Below, piece after piece: positions 1-45,297 of a stretch of 45,297 nt of DNA. The notes under the pieces were generated by a model. It saw only the letters and a program-made list of their open reading frames with translations, searched no databases and was not told the origin of the DNA. This stretch comes from Candidatus Sulfotelmatobacter sp. GTDB lineage: Bacteria > Eisenbacteria > RBG-16-71-46. The stretch covers positions 1 to 45,297 of the forward strand of contig DATKAB010000107.1 in assembly GCA_035498555.1 (NCBI GenBank), written 5' to 3'. Every line of letters starts with the position of its first letter. Position 1 is the first letter of the stretch. The translations under genes and the position numbers were made by a program.

Positions 1-101
1 AGCCGGCCGGAAAAGGCGCTCCAGACCGACCGCCGGAGTGCCGAAAACTCCGTCGACCCCGCCGGGCCGGGCTCGACGGGGTCCACCCCCCTCTTCCAGG
101 G
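1..101. other. Window-edge leader without a recognised gene
   Basis: I see no gene that can be supported before the cupredoxin start at 102. An open frame runs through here in the frame of the downstream kinase, but its translation is Arg/Ala/Pro-rich with no domain, and it overlaps the convincing cupredoxin frame. I found no clear promoter; the upstream context lies outside the window. Confidence 0.5.
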
Positions 102-881
102 ATGGGAGTCTCTTTGGCCCTGTCACGACAGCTGCTCCTGATCGCCGCGCTTGCGTTGCTCGCCGCTCCATGCCGGGCGGACGCCGTGCTCCGCGGCGTG
201 GTGTGGCCGACCCGCGCCGAAGCGCAGCGCGCCGAGCAGGCGCGCGCCGAAATCGCGGCGGAGAAGAACTCCAAGCGGCGCAACGAGAACTATCTGGCGT
301 CGTCGAAACCCGGCCACCCCGCGCCCTCCGGGCACCCGCTGACCCCGATGCCGGTGTTGCACGCCGAGCCCGGCATGCGCGAGGTCGTGGTCTACCTCGA
401 CAGCATTCCCGCGAAGCAGGAGAAGAAGCTCGCCGAGCGCGAGCGGAAGTCGCGGGACCGCGCCAACTACCGAATCGTGCTGATGAACAGCCGTTACACA
501 CCGCGCGTGACCGCGGTGGCCGCCGGCAGCAACGTCGAGGTCCAGAACCTCGACGGCATCTGGCACAACACCTTCAGCGTCTCCAGGGCCAAGAGTTTCG
601 ATCTCGGCAAGATCCGCCCCGGCACCATGGACACCGTCGCCTTCGATCGGCCCGGCGTGATCAACCTCCACTGCGACATCCATCCCAAGGAAATCGGCTT
701 CGTGATGGTGACGCCGAATCACGCCTTTGCGCGTCCCGACTCGCTCGGACAATTCGACCTGCCCAGGCTTCCCGCCGGCCGCTACCGGCTGCGCCTCTGG
801 CACCCGTCGATGGGAGAGGAATCACGCGAGATCGAGCTGCCGAAGAAGGGCGTCCTCGACGTGGATCTGGCGTTCCCGTGA
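102..881 (+). CDS. Secreted cupredoxin-like (plastocyanin-type) protein
   Basis: A 259-residue protein with an N-terminal signal peptide (hydrophobic run about 8-23, likely cleavage near residue 27). A type-1 copper centre is suggested by His155 (WHNTFS), Cys191 and His194 (LHCDIH) and Met202, in the order and spacing of plastocyanin-like domains. Residues from about 205 form a short 'GQFDLPRLPAGRYRLRLWHP' segment of the carboxypeptidase-regulatory or methylamine-utilisation-associated beta-sandwich type. Residues 36-70 are charged and low in complexity. The likely role is periplasmic copper binding, either electron transfer or sensing; no substrate can be deduced. Its stop codon overlaps the ATG of the downstream histidine kinase (TGATG), so the two are translationally coupled. 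The start at 102 is the ATG before the signal peptide; its ribosome site is weak. Confidence 0.75.
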   Translation: MGVSLALSRQLLLIAALALLAAPCRADAVLRGVVWPTRAEAQRAEQARAEIAAEKNSKRRNENYLASSKPGHPAPSGHPLTPMPVLHAEPGMREVVVYLDSIPAKQEKKLAERERKSRDRANYRIVLMNSRYTPRVTAVAAGSNVEVQNLDGIWHNTFSVSRAKSFDLGKIRPGTMDTVAFDRPGVINLHCDIHPKEIGFVMVTPNHAFARPDSLGQFDLPRLPAGRYRLRLWHPSMGEESREIELPKKGVLDVDLAFP

Positions 882-2707
882 TGCGCACCAGCCTGCGCGG
901 GCGGATTCTGGTCATCACCGTGCTCACCCCGCTGACGCTGGGGCTGGCCGCCTACATCACCGTCCATCGCAACGTGCAACAGCACGTGGACTCGACCAGC
1001 ATCCACGAAAACCTTCGCCACAGCGCGTCGGTGTTCGAGAGCATGCTGGCGGTGCGCCAGCGGGCGCTGGTCGGCGGCGCTCAGGTGATCGCCCAGGATC
1101 CGCGCTTCTTCTCGCTGGTGATGCTCGGCCCCTCGCAGCAGGATCGGCGATTCATCGCGACCGTGAAGGGGATGGCGCGCGACTTCAACAAGATCACGCG
1201 CACCGACCTGTTCGAGGTGTTCGACCGGAACGGAAAACTGCTGGCTTCGGTGGGCGAGAGCCACAGCAGCCGCGAGGCCCGGGAGGCCATGGTGCGAGCC
1301 TCGCTGCGCGGCCATCTCGCCGCCGGCGTGCTGGTACAGACCGACGACCACTTCCAGGCCGCGTGCACGACGGTGCGCGCCGACGGGCGGATCGTGGGGG
1401 CGCTGCTGCTCGGCGCTCAGATCGGCGACGGGCTCGCGAACGAACTCCGCACCCAGATGCGCAGCGAGGTCACGTTCATTTCGGACGGACGGATCACCGG
1501 CACCACGCTGACGGAGCCCGCCGATCGCAAAGCCCTGCTCGAACGCATCAAGGGTCTGGGCACTTCGGCCGGCGAGCTGGCCGCGACCGGCGTGATCAAG
1601 GTGAAGGGCAAGTCCTCGACCTGGCTCACCCTGGCGGGTCGCATCCCCGGCGCGAGTGAAGGCGAGAGCGAGCTCTACGTCATGCAGCGGTCGTACGACC
1701 CCGAGATCGAATTCCTGCACCGCATGCAGCTGGACCTCGGCCTGCTCGCCGTGCTGGCCGTGCTCGGCGCGCTGTTCACCGGGTTCGTGCTGTCGGAGGA
1801 GATCACGCGCCCGATCGGTAAGCTGGTGCGAAGCGCGCAGGAGATGGAGCGTGGCAATTTCGACTGGCCGATCGAGGTGAAGAATCACGACGAGATCGGC
1901 TACCTGGCCCAGCGCTTCCGCGACATGCGAGAACGAGAGCGCGCGTTCGTGAGCAGCCTGCAGGAGGCTGCGCGACTGAAGAGCGAATTCATCAGCGTGG
2001 CCTCGCACGAGCTGCGCACGCCGATCAGCGTGATCCAGGGCTACCGTGATCTGCTCGCCGACGGCAGCCTCGGCTCGCTCGAACCCCGCCAGACGCAGGC
2101 TTTGAGCGCGATCGCGGACTGCTTGCGCCAGCTCACGCAGGTGGCCGAAGAGGCCACTCACGTCGCGCAGGTCGAGGGCGAGCGCATCGTCGTCAATCCT
2201 CAGCCCTACCCGGTCACCAGCCTGATCGACCAATCCTGCGCCCAGGCCATGACCACCGCCTCCGGCCGCAAGGTGGAAGTGAAGCGGAAGGTCGAGGACA
2301 AGCTCGGCAACATGTGGATCGATCCGCCGATGATCACTCAGGCTCTGGTGCACCTGATCGGCAACGCGATCCGCTTCACTCCCGATGGCGGTCGCGTCGA
2401 GGTGAAGGCCTTCGAGGAGCACGGCCATCTGACGGTTCAGGTGCGCGACACCGGCGTAGGCATCGAGGCCGACAAGCTGAGCCGCCTCTTCGACCGGAGC
2501 CTGCTGCTGCGCGACTCGCGCGAGCACCATTCGTCCTCGTCGCTCGAGTTCAAGTCGTCCGGCCTTGGCTTCGGGCTCGCGATCGTGCGCGGCATCGTCG
2601 AGGCGCACGGCGGCACCGTGAGCGCGGAGAGCAAGCCGAACAAGGGCAGCACGTTCACGATCCGCTTGCCGCGGGTCGAGCCGAAGAGCCAGCCCAAGGC
2701 CGCCTAG
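881..2707 (+). CDS. Membrane sensor histidine kinase (Cache-like sensor, HAMP, HisKA, HATPase)
   Basis: A 608-residue kinase starting at the ATG that overlaps the cupredoxin stop. A longer open frame reaching upstream to 38 is spurious. Transmembrane helix 1 is about residues 7-26; a periplasmic region of about 255 residues follows, with a Cache-like look (FDRNGKLLASVGES, later ADGRIVGALLLG). Helix 2 is about 285-305, HAMP about 306-355. HisKA carries the H-box ASHELRTP with phospho-acceptor His376, and the ATPase domain has the N-box around Asn495 (LIGNAIRFTPDGG), the G1 box DTGVGIEAD and a GFGLAIVRGIV stretch. All catalytic boxes look intact. No cognate response regulator is adjacent. Coupling to the cupredoxin suggests that redox or copper state is sensed, which is inference. 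Confidence 0.88.
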   Translation: MRTSLRGRILVITVLTPLTLGLAAYITVHRNVQQHVDSTSIHENLRHSASVFESMLAVRQRALVGGAQVIAQDPRFFSLVMLGPSQQDRRFIATVKGMARDFNKITRTDLFEVFDRNGKLLASVGESHSSREAREAMVRASLRGHLAAGVLVQTDDHFQAACTTVRADGRIVGALLLGAQIGDGLANELRTQMRSEVTFISDGRITGTTLTEPADRKALLERIKGLGTSAGELAATGVIKVKGKSSTWLTLAGRIPGASEGESELYVMQRSYDPEIEFLHRMQLDLGLLAVLAVLGALFTGFVLSEEITRPIGKLVRSAQEMERGNFDWPIEVKNHDEIGYLAQRFRDMRERERAFVSSLQEAARLKSEFISVASHELRTPISVIQGYRDLLADGSLGSLEPRQTQALSAIADCLRQLTQVAEEATHVAQVEGERIVVNPQPYPVTSLIDQSCAQAMTTASGRKVEVKRKVEDKLGNMWIDPPMITQALVHLIGNAIRFTPDGGRVEVKAFEEHGHLTVQVRDTGVGIEADKLSRLFDRSLLLRDSREHHSSSSLEFKSSGLGFGLAIVRGIVEAHGGTVSAESKPNKGSTFTIRLPRVEPKSQPKAA

Positions 2708-2754
2708 CCCTGCCGGCCGGGCGCGCCTGACACACCCCGCGCCACCTTACCGCT

Positions 2755-3618
2755 CTAGAGCAGCTGTCTCAGGTGCTCCAGGTCGCCGACCAGCTCCGAC
2801 ATCAGCTCGGAAAGCACGGCGTCGGTCAGCTCGAGGCGCTGAATCGCGCGCACCTCGAGTAGATTCAGCTCGGGACTCGGGTGGGTGTGGGCGCCGATCT
2901 TGCGCGAGATCGAGTTCGCCGCCTGAACGCACAGCAGCAGGCGATCGTCGACCGGTGGCTCGGCGTCGTGGTGATGGAGCGCCACGTGGCAGGCGCTCTC
3001 GGGGATGCGCCAGTCCGACAGCACGTGGTGTCCGAGCTCGGGATGGAGGGTCTCCATCAGCTCGTCGCGCGCGGCGGCAGTGAGCTTCTGGCCCTGGCCC
3101 TCGGCGAGCAGGCGATCGAACGCTCGGAACAGGAGCAGCTTTCCGGTGTCGTGGAGCAGCCCGGCGAGGAACGCATCGCTGCCATCCACGCCGCGTTCCG
3201 TGCCAATCCGTCGCGCGCCCTGCGCCGTGACGATCGAGTGATCCCACAGCGCGTGCAGAATCGCCTGCTTCTCGGGATCGTCCGACACGAAGTTGGCCTT
3301 GTGCGCCACCATGGTCACGATCGCCGTCACCTCGCGCACGCCGAGGCGCGCGATCGCGATGCGCAGGTCGGACACTTCGCCGAGTCCGCCGAAGATCGCC
3401 GAGTTCGCCACGCGCAGGATCGCCGTGGTCAGAGCCGGATCGCTGCTGAGCAGCACCACCAGCGGTCCGACCGGGCCGTTGTAATCCTCACGCAACAGCC
3501 GGAGCACCTTGGCCGCCACCGGGGGCATCGGCGGCAGCGTGAGCTTGCCGGCGTTGACGGCATCCCGAATGCTGCGGGAGAGCGAGGGCTTCGGGGTGCC
3601 AACCTGTCTCAGGGTCAC
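2755..3618 (-). CDS. HDOD-domain signalling protein
   Basis: An HDOD protein of 287 residues. The hallmark opening 'LTLPPMPPVAAKVLRLL' is followed by helices containing 'DPALTTAILRVANSAIF' and 'IAIARLGVREV', then 'FLAGLLHDTGKLLLF', where the His-Asp pair is kept. HDOD proteins act in bacterial signalling, often tied to motility, chemotaxis or c-di-GMP, and usually have no demonstrated enzyme activity. An open frame extends to a TTG at 3642, but the GTG at 3618 has AAGGAG at good distance and agrees with a sigma-28-like promoter whose -10 element lies at 3646-3653, so I prefer 3618. The gene is divergent from the motAB operon and convergent with the histidine kinase. Confidence 0.83.
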   Translation of the reverse strand: MTLRQVGTPKPSLSRSIRDAVNAGKLTLPPMPPVAAKVLRLLREDYNGPVGPLVVLLSSDPALTTAILRVANSAIFGGLGEVSDLRIAIARLGVREVTAIVTMVAHKANFVSDDPEKQAILHALWDHSIVTAQGARRIGTERGVDGSDAFLAGLLHDTGKLLLFRAFDRLLAEGQGQKLTAAARDELMETLHPELGHHVLSDWRIPESACHVALHHHDAEPPVDDRLLLCVQAANSISRKIGAHTHPSPELNLLEVRAIQRLELTDAVLSELMSELVGDLEHLRQLL

Positions 3619-3645
3619 GGGGAGCTCCTTCCCTATCTCCAATGA

Positions 3646-3673
3646 CTTTCGGCAACTAGCCTCGCCGGCTTGA
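3646..3673 (-). promoter_or_regulatory. Possible sigma-28 promoter for the HDOD gene
   Basis: On the minus strand TCAAGCCG (3673-3666) and GCCGAAAG (3653-3646) are separated by 12 bases, compared with 11 in the better sites of this window. The -35 half matches the flgL site exactly. The element would place the RNA start about 20 bases before the GTG at 3618. Confidence 0.35.
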
Positions 3674-3690
3674 GCCCTCCCCGGCGGGCC

Positions 3691-3717
3691 TCAAGTTCGG
3701 AGCGGAGCAGCCGAGAC
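3691..3717 (+). promoter_or_regulatory. Sigma-28 (FliA) promoter of the motAB operon
   Basis: TCAAGTTC, 11 bases, GCCGAGAC. This is close to the FliA consensus TAAAGTTT-N11-GCCGATAA and nearly identical to the sites before flgM and flagellin in this window. It lies 36 bases before the ATG at 3754. Confidence 0.8.
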
Positions 3718-3753
3718 TGAAGAACCCTTACCGCGCGCCATGGAGGCACCTGA

Positions 3754-4107
3754 ATGTCGCTCGGAATTGGACCTCTGGTTCGGGACATTGCGCAGTTCGG
3801 AGGGCTGTTGCTCCGCGGGGCACCGGCCGGTCCGAGCACGCCCCCGACGCCCGCTCTGCCGCCGACCGCCGGCCCGCCGGCCGCCGCCGGCCCCGCGCCT
3901 GGCCCCGCTCAGGTCGAGGCCTCGACGCTCTCGACCCACGCCCAGGCCGACATGCTCGAGCTCTCCCCCTCGGCGCTCTTGCGTTTTGCAGCCTGGCTCG
4001 CGCGCCATCAGCCGAAGCTCCCAAGCCTTTCGGACGCTTCCAGCACCTCCAGGGCCCCGGCGCCGCCCGCCGCCGGTAGCACGCCGGGCGAAACCTCCTC
4101 GCGCTGA
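3754..4107 (+). CDS. Pro/Ala-rich protein of unknown function, first gene of the motAB operon
   Basis: A 117-residue protein not recognised as a known family. The start at 3754 has GGAGG eight bases upstream and sits directly behind a good sigma-28 promoter, which is the main reason to call it a gene. A short amphipathic N-terminus (GPLVRDIAQFGGLLL) is followed by a Pro/Ala/Gly-rich stretch at about 24-53, then 'DMLELSPSALLRFAAWL' at about 66-82, and a polar tail. The ELSPSA piece resembles the short 'ELSxxA' motif found near the conserved part of FlgM proteins and in other small flagellar proteins, but this is far too short to assign function. No signal peptide is evident. motA begins about 120 bases downstream. 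Confidence 0.5.
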   Translation: MSLGIGPLVRDIAQFGGLLLRGAPAGPSTPPTPALPPTAGPPAAAGPAPGPAQVEASTLSTHAQADMLELSPSALLRFAAWLARHQPKLPSLSDASSTSRAPAPPAAGSTPGETSSR

Positions 4108-4226
4108 TCGGCCTTCCGGCCGATAACTCCCGGGAAGCACAGGGTCCTGGCCAGGGACCGACGATTCCGGTGGATTCCGGCAACTCGAGTCGCCGGAGGC
4201 CGCCACACTCATCTTTGCGGGCAGGC

Positions 4227-5099
4227 ATGATCGCGCTCATCGGTCTCATCGTGGTGGTTGGCTCGGTGATCGGCGGCTTCACCGTCGCCGGCGGCCAGCT
4301 GGCCGCGCTCTTCCACGTCTCCGAGATCATCGTGATCTGCGGCACGGCGCTCGGAACCCTGCTCATCTCGACGCCGCCCAGCACGCTGGCCGGACTGGCC
4401 GGCCGGGTCGGCAAGATCATCCAGCCCTCGCCTTTCGGCCGCGGCCTCTACCTCGACGCGCTCAAGATGATGTTCGAGCTGTTCCAGATCGCGCGGCGCG
4501 ACGGCCTGGTCGCGATCGAATCGCACATCGAGGGTCCCGACAAGAGCGCGGTGTTCCGCAAGTACGCCAGGGTGCTCAAGCATCATCACGCGATCGAGTT
4601 CCTGTGCGACTCGCTCCGCCTGGTGCTGGTGGGCAGCGTGCCGCCGCACGATCTCGAGATGCTGCTCGACAGCGAGATCGACGTCCATCACGAGCAGGAG
4701 GCGCGTCCGGTTTCGGCGCTGCAGCGGATGAGCGACGGATTGCCGGGCATCGGCATCGTGGCCGCGGTGCTCGGCATCGTGGTCACGATGGGCGCGATCG
4801 CCGGCCCGATCGAACAGATCGGCGAGCACGTCGCCGCGGCGCTCACCGGAACCTTCCTGGGTGTGCTGCTCGCCTACGGATTCATCGGCCCGCTCTCGAA
4901 CGGTCTCGACAATCTCAATCAGGCCGAAGCGCGGTTCTACCAGTTCATGAAGGCCAGCGTGGTGGCGTTCGCCAAGGGTTTCCCGCCGATCGTGGCCGTG
5001 GAGTTCGCGCGCCGCACCATTTACGCCGAAGATCGCCCGTCGTTCACCGAGATGGAAACCGCCTGTAAGAGCCTGAAGGCCAAGGCCGGCGCGGAGTAG
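4227..5099 (+). CDS. motA: Flagellar motor stator protein MotA
   Basis: MotA forms the inner-membrane ion channel of the stator with MotB and pushes on FliG. The protein has 290 residues if started at 4227 (MIALIGLIVVVGSVIGGF), which aligns with the N-terminus of the classical Escherichia coli-type MotA; an open frame reaches up to 4170 but adds only a polar, Arg-rich lead. Four hydrophobic segments are visible, two N-terminal and two around 'GLPGIGIVAAVLGIVVTMGAI' and 'ALTGTFLGVLLAYGFIGPL', with the long cytoplasmic loop between. The conserved Pro-Gly pair and the C-terminal 'GFPPIVAVEFARRTIY' are present. motB starts four bases after the stop. The type suggests proton use, by family only. 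Confidence 0.93.
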   Translation: MIALIGLIVVVGSVIGGFTVAGGQLAALFHVSEIIVICGTALGTLLISTPPSTLAGLAGRVGKIIQPSPFGRGLYLDALKMMFELFQIARRDGLVAIESHIEGPDKSAVFRKYARVLKHHHAIEFLCDSLRLVLVGSVPPHDLEMLLDSEIDVHHEQEARPVSALQRMSDGLPGIGIVAAVLGIVVTMGAIAGPIEQIGEHVAAALTGTFLGVLLAYGFIGPLSNGLDNLNQAEARFYQFMKASVVAFAKGFPPIVAVEFARRTIYAEDRPSFTEMETACKSLKAKAGAE

Positions 5100-5102
5100 T
5101 CG

Positions 5103-5927
5103 ATGGCGAACAAGGACCGCGAGATTCCGGTCCGGATCATCATCCGGAAGAAAGGCCACGGATCCGGTCATCACGGCGGCGCCTGGAAGGTCGCGTTCGC
5201 CGACTTCATGACCGCCATGTTCGCGCTGTTCCTGGTGCTGTGGTTGATCAGCCAGAGCTCCGACGTGAAATCGGCGATCGCCGGCTACTTCCAGGACCCG
5301 CTCGGCCGCGCCGACGAGTTCGGCAGCTCGATCCTGCCTGGTGAGGGCGCGCAGGCCTCGACGCCGCGCGTGTTGCGCAACATCGACGTGCTCGACCTGC
5401 GCCGCGACCGCCTGCAGAAGCTGGCCGGCGACATCGAGCAGAAGATCGAGGATGCGCCCGAGCTCGAATCGGTCAAGGATCAGGTGCAGCTCACGCTGAC
5501 CGACGAGGGCCTCAACATCGAGCTGATCGAGGATCCGAACGGAGTGTTCTTCGAAACCGGCTCGGGCAACCCCAGCGCGCGTGGCCGCGCCGTGATCTCG
5601 CTGCTCGGCGGCGAGCTGGCGAAGATGCCCAATCAGGTGCGCGTCGACGGCTACACGGACGCGCGCCCCTACGCCGATTCGAGCGGCTACTCGAACTGGG
5701 AGCTGAGCTCCGATCGCGCCAACGCCGCGCGTCGCATCCTGGTGCAGCATGGTCTGTCCATGAACAAGATCGCCGAGGTGCGCGGCCACGCCGACCACGA
5801 TCTCCGCCTGCCCAAGGATCCGTTCGCGGCCGGCAACCGGCGCGTCACCATCACGGTACTGATCGGACCCCGGCCCTCGCTGCCGTCTCCCGACTCGATC
5901 GGCGTCCACCGGACGGAGTCGACATGA
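5103..5927 (+). CDS. motB: Flagellar motor stator protein MotB
   Basis: MotB (274 residues) anchors the stator to peptidoglycan and carries the ion-binding aspartate. The single N-terminal transmembrane helix FADFMTAMFALFLVLWLI (about 32-49) contains Asp34, the expected ion-binding residue. A linker with a plug-like region follows, then an OmpA-like peptidoglycan-binding domain (about 155-262) with 'VDGYTDARP', 'NWELSSDRA' and 'AGNRRVTITV'. The gene follows motA by three bases and its stop overlaps the next gene's ATG (ATGA), so it is part of a coupled operon. Confidence 0.94.
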   Translation: MANKDREIPVRIIIRKKGHGSGHHGGAWKVAFADFMTAMFALFLVLWLISQSSDVKSAIAGYFQDPLGRADEFGSSILPGEGAQASTPRVLRNIDVLDLRRDRLQKLAGDIEQKIEDAPELESVKDQVQLTLTDEGLNIELIEDPNGVFFETGSGNPSARGRAVISLLGGELAKMPNQVRVDGYTDARPYADSSGYSNWELSSDRANAARRILVQHGLSMNKIAEVRGHADHDLRLPKDPFAAGNRRVTITVLIGPRPSLPSPDSIGVHRTEST

Positions 5928-7108
5928 GCGAAGCGCGCGCGCGAGTCCTGGTCGCGGAGAGCGACCCCGCGGCGATCGCGGTGTACCGCGAGGCGCTCGG
6001 CAGCGAGCCCGGCATCCAGCTGACACTGGCTGGCGACGCCCTCGACGCGATGCGCGCCTGCCAGCAGGAAGCACCCGACCTCACGATCGCCGGCTCGGGG
6101 CTGCTGGCCGCCGACGACTGGGCGCTGGCGCGCCAGCTCCATCATCGCGCCGACGAGCGCGGCATCATCGTCATGGTGTCGGACGCCGGCGACTGCGACC
6201 GCCGGCACGAAGCGTTGATGCGCGGAGTGGACGAGTTCCTGCGCCGCCCGGTGGACGTGGCGAGCGTGCTGGCCAAGGTGCGCGGCATGCTGCGGCTCAA
6301 GCGCGCCTACGATCGGCTCAGGCTCGATCGCGACGAGATGGAGCGCCTCCACGTTCAGCTCAGCGAGCGATTCGAGCAGCTCATGAAGCTGCTGGTGTCG
6401 ATCCTCGACATGAGCCTGCCGGGCGCCGCCGATCGCGGCATCCGAGTCGCGAGGCTCGCCGACCGCGTGGCCGACAAGTTCTCGGTGCCGTCGGAGCTGC
6501 GCAAGGATCTCGACATCGCCGCGCGGCTCTACGAGCTGGGCCGGCTGGTGATGATCACTCCCGAAAGCCATTCGACCGTCGGCACCGATGCCTGGGCAGT
6601 GGCGGTCGCGACGCGCGACATCCTCGATCGCGTCGAGGGATTGAAGGGGGCCGCCGAGGTGGTCGGCTCGATGTTCGAGAACTGGGACGGCACCGGGATG
6701 CCGAGTCACCTTCTGCAGGGACAGATTCCGCTGCGAAGCCGAATCCTGCGCGCGGTGCTCGACTACGACGGCGAGCTGGAGGGCGGCCGGGGCGCCCGCC
6801 CCGCCGAGGTGATGGCGAGACTGATGGAGCACAAGGCCGCGCGCTACGACCCGCTGGTGCTGGTGCATCTCGAGAGCGTGGTGGATGCGGGCGCCGGGGC
6901 GAGCGAGAAGACCGACCGGCGCGTGATCCCGATCGCCTCGCTCGAGACCGGCATGGTGCTCGCCGACGATCTCTACACCGCCTCGGGCATCAAGCTGCTC
7001 GCCCGCGGCACGCGCCTCGGCGCCGCGGCGATCGAATCCCTGCTGCGCCGGCATCGCGTCGAGCCCTTGCTCCACGGCGCGTGCGTGAAGATCGACAAGG
7101 TGGCCTAG
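5924..7108 (+). CDS. Degenerate receiver plus degenerate HD-GYP-like protein
   Basis: A 394-residue protein coupled to motB (ATGA). Residues 6-122 have the size and pattern of a receiver domain, but the phospho-acceptor position is Gly57 (PDLTIAGSG), the first acidic pair is AES-D, and the conserved Lys before Pro is Arg108. A coiled segment (about 125-155) joins it to a region with the layout of an HD-GYP domain: 'AARLYELGRL' where AALLHDIGKI is expected, and 'FENWDGTGMP' where HHExWDGxGYP is expected. The metal-binding His and Asp are therefore lost. A C-terminal 'SLETGMVLADDLYTASGIKLL' segment (about 339-382) is of a kind seen attached to HD-GYP proteins. It probably binds partners rather than hydrolysing c-di-GMP. 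Its place next to motAB suggests a role in stator control (inference). Confidence 0.72.
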   Translation: MSEARARVLVAESDPAAIAVYREALGSEPGIQLTLAGDALDAMRACQQEAPDLTIAGSGLLAADDWALARQLHHRADERGIIVMVSDAGDCDRRHEALMRGVDEFLRRPVDVASVLAKVRGMLRLKRAYDRLRLDRDEMERLHVQLSERFEQLMKLLVSILDMSLPGAADRGIRVARLADRVADKFSVPSELRKDLDIAARLYELGRLVMITPESHSTVGTDAWAVAVATRDILDRVEGLKGAAEVVGSMFENWDGTGMPSHLLQGQIPLRSRILRAVLDYDGELEGGRGARPAEVMARLMEHKAARYDPLVLVHLESVVDAGAGASEKTDRRVIPIASLETGMVLADDLYTASGIKLLARGTRLGAAAIESLLRRHRVEPLLHGACVKIDKVA

Positions 7109-7359
7109 GCCCCGTCCGGAAACGCTGAAACAATCCTCCGCAATCGACCGGTCCGACTGCCGGCCTCGGCAGAGCCGCGGCCAGATTGTCAGGCCCACCG
7201 CGTTCCGAGCCCGCCGGAGCCCCGCCCTCCGAAAGGGTGATCCGTTTGCCGTTGCGAGCGTTAGGATTCGCGAGGCGGATCCGGGCTGCGCTCGGCGTGG
7301 AGCTTGCGTGATGCTTGTCGCTACCCCAGGGCTTCGACCATCCATTCGAGGAGACGCCC
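7109..7359. other. Intergenic region between motility and sugar genes
   Basis: No gene is supported here. An ATG at 7315 opens a slightly longer frame of the next gene, but without a good ribosome site. I found no strong hairpin with a T-run and no convincing sigma-28 or sigma-54 element. A housekeeping promoter for the sugar cassette would be expected here but cannot be pinpointed. Confidence 0.4.
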
Positions 7360-7779
7360 TTGCGCAAGACCCTTCCCTTCACTCTCCTGGTCGTCGCGTT
7401 GGCAGGCTGCGCCGAGCTGGCGGTGAAGCATCCGGTGAGGGTGTTTCTGGCCCGCGTCGAGCTCAAGGAGCTGGTGGGGTTCGTCGCCGGCCTCGGAACG
7501 ACGCTGGCCGCCCTCCCCGATCTGCTGGCGATGCTCAAGCGCCGCTCGAGCGAGGGCATGAACCCGAGAATGGCGGCCATCACGGCCGTCTTCCAGCTGG
7601 TGTGGCTCTACTACGGACTGCTGATCCTGTCGCGGCCGGTGATCGTGTGGAACACGATCGCGGTGGGGATCAACTCGCTGAACGTGGCCGCGTACTTTCA
7701 TTTTGCTCGAAGAAGGAAGAGTGAGCGCCGGCAAGGCGTGAGTGCCATGCCCGCCCGCGCCGCAAGGAGGACCCAATGA
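7360..7779 (+). CDS. SemiSWEET-like (MtN3/PQ-loop) membrane protein with a lipoprotein-like N-terminus
   Basis: The core, about residues 30-120, matches the size and layout of a SemiSWEET sugar transporter: three hydrophobic helices, 'VGFVAGLGTTLAALPDLLAM', 'AAITAVFQLVWLYYGLLI' and 'VWNTIAVGINSLNVAAYF', with the conserved Pro of the first helix and the Asn of the last. SemiSWEETs dimerise and move sugars down their gradient. Unusually it is preceded by a signal-like 'LPFTLLVVALAGC' with a lipobox (LAGC). The chosen start is TTG at 7360, which has GAGGAG just upstream; an ATG at 7315 is the alternative, and a start after the lipobox is possible. The stop overlaps the glucosidase ATG (ATGA), which suggests that the sugar carrier and the hydrolase are made together. 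Confidence 0.7.
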   Translation: MRKTLPFTLLVVALAGCAELAVKHPVRVFLARVELKELVGFVAGLGTTLAALPDLLAMLKRRSSEGMNPRMAAITAVFQLVWLYYGLLILSRPVIVWNTIAVGINSLNVAAYFHFARRRKSERRQGVSAMPARAARRTQ

Positions 7780-10559
7780 AGGCGGAAGCCAGGCGACTCG
7801 AAGAGGCGCGGGAGCGGGAGATTCCATGGAAGCGGTGGGGCCCGTACTTGAGCGAGCGGCAGTGGGGCACCGTGCGCGAGGACTACAGCGATTCCGGCGA
7901 CGCCTGGAACTACTTCAGCCACGATCATTCGCGTTCGCGCGCTTACCACTGGGGCGAGGACGGGCTGGCGGGATTCTCGGATGACCAGCAGCGGCTCTGC
8001 CTGGCGCTGGCGTTGTGGAACGGGAAGGACCCCATCCTCAAGGAGCGCCTGTTCGGGCTCACCAACAGCGAGGGGAATCACGGCGAGGACGTGAAGGAGT
8101 ACTACTACTACCTCGACTCCACCCCGACCCACTCCTACATGAAGTACCTCTACAAGTACCCGCAGGCGGCCTATCCCTACGACCAGCTGGTCGCGACCAA
8201 CCACTCGCGAGGCCGCGACCAGGGCGAGTACGAGCTGATCGACACCGGCGTCTTCAATGACGATCGCTACTTCGACGTGTTCGTCGAGTTCGCGAAGGCG
8301 TCACCCGAGGACATTCTCGTCCAGATCACGGTGCAGAACCGCGGGCCGGATTCCGCGGTGCTGCACGTGATCCCCACGCTCTGGTTTCGCAACACCTGGT
8401 CGTGGGGCGTCGACGTTCCGCGCCCGTCGCTGAGAGGCCTCGCGAAGACTGCGGGTCACGCCACGATCGAGGCCTCCCATGCGCAGATGGGTCAGCGGCT
8501 GCTCCGTTGCGAGGGCGCGCCCGAGCTGCTGTTCACCGAGAACGAGACCAATACCGAGCGACTGGCCGGCGTTCCCAATCGCACGCCCTTCGTGAAGGAC
8601 GGGATCCACGACGCGATCGTGCACGACCAGCGCGGCACCGTGAATCCGAAGCACGAGGGGACCAAGGCCGCGGCGCACTATGCGATCACCGTCCCCGGCC
8701 GCGGCTCCCACACTCTGCGCCTGCGACTGAGCGAGCCGGACGTGCCGGCGCGCGCGGCAAAGGGTCGGGCCCGCGCCGAGCATGCGGCCCACCCCGCGAC
8801 CGAACCCTTCGGCGATGAATTCGAATCCACGATGCAGGCTCGCCGCAAGGAGGCGGACGAATTCTACGCCTCGGTCATCCCGGCCTCGATCGGCCCCGAT
8901 GCGGGCAACGTGATGCGCCAGGCGCTGGCCGGCATGCTGTGGTCCAAGCAGTACTTCTACTACGACGTGAACCGGTGGCTCCAGGAGCGGGGCGTGGATC
9001 CGTTCAAGCCCGGGCAGCGCAACTCCCGGAACGACCACTGGCACCACATGTACAACGCCGACATCATCTCGATGCCCGACAAGTGGGAGTACCCCTGGTA
9101 TGCCGCCTGGGACCTGGCCTTCCACGTCATCGCGCTCTCCCTGGTGGACGAGGAGTTTGGAAAGGAGCAGCTCTCGCTGGTGCTTCAGGATCGCTATCTC
9201 CATCCGAACGGGCAGATTCCGGCCTACGAATGGAACTTCAGCGACGTCAATCCGCCGGTCCATGCCTGGGCGACGATCTTCACCCACCGACTTCAGCGCG
9301 CCCGGCGCGGTCGGGTGGATTACGGCTGGCTCGAACGCTCCTTCCAGAAGCTGCTCCTGAACTTCACCTGGTGGGTGAACCGCAAGGATCGCTCCGGGAA
9401 CAACGTGTTCGAGGGAGGCTTCCTCGGCCTCGACAACATCGGCGTGTTCGATCGCAGCTCGCCGCTGCCGACCGGCGGCTATCTCGAGCAGGCCGACGGC
9501 ACCGCGTGGATGGCGCTGTTCTGCCAGACCATGCTCGAGATCGCGGTCGAGCTGGCGATGGTGAAGCCCGCCTACGGCGAGCTGACGCTCAAGTTCGTGG
9601 AACACTACCTGTGGATCGCGTCCTCCATGGTGCACGCCGGTGGCGACACCGGCATGTGGGACGAGGAGGACGGCTTCTTCTACGACGTCCTGAGGCTGCC
9701 GGATGGGGGCGCCCAGCGGCTGAAAGTCCGCTCGATGGTCGGCCTGCTCCCGCTGTGCGCGGTCACGGTGTTCGAGGGCAAGTTCAGCGAGAAGTTCCCC
9801 GAGATGGCGCGACGACTGCGGGAATTCCTCGACTCGCGCCCCGAGCTGACGGCCTTCATGCATGATCCGACCCGGCCCGGCGTGGCCAATCGCCGGCTGG
9901 CCTCGGTGCTGAACGAGAACAAGCTTCGTCGCGTGCTGGCGAAGATGCTCGACGAGAATGAGTTCCTCAGCCCCTACGGCATCCGGTCGCTCTCCCGCTT
10001 CCACGCCGAGCATCCGTTCGTGCTCGATGTGGGCGGCCGCGAGTTCCGGGTGGACTACCTGCCCGGGGAATCCGACTCCGGCATGTTCGGCGGGAACTCC
10101 AACTGGCGGGGACCGATTTGGATGCCGGTGAACGCGCTGATCGTGCGCGCGCTGCTCCAGTACTACACGTACTTCGGCGACGCCTTGAAGGTGGAGTGCC
10201 CGACCGGTTCCGGCCGGCAGATGACGCTCTACCAGGTGGCCGAGGAGATCTCGCGCCGCCTGGGCACGATCTTCACTCGCGACCGGGACGCGCACCGGCC
10301 GGTCAACGGGGGAACCGCGAAGTTCCAGGATGACCCGCACTGGCGTGATCTCATCACCTTCTACGAGTACTTCCACGGCGACAGCGGCCTGGGGCTCGGC
10401 GCCAGTCATCAGACCGGCTGGACCGGCATCATCGCTCGACTGATGCATTTGTTCGCCACCACGACACCCGAGCAGGTGCTCGAGCTGGGGAAGGCGGCCG
10501 CGGTCGTCGAAACCACGACCGGCGAGCACCGCGAGCCGGCCGGAGTGGTCGGCGGCTGA
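7776..10559 (+). CDS. GH63-like glucosidase (mannosyl-oligosaccharide glucosidase-type)
   Basis: A 927-residue protein without a signal peptide, hence probably cytoplasmic. The N-terminal half (about 1-350) is a beta-rich domain typical of the long bacterial relatives of GH63, opening with '[12 protein letters not shown]' and '[16 protein letters not shown]'. The C-terminal (alpha/alpha)6-like domain contains '[20 protein letters not shown]', '[16 protein letters not shown]' with the Asp expected to be the general acid in this clan, '[20 protein letters not shown]' and '[15 protein letters not shown]'. Members act on alpha-glucosidic bonds in small glucosides or glycogen-like substrates; the exact substrate cannot be read from sequence. 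It is coupled to the SemiSWEET gene and followed ten bases later by the GH13 enzyme, so the three look like one glucoside-handling unit. Confidence 0.82.
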
Positions 10560-10569
10560 GAGATCCGAT

Positions 10570-12051
10570 GTGAAGCGGCCCCGCTATCCGTCGCTCCTTC
10601 AGATCAATACGCGCGTCTGGCTGGCGGCACGATCCCGAATTCTGGGGCGCGCCGCCACGCTCGACGACGTACCCGACGCCGAGCTCGACTCGATCACATC
10701 ACTGGGCTTCGACTGGGTGTGGCTGCTGAGCGTCTGGAGAACCGGGCCCGCCGGCCGAAAGGTGGCGCGCGAACATGCCGGGTGGCGCCGGGAGTTCCAG
10801 GCGACGTTGCCCGATCTGCGCGAAGATGACATCGGCGGTTCGGGGTTCGCGGTTGCCGGCTACACGGTGGCCGAGCCGCTGGGTGGCGGGCCGGCGCTGG
10901 CCCGGATGCGCGAACGGCTGGGCAGTCGCGGCATTCGCCTGATGCTCGACTTCGTTCCCAATCACACCGCGCTCGATCATCCCTGGGTCGAGAGTCACCC
11001 CGAATACTATGTCCGCGGATCCGAGCTGGATCTGGCGCGCGAGCCCCGCAACTACGTGTGGGTGAAGCGCGCCGGCGGGGATCAGCTGCTCGCCCACGGC
11101 CGCGATCCGAACTTTCCCGGCTGGCCCGACACGCTGCAGCTCGACTACGCGAATCCCGAAACCCAGACCGCCATGCGCGGCGAGCTGCTCGAGATCGCGG
11201 GCCAATGCGACGGGGTGCGCTGCGACATGGCGATGCTGGTGCTGCCCGAGGTGTTCGAGCGCACCTGGGGTGCCCGCGCGCAGCCGTTCTGGCCCGAGGC
11301 GATCCGGGCGGTGCGCGAACGCGCGCCGGGCTTCTGCCTCATGGCCGAGGCCTACTGGGATCTCGAGTGGACGCTGCAGCAGCAGGGCTTTGACTACACC
11401 TACGACAAGCGCCTGTACGATCGGTTGCGGGCCGGAGTCGCGCGCCCGGTGCGCGAGCACCTGATGGCCGAGCTCGACTACCAGAACAAGCTGGCGCGCT
11501 TCCTCGAGAATCACGACGAGCCGCGCGCGGCCGCGACCTTCGCCTCGGGGCAGCATCAGGCTGCCGCGCTGATCACCTTTCTCGCGCCCGGAATGCGCTT
11601 CCTGCATCAGGGGCAGCTCGAGGGCCGCACGGTTCGCATTTCGCCGCATCTGATTCGCGCGCCGGAGGAACCGACGAATCAAGAGCTCAACCACTTCTAT
11701 CTGCGGCTGCTCGATCTGCTCCGCCGGCCACTGGTGCGCGAGGGCCGTTGGCGGTTGCTCGAGTGCGCGCCGGCGTGGGAAGGAAACTGGACCTGGGACT
11801 GCTTCGTGGCGTTCGCCTGGGAAGGCGAGAGCGCCGAGCGCCTGATCGTGGCCGTGAACTACTCCGACCACGCGAGCCAGTGCCTCGCTCGTCTGCCCTT
11901 CGGTGATCTCGCCGGACGACGCTGGCGGCTGAGCGACACGCTCAGTGACTCGGTTCGCGATCGTGACGGCGAGGTGCTTGCCGGGCGCGGCCTCGATCTC
12001 GAGTTGCCGGCCTGGGGGTTCAGCGCCCCAAGGTTGGAGGCGATTCGCTGA
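10570..12051 (+). CDS. GH13 alpha-amylase family glycosidase
   Basis: A 493-residue (beta/alpha)8 enzyme of the alpha-amylase family. The four conserved regions are visible: 'LMLDFVPNHT' (about 124-133), 'CDGVRCDMAML' with nucleophile Asp219, 'CLMAEAYWD' with acid/base Glu260, and 'FLENHDEPRA' with Asp316 as the stabilising residue. There is no signal peptide. The N-terminus 'YPSLLQINTRVWL' and the compact C-terminal beta domain resemble intracellular alpha-glucan or trehalose-related enzymes, but the specificity is not resolved. It starts at a GTG directly after an overlapping out-of-frame ATG-TGA, with GAGAGA upstream. It ends ten bases from the convergent flgK stop, with no obvious terminator between them. 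Confidence 0.88.
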   Translation: MKRPRYPSLLQINTRVWLAARSRILGRAATLDDVPDAELDSITSLGFDWVWLLSVWRTGPAGRKVAREHAGWRREFQATLPDLREDDIGGSGFAVAGYTVAEPLGGGPALARMRERLGSRGIRLMLDFVPNHTALDHPWVESHPEYYVRGSELDLAREPRNYVWVKRAGGDQLLAHGRDPNFPGWPDTLQLDYANPETQTAMRGELLEIAGQCDGVRCDMAMLVLPEVFERTWGARAQPFWPEAIRAVRERAPGFCLMAEAYWDLEWTLQQQGFDYTYDKRLYDRLRAGVARPVREHLMAELDYQNKLARFLENHDEPRAAATFASGQHQAAALITFLAPGMRFLHQGQLEGRTVRISPHLIRAPEEPTNQELNHFYLRLLDLLRRPLVREGRWRLLECAPAWEGNWTWDCFVAFAWEGESAERLIVAVNYSDHASQCLARLPFGDLAGRRWRLSDTLSDSVRDRDGEVLAGRGLDLELPAWGFSAPRLEAIR

Positions 12052-12061
12052 CCGCTCTCGG

Positions 12062-13435
12062 CTACGCCCCGGTCGCGGTGGTCATGTTGAGCAGGGTCTG
12101 GAGCATGGTGTCGGCCGCGGTGACGATCTTGGCGGCCGCCGAGTAGGCCTGCTGCTGGCCGATCAGGTTCACCATCTCCTCGTCCACCGACACGCCACCG
12201 ACGCTCTGCCGCAGCCCGTCGTCGTGATCCCGAAGCGTCTGCTGCACGCTGACATCCTGATCGGCGTTCTGAACGCCCGCGCCGATGTCGGCGGCGAAGC
12301 CGTTGTAGTACTCGCGCATGGTCTTGCCGCCGAGCGACAGGATCTGCTGATTGCCGAGAGCCGACAGGGCGAGGGCGGTGTTGCCGTCGCCGGGCGCGGC
12401 GGTGCTGGCAGCCGCGATCTGATCCGTCGAACCCTGCACGGCCGCCGAGAGCTGAATGTTGCCGGCGGTGGTGCCGGCCGGATCGAAGAAGTCCACGCCG
12501 GTCGAGCCGTTGAGCGTGTAGCCGAGCCGGTGCAGATTGTTGACCTGGGTCACCGCGGCGTTGGCGAAGGCGTCGAGTTGCGCCTTCATGCCGGGCAGCG
12601 TGTGGGTGACCAGGTCGGTGAGCGCGCTCAGGCTGCCGGCGCCGGTGTTGACCGCGGGACCGGTCGGCGTGGTACCCACGCCCCAACCGCCGCCCACCGG
12701 GACCACCGAGAGCGAGTGCGACTGGCCACCTTCGACCAGCGAGACGTCGCCAAACCTGATGTTGACGCTGCCATCGGACTGCGGCGTCACCTGAACGCTG
12801 CCGTAGGTCGAGAGCTGGTCGATCAGGTTGTCGCGCTGATCCATCAGGTCGGGTGAGTTGGCGGCGCCCGAGCCGGCGATCTTGTTGTTGAGCTGGGCGA
12901 GCTGGTCGGCGAGCTGGTTGACGTCGCTCACCTGGCTCTGCAGGCGCGAAATGCCCTCCTGCTGCGCCTGGTCGATCGAGCCCGAGACGCGATGCATCTG
13001 ATCCACGAATCGCTGCGCCGCGGCGCGGGTCAGTTCGCGCTGCGGGCCGCTGGTGGGATCGTTGGCGAGATCGGCAAACGACTGCATCATGCCGTCGAAG
13101 GCGGCGCCGATGCTCGAATCCGACGGCTCCATCAGCGCGCTGTTGACGGTGCTGAGCAGGTCGAAGCGCGTTTGCGCGTTGCCGAGCGATCCCGAGTCGC
13201 CCCGGACCGAGATGTCGAGAAACGCGTCGCGGATCCGCGTGATGCCGGTGTCGGTCACCCCGCGGCCGATCGCGCCCCACGGCGACTGATCGGGCGTCTC
13301 CGAGACCAGATCGAGCCGCTGGCGCGTGTAGCCGGGCGTGTTGGCGTTGGCGACGTTGTGAGACGTCACCGCCATCGCGCGCTGTTGCTCGAGCAGCGCC
13401 GAGCGGGCAATGCTGAGCAGGCTGATCAGTGACAT
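12062..13435 (-). CDS. flgK: Hook-filament junction protein FlgK (HAP1)
   Basis: FlgK (457 residues) joins the hook to the filament. The N-terminus 'SLLSIARSALLEQQRAMAVT' with 'HNVANANTPGYTRQRLDL' is the rod/hook family signature, and the C-terminus 'SVDEEMVNLIGQQQAYSAAA' with 'TADTMLQTLLNMTT' is the matching coiled-coil partner. The middle (about 90-330) contains the FlgK helices and a domain with 'TGVDFFDPAG'. It is the last gene of the flgF operon; flgN, which encodes its probable export chaperone, ends one base before its start. Confidence 0.95.
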   Translation of the reverse strand: MSLISLLSIARSALLEQQRAMAVTSHNVANANTPGYTRQRLDLVSETPDQSPWGAIGRGVTDTGITRIRDAFLDISVRGDSGSLGNAQTRFDLLSTVNSALMEPSDSSIGAAFDGMMQSFADLANDPTSGPQRELTRAAAQRFVDQMHRVSGSIDQAQQEGISRLQSQVSDVNQLADQLAQLNNKIAGSGAANSPDLMDQRDNLIDQLSTYGSVQVTPQSDGSVNIRFGDVSLVEGGQSHSLSVVPVGGGWGVGTTPTGPAVNTGAGSLSALTDLVTHTLPGMKAQLDAFANAAVTQVNNLHRLGYTLNGSTGVDFFDPAGTTAGNIQLSAAVQGSTDQIAAASTAAPGDGNTALALSALGNQQILSLGGKTMREYYNGFAADIGAGVQNADQDVSVQQTLRDHDDGLRQSVGGVSVDEEMVNLIGQQQAYSAAAKIVTAADTMLQTLLNMTTATGA

Positions 13436-13436
13436 C

Positions 13437-13916
13437 TCATCCCCTCCGATCGAAAAGACAGCCCGGCGACGGGCGCTCTTCGCCCCGCTCGCCCGGCCCG
13501 TAGGTGGGAGCCCCGCCCAGCGACGAGAACAGTTCCTGGAGGAACGCTTCGCCCGAGGCCATGATGCGCTGCAGCACTTCGCGATTGACGGCCGCGATCC
13601 GCGCGACTTCGAGCGCCGCGGCGCGTACGCGCTGCTGCGACGGCTCGAGCTCGGCCGCGCGTGCCGGCGACGCCGGATACCGCGACGCCAGCTCCTGACG
13701 CCGATGGCGCAGAGCGTCGAGCGTGAGCAGCAGGCGCTGCATGTCGTCGGCGCCCGTGTTCACGTCAACGACACGGTTCTTGACGACCGCCTCGCGCTGG
13801 CGAAGCAGCTGGTCGCGCAGCTCGCCGAGCAGCGCGACCTCGCGCTCCATCAACTGCGGCCAGGCCTCCGGCGACGACTCGTCGAGCTGCATGTTGCCTT
13901 CCAGGGTCGGGCTCAC
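13437..13916 (-). CDS. flgN: FlgN-like flagellar export chaperone
   Basis: A 159-residue mostly helical protein with the pattern of FlgN, the cytoplasmic chaperone that delivers FlgK and FlgL to the export gate. The visible features are long amphipathic helices with many Leu and Glu/Arg: 'LMEREVALLGELRDQLLRQR', 'DDMQRLLLTLDALRHRRQEL' and 'ARIAAVNREVLQRIM'. The family is poorly conserved, so the call also rests on its position between flgJ and flgK. It starts with GTG overlapping the flgJ stop (GTGA). The C-terminal 25 residues are Gly/Pro/Glu-rich and probably disordered. Confidence 0.78.
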   Translation of the reverse strand: MSPTLEGNMQLDESSPEAWPQLMEREVALLGELRDQLLRQREAVVKNRVVDVNTGADDMQRLLLTLDALRHRRQELASRYPASPARAAELEPSQQRVRAAALEVARIAAVNREVLQRIMASGEAFLQELFSSLGGAPTYGPGERGEERPSPGCLFDRRG

Positions 13917-14236
13917 GGCGCGGAGCCGCTCCCGTCCTTTTCGGGCGGCAGGCTGCGGCTGAGCTGGCGGTAGAGCGCCTCGCCCAGTCCGCGATCGAAG
14001 CGCTGAGCGGCCTGGCCGGCCATCGCGTCGTCGAGCATGGACGTGAACATCTTCTCCCCCTGCGATGCACCCATCAGGTCGTCGGACGGCGTCGCTTCCC
14101 GCATCGCCGCGAACAGTTGCTGCACGAACACGCCCTCGAGCTCGTGCGACGCCTTGCGAAGCTTCGCGTGCTGGCTCTCGGGCGCCGGATTCGAGGCGCC
14201 CCTGCCGATTTCGCCCACTCCCGGCAGCGGTTTCAT
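13913..14236 (-). CDS. flgJ: FlgJ-type rod-binding protein without a muramidase domain
   Basis: A 107-residue protein matching the N-terminal rod-cap domain of FlgJ: 'KLRKASHELEGVFVQQLFAAMREA', 'GEKMFTSMLDDAMAGQAAQ' and 'RGLGEALYRQLSR' (each quoted only in part). FlgJ caps the growing rod. In many gammaproteobacteria it is fused to a peptidoglycan hydrolase of about 150 residues, which is absent here, so another enzyme must open the wall. Start and stop both overlap neighbours by four bases (ATGA with flgI upstream, GTGA with flgN downstream). Confidence 0.85.
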   Translation of the reverse strand: MKPLPGVGEIGRGASNPAPESQHAKLRKASHELEGVFVQQLFAAMREATPSDDLMGASQGEKMFTSMLDDAMAGQAAQRFDRGLGEALYRQLSRSLPPEKDGSGSAP

Positions 14237-15294
14237 CGCACCACCACCGGGGCGCTCAGCGCGCCGGCCGAACGCAGCGCCTCGAAGATCGCGACCAGGT
14301 CGTCGGGACGCGCGCCGGCCGCGTGCAGTCCCGCTGCTACGTCTTCCACCGCGGCAGGCGGGTCCATCCGCACCAGCCCCGTCGCTTCAGCGCGGCTGCC
14401 GCTCCCTCCGATCTGGAGCGTGATGCCGCGGTGGGTCACCACCGCCGCGCCGACCCGTACGTCGCCTCCGGCGACCACGGTGCCGTCACGGCTGTCGATT
14501 ACGATCTTCCCGGGCTCCTCGGCCGTCACCATCAGGGTGTCCACGGCGGCGAGGAACTCGAGGTAAGTCTCGGCTCGGGTGGGTCCGGGGTTGAGGGCCA
14601 CCGCCCCGGGATCGCGCACCTTCGCGGTGCCCGCCCCGAACGAGGCGTTGATCGCCGCGGCAACCCGTTGCGCGGTGACGAGGTTGGGCTGGCGCATCAC
14701 CAGCACGCTGTCGGGGATTCCACCGGTTCCGGGGACCTCGGCCTCGAGGATGCCGCCCTCGGCAATGCGTCCTGCATTGGCGCGCTGCCAGTACGAGCGC
14801 GTGTCGCCGTTGCTCGAAACGTAGAGCGGCCCCTGCGCGCTCCCCAGCACCGGCTGATCGGGCCCGGCGGCGAGCGGCGTCATCCACAGCACCCCGCCGC
14901 GCAACGAGGTCGCGTCGCCGAGCGCCGCGACCTGCACTTCGAAGCGGCCCCCGGGTTTCAGGAACGGAGAAATCTCGGCGGTCACCAGCACCGCCGCGAC
15001 GTCGCGCGGGCGAAGATGATCGGGCGGGACGTCGATGTCGAAGCGATGGAGCAGATTGACGATCGAGCGCACCGTCGGCGTCTGGGAGCCGATGCCGCCA
15101 AAGGCGCGATCGCCGCTGCCGTCGAGCCCGGTCACCAGGCCATAGCCGACCAGGCGCACCGGCGTCTCTCCGGCGTGCTGGGTCAGATCGCCGACGCGCG
15201 CCGGAGCGGCGAGCGCGAGTGATGTCCAGAGGCACGCCAGGACGAGCGTCGCGGCCAGCGCCGCGGGAAGCGCGTGAGAGGCGCGATCGCTCAT
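14233..15294 (-). CDS. flgI: Flagellar P-ring protein FlgI
   Basis: FlgI (353 residues) forms the periplasmic P-ring bushing around the rod. It starts at the ATG at 15294, which overlaps the flgH stop (ATGA); the open frame reaches further up through flgH in another frame, which is spurious. A signal peptide lies at about residues 1-29. The mature start 'ARVGDLTQHAGETPVRLVGYGLVTGLDGSGDR' (quoted here as a family landmark, shortened: RVGDLTQ, VGYGLVTGLDGSGD) is a textbook FlgI N-terminus. Further landmarks are 'NLLHRFDIDVPPDHLRPRDVA', read in pieces as FDIDVPP and RDVAAVLVTAE, and the C-terminal 'DLVAIFEALRSAGAL'. Confidence 0.95.
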   Translation of the reverse strand: MSDRASHALPAALAATLVLACLWTSLALAAPARVGDLTQHAGETPVRLVGYGLVTGLDGSGDRAFGGIGSQTPTVRSIVNLLHRFDIDVPPDHLRPRDVAAVLVTAEISPFLKPGGRFEVQVAALGDATSLRGGVLWMTPLAAGPDQPVLGSAQGPLYVSSNGDTRSYWQRANAGRIAEGGILEAEVPGTGGIPDSVLVMRQPNLVTAQRVAAAINASFGAGTAKVRDPGAVALNPGPTRAETYLEFLAAVDTLMVTAEEPGKIVIDSRDGTVVAGGDVRVGAAVVTHRGITLQIGGSGSRAEATGLVRMDPPAAVEDVAAGLHAAGARPDDLVAIFEALRSAGALSAPVVVR

Positions 15295-15932
15295 GGCCAG
15301 ATCGCTCCGATCAGCTTGCCGATGAATCCATTCCGCGGACCCATCTTCTTCCCGGTGTAGAGGATCTCGGCGTCGGCGATCCGGCTCGAGTCCACGCGGT
15401 TGCCGCCGGTCACGTCCTGCGGGCGCACCAGACCCTTCAGCGTCACGGTCTGCGGGCGGCCGTCGACCGTCACCTTCTTGCTGCCCTCGATCTGCGCGAG
15501 TCCCTCGGGTGTGATCGCCACCACCTTCACGGTCAGCGTGGCGGTGAGATTGCCGAGTCGCTTCGCTTCGCCGGTGTCGTTCGACTGACCGGTGAGCCCG
15601 GTGGCGACGTGAGTCTCGCCCACCGCGGTGGTTCCGTTGGCGGTGGCGTCGAGCGTGCCCTTCTGGCTGCGGTCGGCCTTCGACACCTGGCTCACCTGCT
15701 CCTGCGACTGGGTCTTCTCGCTCACCACCACGGTGAGCAGATCGCCGGGCCTGAGCGGCATGCGATCCGAGGTCCACGACGCCATGGCCAGAGTTCGCAC
15801 TGGCGGTGTCGCCGGCGCCGGAGTGGCGGCGACATCGTTCTGAGCGCGCGCGGCGCGAACGCCGACCGCGGCGAGCAGCACGAGCGCGAGCGCCGCGGCC
15901 AGCGTGCGCGCGGATTCACGGGCGATCTTCAT
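15291..15932 (-). CDS. flgH: Flagellar L-ring protein FlgH without a lipobox
   Basis: FlgH (213 residues) forms the outer-membrane L-ring. The core motifs are 'MPLRPGDLLTVVVSEKTQSQ', 'LTATLTVKVVAITPEGLAQI', 'GLVRPQDVTGGNRVDSSRIA' and the C-terminal 'GFIGKLIGAIWP'. In characterised species FlgH is a lipoprotein whose N-terminal Cys is acylated. Here the signal peptide (about residues 8-34) has no Cys near its end, so secretion by signal peptidase I is more likely. The start at ATG 15932 overlaps the flgA stop; no upstream start adds a Cys. Confidence 0.93.
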   Translation of the reverse strand: MKIARESARTLAAALALVLLAAVGVRAARAQNDVAATPAPATPPVRTLAMASWTSDRMPLRPGDLLTVVVSEKTQSQEQVSQVSKADRSQKGTLDATANGTTAVGETHVATGLTGQSNDTGEAKRLGNLTATLTVKVVAITPEGLAQIEGSKKVTVDGRPQTVTLKGLVRPQDVTGGNRVDSSRIADAEILYTGKKMGPRNGFIGKLIGAIWP

Positions 15933-16669
15933 GGTTGCTCCTTCCCGTCCAGCCGCACCACGCCGGGCGCGACCGCGATGCCGCTGAGACGTCCCTGCCG
16001 GTGCTGAACACGCACGCCCACGACGTCGCCGAGCCGCGCGTCGCCGAGCGCGACGCCGTCGAGGCGCACGCGAACTCCGCCGCGCTCCCACAGCACCGAC
16101 ACCGGCTTGCCGTTCTCGATCACCGCCGGCGGCGCAATCGCGGGCCACGCCAGTGGCTCGCCGCTTCTCACCGGACGCCGCACTTCCCAGCCCACGCCGG
16201 GCTGGCGCTCGCCCGGAGCAGCCGGCGGGCCGAAGCGCACGCGCGTCTCCTCGCCGATATCCGCCGCGCCGAGCCGTTCTCCCACCGCCATCGCCCGGGT
16301 CGCGACCTGCACCGTGGTGCTGACTCCGGCGTGCAGCCTCAGGGCGAGCGGGTCGCCGGCCGGACCGGCCACCACCGTGAACCAGCCACCGTCGCCGCCG
16401 AGCAGCCGCACCCGCGCGTCGGACTCGCCGAGGCGCGCGGCCGCGGCGGTCGCGGCGCGGGTCCATTCGAGCGCCACCTGATCCTCGGGAACCGACCACC
16501 GGCTCGCGACCTCGCGGCGCACCGATTGCTCGAACACCGAAGGCAGAACGTCCGGCTTGGGCGCGCCGGCGTCGGGCGCGCCGGGCGGCGCGTCGCCGGC
16601 GGCGACGCCCGCGAACAGCGCGAGCGCGAGCGCCGTGGCGGCGATCACCCGGTCAGCGGATGAGGTCAT
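15929..16669 (-). CDS. flgA: Flagellar P-ring assembly chaperone FlgA
   Basis: FlgA (246 residues) is the periplasmic chaperone for FlgI P-ring assembly. A signal peptide covers about residues 1-25. The N-terminal domain has 'VRREVASRWSVPEDQVALEW', and the C-terminal SAF/beta-clip region includes 'VATRAMAVGERLGAADI', 'RRPVRSGEPLAWPAIAPPAV', 'VSVLWERGGVRVRLDGVAL' and 'GDVVGVRVQHRQGRLSGIAV'. It overlaps flgG by 17 bases at its start and flgH by four at its stop. Its position between flgG and flgH agrees with a role just before the rings form. Confidence 0.92.
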   Translation of the reverse strand: MTSSADRVIAATALALALFAGVAAGDAPPGAPDAGAPKPDVLPSVFEQSVRREVASRWSVPEDQVALEWTRAATAAAARLGESDARVRLLGGDGGWFTVVAGPAGDPLALRLHAGVSTTVQVATRAMAVGERLGAADIGEETRVRFGPPAAPGERQPGVGWEVRRPVRSGEPLAWPAIAPPAVIENGKPVSVLWERGGVRVRLDGVALGDARLGDVVGVRVQHRQGRLSGIAVAPGVVRLDGKEQP

Positions 16670-17441
16670 TGGTCGCCTGCATCATCTGCTCGGCGGCGCT
16701 GATCGCCCGCGCGTTGATCTCGTAGGCGCGCTGCGCCGCGATCATGTCGGTCATCTCCTGAACGATCTCGACGTTGCTCGACTCGAGCGTGCCCTGCAGT
16801 ACGCGACCGAACCCCTCTTCCTCGGCGAAACCGGTGATCGGCTCGCCCGATGCGTCGGTCTGGACGTACTGGTTCTGCCCGATCGCCGAGAGGCCGTTGG
16901 GATTGAGGAAACGCGCCAGCTCGAGCTTGCCGACGTCGGTGGGGCTCGACGCTCCCGCGGTCATCACGCTCACGGTGCCGTCCTCGCCGACGCTGATGGT
17001 GGTCGCGTCCTGCGGAATGATCACGCCCGGCTGGACCACGTTGCCGCCGTTGGTGACCAGCGTGCCGCTCTCGGAGAGCGAGAAGCTCCCGTCGCGCGTG
17101 TAGGCGATGGTGCCGTCGGGCCGCTGGACCTGGAAGAAGCCGTCGCCGTCGAGCGCGAGGTCGAGCGGACGACCGGTCTGCTCGGGAGTGCCCTGGGTGT
17201 GCAGCCGCAGAACGCCGGCGATGCGAACACCCTTGCCGAACTGGATGGGCCCGATGGTCTCGTTGTTGTTATCGCCCACCGAACGCGCCGCCGCCACGGT
17301 CTCGTAGAGCACGTCTTCGAAGCTCGCGCGGCTGCGCTTGAAGCCGGTGGTGTTGACGTTGGCCAGATTGTTCGCAATCACGTCGATCATCCGCTGCTGC
17401 GCCATCATGCCGCTCGCGGAAGTCCTGAGGCTCGAGTTCAT
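16653..17441 (-). CDS. flgG: Flagellar distal rod protein FlgG
   Basis: FlgG (262 residues) builds the distal rod. The N-terminal rod signature 'ASGMMAQQRMIDVIANNLAN' runs into 'VNTTGFKRSRASFEDVLYE', and the C-terminus has 'LESSNVEIVQEMTDMIAAQR' and 'AYEINARAISAAEQMMQATN'. The length is the usual 260-262 residues. It lies 27 bases behind flgF, with the ribosome site GGAGAG close to its ATG. Confidence 0.96.
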   Translation of the reverse strand: MNSSLRTSASGMMAQQRMIDVIANNLANVNTTGFKRSRASFEDVLYETVAAARSVGDNNNETIGPIQFGKGVRIAGVLRLHTQGTPEQTGRPLDLALDGDGFFQVQRPDGTIAYTRDGSFSLSESGTLVTNGGNVVQPGVIIPQDATTISVGEDGTVSVMTAGASSPTDVGKLELARFLNPNGLSAIGQNQYVQTDASGEPITGFAEEEGFGRVLQGTLESSNVEIVQEMTDMIAAQRAYEINARAISAAEQMMQATNDLIR

Positions 17442-17468
17442 GGATGATTCTCTCCTTCCGGGGAACGG

Positions 17469-18164
17469 CTACTGCACCCGTCCCACTTCGTTGGTGATGG
17501 TGCCGAGCACGCCGTCGAGCGACCGCACGCAGTCCGCGCTGGCTGAATAGGCGCGCTGGATGGCGACCAGGTCGACCATCGACAGCACCGGATCGAGGTT
17601 GGCGTCCTCGACCGCTCCCTGGCGAATCGAGAGTTTGCCGTCGTCGACCGGATGCGGGGTCTCGGTGCTCACGAATTTCCCGTAGCCTTCCTTGCGCAGC
17701 GACTTCGGATCCTCGACGTCCACCAGCCGGAGCTTTCCGGCCACCGAGCCGTCGACGACGATCAGCCCGTCGCGCTGCACCTCGACATGGCTTCCGTTGA
17801 GCACGAGCGGGCCGTCTTCCCCCAGCACCGGATTGCCGTGCGCGTCGGTGAGCCGGCTGTCGCCGTCGAGATGCATCGACCCCCCGCGGATCAGGCGCTC
17901 GCCCTGCGCCGTGCCGACCACGAAGTAGCCCGAGCCCTCGAGCGCCAGATCGAGCGGGCGGCCGGTCTCGCGCAGCGACCCCTGGGCGAGATCGGTGGTC
18001 TCGACCGGCACCGCGTGCGGCTGGTCCTTGACGAGATGCGCCGTGAGGCGGTCGGCCTTGTAGCCATCGCTGTTGGCGTTGGCGAGGTTGTTGGCCGTCA
18101 CTTCCTGGAGCCTCAGGTAGAAGCCCAGCGACTGGGCGGCGCTGACGATTCCGGCGATCGGCAT
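17469..18164 (-). CDS. flgF: Flagellar proximal rod protein FlgF
   Basis: FlgF (231 residues) is a proximal rod subunit. Landmarks are 'LRLQEVTANNLANANSDGYK', 'GRPLDLALEGSGYFVVGTAQ' and 'AVEDANLDPVLSMVDLVAIQ', followed by RAYSASADCVRSLDGVLG. It is shorter than FlgG in the middle domain. It is the first gene of the flgFGAHIJNK operon, with GAGAGGAA before the ATG and a sigma-54 -24/-12 element about 53 bases upstream. Confidence 0.92.
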   Translation of the reverse strand: MPIAGIVSAAQSLGFYLRLQEVTANNLANANSDGYKADRLTAHLVKDQPHAVPVETTDLAQGSLRETGRPLDLALEGSGYFVVGTAQGERLIRGGSMHLDGDSRLTDAHGNPVLGEDGPLVLNGSHVEVQRDGLIVVDGSVAGKLRLVDVEDPKSLRKEGYGKFVSTETPHPVDDGKLSIRQGAVEDANLDPVLSMVDLVAIQRAYSASADCVRSLDGVLGTITNEVGRVQ

Positions 18165-18216
18165 GGGTTCCTCTCTTCAATGCCGGCGATTGGAGCCGGC
18201 CATCCTCACGCGCGGG

Positions 18217-18232
18217 AGCAAACCGCGTACCC
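18217..18232 (-). promoter_or_regulatory. Sigma-54 promoter of the flgF operon
   Basis: The minus strand reads GGGTACGCGGTTTGCT, with the exact GG-N10-GC spacing of -24/-12 elements (consensus TGGCAC-N5-TTGCW). It shares GGTACGCGG and TTGCTC with the flgB promoter, more than the general consensus asks for. It lies 53 bases before the flgF start, in the only gap between fliA's downstream gene and flgF. Confidence 0.75.
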
Positions 18233-18283
18233 GCGTCTTTGCCTGTCCGCGGATCCCGGCGAAGCCCTTCTCGTCGCAGCGCT

Positions 18284-18799
18284 TCACCGGGGGTACCGCT
18301 CCTCGAAACTCAACGTTCGCGGCCGGCGCTCCCTTCCGCCCGGCAAGCTCTGCCGCCGATCAGCGGCGGTTCCTTCCGGCCCGATCAGCGCGCGGACCGC
18401 GTCCTGCGCGACGCCGGTGCGGCGCGCGATTGCCGCGACCGCGACCCCGCGCCGGGCCAGAGCGCGAACCCGGCGGCGTGGATCACGGCGCCGGGTCACG
18501 AGCCCTGCCGCCAGCGCGCCGGGCATCAGCAGCAGCGCCGCTCCGGCCGCCGGTCGCGCGGCCGGCGGTGTGGCGTCCCGCGCGGCGCGCGCGGCGTCGA
18601 TCGCGCGCTGCTCCAGCTCCTCGGCGAGGCGACGGGCGGCGGCCCCGGCCGGCGTGGCGCCGATCGCGCCCTCGAGTATCGCCGCGGCACGATTCAGCGC
18701 GTTGAGATTGAGCGCCGGCGCGGTCCAGGGCAGCGCGTTCGGCACGGTGTTGAGGAGCAGCGTGAGCGCCATCAGCACTCCCGATCGCCGCGCATTCAT
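18284..18799 (-). CDS. Unknown membrane protein with a C-terminal helix-turn-helix-like segment, downstream of fliA
   Basis: A 171-residue protein whose ATG overlaps the fliA stop (ATGA), making it the last gene of the fliL operon. One hydrophobic stretch is N-terminal (about 8-20) and a second lies at about 84-102. A helical Ala/Arg/Glu-rich stretch separates them (about 34-75). Residues 109-139, 'RRRVRALARRGVAVAAIARR' and then TGVAQDAVRALI, read like a helix-turn-helix. Small membrane-anchored proteins with a short C-terminal helix-turn-helix of this kind occur next to fliA and flhG in other bacteria (DUF2802/DUF6115-like), but I cannot confirm membership by eye. No function is assigned. 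Confidence 0.6.
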   Translation of the reverse strand: MNARRSGVLMALTLLLNTVPNALPWTAPALNLNALNRAAAILEGAIGATPAGAAARRLAEELEQRAIDAARAARDATPPAARPAAGAALLLMPGALAAGLVTRRRDPRRRVRALARRGVAVAAIARRTGVAQDAVRALIGPEGTAADRRQSLPGGRERRPRTLSFEERYPR

Positions 18800-19572
18800 G
18801 CCGCCTCCTTTCCCTGAACCGCATGGCGAAGCCGGTGAAGCGCGCGCGTCCGGATCTGCGAGACCCGCGATTCGGTGATGTGCAGCACCTCTCCGATCTG
18901 CTTGAGGCTCAGCTCCTCGAAATAGGACAGCGTCAGCACCAGACGGTCGCGCTCGGGCAGCTCGTCGAACGCCTCGCGCACCCCGCCGACCCGTTCGCGC
19001 TCGAGCAGGGCGGCGTCGGGCGAAGGAGCGTTCTCGTCGGCCAGCGCTTCGTGGAGCGGCGCGGTCTCGCCATCGCCCGATTCGCGCGGATCGAGTGCCA
19101 CGCGCGAGCGCGTCTCCGCCTCCCTTTCCCAGCGCCAGTAGGTCTCGAGATCCACGTTCAGCGCGTCGGCCACCTGCTGGTCGGAGGGTTCGCCGCCCAG
19201 GCGCTGGCGCAGCCGGTCGCGCGCCTGCTCGAGCTGGCGGCCGCGCGAGCGGATGCTGCGCGGCGCCCAGTCGTAGCGGCGCAGCTCGTCGAGCATCGCT
19301 CCGCGGATGCGCGGCAGCGCATAGGTGCTGAACGCGAGCCCGCGCGAGGGATCGAAGCCCTCGAGCGCCTGAATCAGGCCGACGGTGCCGGAGCTGACCA
19401 GCTCGTCGAGTTCCAGTTCGTGGGTGCGGCGGATCAGCTCGCGGGCGTGGTGGTGCACGAGCCCGATGTAGCGGTCGATCAGCTCGCGGCGCAGCGCCGG
19501 ATCCCCGGTCGAGCGATAGCTCTCCCAGAGGTCCGGAGTCGGCAGGGCGCGGGCCTGATCGCGCGAGATCAT
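18796..19572 (-). CDS. fliA: Flagellar sigma factor FliA (sigma-28)
   Basis: FliA (258 residues) directs RNA polymerase to late flagellar genes. Region 2 has 'ELELDELVSSGTVGLIQALE' and 'FSTYALPRIRGAMLDELRRY' continuing to DWAPRSIR, the typical sigma-28 sequence. Region 3 is 'DQQVADALNVDLETYWRW'. Region 4 has 'ELPERDRLVLTLSYFEELSL' and the helix-turn-helix 'KQIGEVLHITESRVSQI'. Its start overlaps the flhG stop by four bases. Candidate targets in this window are the TCAAGTTC-N11-GCCGA sites before the motAB operon, flgL, flagellin and flgM. Confidence 0.94.
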   Translation of the reverse strand: MISRDQARALPTPDLWESYRSTGDPALRRELIDRYIGLVHHHARELIRRTHELELDELVSSGTVGLIQALEGFDPSRGLAFSTYALPRIRGAMLDELRRYDWAPRSIRSRGRQLEQARDRLRQRLGGEPSDQQVADALNVDLETYWRWEREAETRSRVALDPRESGDGETAPLHEALADENAPSPDAALLERERVGGVREAFDELPERDRLVLTLSYFEELSLKQIGEVLHITESRVSQIRTRALHRLRHAVQGKEAA

Positions 19573-20369
19573 GCCGCGGCCTCGGCCGGGGCCAGCGACT
19601 CGAAGCGGTCCACGATCGTGCGCACCGCGTGCTCCACCGATTCCGGCGCGCGCTCGAGCAATCGCCCGGGCGTGCGCGCAGCCAGTCGCAGCGCGCCCTC
19701 TTCCGGCACCGCGCCGAGCAGCGGGAGCTCACGACGGAGGAACTTGCGCGTCGCGAGTTCCAGGCGCTCGTGCACCGCCTCGGCCTCACCTTCACTCTCG
19801 ACGCGATTGACCACCAGTCCGACCGGCAGATGCGGCGCGCCGAGATGCGCGAGCTTGACCAGCGCGTAGGCATCGCTCAGCGCGGCCGGCTCGGGCACCG
19901 CCACCACCGCCATCCCCGAGGCGCCGATCGTCGCAGCGCGCAACGCACCTTCGAGACCCGGGCCGCCGTCCACGATCACGCGATCGAAGCGCTGGTAGAG
20001 CGCCGAGAGCCAGTAGTGCAGACGCGCGCGCTCGAGCGGACCGAGCGAGTGAGGCAGGTGTTCTCCGGGCGGCGCCGGCAGCAACCAGAGCCGGTCGCGG
20101 AGCGGGATCAGCAGCTCCGCCGGCTCGGCTTCACCGTGCCAGACCGCCGAGAGACCGCGCGCCGGGCGGCGATCGAGCAGCACGTGGAGATTGCCCTGGT
20201 TCTGCGCGCCGTCGAACAGCAGCGTGGCGCGGCCGCGCCGGGCGGACTCGACCGCGAGCAGGGTCGAGAGCAGCGACTTGCCCACGCCGCCCTTGCCGCT
20301 GGCCACCACCCAGGCGCCGGGCGCGCGACCTTCCGGCGGCGTGGCGCGGAGCTCGAGCGCGGGCTTCAT
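19569..20369 (-). CDS. flhG: FlhG/FleN-type flagellar number ATPase, divergent
   Basis: A 266-residue MinD/ParA-family ATPase that by family and position is FlhG, which limits flagellar number and acts with FlhF. The deviant Walker A 'ASGKGGVGKSLLSTLLAVES' is intact. The Walker A-prime region reads 'LLFDGAQNQGN', where most FlhG have DADLGLAN, and the switch is VIVDGGPG, not DTGAG. The N-terminal DQAxxLR-type helix that stimulates the FlhF GTPase in characterised FlhG is not recognisable. The start is the ATG that overlaps the flhF stop; an in-frame start 27 bases further up is possible but less likely. Confidence 0.82.
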   Translation of the reverse strand: MKPALELRATPPEGRAPGAWVVASGKGGVGKSLLSTLLAVESARRGRATLLFDGAQNQGNLHVLLDRRPARGLSAVWHGEAEPAELLIPLRDRLWLLPAPPGEHLPHSLGPLERARLHYWLSALYQRFDRVIVDGGPGLEGALRAATIGASGMAVVAVPEPAALSDAYALVKLAHLGAPHLPVGLVVNRVESEGEAEAVHERLELATRKFLRRELPLLGAVPEEGALRLAARTPGRLLERAPESVEHAVRTIVDRFESLAPAEAAA

Positions 20370-21190
20370 GGCGTCTCCGTCCCGCTGCCGAGCCACAGGG
20401 TTTCCTCGGGCGCGACGTCCCAGTCGGCGGCGGCACGCAGATCGGCCGCCAGATCCTGGCCGTCGGTCACCCAGCGCATCGGCACCCGCAGCTCGGCGGC
20501 CAGCTCGAACCAGGTGCGCTCCTCGGGGAATTCATCCAGCTTGGTCACCAGCAGATGCGTGGCGCCGCGCGTACGGAATTCGGCGAGCATGCGTCGCGCT
20601 CGCAGCGGATCGAGACCGGCGGGCGCGGTGAGGTGGATCTCGGCGGGCCGCAAGGCTTCGAGCAGCCGCCAGGTCTCACGGGTGTCGGCATCGCGCGCCG
20701 GACCGCGGCCCGAGGTATCGATCAGCACGGTGCGCCGGCCCTTGAGGGCGCGCAGCGCGCGCTCGAGATCGGCTTCCTCGTGCGCCACCGCCATCGGCAC
20801 GCGCGACAGTCTCGTCACCTGCCGCATGGCCTCGACCGCTCCCACCCGGTGGGTGTCGAGCGCGAGCACGCCGACCTTGCGTCCCACTTCCTTCGGACGC
20901 CGGAGCAGCTTGGCGATGGTGGTGCTCTTGCCGGCGCCGGTCGGGCCGACCAGCGCGATCAGGCGCGAGCCCGATGGCGACAGCTCGGGATGCTGCGGCG
21001 AAGGCGCGAGCGGCGCGGGCCGCGGCCGTGGAGCGAGCCGCGCGGCGCTCTCGGCGTCGGCGGCGGTCAGCTCGAAGCCGCGCGGTCCCGCGCGGCGCAC
21101 ACTCAGCACAACGGCGTCCGCCCCGAGCGCGGCTCGCGCGCGCAGCAGCAGCTCGCCGGTATCCGGTCCGACGAAGGTCTCAAGCGGCAT
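20366..21190 (-). CDS. flhF: Flagellar placement GTPase FlhF
   Basis: FlhF (274 residues) is an SRP-type GTPase that marks the site of flagellar assembly. The G1 loop is 'LIALVGPTGAGKSTTIAKLL', followed by 'VGVLALDTHRVGAVEAMRQV', 'TVLIDTSGRGP' and 'HLLVTKLDEFPE'. The disordered B domain that often makes FlhF 400 residues or longer is almost absent, so it is a short form. Its first codons overlap the end of flhA by 11 bases. Confidence 0.9.
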   Translation of the reverse strand: MPLETFVGPDTGELLLRARAALGADAVVLSVRRAGPRGFELTAADAESAARLAPRPRPAPLAPSPQHPELSPSGSRLIALVGPTGAGKSTTIAKLLRRPKEVGRKVGVLALDTHRVGAVEAMRQVTRLSRVPMAVAHEEADLERALRALKGRRTVLIDTSGRGPARDADTRETWRLLEALRPAEIHLTAPAGLDPLRARRMLAEFRTRGATHLLVTKLDEFPEERTWFELAAELRVPMRWVTDGQDLAADLRAAADWDVAPEETLWLGSGTETP

Positions 21191-23351
21191 GGCTCAGCTC
21201 CCAGGTGGCGAGGTTTTGAACGGGGGTCTGCGGCGGCAACTCGGTGAGGGCGATGACCGGAAGGCGCGGCAGCACCGGCTCCACCAGACGCCGGATGCCG
21301 ACGCGCAGCCCGGGCGGCGTGACCAGCGGCGGCAGCTGGCCATCGCGCTGCGAGCGCTCGGCCAGCTCGGAGAGCGACTGGAGCGCGGTGGTGACCATGC
21401 CGGGATCGAGCGTGGGGCCGGAGTCTCGGCGCGGGCTGAACCAGTGCATCAGCGCCAGCTCGAGGCGCGGGCCCACGGTGATCGCGCGCACCGGGCCATT
21501 CGAGCCGCCGAGCAGCTCGGCGATCACGGTGGCCAGCGAACGGCGCACGTGCTCGGTGAGCGCTTCGGGATCCTTGGTCTGATCGGCGGCATCGGAGAGT
21601 GCTTCGAGAATCGTGGCCAGGTCGCGGATCGGCAGCCCCTCCCGCAACAGTCGCTGCAGCACGCGCTGCACCGTGCCCACCGAGAGCTTGCCCGGCACCA
21701 CGTCCTCGACCAGCGCCGGGTTGGTTTCCTTGAGACCGTCGAGCAGCTCGCGCACGGTCTGGCGGCTGAGCAGATCGGCGGCGTGCAACCGGATGGTCTC
21801 CATGAGATGGGTGGTCAGCACGGTGGCGGGCTCGACCACGTTCCAGCCCTGCGATTCGGCGGTGGCGCGCCGCTCGGGCGTGATCCATACCGACGGCATC
21901 TGGAAGCTGGGGTCGCGCGTGGGCGTCCCTTCCAGCGGTCCGCGAGCGCCACCGGTGTTGATGGCGAGCAACGCGCGCGTCACCAGCTCGGCACCGGCCG
22001 CGCGCACGCCGCGCAACTTGATCACGTACTCGCCGGCCTCGAGTTGGATGTTGTCGCGGATTCGCACCGGCGGCACCAGCAGGCCGATCTCGAACGCCAG
22101 TTGCTTGCGCAGGATGCCGATCCGCTGCAACAGATCGCCGCCCTGCGAATCGTCCACCAGCGGCACCAGCCCGTAGCCGATCTCGAGCTCGAGCGGCTCG
22201 ACGCTCACGATGTCGCGCACCGGCGGAGCGCCGGAGGGTGCGGCCTCGGCTCGCGACGGAGCCTCGGCCGAAGGAGCGTCGGGACGCCGGCGTCCGGCGC
22301 GCCAGGCGAGACCGGCGGCGCCGATCGCGAGCGTGAGGAACGGCAGCGCCGGAAGCCCGGGCACCAGGCCGAAGGCGGTGAGGATGCCGGCGGTGGTCCA
22401 CAGGGCGCGCGGCGCGCGCGTGAGCTGCCTGGCGATCGAGGGCGCGACCGCCGTGCCGCCCGACCCGTAAGTGACGAGGATGCCGGCCGCGGTGCTCACC
22501 ACCAGCGCCGGGATCTGCGTGACCAGGCCGTCGCCGACGGTGAGTGCGCTGAAGGTGCGCAGCGCCTCTCCCCCGCTCATGCCGAGCTGGGTGATCCCGA
22601 TCACGAACCCGCCGAGCAGATTGATGGCCGTGATCACCAGGCCGGCCACGGCGTCGCCGCGCACGAATTTCGCGGCGCCGTCCATGCTCCCGTAGAAGTC
22701 GGCGTAGCGGCTGACCTCTTCGCGGCGGCGCCGAGCTTCGGTTTCGTCGATCAGGCCGGCGCTGAGATCGGCGTCGATACTCATCTGTCGGCCGGGCATC
22801 GCGTCGAGCGTGAAGCGCGCGGCAACCTCGGCGATGCGTCCCGCGCCCTTGGTGATCACCATGAAGTTGATTACCACCAGGATCAGGAAGATCACCAGGC
22901 CGACCACGGGATTCCCGCCGATCACGAAGTTGCCGAACGCCGCGATCACCTGGCCGGCGTGCCCGGTGCTGAGGATGAGGCGGGTGCTGCTCACGTTGAG
23001 CCCGAGCCGCAACAGCGTGATGAGCAGGAGCAGGCTCGGGAAGATGCTGAACTCGAGCGGATCGCGCGACGAGAGCGTGACCAGCATGACGACGATCGAG
23101 AGCGCGAAGCTGAGCGCGAGACAGGCGTCGAGCACGAACGGCGGAAGGGGCACGACCAGCAGCGCGACCACCGCCACCACGCCCACGGCCAGGGCGGTCT
23201 CCGCGCCGGAGGAGAAGCGCGCAGCGGCAGCGGCCGCGGCCGCGGGCGCGGCGCCAGCGAGCGCGGCGCGGCCGCCGCCGCGCGCCGGCGCAGGCGTGGT
23301 GGCCGCGGGCTGGAGCGGGGCCGCCGCCGAGCTCAGGTTGACGGCGGTCAC
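21180..23351 (-). CDS. flhA: Flagellar export gate protein FlhA
   Basis: FlhA (723 residues) is the main export-gate component with a large cytoplasmic ring domain. It starts at GTG 23351, overlapping the flhB stop (GTGA). After an Ala/Pro-rich N-terminal extension (about 1-50) come eight transmembrane segments, including 'FPSLLLLITLLRLGLNVSST' and 'VVGLVIFLILVVINFMVITK'. The FHIPEP-family signature 'MPGRQMSIDADLSAGLIDET' and a following EARRRR are intact. The cytoplasmic part contains 'ELEIGYGLVPLVDD', 'RIGILRKQLAFEIGLLVPPV' and 'EVLQRLLREGLPIRDL'-like sequence. The Ala-rich extension makes it slightly longer than usual. Confidence 0.95.
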   Translation of the reverse strand: MTAVNLSSAAAPLQPAATTPAPARGGGRAALAGAAPAAAAAAAARFSSGAETALAVGVVAVVALLVVPLPPFVLDACLALSFALSIVVMLVTLSSRDPLEFSIFPSLLLLITLLRLGLNVSSTRLILSTGHAGQVIAAFGNFVIGGNPVVGLVIFLILVVINFMVITKGAGRIAEVAARFTLDAMPGRQMSIDADLSAGLIDETEARRRREEVSRYADFYGSMDGAAKFVRGDAVAGLVITAINLLGGFVIGITQLGMSGGEALRTFSALTVGDGLVTQIPALVVSTAAGILVTYGSGGTAVAPSIARQLTRAPRALWTTAGILTAFGLVPGLPALPFLTLAIGAAGLAWRAGRRRPDAPSAEAPSRAEAAPSGAPPVRDIVSVEPLELEIGYGLVPLVDDSQGGDLLQRIGILRKQLAFEIGLLVPPVRIRDNIQLEAGEYVIKLRGVRAAGAELVTRALLAINTGGARGPLEGTPTRDPSFQMPSVWITPERRATAESQGWNVVEPATVLTTHLMETIRLHAADLLSRQTVRELLDGLKETNPALVEDVVPGKLSVGTVQRVLQRLLREGLPIRDLATILEALSDAADQTKDPEALTEHVRRSLATVIAELLGGSNGPVRAITVGPRLELALMHWFSPRRDSGPTLDPGMVTTALQSLSELAERSQRDGQLPPLVTPPGLRVGIRRLVEPVLPRLPVIALTELPPQTPVQNLATWELSHAA

Positions 23352-24451
23352 GCTCTGCTCCTCGCCAGCGTGCCGAGATGGCGCAGCCCGTGGCGGCGAT
23401 GCACCCAGGCCAGGATCTCGGCGACCGCCAGGTAGAGCGCGGCCGGAATCGCGCGGCCGACGCTGGCGGTGGCCAGCAGCGCGCGCGCCACCGGACGGTT
23501 CTCGACGATCGGGACGCCCGCCTTCTCGGCGATGGCGCGAATGCGCTCGGCAATGCGACGCTCGCCCATCGCCACCACGATCGGCGCCGGCGACTCGTGG
23601 GGCGCGTAGCGCAGCGCGACCGCGATGTGGGTGGGGTTCACCACCACCACGTCGGCGTTCGGGACCTGCTGCATCATGCGACGGCGCGCGAGCGAGCGGG
23701 CGACCGAGCGCATGCGCGCCTTGATCATCGGATCGCCATCGGTCTCGCGATGCTCGCGCACCACTTCCTCGCGCGTCATGCGCAGCTGGCGATGGAGTTT
23801 GAACCACTGGAAGGCGTAGTCGAGCAGCGCCACCGCGAGGAACGCGAGCGCGGTGGTCAGCACCAGCCGCAGCGCCAGCTCGCGCAGCACGACGGCCGCC
23901 GCCTCGGGGCCGGACTGCGACAGGGCCAGCATTTCCCCGAGATGGCGGGCGAACACCGACCAGGTGACCAGCACCAGCACCGTCAACTTCAGCACCGACT
24001 TGAGGAGCTGGACCAGGCCGTCGGTTCCGAAGATGCGCTTGAGCCCGGCGGCGGGATTGAGATTCGAGAACTTGGGCTCCACCGGCTTCCACGACAGCAC
24101 GCCCCGCGTCTGCACCAGCTGGATCGCCAGGGCGGCCGCAGCCACACCGCCCGCGAACGGGAGCCAGGCGAGCAGGATGCCGGTCACGGTCTGCTCGAGC
24201 AGGGGCGTCACGCTGCTGGCGGAAAGGGGGCCGAGCGAGAACGCTTCCGTGGCGCGCTGCAGCGTCTGGCGCGCGGCGTGCGCCAGCGCGCTGCCCGCGG
24301 TGGTGCCGAGCAGCAGCGCGCCCGCGATCAGCCCGGCGGCGGCGGCCAGCTCCACGCTGCGCGCGACCTGCCCTTCCTCGCGCGCCTGCTCGAGCCGGCG
24401 CGGAGTGGGTTGTTCGGTACGTTCGCGGGTGTCGCTGCGCTCGTCGGCCAC
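23348..24451 (-). CDS. flhB: Flagellar export switch protein FlhB
   Basis: FlhB (367 residues) switches export from rod/hook to filament substrates. It begins with 'ERTEQPTPRRLEQAREEGQV', the usual N-terminal motif, and has four transmembrane segments. The autocleavage motif NPTH is at residues 272-275 in 'VVVVNPTHIAVALRY'. The open frame continues upstream into fliR in another frame, so I chose GTG 24451, preceded by GGGAG; it lies just after the fliR stop. Confidence 0.94.
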   Translation of the reverse strand: MADERSDTRERTEQPTPRRLEQAREEGQVARSVELAAAAGLIAGALLLGTTAGSALAHAARQTLQRATEAFSLGPLSASSVTPLLEQTVTGILLAWLPFAGGVAAAALAIQLVQTRGVLSWKPVEPKFSNLNPAAGLKRIFGTDGLVQLLKSVLKLTVLVLVTWSVFARHLGEMLALSQSGPEAAAVVLRELALRLVLTTALAFLAVALLDYAFQWFKLHRQLRMTREEVVREHRETDGDPMIKARMRSVARSLARRRMMQQVPNADVVVVNPTHIAVALRYAPHESPAPIVVAMGERRIAERIRAIAEKAGVPIVENRPVARALLATASVGRAIPAALYLAVAEILAWVHRRHGLRHLGTLARSRA

Positions 24452-24453
24452 GG

Positions 24454-25254
24454 TCAGTGGCTCCCGGCGGCCTGGAAGCCGTGCAGCGCCGCCGCGGTCG
24501 CGATCGGCAGGTTCTCGATCCAGCCACGAATGGTCGCGGCGATCAGCGGCATCGCCGCGGCCGAGACGATCAGGCCGATGCCGATGGTGAGCGGGAACGC
24601 CACCATCATGGCGTTGAGCTGCGGAACGGCGCGGCTCATCACCGCCAGAGCGACGTTGGCGAGCAGCAGCGCCACCATCACCGGCGCCGCGGCGCGAATC
24701 GCGCACGAGAACAGCGTGCCGGGAAGCGCGCCCAGCGCCGCCGGCGACGCCGACAGCCCGAAGCCCGAGCCCGGCGGCAGAACGCGCAGGCTCTCGGCCA
24801 GCGCCTGCAGCAACATCAGATGTCCCCCGGCACTGGTGTAGATGAGCAGCGCGAGAATCGTCTGGAACTGGGCGACACCCGAAGCCTCGAGGTCGGGCGA
24901 AGGCGCGAGCGCCTGGCCCAGCGAGAGCCCCATCTGCAGCGACAGCACCTCGCCGCCGAGTGCCACCGCCTGGATCAGCACCGCCGCGGTGAGACCGATC
25001 ACCAGCCCGACCAGGCCTTCCATGGCCATCGGCAGCGGCATCTGCAGCACCTCCTCCGGGGCCTTGACCGCCGGGCAGGAGGCGAGCAGCAACACGCTCA
25101 ACACCACCGTAATCGCGGCACGCGTCGCGCGCGGCAGCGTGCTCATCGACCACAGCGGCGCCGCCAGCATCAATCCGCCGACGCGCGCGCTGATCAGCGC
25201 GAACGCCGGCCAGCGATCGGGCCCGATCAACTGGAGCAGCGGCAGGGGGTTCAT
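24454..25254 (-). CDS. fliR: Flagellar export gate protein FliR
   Basis: FliR (266 residues) is part of the FliPQR gate. The start at 25254 overlaps the fliQ stop (ATGA), giving the usual N-terminus 'WPAFALISARVGGLMLAAPL'. Six hydrophobic segments are present, with 'GLVIGLTAAVLIQAVALGGE' and 'LLLANVALAVMSRAVPQLNA' typical of the family. flhB follows two bases downstream. Confidence 0.94.
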   Translation of the reverse strand: MNPLPLLQLIGPDRWPAFALISARVGGLMLAAPLWSMSTLPRATRAAITVVLSVLLLASCPAVKAPEEVLQMPLPMAMEGLVGLVIGLTAAVLIQAVALGGEVLSLQMGLSLGQALAPSPDLEASGVAQFQTILALLIYTSAGGHLMLLQALAESLRVLPPGSGFGLSASPAALGALPGTLFSCAIRAAAPVMVALLLANVALAVMSRAVPQLNAMMVAFPLTIGIGLIVSAAAMPLIAATIRGWIENLPIATAAALHGFQAAGSH

Positions 25255-25520
25255 GCGGCGAGGGTCGGCAGGCTGCGCAACACCTGCACCAGGTACTCGA
25301 CCAGGCGCGTGAGGGTCCATGGCAGCGTGGCGAGGAACACCAGGGCGATCAGCACGAGCTTGGGAATGAAGGTGAGCGTCTGCTCCTGGAGCTGGGTGAT
25401 CGCCTGGATCAGGCTCACCAACACGCCCACCACCAGCGCGGTGATGAGCAACGGCCCCGCCACCATCAGCGAAATGGTCACGGCATTGCGGATCATCTCG
25501 GCCGCCAGCGTCGGGCTCAT
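25251..25520 (-). CDS. fliQ: Flagellar export gate protein FliQ
   Basis: FliQ (89 residues) has the two-helix gate layout: 'RNAVTISLMVAGPLLITALV' continuing to VGVLVSLIQAITQLQEQTL, then 'FIPKLVLIALVFLATLPW'. Length and motifs are standard. It sits between fliOP and fliR, starting seven bases after the fliOP stop. Confidence 0.95.
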   Translation of the reverse strand: MSPTLAAEMIRNAVTISLMVAGPLLITALVVGVLVSLIQAITQLQEQTLTFIPKLVLIALVFLATLPWTLTRLVEYLVQVLRSLPTLAA

Positions 25521-25527
25521 CGCGTCC

Positions 25528-26796
25528 TCACCGGAAGCTCGACACCAGGTTCTGGACCACCAGCGTCCAGCCGTCGGCGAGCACGAACAGCAGCAGCTTG
25601 AAGGGCAGCGAGATCATCACCGGCGGCAGCATGAACATGCCGAGGCTCATCAGCACCGAGGCGACGATCACGTCCACCACCACGAACGGCAGGAAGATGA
25701 GGAAGCCCATCTGGAACGAGGTGCGCAGCTCGCTGGTGACGAAGGCCGAGACCACCGTCACGATCGGCAGCGCTTCGGCGGAGTCGGCGTGCTCGATGCC
25801 GCTCATCTCGGTGAACATTTGGAGGTCCTGCTCGCGGGTATTGGCGAGCATGAATTCGCGGAACGGCTGGACCCCGAGCTGGTAGGCCTGAACCTGATCG
25901 ATGCGGCCCTCCATGTAGGGTTGGAGCGCCACGCGCTGCGATTCCTGGAGCACCGGGTGCATGACCACGCCGGTGAGCAGCACCGCGAAAGCCACCAGCA
26001 GCTGAGTCGGCGGCGCGGTCTGAGTGCCGAGCGCCGAGCGCAGGAAATGGAGCACGATCAGGATGCGCGTGAAGCTGGTCATGAGCAGGAACAGCGCCGG
26101 CAGCAGCGTGAGCACGCCGATGAAGATCACCAGCCCCACCGCGCCGCTCAGGTGCAGCGCGTCGTTCCCCTCGCCGATCCGCACGTCCACCTGCGGCGGC
26201 GCGGGACCGTTGACCGAGAACGCCGGCACCGCGCGCACGATGGGACCGGCCGCGGGCGCGTTCACCACCGGGGCCGGCGGCGCCGGAGTCTTCGCCGGCG
26301 GCGTGATCCTGGTGGAAAGCGTCGCCGGTGCCGCGGCCTTCGAAGCGCTCGCCACCGGCGCGCTGGCGAGCGACGATGGGGCCGTGACCGGCGCCACTCC
26401 CGGCGCGGTTTGCGCCGAGGCGTGACCGGCGCCCACCAGCAGCAGCGCTGCGAACAGGCCGATCTTCCCGAGCCCCGGCAGCGAGATCTGGAAGCGGCCG
26501 CGCTGCGGTTCGCCCTCGCGCGCGAGCGACGCGCCGCTCGCCGCCCACTCCTCGGCGGTCAGCTCCGCCAGGGTTCGCACGCCGCTCTCGGCCATGCCGA
26601 TCACCAGCACGCGTCCCGCCACCCGCACCAGCGCCAGTCCCTGGCGCGGCCCGAGCGGCACGCGCTGCAGCACCTCGACCGGTCCGCCGCGCCCCAGCCC
26701 GCCGCCCTGCACGCGCTTGAGCAACGCGAGCGCCAGCGCCATCAGGCCGAGCGTGACGGCCAGCGCGCCGAGCATCTGCAGCACGCCACCACTCAC
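25528..26796 (-). CDS. fliP: FliO-FliP fusion protein
   Basis: One 422-residue frame holds two normally separate export proteins. Residues 1-95 have the FliO layout: a transmembrane helix at about 8-27, then 'GPVEVLQRVPLGPRQGLALV' and 'VLVIGMAESGVRTLAEL'. Residues 112-128 ('IGLFAALLLVGAGHASAQ') look like the cleavable FliP signal peptide, followed by an Ala/Pro-rich stretch to about 205. The FliP core then contains 'ALFLLMTSFTRILIVLHFLR', 'SALGTQTAPPTQLLVAFAV' and 'MFMLPPVMISLPFKLLLFVL'. No ATG or well-placed GTG lies between the parts, and the frame is unbroken. It starts with GTG overlapping the fliN stop. Signal peptidase cleavage could still free mature FliP. Confidence 0.9.
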   Translation of the reverse strand: MSGGVLQMLGALAVTLGLMALALALLKRVQGGGLGRGGPVEVLQRVPLGPRQGLALVRVAGRVLVIGMAESGVRTLAELTAEEWAASGASLAREGEPQRGRFQISLPGLGKIGLFAALLLVGAGHASAQTAPGVAPVTAPSSLASAPVASASKAAAPATLSTRITPPAKTPAPPAPVVNAPAAGPIVRAVPAFSVNGPAPPQVDVRIGEGNDALHLSGAVGLVIFIGVLTLLPALFLLMTSFTRILIVLHFLRSALGTQTAPPTQLLVAFAVLLTGVVMHPVLQESQRVALQPYMEGRIDQVQAYQLGVQPFREFMLANTREQDLQMFTEMSGIEHADSAEALPIVTVVSAFVTSELRTSFQMGFLIFLPFVVVDVIVASVLMSLGMFMLPPVMISLPFKLLLFVLADGWTLVVQNLVSSFR

Positions 26797-27095
26797 GCCT
26801 GGGCCTCGCCGTTCTCATCGCTGAGCACGCGCGTGATGCGCACGCCGAAGTGATCGCCCACCACCACGATCTCGCCCTCGGCCAGGCGGCGATCGCTCAC
26901 GTACAGATCCACCGGATCGCCGACCGCGCGATCCAGCTCGACGACCGAACCGGGCCCGAGCTGCAGGATCTCCTGCACGGTGAGCCGCGAGCGGCCGATC
27001 TCGATCACGACCGGCATGGGAACGTCGAGCAGCGCATCGAGGGCGGCCGGAGCCGCCGAGCGACCGCCGCCCGATCCAGTGTCCACGGTGCTCAT
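26793..27095 (-). CDS. fliN: Flagellar switch protein FliN
   Basis: A short FliN (100 residues) of the C-ring. The SpoA domain covers about 22-88: 'LLDVPMPVVIEIGRSRLTVQ', 'EILQLGPGSVVELDRAVGDP', 'VDLYVSDRRLAEGEIVVVGD', then HFGVRITRVL. It has no CheC-like N-terminal domain of the FliY type. Its start overlaps the fliM stop by four bases. Confidence 0.96.
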   Translation of the reverse strand: MSTVDTGSGGGRSAAPAALDALLDVPMPVVIEIGRSRLTVQEILQLGPGSVVELDRAVGDPVDLYVSDRRLAEGEIVVVGDHFGVRITRVLSDENGEAQA

Positions 27096-28069
27096 ACGAT
27101 CCTCCCTTCACGAACGCGAGTGAGTCCCGACTCCTTCGAATGCTTCACGGTTTCCGAGATGCGCACGCCCACGTGTCCGTGCAACTGCCCGAGCGCGCCG
27201 CGGTGCACCACCCGGCCGTTGACCAGCAGATCGAACGGCGCGTCGGCCGGGTGCAGCGTGTGAACGATCTGACCGGGGGCGAGCGCGAGCAGGGCGCGCG
27301 CGCTCAGGCGCAGCTCGGGGAAGCGCACGCGCACCTCGGCGCTGGCCTGTTTCAGGCGATCCTCGATCTGCGCCCGCGAGGCCGCGCCGGCCGAGGGCGC
27401 GGCGTCGCGGATGCGCGATCCGAGCGCCGCGATCGGCAGGGCGACCGCCAGATCGCGGCGCTCGCCCGCCAGCAGCACTTCGGCGTGGGTCACGAGCTGA
27501 ACGTCCTCCGCCGGCAGTCCGATCAACTCCGGATCCGCGGCGAAGCTGCCGCACTCGATGGTGGTGGGCTGCACCGTGCTCCAGGCTTCGCCGAGGAGGC
27601 GCAGCACCTGCTCGGCGAGATGGCGGATCAGGGCCTGCTCGAACGCGGTGAGCGCGCGCCGCGGCGGGGCGCCGTGGCCGGAGCCCCCCAGCAGGCGTTC
27701 GACCAGCGCGAGCGCCAGCTCGTTGCCCAGGTCGAGCACGCCGCCGGGCTGCGCGCCGGCGACGCGAATGACGAAGGCCGCGCCGGGGGTCTCGAGCGCC
27801 GAGGCCAGCTCTGCGCCGCTCACGGTCTCGACGCCGCCCGAAACCACCTCGATCGGAAGCTGGAGCACGGTGGCGAGGTGCACTTCGAGCGCGCGCAGAA
27901 AACGATCGTGCACCGCTTCGAGGCGCGCGTGGACCGGGCGCGAGAGCGGCAGGGGTCGCGCGAAGTTCCAGAGCCGCGGCGCGGGAGACGGCTCCGCCTC
28001 GGGCGCATGACCGGGCAGCAGCGAATCGATGTCGCGCTGCGAGAGGAGCGACGGGCTGGACGGGCTCAT
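27092..28069 (-). CDS. fliM: Flagellar switch protein FliM
   Basis: FliM (325 residues) is the C-ring protein that receives phospho-CheY. The N-terminal 'LLSQRDIDSLL' is the CheY-binding peptide (usual form LSQxEIDALL). The CheC-like middle domain (about 35-225) contains 'LGNELALALVERLLGGSG', and the C-terminal SpoA domain has 'LLALAPGQIVHTLHPADAPF' and 'HVGVRISETV'. The conserved switch peptide implies that the cell has CheY, although no chemotaxis genes are in the window. The start overlaps the fliL stop. Confidence 0.94.
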   Translation of the reverse strand: MSPSSPSLLSQRDIDSLLPGHAPEAEPSPAPRLWNFARPLPLSRPVHARLEAVHDRFLRALEVHLATVLQLPIEVVSGGVETVSGAELASALETPGAAFVIRVAGAQPGGVLDLGNELALALVERLLGGSGHGAPPRRALTAFEQALIRHLAEQVLRLLGEAWSTVQPTTIECGSFAADPELIGLPAEDVQLVTHAEVLLAGERRDLAVALPIAALGSRIRDAAPSAGAASRAQIEDRLKQASAEVRVRFPELRLSARALLALAPGQIVHTLHPADAPFDLLVNGRVVHRGALGQLHGHVGVRISETVKHSKESGLTRVREGRIV

Positions 28070-28734
28070 TGCACGACGAACTGCGGGAGGAACACGCGCA
28101 CCGGGACGTTCATGACCCGCTCGATCGAGGCCTCGATCTCGTGCCGAAGAGTGTCGCGCGCGCCCTGCTTGAGCAGGACTTCGAGGCTCTGGCGCTCGAG
28201 CGCCGAGATCACCGCGTCGCGCAGCTCGGCGTCGCGCTCCTTCATCGCCGCCTGCAGCGTCTTGTCCGACACCTCGACGGCGACCGACGCCATCAGGAAC
28301 CGCGTGCCGTTGGAGCCGGCCGGGTTCACGATGATGTTGTCCATGCGGTAGGTGGCGGGCTTTTCGTTGCTCTTCTTGCCCTTGTCCGCCTTGGAGTCGC
28401 CCGAGCCGGACCGGTTCGCCTCCGGCGCTTCCGCGTCAGCGGCGGGTTTGGCTTCCGGCCTCGCGCGGCTGGCGGCGACGATGCGGGGCGCCACCAGGAA
28501 GTCGCCGATCGCGGCCCCGCCGAGCAGCGCCGCCGCCGTGACTGCGAACAGGATCGGAAGCGCGGGGGCTCCGGCGGGCGCCGAGGCCGTTTCGCGCTTC
28601 GCTCCCCCCTCGCCCTTTTCCGCCCGTTCGGGGTGGTCGCCCTTCTCGGGCTTGTCGGGCTTCCCGGTCTTCTCCGGCTTTTCAGCCGCGTCGCCCTTCG
28701 CGGGCTTCGCTTCCTGCCTCGGACTGTCACTCAT
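28066..28734 (-). CDS. fliL: Flagellar basal-body protein FliL with a Lys/Glu/Pro-rich cytoplasmic tail
   Basis: FliL (222 residues) associates with the stators. One transmembrane helix lies at about 55-77 (ILFAVTAAALLGGAAIGDFL), and the periplasmic domain contains 'YRMDNIIVNPAGSNGTRFLM', 'ASVAVEVSDKTLQAAMKERD', 'ELRDAVISALERQSLEVLL' and ends in 'PVRVFLPQFVVQ', as the family does. The cytoplasmic N-terminus (about 1-48) is an unusual low-complexity run of Lys, Glu, Pro and Gly. The start is the ATG at 28734, with GGAGAA upstream; a longer frame exists without a ribosome site. It is the first gene of its operon, behind a sigma-54 element. Confidence 0.92.
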   Translation of the reverse strand: MSDSPRQEAKPAKGDAAEKPEKTGKPDKPEKGDHPERAEKGEGGAKRETASAPAGAPALPILFAVTAAALLGGAAIGDFLVAPRIVAASRARPEAKPAADAEAPEANRSGSGDSKADKGKKSNEKPATYRMDNIIVNPAGSNGTRFLMASVAVEVSDKTLQAAMKERDAELRDAVISALERQSLEVLLKQGARDTLRHEIEASIERVMNVPVRVFLPQFVVQ

Positions 28735-29014
28735 GCGGCGTTCTCCGGGGACGAGGCCGCTCGCGGCGCGCGAGGGCCTCGCTACCATTGAGCAACCGAT
28801 GTACCACGCGCGCGGAGGAGCGGATTCGCTGCGCGAGCCGGCCTCGGGGATGTCGCCATCTCGCCTGATTGCCGCGGGTTGGGGGCGCGGCGCGGGGCAG
28901 GTGGCGCGGGCAGCGTGCCTCCGGCTGCCGAGGCGGGCCGCGGCGCGGGCGCCGAGGAGGAAGGGTCTGCCGGATGCGACCGGCGAATTCTGCCGCCGGC
29001 CGAAAAACGCCGGA
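28735..29014. other. Intergenic region between flgE and fliL
   Basis: No coding sequence is supported. On the minus strand this region holds the flgE terminator-like hairpin (its start), then the sigma-54 promoter of the fliL operon at 28791-28806 and a 57-base leader. A small flbD gene, which often follows flgE in other bacteria, is not here. Confidence 0.6.
28791..28806 (-). promoter_or_regulatory. Sigma-54 promoter of the fliL operon
   Basis: The minus strand reads TGGTACATCGGTTGCT: one mismatch to TGGCAC-N5-TTGCW, with exact GG-N10-GC spacing. It lies 57 bases before the fliL ATG and just downstream of the flgE terminator-like hairpin, so it is where a new transcript should begin. Confidence 0.8.
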
Positions 29015-29060
29015 CGGCGCCGTGCCTCGACTCCCGGGGATGGAGCCGGGCACGGCGCCG
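29002..29060 (-). terminator. Terminator-like hairpin after flgE
   Basis: A perfect 12-bp inverted repeat (29015-29026 with 29049-29060, core GGCGCCGTGCC) lies 17 bases behind the flgE stop. On the minus strand it is followed by TCCGGCG and five Ts (29006-29002). The T-run is short and slightly displaced and the loop is 22 bases, so termination may be partial. Confidence 0.55.
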
Positions 29061-29076
29061 AGCCGGACGAGGTCGC

Positions 29077-30327
29077 CTAGTGTCTCAGGTTGACCAGCTC
29101 GTTCAACATCTCGTCGGCGGTGGTGATCACTCGCGCGTTCGCCTGGAATCCTCGCTGCGCGATGATCATGTTGGTGAACTCGGTCGAGAGATCGACGTTC
29201 GACGCCTCGAGCGTGCCGGGCGCCAGGGTCGACGAGCTGGTGGCGCCCGCGAACCCGATCACCGGGGTACCCGAGTTCGGGGACTCCTGATAGAAGCTGT
29301 TCCCCGACCGGGTGAGGCCGCCCGGATTGTTGAAGGTGGCCATCGCGATCTGCGCCAGGTTGCGCGTCACGCCGTTGGTGAAGAAGCCCGACACCACGCC
29401 GTTGGTGTCCACCGAGATGTTGACGAGATCCCCTGCCGCGTAGCCGTTCTGGCTGTTGATCACGGCGTTCGAGGGATTGGCGAACCCCACCAGGCCATTG
29501 ATGCCGTTGACGGTGCCGGCGTCGATCGTGACGTTGAACGCCGCGCCGCCGCCGGTCGGAGCGATGTTGAGGGACGCGCCCCCGCCCGGGTAGGTGAAGC
29601 TGGCGAGGCTGCCGTTGGCGTTGAAGGTCACGGTGCCGTTGCCGGCGGTGACGGTGGCGGTCGCGCTGCTGGCGGTCCAGCTCCACGCGCCCGGGCCGGT
29701 GTTGGTGAAGGTGAGATCGACCTGATGCGGGGCCCCGGCCGAATCGTAGACCGAGATGCTCATGGTGTGCGTGGTGCCGACCGCCGCACCCGCGTCGAGA
29801 TTGCCGGTCAGGCTCATCTGGCTGGTGGCCTGCGCCGGTGCACGCTGGCCGAGCGGAATCACGATGTCACCGATCGTCGCCCCGTTTCCAAAGTTGCCGA
29901 ACGGATCGGCGTTGATCCCCTGCAGCAGGTAGCCGGAGCTCGGCGAGACCAGGTGACCCTGCGAGTCGAGCTGGAAGTTCCCGGCGCGGGTGTAGACGCG
30001 GGCCGGCCCGCTGTTCAGCGCGAAGAACGAATCCCCCTGAATTGCGAGATCGAGCGGCTGCCCGGTGGTTTCGAGGCTGCCCTGGGTCATGAGCTGATCG
30101 ATACTGGCGATCTTCATGCCCGTTCCGATCTGCAGCGGGTCGGTGCCGCCCAGCAGGCCCGAGGGCCGAGTGGCGCCCTGGAGCTGCTCGACGAACGCTT
30201 CCTGAAACGTGACCCGCGAGGCTTTGAAGCCGACGGTATTCACGTTGGCGATGTTGTTTCCGATCACGTCCATGTCGGTCTGGTGATTGCGCAGACCCGA
30301 CACGCCGGCGAAGAGTGCGAGCATCAT
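29077..30327 (-). CDS. flgE: Flagellar hook protein FlgE
   Basis: FlgE (416 residues) polymerises into the hook. The N-terminus 'LFAGVSGLRNHQTDMDVIGN' with NIANVNTVGFKASRVTFQE, and the C-terminus 'LEASNVDLSTEFTNMIIAQR' with GFQANARVITTADEMLNELVN, are family hallmarks. 'MTQGSLETTGQPLDLAIQGD' follows the N-terminal domain. The middle is Gly/Ala/Thr/Asn-rich beta domain. It is the last gene of the flgB operon, 16 bases behind flgD, with GGGAGGA before the ATG. Confidence 0.96.
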   Translation of the reverse strand: MMLALFAGVSGLRNHQTDMDVIGNNIANVNTVGFKASRVTFQEAFVEQLQGATRPSGLLGGTDPLQIGTGMKIASIDQLMTQGSLETTGQPLDLAIQGDSFFALNSGPARVYTRAGNFQLDSQGHLVSPSSGYLLQGINADPFGNFGNGATIGDIVIPLGQRAPAQATSQMSLTGNLDAGAAVGTTHTMSISVYDSAGAPHQVDLTFTNTGPGAWSWTASSATATVTAGNGTVTFNANGSLASFTYPGGGASLNIAPTGGGAAFNVTIDAGTVNGINGLVGFANPSNAVINSQNGYAAGDLVNISVDTNGVVSGFFTNGVTRNLAQIAMATFNNPGGLTRSGNSFYQESPNSGTPVIGFAGATSSSTLAPGTLEASNVDLSTEFTNMIIAQRGFQANARVITTADEMLNELVNLRH

Positions 30328-30343
30328 GTTGGTCCATCCTCCC

Positions 30344-31018
30344 TTAGTTACTCGTGGGCGGTGAAACCGGGTGGATCTCGACCAGCGAGCCGAGGCTCAC
30401 GCTGAGATCTCCCATCTGCAGCGTGATGCTGCCGCCCTTGAACTGAACGCCGGTCACGACGCCGGTTTCGTAAGTGGTGACGGGCACCGCGGCGCCGCCC
30501 GCACCCGAGACGCTGATCGAAACGTGATAGGTGCCGGGCGGAAGATCGGCGGGAAGCTGGAGCGTCTGCCGTCCTCCCGAGATGGTGCCGAGGTCGCGCG
30601 TCTGCAGCACGTGACCCGAGTCGTCCTTGAGCGTGAGCGTGGCGGTGCCGCCCGCGCCGCCCACGTCACAGGTCACCGAGGCGTTGCCCGACGAGGGAAT
30701 CTGGATCTGATCGCCCTCGGCCAGAATCTCGCGTCCAATCAACCCGGAGCTGAACTGGGTTTGCGAGAGCGTCGAAAGCAGCTGAGTCTGCTGCGACTGG
30801 GCCGAGAAGGCGTCGTTCAGCTGCGTGAGCTGCTCGACCGTCGAAAACTGAGCGAGCTGCGCCGCGAACTCGTAGGGCTGGAGCGGGCTGGTCGGGTCCT
30901 GATTGCGGAGCTGGGTGACCAGCAGTTCGAGGAACTGGTCCTTGCCGAGCTGCCCGCCGGGACTGGTGGTGGGCGTGGTCGACTGGAACAGCGTGGGCTG
31001 AGTGGTGGGCGAGATCAT
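30344..31018 (-). CDS. flgD: Hook cap protein FlgD
   Basis: FlgD (224 residues) is the scaffold cap for hook assembly. The conserved N-terminal block 'LGKDQFLELLVTQLRNQDPT' continues to SPLQPYEFAAQLAQFSTVEQL. The C-terminal part has the FlgD Ig-like/Tudor layout, with 'LIGREILAEGDQIQIPSSGN', 'GRQTLQLPADLPPGTYHVSI' and 'TGVVTGVQFKGGSITLQMGD'. Its start overlaps the fliK stop by four bases. Confidence 0.95.
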   Translation of the reverse strand: MISPTTQPTLFQSTTPTTSPGGQLGKDQFLELLVTQLRNQDPTSPLQPYEFAAQLAQFSTVEQLTQLNDAFSAQSQQTQLLSTLSQTQFSSGLIGREILAEGDQIQIPSSGNASVTCDVGGAGGTATLTLKDDSGHVLQTRDLGTISGGRQTLQLPADLPPGTYHVSISVSGAGGAAVPVTTYETGVVTGVQFKGGSITLQMGDLSVSLGSLVEIHPVSPPTSN

Positions 31019-32115
31019 GATTCCGCCTCTCTTTCACCGCGACGCTGGCGGGTCTCGCGGCGAAGCTCGCCGCCCTCCCGCCCCGCGTCGCCGTCGTTCG
31101 GCCGGTGATGGGGTGTCGACTCCTTCTGATTCCTGGCATCGTGAGCGCCGGTTCCCGCCGTGGCGGTGCCGGTATGCGCGACCTGAAGCTGGGTCTGTGC
31201 GAAGCCGCGAGTCCTCAGCGCCTGCTGGAGCGAGCCCATGTCCTGCTCGAGCTTCGAGGCCAGCTCGGAATCCGAGGTGACCAGGGTCGCCTGCAGCGCC
31301 TCGCCGCGAACGCGAAGCCGCAGCGTGGCGCTGCCGCCCTCGGCGTCCTCGAGCCGCAACGCCACCGGCTCGCCGGGCCGCACCGCGCCATCCACGCGCG
31401 CTTCCCAGGCGCGCATCGCCTCGCCGGTGCCGAGCGTCGCCGGATTCGGGAACGTGGGCGTCGTGCCGGGAAGGCTCGCCGGTCGTCCCGGCGTCGCCGC
31501 GACCGCCACCGATGACGTCGGCGCCGCGGATTCGCCGGTGGTGCGCGTTCCGGCGCTCACGGCGCCCAGCGCGGCCTCGCGCGCCAGGCGGCGCACCGCC
31601 CGCAGCATCGCGCTCTCTCCCCGCTCGCCGTGCCGGGCGTCGGCCCCCGATCCCTGCGCCTGCGCTCCTGCTGCGGGCGCTCCATTCGTGCCGGGATCCT
31701 GTTTTCCGTGCGGCGCAGGTTCGCTGCCCGCGTTCACCGGTCGCAGCTGCTTCAGGGCCTCGCTCGCCGCGCGCGAATCGTTCGCGGCGTCGGGTCTGGC
31801 GGCCGCGGCGCCCGCCGCGTCGTCGGAGTCGTTCGATCGTCCGGGACGCGCGTCCGCATCGCGCGCGCGCGATGCGTCGGCGCGTTCCTGCGCGCGCGCA
31901 GAGGGATCGAAGCGCCGAGGCGCATCAGCCTGGTCGCCACGGTCGCCGCCGCCGGACGGATTCGGCGGATCGATCGCCGGCGTCACCGGCATGAGCGACG
32001 CCATGAGCGACGCGGCGAAGGCGGCGTCGAACGAGGGATCGTCGGCGCGATCGGTTCTCGAAGGTGCGGAGTCGGGGCGGGGGGCGGCGAGCCTGGGGTC
32101 GAATGAGGTCTCCAT
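31015..32115 (-). CDS. fliK: Hook-length control protein FliK
   Basis: FliK (366 residues) measures hook length and triggers the FlhB switch. It starts at ATG 32115, overlapping the motE stop by one base (TGATG); the longer open frame runs through motE and is spurious. The first 230 residues are disordered and rich in Ala, Asp, Arg, Ser and Pro, as in other FliK. The conserved C-terminal domain (about 235-305) contains 'VRPGEPVALRLEDAEGGSAT', 'LRLRVRGEALQATLVTSDSE' and 'LEQDMGSLQQALRTRGF'. The tail is charged and Arg/Glu-rich. Assignment rests on the C-terminal domain and the position just before flgD. Confidence 0.87.
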   Translation of the reverse strand: METSFDPRLAAPRPDSAPSRTDRADDPSFDAAFAASLMASLMPVTPAIDPPNPSGGGDRGDQADAPRRFDPSARAQERADASRARDADARPGRSNDSDDAAGAAAARPDAANDSRAASEALKQLRPVNAGSEPAPHGKQDPGTNGAPAAGAQAQGSGADARHGERGESAMLRAVRRLAREAALGAVSAGTRTTGESAAPTSSVAVAATPGRPASLPGTTPTFPNPATLGTGEAMRAWEARVDGAVRPGEPVALRLEDAEGGSATLRLRVRGEALQATLVTSDSELASKLEQDMGSLQQALRTRGFAQTQLQVAHTGTATAGTGAHDARNQKESTPHHRPNDGDAGREGGELRRETRQRRGEREAES

Positions 32116-32699
32116 CACTTGGTCTCCACGGGGTGATGCATGATCCGCTCGCTCAGGCGCGCGGCGCGCTCGGTAGGGAGCTGGCTCAGCAGGCTCGCGG
32201 CCTGACGCACGCCCAGCTCCTGAAGGATTCCCTGCACGTGCTCGTCCTGCAGATAGGCGAGGATCTTGACGGCGTCCTGCGGATTCATGTTGGACAGGAT
32301 GCGCGCCACCTGCTTGTACGAGAGCTGCTGGGCCTCGGCCGGCGTGATGGCCGGACGCACGCCCGCCGTGGTTCCCGCCGGAGGCGCGGGGCCGGCGCCC
32401 GGCGCGGCGCCCGCGGTGGGCGGCGCGGCGGCGCTGGTGGGGGCCGCGGCGGGCGTCACCGGCGCCGGCGCGGGTGAAGTCGCAGGGACGATCGGGGACG
32501 GGCCGCTCGAGGCCGGCACCGCGTTGATCGCGGCGCCGCCGGGCGCGCCGCCGTGGCTCGCAACCGCCACCGAGCTCGAGTCGGGTTTGGCCGTCGCGCT
32601 GACCCTGGACGGCGGCGGCGCGGTCATCACCCCCACCGTGGTGCCGGCGCCCAGGCCGACCACCAACGCGATGCTCGCGAACAGAATCATCTTGTTCAT
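32115..32699 (-). CDS. motE: MotE-like MgtE-N-domain flagellar protein
   Basis: A 194-residue protein with an N-terminal transmembrane helix (about 4-25), a long Ala/Pro/Thr-rich stretch (about 28-115), and a C-terminal helical domain 'LSYKQVARILSNMNPQDAVK' then ILAYLQDEHVQGILQELG. This is the MgtE-N-like repeat found in MotE, the periplasmic stator chaperone encoded beside fliJ/fliK in several bacteria. The call comes from the C-terminal domain and the gene order fliI-fliJ-motE-fliK. The Pro/Ala linker is unusually long. It overlaps fliJ by four bases. Confidence 0.78.
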   Translation of the reverse strand: MNKMILFASIALVVGLGAGTTVGVMTAPPPSRVSATAKPDSSSVAVASHGGAPGGAAINAVPASSGPSPIVPATSPAPAPVTPAAAPTSAAAPPTAGAAPGAGPAPPAGTTAGVRPAITPAEAQQLSYKQVARILSNMNPQDAVKILAYLQDEHVQGILQELGVRQAASLLSQLPTERAARLSERIMHHPVETK

Positions 32700-33142
32700 C
32701 GGGAATCTCCCCGCTCGCGGCGTTGCCGCACGATTTCATCGACGTCGTTCTGCTCGAGTCGTCCGGCTTCGGTGCGCCAGTTCGACTCGCGCGTCACCTT
32801 CAGCCGCTCGAGCGATTCCCGCTCGCGCCTGGCCAGATCGAAGCGCTCGCGTTCGGCCTCGGTGCGCTCGGCGGCCCGCCGCGAGTCCTCGGCGGCGTCG
32901 CGAACGCGATCGGCGGCGGCCTGCAGCGCCTGCGAGCGCGCGTGCAGCGTGCCGGCGGGCACCTGGGCGGGCGCCGCCGTCGCCGAATCGTGCGCGCGCT
33001 CCAGCCCGCTCTCGGCCTCGGCCAGATGCCCCTGCTGGCGCGCCTCGTCGCTCAGTGCACGTCCCAGGTCGGCGGCGCGCAGCTTTTCGACGCCTTCACG
33101 CAGCTTCAGCACGCGATCGAGACGGAATCTGAATCGCGTCAT
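32696..33142 (-). CDS. fliJ: Flagellar export protein FliJ
   Basis: A 148-residue, nearly all-helical coiled-coil protein with the FliJ opening 'FRFRLDRVLKLREGVEKLRA'. FliJ forms the central stalk of the FliI ATPase and helps FlhA open. Heptad-rich segments run to the end (RRAAERTEAERERFDLARRE, RESLERLKV). The C-terminus 'RLEQNDVDEIVRQRRERG' also fits. It overlaps fliI upstream and motE downstream by four bases. Confidence 0.9.
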   Translation of the reverse strand: MTRFRFRLDRVLKLREGVEKLRAADLGRALSDEARQQGHLAEAESGLERAHDSATAAPAQVPAGTLHARSQALQAAADRVRDAAEDSRRAAERTEAERERFDLARRERESLERLKVTRESNWRTEAGRLEQNDVDEIVRQRRERGDSR

Positions 33143-34488
33143 GATTTCTCCTCGAGCCGTTCTCGGGCGCGGGCCGCGAGAGTCAGCACCCGGACCCGGG
33201 CTTCGCCAAGGCTCGCCGCTTCGGCGGCGTCCTGCGTGAGGAAGCTCTGGAACTCGGGCCGCAACGCGATGGCCGCGTCCACCACGCGATCGGCCCCGGG
33301 TTTGTAGGCGCCCACCGCGATCAGGTCCTCATGCGACTTCCAGGCCGCTTCGAGCCGCAGCATGAGATTGGCGGCGTCGAGCAATTCGCGATCGGCGACG
33401 GCGTCGCGGACGCGGCTCACGCTGTCGAGCACGTCGATGGCCGGAAAGTGCTTGGCGCTCGCCAGCCGCCGCGACAGCACGATGTGGCCGTCGAGGATGG
33501 CGCGCGAGGCGTCGGCGATCGGCTCGCTGAAATCGTCGCCCTCCACCAGCACCGTATAGAGCCCGGTGATGCTGCCGCTGGCCGAGGTGCCGGCCCGCTC
33601 GAGCAGGCGCGGCAGGGCCGCGAACACCGACGGTGTATAGCCCTTCGTGGTCGGCGGCTCGTTCACTGCCAGACCGATCTCGCGCCACGCCATCGCGACG
33701 CGGGTGATCGAGTCCATCATCAGCAGCACGTTGCGGCCGGCGTCGCGGAAGTACTCGGCGATCGCGGTGGCCACCAGCGCGCCGGTGGCACGCACCACCG
33801 CCGCCTGATCGCTGGTCGAGACCACCACCACCGATCGCGCCAGGCCATCGGCGCCCAGGTCGCGCTCGAGAAATTCGCGCACTTCGCGCCCGCGCTCGCC
33901 CAGCAGGGCGATCACGTTGATGTCGGCGGTGGCGTGGCGGGCGATCATGCCGAGCAGCACGCTCTTGCCCACACCGCTGCCGGCCATGATCCCGATGCGC
34001 TGGCCCTGGCCCAGGGTCACCAGCCCATCCAGGGCGCGGATGCCGGTGCCGAACGGCGTGTGGATGCGGGGCCGCTCGAGCGGTCCGGGCGGCTCCGCGA
34101 ACAGCGGGCAGCGCCGCGTCGGCCCGAGCGGCCCGCGGCCGTCGATCGGGCGGCCGAGCCCGTCGAGGATGCGCCCGACCAGCCCCTCTCCCGCGTCGGC
34201 CTCGAAGGCGTGGCCCATCGGCACCACGCGTGCGCCGGGGTGAACGCCCTCCAGTTCGCCGAGCGGCATCAGCAGCACGCCGCGCTCGTGGAAGCCGGCG
34301 ACCTGCGCGAGGATCCCCTGATCGGCGTCGAGCTCGATACGGCACAATTCTCCGACGGCGACCGGCAGCGAGGCCGCCTCGACGACCTGGCCGATCACGC
34401 GGTTGACGCGCCCGCACAGGAGCGCCGGCGGCAGTTCCTCGAGCAGATCGAGAGCGCTCACCAGGCGGATCGGGTCGTGCTCAGTCAT
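33139..34488 (-). CDS. fliI: Flagellar export ATPase FliI
   Basis: FliI (449 residues) is the F1-beta-like ATPase of the export apparatus. Walker A 'MAGSGVGKS' is at 168-176. Further landmarks are 'TADINVIALLGERGREVREF', 'YFRDAGRNVLLMMDSITRVA' (Walker B), 'EPPTTKGYTPSVFAALPRLL' and 'LDSVSRVRDAV'. It overlaps fliH by eight bases and fliJ by four. Confidence 0.96.
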   Translation of the reverse strand: MTEHDPIRLVSALDLLEELPPALLCGRVNRVIGQVVEAASLPVAVGELCRIELDADQGILAQVAGFHERGVLLMPLGELEGVHPGARVVPMGHAFEADAGEGLVGRILDGLGRPIDGRGPLGPTRRCPLFAEPPGPLERPRIHTPFGTGIRALDGLVTLGQGQRIGIMAGSGVGKSVLLGMIARHATADINVIALLGERGREVREFLERDLGADGLARSVVVVSTSDQAAVVRATGALVATAIAEYFRDAGRNVLLMMDSITRVAMAWREIGLAVNEPPTTKGYTPSVFAALPRLLERAGTSASGSITGLYTVLVEGDDFSEPIADASRAILDGHIVLSRRLASAKHFPAIDVLDSVSRVRDAVADRELLDAANLMLRLEAAWKSHEDLIAVGAYKPGADRVVDAAIALRPEFQSFLTQDAAEAASLGEARVRVLTLAARARERLEEKS

Positions 34489-35104
34489 GGATCAGCCTTT
34501 CGCACCACTGGCGCAGCACCACGTCGAGCCGGCCGTCCACCAGTCGCGCGTGGCTCTCGACCCGGCAGTCGCCGCGCGGGAGCGTCGGGTCCGGGGCCCA
34601 TTCGACGTGCGTGGCGGCGCCGCCCGGCGCGAGCGGGCCCGATTCCTTCAGTACCTTGAGGTCGTCGGGATGCAGGCGAACCTCGATCGGCGCCTCGTTG
34701 GGCAGCATCGAGATCGCGCGCTCGACCAGTGCGATGACGCGCTCGGGCTTCAAGGCCAGTTCTTCGGCGAGAATCCGCCGCGCCACCGCCAGCGCCAGCA
34801 CGCGCACCGCGTCGGAGCGCTCGCTCGCGAACACGCCCTCGATGCGCTCGAGGCGCTCCGCCGCCCGCTGCAGGGCCTGCAGCACCGGGCGGACGTCCTC
34901 GGCCGCGATGCGCTCGCCCTCGCGCACGCCATCCTGATAGCCGCGCGCATAGCTCTCGGCGTCCCTGTCCGGCGGCGGGAGGACGGCGCGGCTCTGCCAC
35001 GCCGGCGGCGACCAGCGCCCGTCGTCCGCGACCTCGCCGTCGGCCTCGGCGGACCGTCCGAGCGTGGGCAGCGACAGTGCGCCGATTTCGTCAGACGACG
35101 GCAT
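34481..35104 (-). CDS. fliH: Flagellar export regulator FliH
   Basis: FliH (207 residues) binds FliI and docks it at the C-ring. The opening, 'SYARGYQDGVREGERIAAED' at about residues 50-70, holds the small-residue helix repeat. The C-terminal part has 'LALAVARRILAEELALKPER', 'IEVRLHPDDLKVLKE', 'LPRGDCRVESHARLVDGRLD' and 'VVLRQWCERL', the V-ATPase subunit-E-like domain. It overlaps fliG at its start by 14 bases. Confidence 0.9.
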   Translation of the reverse strand: MPSSDEIGALSLPTLGRSAEADGEVADDGRWSPPAWQSRAVLPPPDRDAESYARGYQDGVREGERIAAEDVRPVLQALQRAAERLERIEGVFASERSDAVRVLALAVARRILAEELALKPERVIALVERAISMLPNEAPIEVRLHPDDLKVLKESGPLAPGGAATHVEWAPDPTLPRGDCRVESHARLVDGRLDVVLRQWCERLIHD

Positions 35105-36119
35105 CGTCGCCCCCCTGGCCTTCGATGGTGATCTCGCCCGCCTGGGCCAGCGAGCGCACGCTTTCGATGATGCGGGCGTGCGCGGTCTCGACGTCTTTGA
35201 CGCGCGTGGGCCCCAGCATCTCGATCTCCTCGTCGAGCGCCGCCGCGGCCCGCTCCGACATGGCCTTGCGGATGTGCGCCTTGAGCTCGTCGCTCGCCAC
35301 CTTGAGCGCGGTCGCCAGCTCCTTGGTGTCCACTTCGCGCAACACGCGCTGCATGCCCTTGGGATCGACGCGCAGCAGATCCTCGAAGGTGAACATCAGA
35401 TTGCGAACGCGCGCCGCGAGATCGGAGTCGCGCTGCTCCAGGGATTCGAGGATCGAGCGCTCGAGCGACTCCCCGGCGCGATTGAGCAGCCGCGCCATGC
35501 GGCTCGCGCCGCCTTCGCCGCGCCCTTCCTCGGTCGGCCGCGGTTCGACGCGCTTCATCAGCGTCTGTTCCACCAGCACCAGCGTGGCCGGCGACACCGG
35601 CCCCATCGCCGCCACGCGCCACGCGACTTCGTTGGCCCGTTCCGGCTCGAGCGCGCGCAGCAGGCTCAGCGCCTGATGATCGTCGAGATGCGCGAGCACC
35701 AGCGCGATGGTCTGCGGATGTTCGTCGCGCAGCAGGCCGGCCAGGGTCTCGGAAGCCGCGCGCCGCAGGCGCCCGAGTCCCGATTCGTTGCCGGCGTTGA
35801 CGCGCTCCATGATCGGCCGCGCCTTCGCGGCGCCCAGCGCCTGGTCGAGCACCCGCTGCGCGTAGGCCGGCCCGCCCTTCAGCGTGCCGGTGCCGCCGCG
35901 TTTCGACGCGTCGCGGAACTCCTCGACCACCGAACGCACCAGCTCCGGGTCGGGCGAAGGCATGCCGGCGATCTCGCGGCTGACGCGCTCGACCTCATCG
36001 GGCGAGAGCTGCTGCAGAATGCGCGCCGCGCCCTGCGGCCCGAGGGCGATGCAGAGCACGGCGCACTTCTGAGGCCCGCTCAGGGATTCGCGGCGGGTGC
36101 GCGCGGCGGCGGCCATCAC
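35091..36119 (-). CDS. fliG: Flagellar switch protein FliG
   Basis: FliG (342 residues) couples stator to rotor. The N-terminal 'SGPQKCAVLCIALGPQGAAR' fits the FliF-binding domain, the middle domain contains 'DEHPQTIALVLAHLDDHQAL' (EHPQ region), and the C-terminal domain has 'MFTFEDLLRVDPKGMQRVLR', 'KAMSERAAAALDEEIEMLGP' and 'TRVKDVETAHARIIESVRSL' with the charged torque residues. It overlaps the fliF stop by four bases. Confidence 0.96.
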   Translation of the reverse strand: MMAAAARTRRESLSGPQKCAVLCIALGPQGAARILQQLSPDEVERVSREIAGMPSPDPELVRSVVEEFRDASKRGGTGTLKGGPAYAQRVLDQALGAAKARPIMERVNAGNESGLGRLRRAASETLAGLLRDEHPQTIALVLAHLDDHQALSLLRALEPERANEVAWRVAAMGPVSPATLVLVEQTLMKRVEPRPTEEGRGEGGASRMARLLNRAGESLERSILESLEQRDSDLAARVRNLMFTFEDLLRVDPKGMQRVLREVDTKELATALKVASDELKAHIRKAMSERAAAALDEEIEMLGPTRVKDVETAHARIIESVRSLAQAGEITIEGQGGDDAVV

Positions 36120-37579
36120 GTCTCCGCCAGCCAGGCGCGGACGACGTCGGCGGTCAGCTCGCCGTTGCCCCCGCCGTTTCCATCACCGGGAAGCCGGGGC
36201 CGGGCCGGGCCCTCGAGCGCCGGATTCGCGCCCTCGGTCGCCGCGGTCGCGCTCGAGGGGGTCGCGCTCGCGCCCTTGGCCGATCCCATGCCGCGGAGTC
36301 CGGCCATGGCGACCAGCAGCACCGCCACGATCGAGACCACGCTCACCGCCGGGCGGCTGGCGCGCTCGACCACCTGCATCACGTCCACCTTCGGCGCGTT
36401 GGGTGTCACGCTACCGGCCGAAACAGTGGCCGCGACCGCGCCGAAGGGCACCGCCATCACGCTGACGCGATCCCCCCGCGTGCTGTCGGCGCCGACCGCG
36501 TCGCGCACCAGGCCTTCGAGCTGCGCCAGCTGCACCCCGCTCTTCGCGCGCAGCTGATCCAGCGACTTGGAATCCACCAGCACCGCGACCGTCAGGCGCT
36601 TCACGTTGCCGACCGCGTTGCTGCTCTTCTCCACCTGTCGGGAATTCTGGTACGCGTTGCTGACGATGGTCTGCGACTCTGGACTGCCATTGGCGCCGGC
36701 CTCGCTGCGCTGCTCGGTCTGCAGCACCTGGCCGTCGGGGTTGTAGGTCTCGGTGGTGCGATCGACCTGATTGAAGTCGAGCTCGGCGTTGACGCGCGCG
36801 CGCGCTCCGCCGATGCCGACCACGGTGGCCAGCAGGTCCTCGACTTTTTCTTCGAGCCCTTGCTCGACCGAGCGCTGCACCTCCATCTGCCGCGAGCTCA
36901 TCGCTTCGGCGGAACCTTCGGTCGCAGGAACGGACAAGACCTTGCCGGCGTCGTCCATCACCGCCACGTTCTCGGCCGAGAGCTGTTCGACGCTGTTGGC
37001 CACCACGTACACCACACCCTGCACGGTCTCGCGTGATAGCTCGGCGCCCGGCTTCAGGTGAAGCACGACCGAGGCCGAGGCGGGCCGCTCGAGCCGCCGC
37101 AGCGGGCTCGATACCGGCATCACCAGATGGACCTCGGCGCGGTCGACGCCGCGAATCGTGCCGATGGTGCGCGACAGTTCGCCTTCAAGCGCGCGCTGGA
37201 AGGTGACGCGCTGCGTGAAGTCGGTCATGCCCCACGACGGCTTGTCGAACAGCTCGAGGCCGGGCTTGCCGCTCGCCGGCAGCCCTTCCTTGGCGAGCGC
37301 GACCCGCGCGGCCGCGACGTCCGAGACCGGCACCATCACCTCGGTGCCTCCGCCGCCCAGCCGGTAGGGGATGTCCGACTTGCGAAGGTGCTCGGCCATG
37401 TCGCCGGCTTCCTTGAAATCGAGATCGCGATAGAGCGTGACGTAGGTGGGCGCGGCACCCCAGCGACCGACCCACGCGATCGCCGCGACCGCCACCACGG
37501 CGGCGCCGATCACCAGGAGCCGGCGGCCCATGTCCATTCGCTGGAAGCTGCCGACGAGATTGGATCCGGGAGCGCTCAT
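36116..37579 (-). CDS. fliF: Flagellar MS-ring protein FliF
   Basis: FliF (487 residues) builds the MS ring in the inner membrane. Transmembrane helix 1 is at about 20-40, and the periplasmic ring-building motifs include 'LYRDLDFKEAGDMAEHLRKS', 'LFDKPSWGMTDFTQRVTFQR', 'ALEGELSRTIGTIRGVDRAE' and VHLVMP. The C-terminal transmembrane helix is about 421-440, and the cytoplasmic FliG-binding tail ends in 'LTADVVRAWLAE'. It is on the short side for the family (often 520-570). Confidence 0.95.
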   Translation of the reverse strand: MSAPGSNLVGSFQRMDMGRRLLVIGAAVVAVAAIAWVGRWGAAPTYVTLYRDLDFKEAGDMAEHLRKSDIPYRLGGGGTEVMVPVSDVAAARVALAKEGLPASGKPGLELFDKPSWGMTDFTQRVTFQRALEGELSRTIGTIRGVDRAEVHLVMPVSSPLRRLERPASASVVLHLKPGAELSRETVQGVVYVVANSVEQLSAENVAVMDDAGKVLSVPATEGSAEAMSSRQMEVQRSVEQGLEEKVEDLLATVVGIGGARARVNAELDFNQVDRTTETYNPDGQVLQTEQRSEAGANGSPESQTIVSNAYQNSRQVEKSSNAVGNVKRLTVAVLVDSKSLDQLRAKSGVQLAQLEGLVRDAVGADSTRGDRVSVMAVPFGAVAATVSAGSVTPNAPKVDVMQVVERASRPAVSVVSIVAVLLVAMAGLRGMGSAKGASATPSSATAATEGANPALEGPARPRLPGDGNGGGNGELTADVVRAWLAET

Positions 37580-37586
37580 CGCGGGC

Positions 37587-37895
37587 TCACTGGGTGTTCA
37601 TCACCGCGCGATAGGCGTCGGTGAGCTTGTTGCGCAACTCGACCAGCAGCTGCAGCGAGATCTGCGCTTCCTCGCTGGCCGCCATCACCTGGTGGAGATC
37701 GACGGGTTCGCCGCGAAGGAACGATCCGATCAGCTGCTGCGCGTCGTCCTGCATGCCGCTGGTGTCGTTGATGACCTTCTTGAACACGTCGCCGAACGAC
37801 TCGGTCTGCCGATCGGTCAGATCGAGCTTCTGGGTCGCGCGATCGAGCTCGAGAGCGCGTGGTGAGACGAATTCGGATCGGATCGGGGCGGTCAC
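37587..37895 (-). CDS. fliE: Flagellar hook-basal body protein FliE
   Basis: FliE (102 residues) links the MS ring to the rod. It has the family ending 'VDLHQVMAASEEAQISLQLL' followed by VELRNKLTDAYRAVMNTQ, and the preceding 'SFGDVFKKVINDTSGMQDDA' helix. It lies seven bases upstream of fliF and two bases behind the small unknown gene that separates it from flgC. Confidence 0.94.
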   Translation of the reverse strand: MTAPIRSEFVSPRALELDRATQKLDLTDRQTESFGDVFKKVINDTSGMQDDAQQLIGSFLRGEPVDLHQVMAASEEAQISLQLLVELRNKLTDAYRAVMNTQ

Positions 37896-37897
37896 GA

Positions 37898-38167
37898 TCA
37901 GCCCTTGAGGTCCACGCGCTGTCCGAGCGGCGCGGCGGTGCTGGGACTGGTCGAGGCGTTACGCGAATAGGTGAGCGGCCCGAGCGCTTCCATCTGCTGG
38001 AAGAAGTCGAGCTCCTCGGGCGTGAGCATGTCCATCAGCGACTGCGCGTGATGGGCGTGGTGATGCCCGTGCTTCGCGCCGGTGCGGTTCGGCGCAGCGG
38101 CACCGGGGGCATTCGCCGGCTGCAGCGGCACCGGTTGCGCGGTCTTGCCGATCGAGCTGAGTTCCAT
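37898..38167 (-). CDS. Small His-rich protein of unknown function between flgC and fliE
   Basis: An 89-residue protein I do not recognise. It starts at ATG 38167 with GGGAGAA upstream, and ends two bases before fliE. A disordered Pro/Ala-rich N-terminus leads into a His cluster (KHGHHHAHHAQS, about 33-44), then a helical, acidic 'LMDMLTPEELDFFQQMEALG' segment and PLTYSR, and a Ser/Thr/Pro tail. It lies in the tight flgB-flgC-fliE array, where normally nothing intervenes. It may be a rod-associated or export-associated accessory protein, and the His cluster may bind metal; both points are inference. Confidence 0.65.
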   Translation of the reverse strand: MELSSIGKTAQPVPLQPANAPGAAAPNRTGAKHGHHHAHHAQSLMDMLTPEELDFFQQMEALGPLTYSRNASTSPSTAAPLGQRVDLKG

Positions 38168-38183
38168 TCGCGTTTCTCCCGGA

Positions 38184-38594
38184 TCAGATGTCGAGTGCGC
38201 GGCGGAGCATGCTCTTCGCCGCCTGGAAGACGCTGGCGTTCGCCTCGAAGACGCGCCGGGCGATCATCAGGTCCACCAGCTCGTTGTTCATGTCCACGTT
38301 GGGGTACCGGACGTAGCCGTCGGCGTTGGCGTCGGGATGACCGGGGTCGTAGACCTCCTGCCCCGGTGTCTGGTCCTCGACGATCTTGATGCTGCCGCCG
38401 CCGTCGGCCACCGCCACCTCGCGCTTGTAGGGTCCGCCGTCGGGGGTGCGGGTGGTGCTGGCGTTCGAGATATTCTTCGCGATCACCTCGAGGAAGCGCT
38501 GCTGCGTGCTCATGCCGCTCGAACTGATGTCGAGCGGCTGGAGCATCTGGCGGATCGGGCGCGGCACGAGCGGAAACGACAGGCGATTAGCCAT
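38184..38594 (-). CDS. flgC: Flagellar proximal rod protein FlgC
   Basis: FlgC (136 residues) is a proximal rod subunit. It begins at ATG 38594, overlapping flgB by eight bases; a longer frame in flgB is spurious. Landmarks are 'MLQPLDISSSGMSTQQRFLE', 'VIAKNISNASTTRTPDGGPY' with KRE, and the C-terminal 'VDMNNELVDLMIARRVFEAN' followed by ASVFQAAKSML. The length is standard. Confidence 0.94.
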   Translation of the reverse strand: MANRLSFPLVPRPIRQMLQPLDISSSGMSTQQRFLEVIAKNISNASTTRTPDGGPYKREVAVADGGGSIKIVEDQTPGQEVYDPGHPDANADGYVRYPNVDMNNELVDLMIARRVFEANASVFQAAKSMLRRALDI

Positions 38595-38877
38595 TGCTGC
38601 CGCCCACCGCGGTGCGCAGTCGGTCGTAGGCCGCGCGCAGCAGATGCGCTTCGGCCTCGTAGCGGAGCTGATTGTCGGCGAGCTCCGCCATGTCCTTCTC
38701 GAGATCGGCCTGGGCGGCCTGCGAGCGCGCGAGATCGCCCGAGAAGTCAGCGTTGCTGCTGGCTTCACTCGCTCCCGCGACGCGGGCCGCGATCGATCGA
38801 TGCGAGGCAGTCGTCTCTTCGAGACCGCCGCGCAACATGGAGGTGACCGTATCGGGGCCAAACAGGCTTCTGAGCAT
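38587..38877 (-). CDS. flgB: Flagellar proximal rod protein FlgB, short divergent form
   Basis: A 96-residue protein in the flgB position. Residues 1-35 (MLRSLFGPDTVTSMLRGGLE) and the C-terminal helix 'MAELADNQLRYEAEAHLLRA' with AYDRLRTAVGG match the end of FlgB. It lacks most of the middle region (the ANNIANxxTPGYK rod motif is replaced by RSIAARVAGASEASSNADF), so it is shorter than the usual 125-140 residues. The ribosome site GGAGG precedes the ATG, and a sigma-54 element is 33 bases upstream. FlgB is the best assignment by position and C-terminus. Confidence 0.75.
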   Translation of the reverse strand: MLRSLFGPDTVTSMLRGGLEETTASHRSIAARVAGASEASSNADFSGDLARSQAAQADLEKDMAELADNQLRYEAEAHLLRAAYDRLRTAVGGSNG

Positions 38878-38909
38878 CTGTCCTCCGGACTGAGGGTCGC
38901 CGGAGGTCG

Positions 38910-38925
38910 AGCAAGCCGCGTACCG
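38910..38925 (-). promoter_or_regulatory. Sigma-54 promoter of the flgB operon
   Basis: The minus strand reads CGGTACGCGGCTTGCT with exact GG-N10-GC spacing. It matches the flgF operon element in 14 of 16 positions. It is 33 bases before the flgB ATG and downstream of the sigma-54 activator gene. Confidence 0.8.
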
Positions 38926-39066
38926 CTGAGCGCGCGGGACGCACCGCGGTTTGCGCCGCGGGAGCGAAGCAAATGGTGTGGCGCAACTTGAGTGAGGCGC
39001 CGGGGCTCGCGTGACGGCCCGATTCAGCGGCGTGCTGGAGCGATCACGGACGCTGCTTCGGCAGAA

Positions 39067-39098
39067 AGTTCCGGAGCAGCGGCGAACAGTTCCGGTGC
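39067..39098 (-). promoter_or_regulatory. Candidate enhancer repeats for the sigma-54 activator
   Basis: Two copies of the 11-mer AGTTCCGGNGC (39067-39077 and 39088-39098) are spaced 21 bp apart, two helical turns. They lie in the non-coding strip right behind the activator gene and about 140-185 bp upstream of the flgB -24/-12 element, where upstream activating sequences are expected. I did not find the same 11-mer before fliL or flgF. Confidence 0.4.
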
Positions 39099-39102
39099 TG
39101 CC

Positions 39103-40521
39103 CTAGTCGGCGCCGGGTTTGGGGTTCAGCTTGTTGCGCAGGGTGCGCTCGCTGATGCCGAGCAACTTCGCGGCCTGCGCGCGGTGTCCGCCGGTCGCGA
39201 CCAGCGCGCGCTCGATGGTCATGCGCTCGAGTTCGTGGAGATTGAGGGTCTCGGCGGCGGTGGCGGAGGCCGCGACGCCAGCCGGACTCGCGCCTGCGCC
39301 CGCCGTCGCTTCCACGCGGGGCGCAGGCCCGACGCCCGACGTCCGCAAGAACGCCGATCCCGGCGCCATCGGCAGCGGCTGAATCACCAGCCGCCCCCCC
39401 TTCTGCAAGATGACGGCGCGCTCGAGCGCGTTCGCCAGCTCGCGAATGTTGCCGGGCCAGGCGTGCTGGCGCAGCAGCGAAAGCGTCTCGAGCGGCACGA
39501 TCGGCGGCTTCATGCCGAGCTGACCGGAGAAACGGCGCACGAAGTGGTCCACCAGCGCCGGCAGATCCTCGAGCCGCTCGCGCAGCGGCGGCGTGTGGAT
39601 CGGCACGACGCTCAGCCGATAGAACAGATCGCGCCGGAAACGTCCGGCCTCGACCTCGGCGGTCAGGTCACGGTTGGTGGTGGCGATGAGCCGCACGTCC
39701 ACGCGCACGCTTTGACTGCCGCCGACCCGCTCGAACTCCTGCTCCTGGATGGCGCGCAGCAGTTTGGCCTGCAGGTCGAGCCGCATCTCGGAGATCTCGT
39801 CGAGCAGCAGCGAGCCGGCGTGAGCGCGCTCGAACGCCCCGGTGCTGCGCGTCGTGGCGCCGGTGAAGGCGCCGCGCTCGTGGCCGAACATGGCGCTCTC
39901 CACCAGGCCCTCGGGAACCGCCGCGCAATTGACGGTGACGAAGGGACCGTCGGCGCGTGGGCTCTGCTCGTGGATAGCGCGCGCGAACAGCTCCTTTCCG
40001 GTGCCGGATTCGCCCTCGATCAACACCGTGGCGCGCGTCGGCGCGACCGCGGCGATGGCGTCGAGCACCTTACGCAGCGCCGGCGACTCGCCGACGATCG
40101 CGCGCGTGCCCTGCAGGTCGGTCAGCTCCCGGCGATAGGCCTCGTTGGTGCGTTTGAGCCGATGGACCTCGATCGCCTGGGTCACCGCAATCCGCAAGGC
40201 TTCGGAGCGCAACGGCTTGGTAAGGTAATCGGCCGCGCCGCGTTTCATCGCGTCCACCGCCAGCTCGACGGTGGCGTACCCGGTCATCACGATGACCGGC
40301 GTCTCGATTCCTGCCTCACGAAGCTGCGCCAGCAAGTCGAGCCCGGTGGCATCGGGCATGCGGTAGTCGGTGATGATGAGCTCGAAGCTCTCGCGGCGCG
40401 CGAGCTCCAGAGCGTCGGCGACGCTGGAGGCGAGCGTGGTGGGATGGCCGAGGCTCCCGAGCACCTGCTCCAGAACCACCAGCACGCCCGGGTCGTCATC
40501 CACGCACAGGATGTGCGCCAT
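39103..40521 (-). CDS. Sigma-54-dependent flagellar response regulator (NtrC class; FlgR/FlrC/FlbD-like)
   Basis: A 472-residue activator with all three NtrC-class domains. The receiver (1-120) has the acidic pocket 'CVDDD', phospho-acceptor Asp52 in 'IITDYRMP', and Lys102 before Pro. The AAA+ domain has Walker A GESGTGKE (170-177), the sigma-54 contact loop GAFTGA (217-222) and Walker B LLLDEI (238-243). A Fis-type helix-turn-helix, 'GGHRAQAAKLLGISERTLRN', closes the protein after an Ala/Gly/Pro linker (about 385-425). All functional residues look intact. With three sigma-54 promoters on basal-body operons nearby, it is the probable class II activator; its kinase is not adjacent. The exact ortholog name is not resolved. 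Confidence 0.9.
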   Translation of the reverse strand: MAHILCVDDDPGVLVVLEQVLGSLGHPTTLASSVADALELARRESFELIITDYRMPDATGLDLLAQLREAGIETPVIVMTGYATVELAVDAMKRGAADYLTKPLRSEALRIAVTQAIEVHRLKRTNEAYRRELTDLQGTRAIVGESPALRKVLDAIAAVAPTRATVLIEGESGTGKELFARAIHEQSPRADGPFVTVNCAAVPEGLVESAMFGHERGAFTGATTRSTGAFERAHAGSLLLDEISEMRLDLQAKLLRAIQEQEFERVGGSQSVRVDVRLIATTNRDLTAEVEAGRFRRDLFYRLSVVPIHTPPLRERLEDLPALVDHFVRRFSGQLGMKPPIVPLETLSLLRQHAWPGNIRELANALERAVILQKGGRLVIQPLPMAPGSAFLRTSGVGPAPRVEATAGAGASPAGVAASATAAETLNLHELERMTIERALVATGGHRAQAAKLLGISERTLRNKLNPKPGAD

Positions 40522-40600
40522 TCAAGGCCTCCGACCGCTCGGAACGCGCGCCCGAGCGTTCGAGACGCGCGCGGCGCGAGGCTCGACCCCACGTTCCGGC

Positions 40601-40627
40601 TCAAGCCGTCGAGAATCTAGACGATAC
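40601..40627 (+). promoter_or_regulatory. Sigma-28 promoter of flgL
   Basis: TCAAGCCG, 11 bases, GACGATAC. The -10 half is close to GCCGATAA and the spacing is exact; the -35 half keeps TCAAG but loses TT. It ends 31 bases before the flgL ATG. Confidence 0.6.
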
Positions 40628-40658
40628 TGGAGGGGGTGTCACGGCTTGGAGGAACGCC

Positions 40659-41525
40659 ATGCGGATTTCCGATTTCACGATTCGGCAGACTTCGCTGCGC
40701 GACATTCAGAATCGCCTCGGCGACGTGGCCGGAGCTCAGGAGCGCGAAGTGACGGGCAAGCGCGTCGGCTCGATGTCCGACGCTCCCGCCGACGCGGCGC
40801 AGATCCTGACCTACGGCAGCCAGCTCCGCGACATGGCGGGCTATCAGCGCACCGGCACGCTCGCTTCCGCGCGCCTCCAGGCCGAGGATCTCGCGATCCA
40901 GTCGGCGCAGAAGCTGGTGCAGCAGGCCAAAGACCTGGCGGCGAGCGTGGTCAACACCTCGCCCACCGACCCGCTGCGCACGACGGTCGGGATCGAGCTT
41001 CAGTCGATCCACGATCAGCTGGTGGCGATCGGCAACACCAAGTTCGGAAACGAGTACCTGTTCGGCGGCGCGATCACCAACCAGCCGCCCTTCCTCGCCG
41101 ACGGCACCTACGTCGGTGACGACACGGTGCGCCGCGCGACCCTCGACGACGGCCTCACCATCGACCTCTCGCACCCCGGTGATTCGGTGCTCGGCTCGAC
41201 GTTCAACGCGCTCACCAGCCTGCAGGCGCAGATCGGCAGCGGCAACGCCAATGCCATCCAGACCTCGGTGACGGCGCTCGACGCCGCGCATCAGGATCTC
41301 CTGACCCGCGAGGCCGAAAACGCCACTCGCCAGCGCGTCGTGACCGACACCGCCACACTGCTCGCGCAGCGCTCGACGGACGTCGCCAACACTCGCGACA
41401 GCATCGCCAACGAGGATCCGGCCCAGGCCTCGGCCGAGCTGGTCACGGCGCAGAACGCGCTCGACCGCGCCTACGCGGTGATCGGCAAGGTGCTGCAGAG
41501 CAGCCTGCTCGACTACCTGCGGTAG
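40659..41525 (+). CDS. flgL: Hook-filament junction protein FlgL (HAP3)
   Basis: FlgL (288 residues) is the second junction protein, next to the filament. It has the flagellin-like N-terminus 'RISDFTIRQTSLRDIQNRLG' with 'EVTGKRVGSMSDAPADAAQI', the 'IGNTKFGNEYLFGGAITNQP' turn typical of FlgL, and the C-terminal helix 'QASAELVTAQNALDRAYAVI' with GKVLQSSLLDYLR. GGAGG precedes the ATG. It is separated from flgK, which sits at the far end of the locus on the other strand. Confidence 0.94.
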   Translation: MRISDFTIRQTSLRDIQNRLGDVAGAQEREVTGKRVGSMSDAPADAAQILTYGSQLRDMAGYQRTGTLASARLQAEDLAIQSAQKLVQQAKDLAASVVNTSPTDPLRTTVGIELQSIHDQLVAIGNTKFGNEYLFGGAITNQPPFLADGTYVGDDTVRRATLDDGLTIDLSHPGDSVLGSTFNALTSLQAQIGSGNANAIQTSVTALDAAHQDLLTREAENATRQRVVTDTATLLAQRSTDVANTRDSIANEDPAQASAELVTAQNALDRAYAVIGKVLQSSLLDYLR

Positions 41526-41853
41526 CCAAGCGGCGCACGAGGACCCGGGACCCCTACCCGGGCGCGCTCGCCTCCGTATCCTGCTCCGGCTTCGTGCGGC
41601 CTCGCCGCGCTTCGCCATCGGGGCTGCGCGCGGCTCCGGATCGCCCGTCGAGCGGAGCCGGCTCCCCGCGCCCCGACCTCGAGCCGCGCCAAATCCCCCA
41701 GCCCGCCGTGCACTCTGCACGGTTCGCAACCGCGCAAACGCCGCGCTCTCAAGTTCCTGTCTGCGATTCCGAAGCTCCAATTGTCGGCAAGAGGCCGGCC
41801 GCCGGGCATGGAGCCCGCGCGCGGAACTCTCTTCGGACAAGGGGGATCGAATC
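41526..41853 (+). other. Flagellin upstream region
   Basis: This 328-base stretch has no supported gene. It contains a short CCCGGG-N7-CCCGGG hairpin 18 bases behind flgL (41544-41562, no T-run), the sigma-28 promoter of flagellin at 41749-41775, and a leader of about 70 bases before the flagellin ATG, long enough for post-transcriptional control. Confidence 0.5.
41749..41775 (+). promoter_or_regulatory. Sigma-28 promoter of flagellin
   Basis: TCAAGTTC, 11 bases, TCCGAAGC. The -35 half is identical to those before motAB and flgM; the -10 half keeps CCGA. The ATG is 79 bases further down. Confidence 0.7.
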
Positions 41854-42666
41854 ATGGGTGTCAATGACATCACCCTCGCAGGCGGAATGCGGTCGAATCT
41901 TCTGAATCTTCAGATGACCGCCGCTCTGCAGGCGCGGACCAGCGAGCGCCTGGCGACCGGGCTCCGGGTCAACAGCCCGAGCGACGACGCTGCGGCGTAC
42001 TTCGCGGCCGCCAACGAGCGCAGCCGCGCATCGGATCTGTCGGCTCGCAAGGACGAGATGGGCGAAGGTATCCAGACCGTGTCTGCCGCGAATGAGGGCA
42101 TCACGGCGATCACCTCGCTGATCGAGCAGGCCAAGGGCCTCGTGGCTTCGGCCCGTAGCGCCAGCACTGCGGATCGCGCCACCCTGGCGACCCAGTACGA
42201 CGCTCTGCTCACCCAGATCGACAACCTGGCGAACGACTCGGGTTACAAGGGCACCAACCTGCTCGGCGGCGACACGCTGACGGTGAGCTTCAACGAGGAC
42301 GGATCCTCGAACATCGCGATCACCGGCTTCGATGCCAGCTCGACGGGTCTCGGTGTTGCGGCCGCGGCCGGCAACTGGGCGGCCAACGCCAATCTGGACA
42401 CGGCGTCGACCCAGCTCGACACCGCGCTCACCACGCTGCGCACGAACGCGAAGGCGCTCGGTTCGGACAACGGCGTCATCGTGGCTCGCCAGGACTTCAC
42501 CAACGGGATGGTCAACACCCTGACCACGGGTGCGGACAACCTGACGGTGGCGGATCCGAACGAGGAAGGCGCCAACATGCTCGCGCTGCAGACTCGCCAG
42601 CAGCTCGGCATCGCGGCCCTCGGCCTCTCGTCGCAGTCGCAGCAGGCGATCCTCAAGCTGTTCTAG
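41854..42666 (+). CDS. fliC: Flagellin, short alphaproteobacterial-type
   Basis: A 270-residue flagellin with the two conserved terminal domains and a very small central region (about 148-185). The N-terminus 'SNLLNLQMTAALQARTSERL' with ATGLRVNSPSDDAAAYFAA and 'ASDLSARKDEMGEGIQTVSA' resembles flagellins from Alphaproteobacteria (which have ATGLKVNS..DDAxxFF-type sequences) more than the LSTGLRINSAKDDAAG type. The C-terminus 'ANMLALQTRQQLGIAALGLS' with SQSQQAILKLF is also of that group. AGGGGGA lies before the ATG. It is followed by a GC hairpin and flaF. It is the only flagellin in the window. Confidence 0.93.
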   Translation: MGVNDITLAGGMRSNLLNLQMTAALQARTSERLATGLRVNSPSDDAAAYFAAANERSRASDLSARKDEMGEGIQTVSAANEGITAITSLIEQAKGLVASARSASTADRATLATQYDALLTQIDNLANDSGYKGTNLLGGDTLTVSFNEDGSSNIAITGFDASSTGLGVAAAAGNWAANANLDTASTQLDTALTTLRTNAKALGSDNGVIVARQDFTNGMVNTLTTGADNLTVADPNEEGANMLALQTRQQLGIAALGLSSQSQQAILKLF

Positions 42667-42734
42667 GAATCCCGAGCGTGATCGCCGGTGCGCAAGGGAT
42701 TCGCGCGACCGGCCAGCGCCAGACCGGGTGATGT

Positions 42735-42758
42735 GGGGGCCGGCGAGAGCCGGCCCCC
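42735..42758 (+). terminator. Strong GC hairpin between flagellin and flaF
   Basis: GGGGGCCGGC, a GAGA tetraloop, GCCGGCCCCC: a perfect 10-bp stem 68 bases behind the flagellin stop. It has no T-run, so it may act as a partial terminator or a 3'-end stabiliser that makes flagellin mRNA more abundant than the flaF part. Confidence 0.6.
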
Positions 42759-42825
42759 GATCCCCCTCGCCGGACCGAAGCCGCGTCCGGACCTTTCGCC
42801 AACCCGAGAATCCCAAGCGGGCCCC

Positions 42826-43236
42826 ATGTCCATGTTCTCGAATGCTCGTCGCTCTTACGACATCGGCGCCAAGGTCACGGAATCCTCGCGTGACCTGGAG
42901 GCGAACGCGCTGTTCAAGGCGGCGCGGATGCTCGACGACGTGCGCCAGGACTGGAACGCCCCGGACCGTCCCGAGAAACTGGACGCGGCGCTGACCTACA
43001 CGCAGAAGCTCTGGACCTTCTTCCAGACCGAGCTGACCAACAAGGCCAACCCCCTTCCCCCAGAGCTCCGCTCCTGGCTGCTGTCGCTCAGCGTGTTCCT
43101 CGACCGCCGCGTGCTGGAGCTGCGCACCGAGCCCGACGCGAAGGGCCTGGACGCGCTGATCAAGATCAATCGCGAGATCGCCCTGGGGCTGTCCGCCCGG
43201 CCCGGCGACGCGGCCCCCGAGGCCGAAGCGGCCTGA
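42826..43236 (+). CDS. flaF: FlaF-like regulator of flagellin synthesis
   Basis: A 136-residue protein matching FlaF over almost its full length: 'SRDLEANALFKAARMLDDVR', 'KLDAALTYTQKLWTFFQTEL', then NPLPPELRSWLLSLSVFLDRR and 'LDALIKINREIALGL'. In Caulobacter and other Alphaproteobacteria FlaF promotes flagellin translation or secretion and opposes FlbT. The start is the ATG at 42826, which agrees with the family N-terminus; the ribosome site is poor (AAGCGGG), and a GTG-started extension from 42688 is a Pro/Arg-rich lead without support. No flbT, fliS or fliD is in the window. Confidence 0.88.
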   Translation: MSMFSNARRSYDIGAKVTESSRDLEANALFKAARMLDDVRQDWNAPDRPEKLDAALTYTQKLWTFFQTELTNKANPLPPELRSWLLSLSVFLDRRVLELRTEPDAKGLDALIKINREIALGLSARPGDAAPEAEAA

Positions 43237-43365
43237 CTGCCGCTTGTGAGGCGAACATTGTTGATGGCCTGGCGAAGCCCGCTAAGTCCTTGAAATCCGT
43301 CGCCGAAGTCGCCGGTCTCCCTTCGAAATCGCCCGATCAACATTCTTCGCCGCACAACCGGGGAC

Positions 43366-43392
43366 TCAAGTTCGGGCCCGGGCTGCCGAGAA
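43366..43392 (+). promoter_or_regulatory. Sigma-28 promoter of flgM
   Basis: TCAAGTTC, 11 bases, GCCGAGAA: the best sigma-28 match in the window, one base from GCCGATAA in the -10 half. It lies 76 bases before the flgM ATG and implies feedback control of the anti-sigma factor by FliA. Confidence 0.8.
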
Positions 43393-43468
43393 TGCAAATT
43401 GAAAGCATCAGCTCCGGCGACCCCGCCCGGGTATCGCCCGGTAACCCTCACTCTTAGGCGAGGACCAC

Positions 43469-43774
43469 ATGGCCATCCAGCCCACTGGATCCGGACGACC
43501 GTCGTGGAGCAACCGAGTCTCCCAAGGCTCGGCTTCCGACAGCGCTCGCCGTGGCGGGCCCGCGGATTCCTCGACCAGCAGCGACGCGGCCGATCGTGTC
43601 GAGATCTCTTCGACCGCCCGCGACATCTCGGGCGCCTCGAATACCGAGCCGGTTCCCGCGAACGAGCTGACGCCCGAGCGGCTGAACGACGTGCTCGGCA
43701 AGCTCAAGCGCGGTTTCTACGAGCAGCCCGAGGTTCGCGACATGGTGGTCCGCCTCCTGTCGCGCGACCTCTAG
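43469..43774 (+). CDS. flgM: FlgM-like anti-sigma-28 factor
   Basis: A 101-residue polar protein with the FlgM layout: a disordered Ser/Gly/Arg-rich N-terminus, the conserved 'DRVEISSTARDISGA' element (family form DxVELSxxA), and C-terminal helices 'LTPERLNDVLGKLKRGFYEQ' continuing PEVRDMVVRLLSRDL, which fit the FliA-binding region (family form IxxGxYxVDxxxVAxxLL). FlgM holds FliA inactive until it is exported through the finished hook. A strong sigma-28 promoter precedes it; GGCGAGGA is the ribosome site. The pseudo-receiver follows 15 bases later. Confidence 0.82.
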   Translation: MAIQPTGSGRPSWSNRVSQGSASDSARRGGPADSSTSSDAADRVEISSTARDISGASNTEPVPANELTPERLNDVLGKLKRGFYEQPEVRDMVVRLLSRDL

Positions 43775-43789
43775 AACGCGGAGGCGGCC

Positions 43790-44179
43790 GTGAAGTGCCT
43801 GGTGGTCGACCCCTCGCCCACCGTCCGCCGCGCCCTCGTTCATGCCGCGCAGGCGATCGAAGCGGCGCCGATCCTGGTCGCCGATCAGCCTCGCGAAGCG
43901 CTGCAGGGACTCGAAGAGCAGCTCGAGCTGGTGATGGTGGGCTGGTCGGCCGACGATGATCTCGGCCTCGAGCTGGTGCGCGCCGTGCGCGCCGACGCGC
44001 GCCACACCGGCGCCCGCATCGTGGTGATCTCCCCGCGCCGCACGCGCGAAGAGGTGGAACGGGCGTTGCAGGCCGGGGCGGATGACTTCGTGCTGCGCCC
44101 CTTCGAGCTCGAGGCGCTGGTCAAGCGCCTGCGGCGGCTCGCGCCTCCCGCCGAGGACGAGAAGAAGGAAGCGGCTTAG
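43790..44179 (+). CDS. Pseudo-receiver domain protein
   Basis: A single CheY-like receiver (129 residues), starting at GTG with GGAGG upstream, in one operon with flgM. The fold pattern is clear: 'CLVVDPSPTVRRALVHAAQA', 'LELVMVGWSADDDLGLELVR', 'ARIVVISPRR' and 'ALQAGADDFVLRPFELEALV'. However, the phospho-acceptor is replaced by Gly51, the second acidic residue of the N-terminal pair is Pro8, and the conserved Lys is Arg before PF. It should not be phosphorylated in the usual way, and likely binds a partner. It ends in a convergent 4-base overlap with the cytochrome gene. Confidence 0.78.
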   Translation: MKCLVVDPSPTVRRALVHAAQAIEAAPILVADQPREALQGLEEQLELVMVGWSADDDLGLELVRAVRADARHTGARIVVISPRRTREEVERALQAGADDFVLRPFELEALVKRLRRLAPPAEDEKKEAA

Positions 44180-45297
44180 TACACCAGCCTGATCCGCGCG
44201 TTGACCGAGCGCCGATCGGGTCCGCCCACATTGTCGCGCGCGTCCGAGCCTTCGAGCGCGACGCTGGTCCCCGAAAACACTTCGCAATTGAGATTGGCCA
44301 CCGCGAGCTGCCGGTCGGCCTCGGGCGTCAGAACCGTGCGCGTGCGATAGTCATGCTCGTAGCGCCCGGTGAGCAGCCAGCGCGGATGGCCGCCGAACGG
44401 CGCCAGGGCCTCGAGCAGGAAGTACTGATGGTGCTCGTGCACGCCGGCGGAAGGCCGGTCGTCGTAGCGATCGAACACGTAGCCCGGCATCACCGTCAGA
44501 CGACTCAGTGAGAATGCGGCGCCGCTCATCAGCTTCAAGTGCTGCATCCAGGTGAGCGAGGGCAGCGTCGAATTCTGGCGATCGAACAGGAAGCTGGCCT
44601 GGACGACGCCCCGGTTCCCTCCGCGGCTGGCCCACAGGTAGGAATCGTTCATGCGCCTGAGCGCAAGCGGCGCGTCGCCGTCGGCATGCAGATCCTGCCG
44701 GCTGTCGATCCAGCCGAGCCCGCCGGACCAGCGCCCCGACCGGGCCTGAAGGCCGAGCCCCAGCGCGTCGAGATCCACCGGGGCGAGATAGGGATGAATG
44801 GTCGCCGACTGTCGATTGGAGAGCAGCGGCAAGGCCGCGTCGAACCGGCCGACGCGCGCGTTGAAACTGCGGCCGGCCCCGAGTGCCCCGAGCTGCGCGT
44901 AGCAGACATCGCGCTCGCGAAGCGACGGCGGCTGGCCGGCATTGGCCTGGATCCGCACGCTCGCCAGATCCCCGAAGCGCAGCTGTGCGTGCAGCTCGGC
45001 GGCTCGGTTCGAGATCACGTCGCGGTCGCTGGTTCCGGAACCGGGTGGAGTCGAGACTTCCCGCATTTCGCTCGCCCCGGCGCTCGCCACCGCCGAGACC
45101 GGCGGCCGGCGCGCCTCCTTCACGGTGTCGGCAGGCGATCGATTGCCGTCGATCGCGAAGGCGACTCCGGCGGGCGTCAGCTGCGAAGAGGCCAGATGGC
45201 AGTGCGCGCAGGCCTCGCCGGTGGTGCGCGAGAACAACGGCAGCGTGTGCGCCAGCTCCGCCTGCAGCAGCGCCGCCGCGGGAAGGATCGCCAGCGC
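44176..45297 (-). CDS. Monohaem c-type cytochrome with a beta-rich (outer-membrane barrel-like) C-terminal part, start outside the window
   Basis: The open frame continues to the window edge, so the N-terminus is cut. The first visible residues, 'ALAILPAAALLQAELAHTLP' (45297-45238), are hydrophobic and look like the end of a signal peptide. A haem-binding 'CAHCH' comes soon after, followed by LTPAGVAFAIDG, as in a family of short cytochromes of the 'CxxCH...LTPxGxxFxxxG' type. The remaining 280 residues alternate hydrophobic and polar residues and end in 'SVNARIRLVY', an aromatic C-terminus typical of outer-membrane barrels. It may carry electrons at the outer membrane. A TTG at 45237 could be mistaken for the start but lies inside this frame. 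Confidence 0.7.
   Translation of the reverse strand, partial: ALAILPAAALLQAELAHTLPLFSRTTGEACAHCHLASSQLTPAGVAFAIDGNRSPADTVKEARRPPVSAVASAGASEMREVSTPPGSGTSDRDVISNRAAELHAQLRFGDLASVRIQANAGQPPSLRERDVCYAQLGALGAGRSFNARVGRFDAALPLLSNRQSATIHPYLAPVDLDALGLGLQARSGRWSGGLGWIDSRQDLHADGDAPLALRRMNDSYLWASRGGNRGVVQASFLFDRQNSTLPSLTWMQHLKLMSGAAFSLSRLTVMPGYVFDRYDDRPSAGVHEHHQYFLLEALAPFGGHPRWLLTGRYEHDYRTRTVLTPEADRQLAVANLNCEVFSGTSVALEGSDARDNVGGPDRRSVNARIRLVY

Follow-up and report, generated by a model that had tools for sequence, protein, structure and literature searches.

A FliO-FliP gene fusion with an internal signal-peptide-like helix, conserved in Gemmatimonadota and in one family of Eisenbacteria

Results

The fused gene and its operon

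The window, i.e. the whole stretch of 45,297 nucleotides analysed here, carries a flagellar operon in which fliL, fliM and fliN lie upstream of a fused fliO-fliP open reading frame (ORF), and fliQ, fliR, flhB and flhA downstream (Table 1). These neighbours identify the export gate as flagellar rather than as that of an injectisome. The window FliL has a long low-complexity N-terminal tail, rich in Lys, Glu, Gly and Pro, ahead of its membrane helix. The fused ORF, on the minus strand, starts with a GTG at 26796 and continues uninterrupted for 422 codons; a TGA at 25528-25530 ends it.

Table 1. Features of the flagellar operon and of the fused fliO-fliP gene in the window
Feature	Position	Strand	Basis or remark
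fliL	28066..28788	-	PF03748
fliM	27092..28069	-	PF02154
fliN	26793..27095	-	PF01052; overlaps fused ORF by four bases (GTGA)
Fused fliO-fliP ORF, 422 aa, GTG start, TGA stop	25528..26796	-	One frame with both domains; same fusion in 87 distinct homologues
FliO transmembrane helix 1, residues 3-31	26704..26790	-	Hydropathy; AF2 helix 3-31
FliO cytoplasmic beta domain, residues 40-79, four strands	26560..26679	-	Pfam PF04347 at 25-102; AF2
Predicted internal signal peptide, residues 99-128	26413..26502	-	R/K n-region, h-region IGLFAALLLVGAG, c-region AHASA; AF2 helix 110-122
Pro/Ala-rich linker, residues 129-217, probably disordered	26146..26412	-	AF2 pLDDT; alignment
FliP core, residues 218-422	25531..26145	-	Pfam PF00813 at 226-417; TIGR01103 at 226-421
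fliQ	25251..25520	-	PF01313
fliR	24454..25254	-	PF01311
flhB	23348..24454	-	PF01312
flhA, start codon approximate	21180..23291	-	PF00771

Both domains are found inside this one ORF. The N-terminal part belongs to the FliO family, since Pfam FliO (PF04347) scores well over its cut-off (E 2.1e-12, 47.4 bits against 22) and the AF2 model shows a single membrane helix followed by a beta domain, with strands at residues 40-49, 52-59, 62-69 and 72-79 (pLDDT mostly 84-87). The NCBIfam FliO equivalog TIGR03500 (3e-14, 52.8 bits) falls narrowly below its cut-off of 55.25. The C-terminal part is a complete FliP, matched over the full length of the profile by Pfam FliP (PF00813; E 2.8e-72, 243 bits against 26.9) and passing the curated cut-off of the FliP equivalog TIGR01103 (247 bits against 217). 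The initial annotation had thus rightly placed FliO and FliP in a single 422-residue frame, without stating the strand. By likeness to Salmonella FliO (PMC2947984), helix 1 is expected to be oriented N-out/C-in. Across residues 118-197 pLDDT is mostly below 50, and the Pro/Ala-rich linker, which is probably disordered, would form the periplasmic N-terminus of mature FliP. The AF2 model of the fused protein is of moderate confidence (pLDDT 63); it backs the fold of FliO and the disorder of the linker, and is silent on cleavage. The segment from FliO to the signal helix shows a coding bias by codon position (GC3 0.96), and a FliO profile search found no second FliO in the window genome, the fused copy being its sole FliO.

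Distribution of the fusion

Among 47 genomes of Eisenbacteria, the phylum of the window, seven carry a FliP of the fused clade. Six of these hold the fused gene on a single contig. The seventh, G003, has FliO at the end of one contig and FliP at the end of another, and the two ends share a repeated stretch across the junction, which is consistent with the fusion. Seven further genomes of the window's class have separate fliO and fliP genes and a different FliP. In Gemmatimonadota, where 395 genomes were searched and their FliP loci then read out, the fusion is present in most flagellated members: it was found in 84 of 95 resolvable genomes, a count that leaves aside 8 genomes in which contig ends interrupt the locus. 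Of the resolvable genomes without it, five have a FliP of this clade in a frame separate from that of FliO, and six have an unrelated FliP. Overall, 87 distinct FliP of one clade, from Eisenbacteria and Gemmatimonadota, carry the fusion. The search for its spread that the initial annotation had suggested reveals it in most flagellated Gemmatimonadota and in one Eisenbacteria family.

The linker between FliO and FliP is open in the fusion frame in all 87 homologues; of the two remaining forward frames, one is open in 12 of them and the other in 45. The open frame is therefore not due to chance. In 14 genomes of the clade, the FliO search returned one match each over the Pfam cut-off, either fused or at a contig end (the latter in G003 and in the Longimicrobiales genome G065); G060 has an extra sub-threshold match, which contains a stop. 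The fragmentation of the window genome, in 219 contigs, could speak for an assembly or sequencing artefact. We find this scarcely credible, since the same fusion occurs in the 84 Gemmatimonadota genomes and the seven Eisenbacteria of the clade, some of them on multi-megabase contigs, and since the repeated contig ends of G003 agree with it. Two genomes that look complete, represented by L187 (contig of 4,716,552 bp) and L193 (4,636,964 bp), both have the fusion. An assembly frameshift at the junction, which the initial annotation had considered as a possible refutation, is therefore ruled out, as 87 independent homologues share the fusion, some of them in very long contigs; only the locus L173 of genome G397 looks frameshifted.

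One genome, G367, holds two fused genes (C197:5289-6437 and C107:88142-89281), and therefore perhaps two flagellar systems. Six Gemmatimonadota genomes (G066, G074, G076, G068, G070 and G072; loci L221-L226) have a FliP-family gene that is unrelated and forms a long branch; no FliO was found near it, and it possibly belongs to a different flagellar or type III system. In Planctomycetota and in a Bacillota-like phylum, FliP frames are mostly of ordinary length, and among some of the longest frames, which were inspected one by one, all but one are unfused; rare fusions could thereby have been overlooked. The exception, L233 (positions 1787-3023) in the Bacillota-like genome G939, is fused, with Pfam E-values of 7e-11 for FliO and 1.5e-81 for FliP. 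Its internal signal helix is KK-rich and has no start codon immediately before it.

Origin and re-splitting

In a tree of 152 FliP-core sequences, computed by a quick method without bootstrap and with an arbitrary root, the 87 fused sequences of Eisenbacteria and Gemmatimonadota form one branch (SH-aLRT 100), within which 9 contig-end cases and 5 unfused sequences are nested. This supports one old origin of the fusion in the clade. Judged by the same tree, the fusion in L233 is a second, independent event. Four of the unfused sequences, L144, L145, L146 and L148 (genomes G359, G252, G086 and G088), are sisters whose nearest relative, L158, is fused; in all four, the end of fliO and the start of fliP overlap or nearly so, directly before the signal peptide. 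Given their nested position and this placement of the fliP start, the gene was most simply split again, and the loss in one lineage indicates that the fusion is not indispensable. The fifth, L173, has a FliP almost identical to that of a fused relative, with the FliO and FliP frames mutually shifted, and its split is probably a sequencing frameshift.

Internal start codons

In the window frame, residues 8, 19 and 68 are encoded by ATG, and GTG codons occur as far as residue 73. The initial annotation's claim that there is no internal ATG is therefore literally wrong; it is right in its substance, as no ATG, GTG or TTG occurs at residues 74-120 of the window frame, where an ordinary FliP start would fall. 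In many relatives an ATG, GTG or TTG occurs no more than 30 codons from the signal helix, as would be expected if FliP came mainly from internal initiation and the fused product were made incidentally, after loss of the fliO stop codon. However, several relatives as well as the window lack a well-placed one, and start codons just upstream of the helix are found at chance frequency, with one present in 52% of homologues and in 47% of control windows of the same length. Shine-Dalgarno pairing of <= -5 kcal/mol is likewise near background, at 34% for start codons preceding the helix against 22-27% at in-frame codons elsewhere; the same threshold is reached at 52% of fliO and 44% of fliQ starts, for which the best of several candidate codons was taken. 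Moreover, in the absence of a fliO stop, FliO itself can only arise as the fusion. Internal initiation was therefore rejected as a general rule, and we regard it as very unlikely to be the main source of FliP. About half of the relatives, not including the window, do have an in-frame start near the helix, so some of them may also make free FliP.

A predicted signal peptide at the junction

Between the FliO and FliP domains lies an n-h-c signal peptide with an AxA site, the arrangement expected of a polyprotein processed by signal peptidase I. In the window, the junction reads KIGLFAALLLVGAGHASA/QTAP (the slash marks the predicted cut), that is AHASA/Q, between A128 and Q129 (coordinates 26413/26412), and the window genome encodes a signal peptidase I. 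Junction statistics were collected from 85 fused sequences with a clear helix between FliO and FliP. The net charge of the n-region is at least +1 in 98% of them, and the motif [small]-x-[AGS]/Q is found in 75 of the 85, against 24% of control windows taken from the same linkers. It sits 2-7 residues past the h-region (10th-90th percentile). The internal signal-peptide-like helix of the initial annotation is thus supported, and the predicted site lies within residues 125-130, near which it had proposed to look for one. The linker helix looks like a cleavable signal peptide whose site is conserved across the clade, a prediction drawn from motif statistics rather than from a trained signal-peptide predictor.

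The initial annotation had left the choice between a cut precursor and a FliO tethered to the gate. If the fusion stayed uncut, the signal-like helix would be a second FliO anchor, and about five FliO domains would hang by their linkers under each finished gate. The long disordered linker would permit this, and the motifs speak for cleavage only indirectly. Against tethering, the helix is short and weakly hydrophobic, with an uninterrupted hydrophobic run whose median length is 14 residues, compared with 24 in the membrane helix of FliO itself, and with a best 19-mer of 1.69 against 2.58 for FliO TM1; the conserved AxA/Q site would be needless for an anchor; and the finished Salmonella basal body is without FliO (PMC5542435, PMC5542437). 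We therefore judge tethering to be rather improbable, and the evidence, in the form of the motif statistics, favours a cut by signal peptidase.

Discussion

Our results suggest that one gene gives rise to a single membrane precursor holding both FliO and FliP, and we consider it likely that signal peptidase I cuts this precursor into FliO and mature FliP, with FliO made beside FliP, in equal number, and freed by the cut. The FliO helix would enter the membrane N-out/C-in, keeping the beta domain in the cytoplasm, and the former signal peptide of FliP would re-enter it N-in/C-out. Given the N-out/C-in topology of Salmonella FliO (PMC2947984), the order of FliO helix, cytoplasmic beta domain, signal helix, periplasmic linker and FliP that we infer is topologically consistent. 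Once the precursor is cut after A128, FliO would keep a short hydrophobic stub at its C-terminus, and mature FliP would begin with a long Pro/Ala-rich stretch in the periplasm. Co-synthesis might be of benefit by placing one FliO beside each new FliP; the fixed 1:1 stoichiometry put forward in the initial annotation would hold for synthesis only. The cut would release FliO, as an assembly chaperone, once the gate assembles. In Salmonella, FliO helps FliP to assemble and is absent from the finished gate (PMC5542435, PMC5542437), which makes a cut that frees FliO the simplest reading. It is conceivable, though we hold it unlikely, that the cut is late or partial, FliO remaining covalently on FliP until the gate is correctly assembled. 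If so, each FliP subunit would carry its own built-in assembly chaperone, and cleavage by signal peptidase would be the step that releases it.

That two genes are fused is strong evidence for joint function of their products, and this fusion has persisted throughout a phylum and arisen independently a second time. It thus supports the notion of FliO as FliP's dedicated assembly partner, a role that is still debated because FliO is absent from the finished Salmonella gate and because FliP levels in Campylobacter are independent of FliO. Moreover, profile-based annotation may report FliP only, so that FliO may be recorded as missing in Gemmatimonadota. If it is cleaved, the fused protein would be a polyprotein of a kind rare in bacteria, one from which signal peptidase releases two membrane partners.

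A known case of this kind is Bradyrhizobium FbcH, a cytochrome b/c1 precursor for which the cut by signal peptidase has been shown experimentally. It is likewise a polyprotein of two membrane partners split at an internal signal peptide; in contrast to the present case, it serves a respiratory complex.

The Salmonella proteins are from the same Pfam families, with a FliO made of an N-out helix and a cytoplasmic beta domain and a FliP whose signal peptide is cleaved off immediately ahead of a Gln, as predicted here (PMC2947984, PMC5542437); the cut lies between residues 21 and 22 (PMC2947984). They differ in being encoded by two genes, in having the signal peptide at FliP's own N-terminus and in lacking a long Pro/Ala linker. 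The domain architecture of FliO also varies elsewhere, by the N-terminal additions of AMIN and LysM described in a 2025 survey (PMC12403147), whose sections covered here mention no FliO-FliP fusion. Our literature search returned no description of the fusion in Gemmatimonadota or Eisenbacteria, and the sole natural fusion mentioned was that of Buchnera. In a statement citing Shigenobu et al. 2000, PMC2947984 gives FliO and FliP of Buchnera sp. APS as, likewise, one fused fliO-fliP gene. Buchnera is a single symbiont with a reduced genome, whereas the fusion reported here is an old trait of single origin in Gemmatimonadota and one Eisenbacteria family. The present fusion also has a conserved, predicted internal signal-peptidase site; the Buchnera gene is considered here as described in PMC2947984. 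A fliO-fliP fusion as such was thus already on record for Buchnera; what appears to be new is its age across a whole phylum, the conservation of the predicted internal cleavage site and the fact that the fusion arose more than once.
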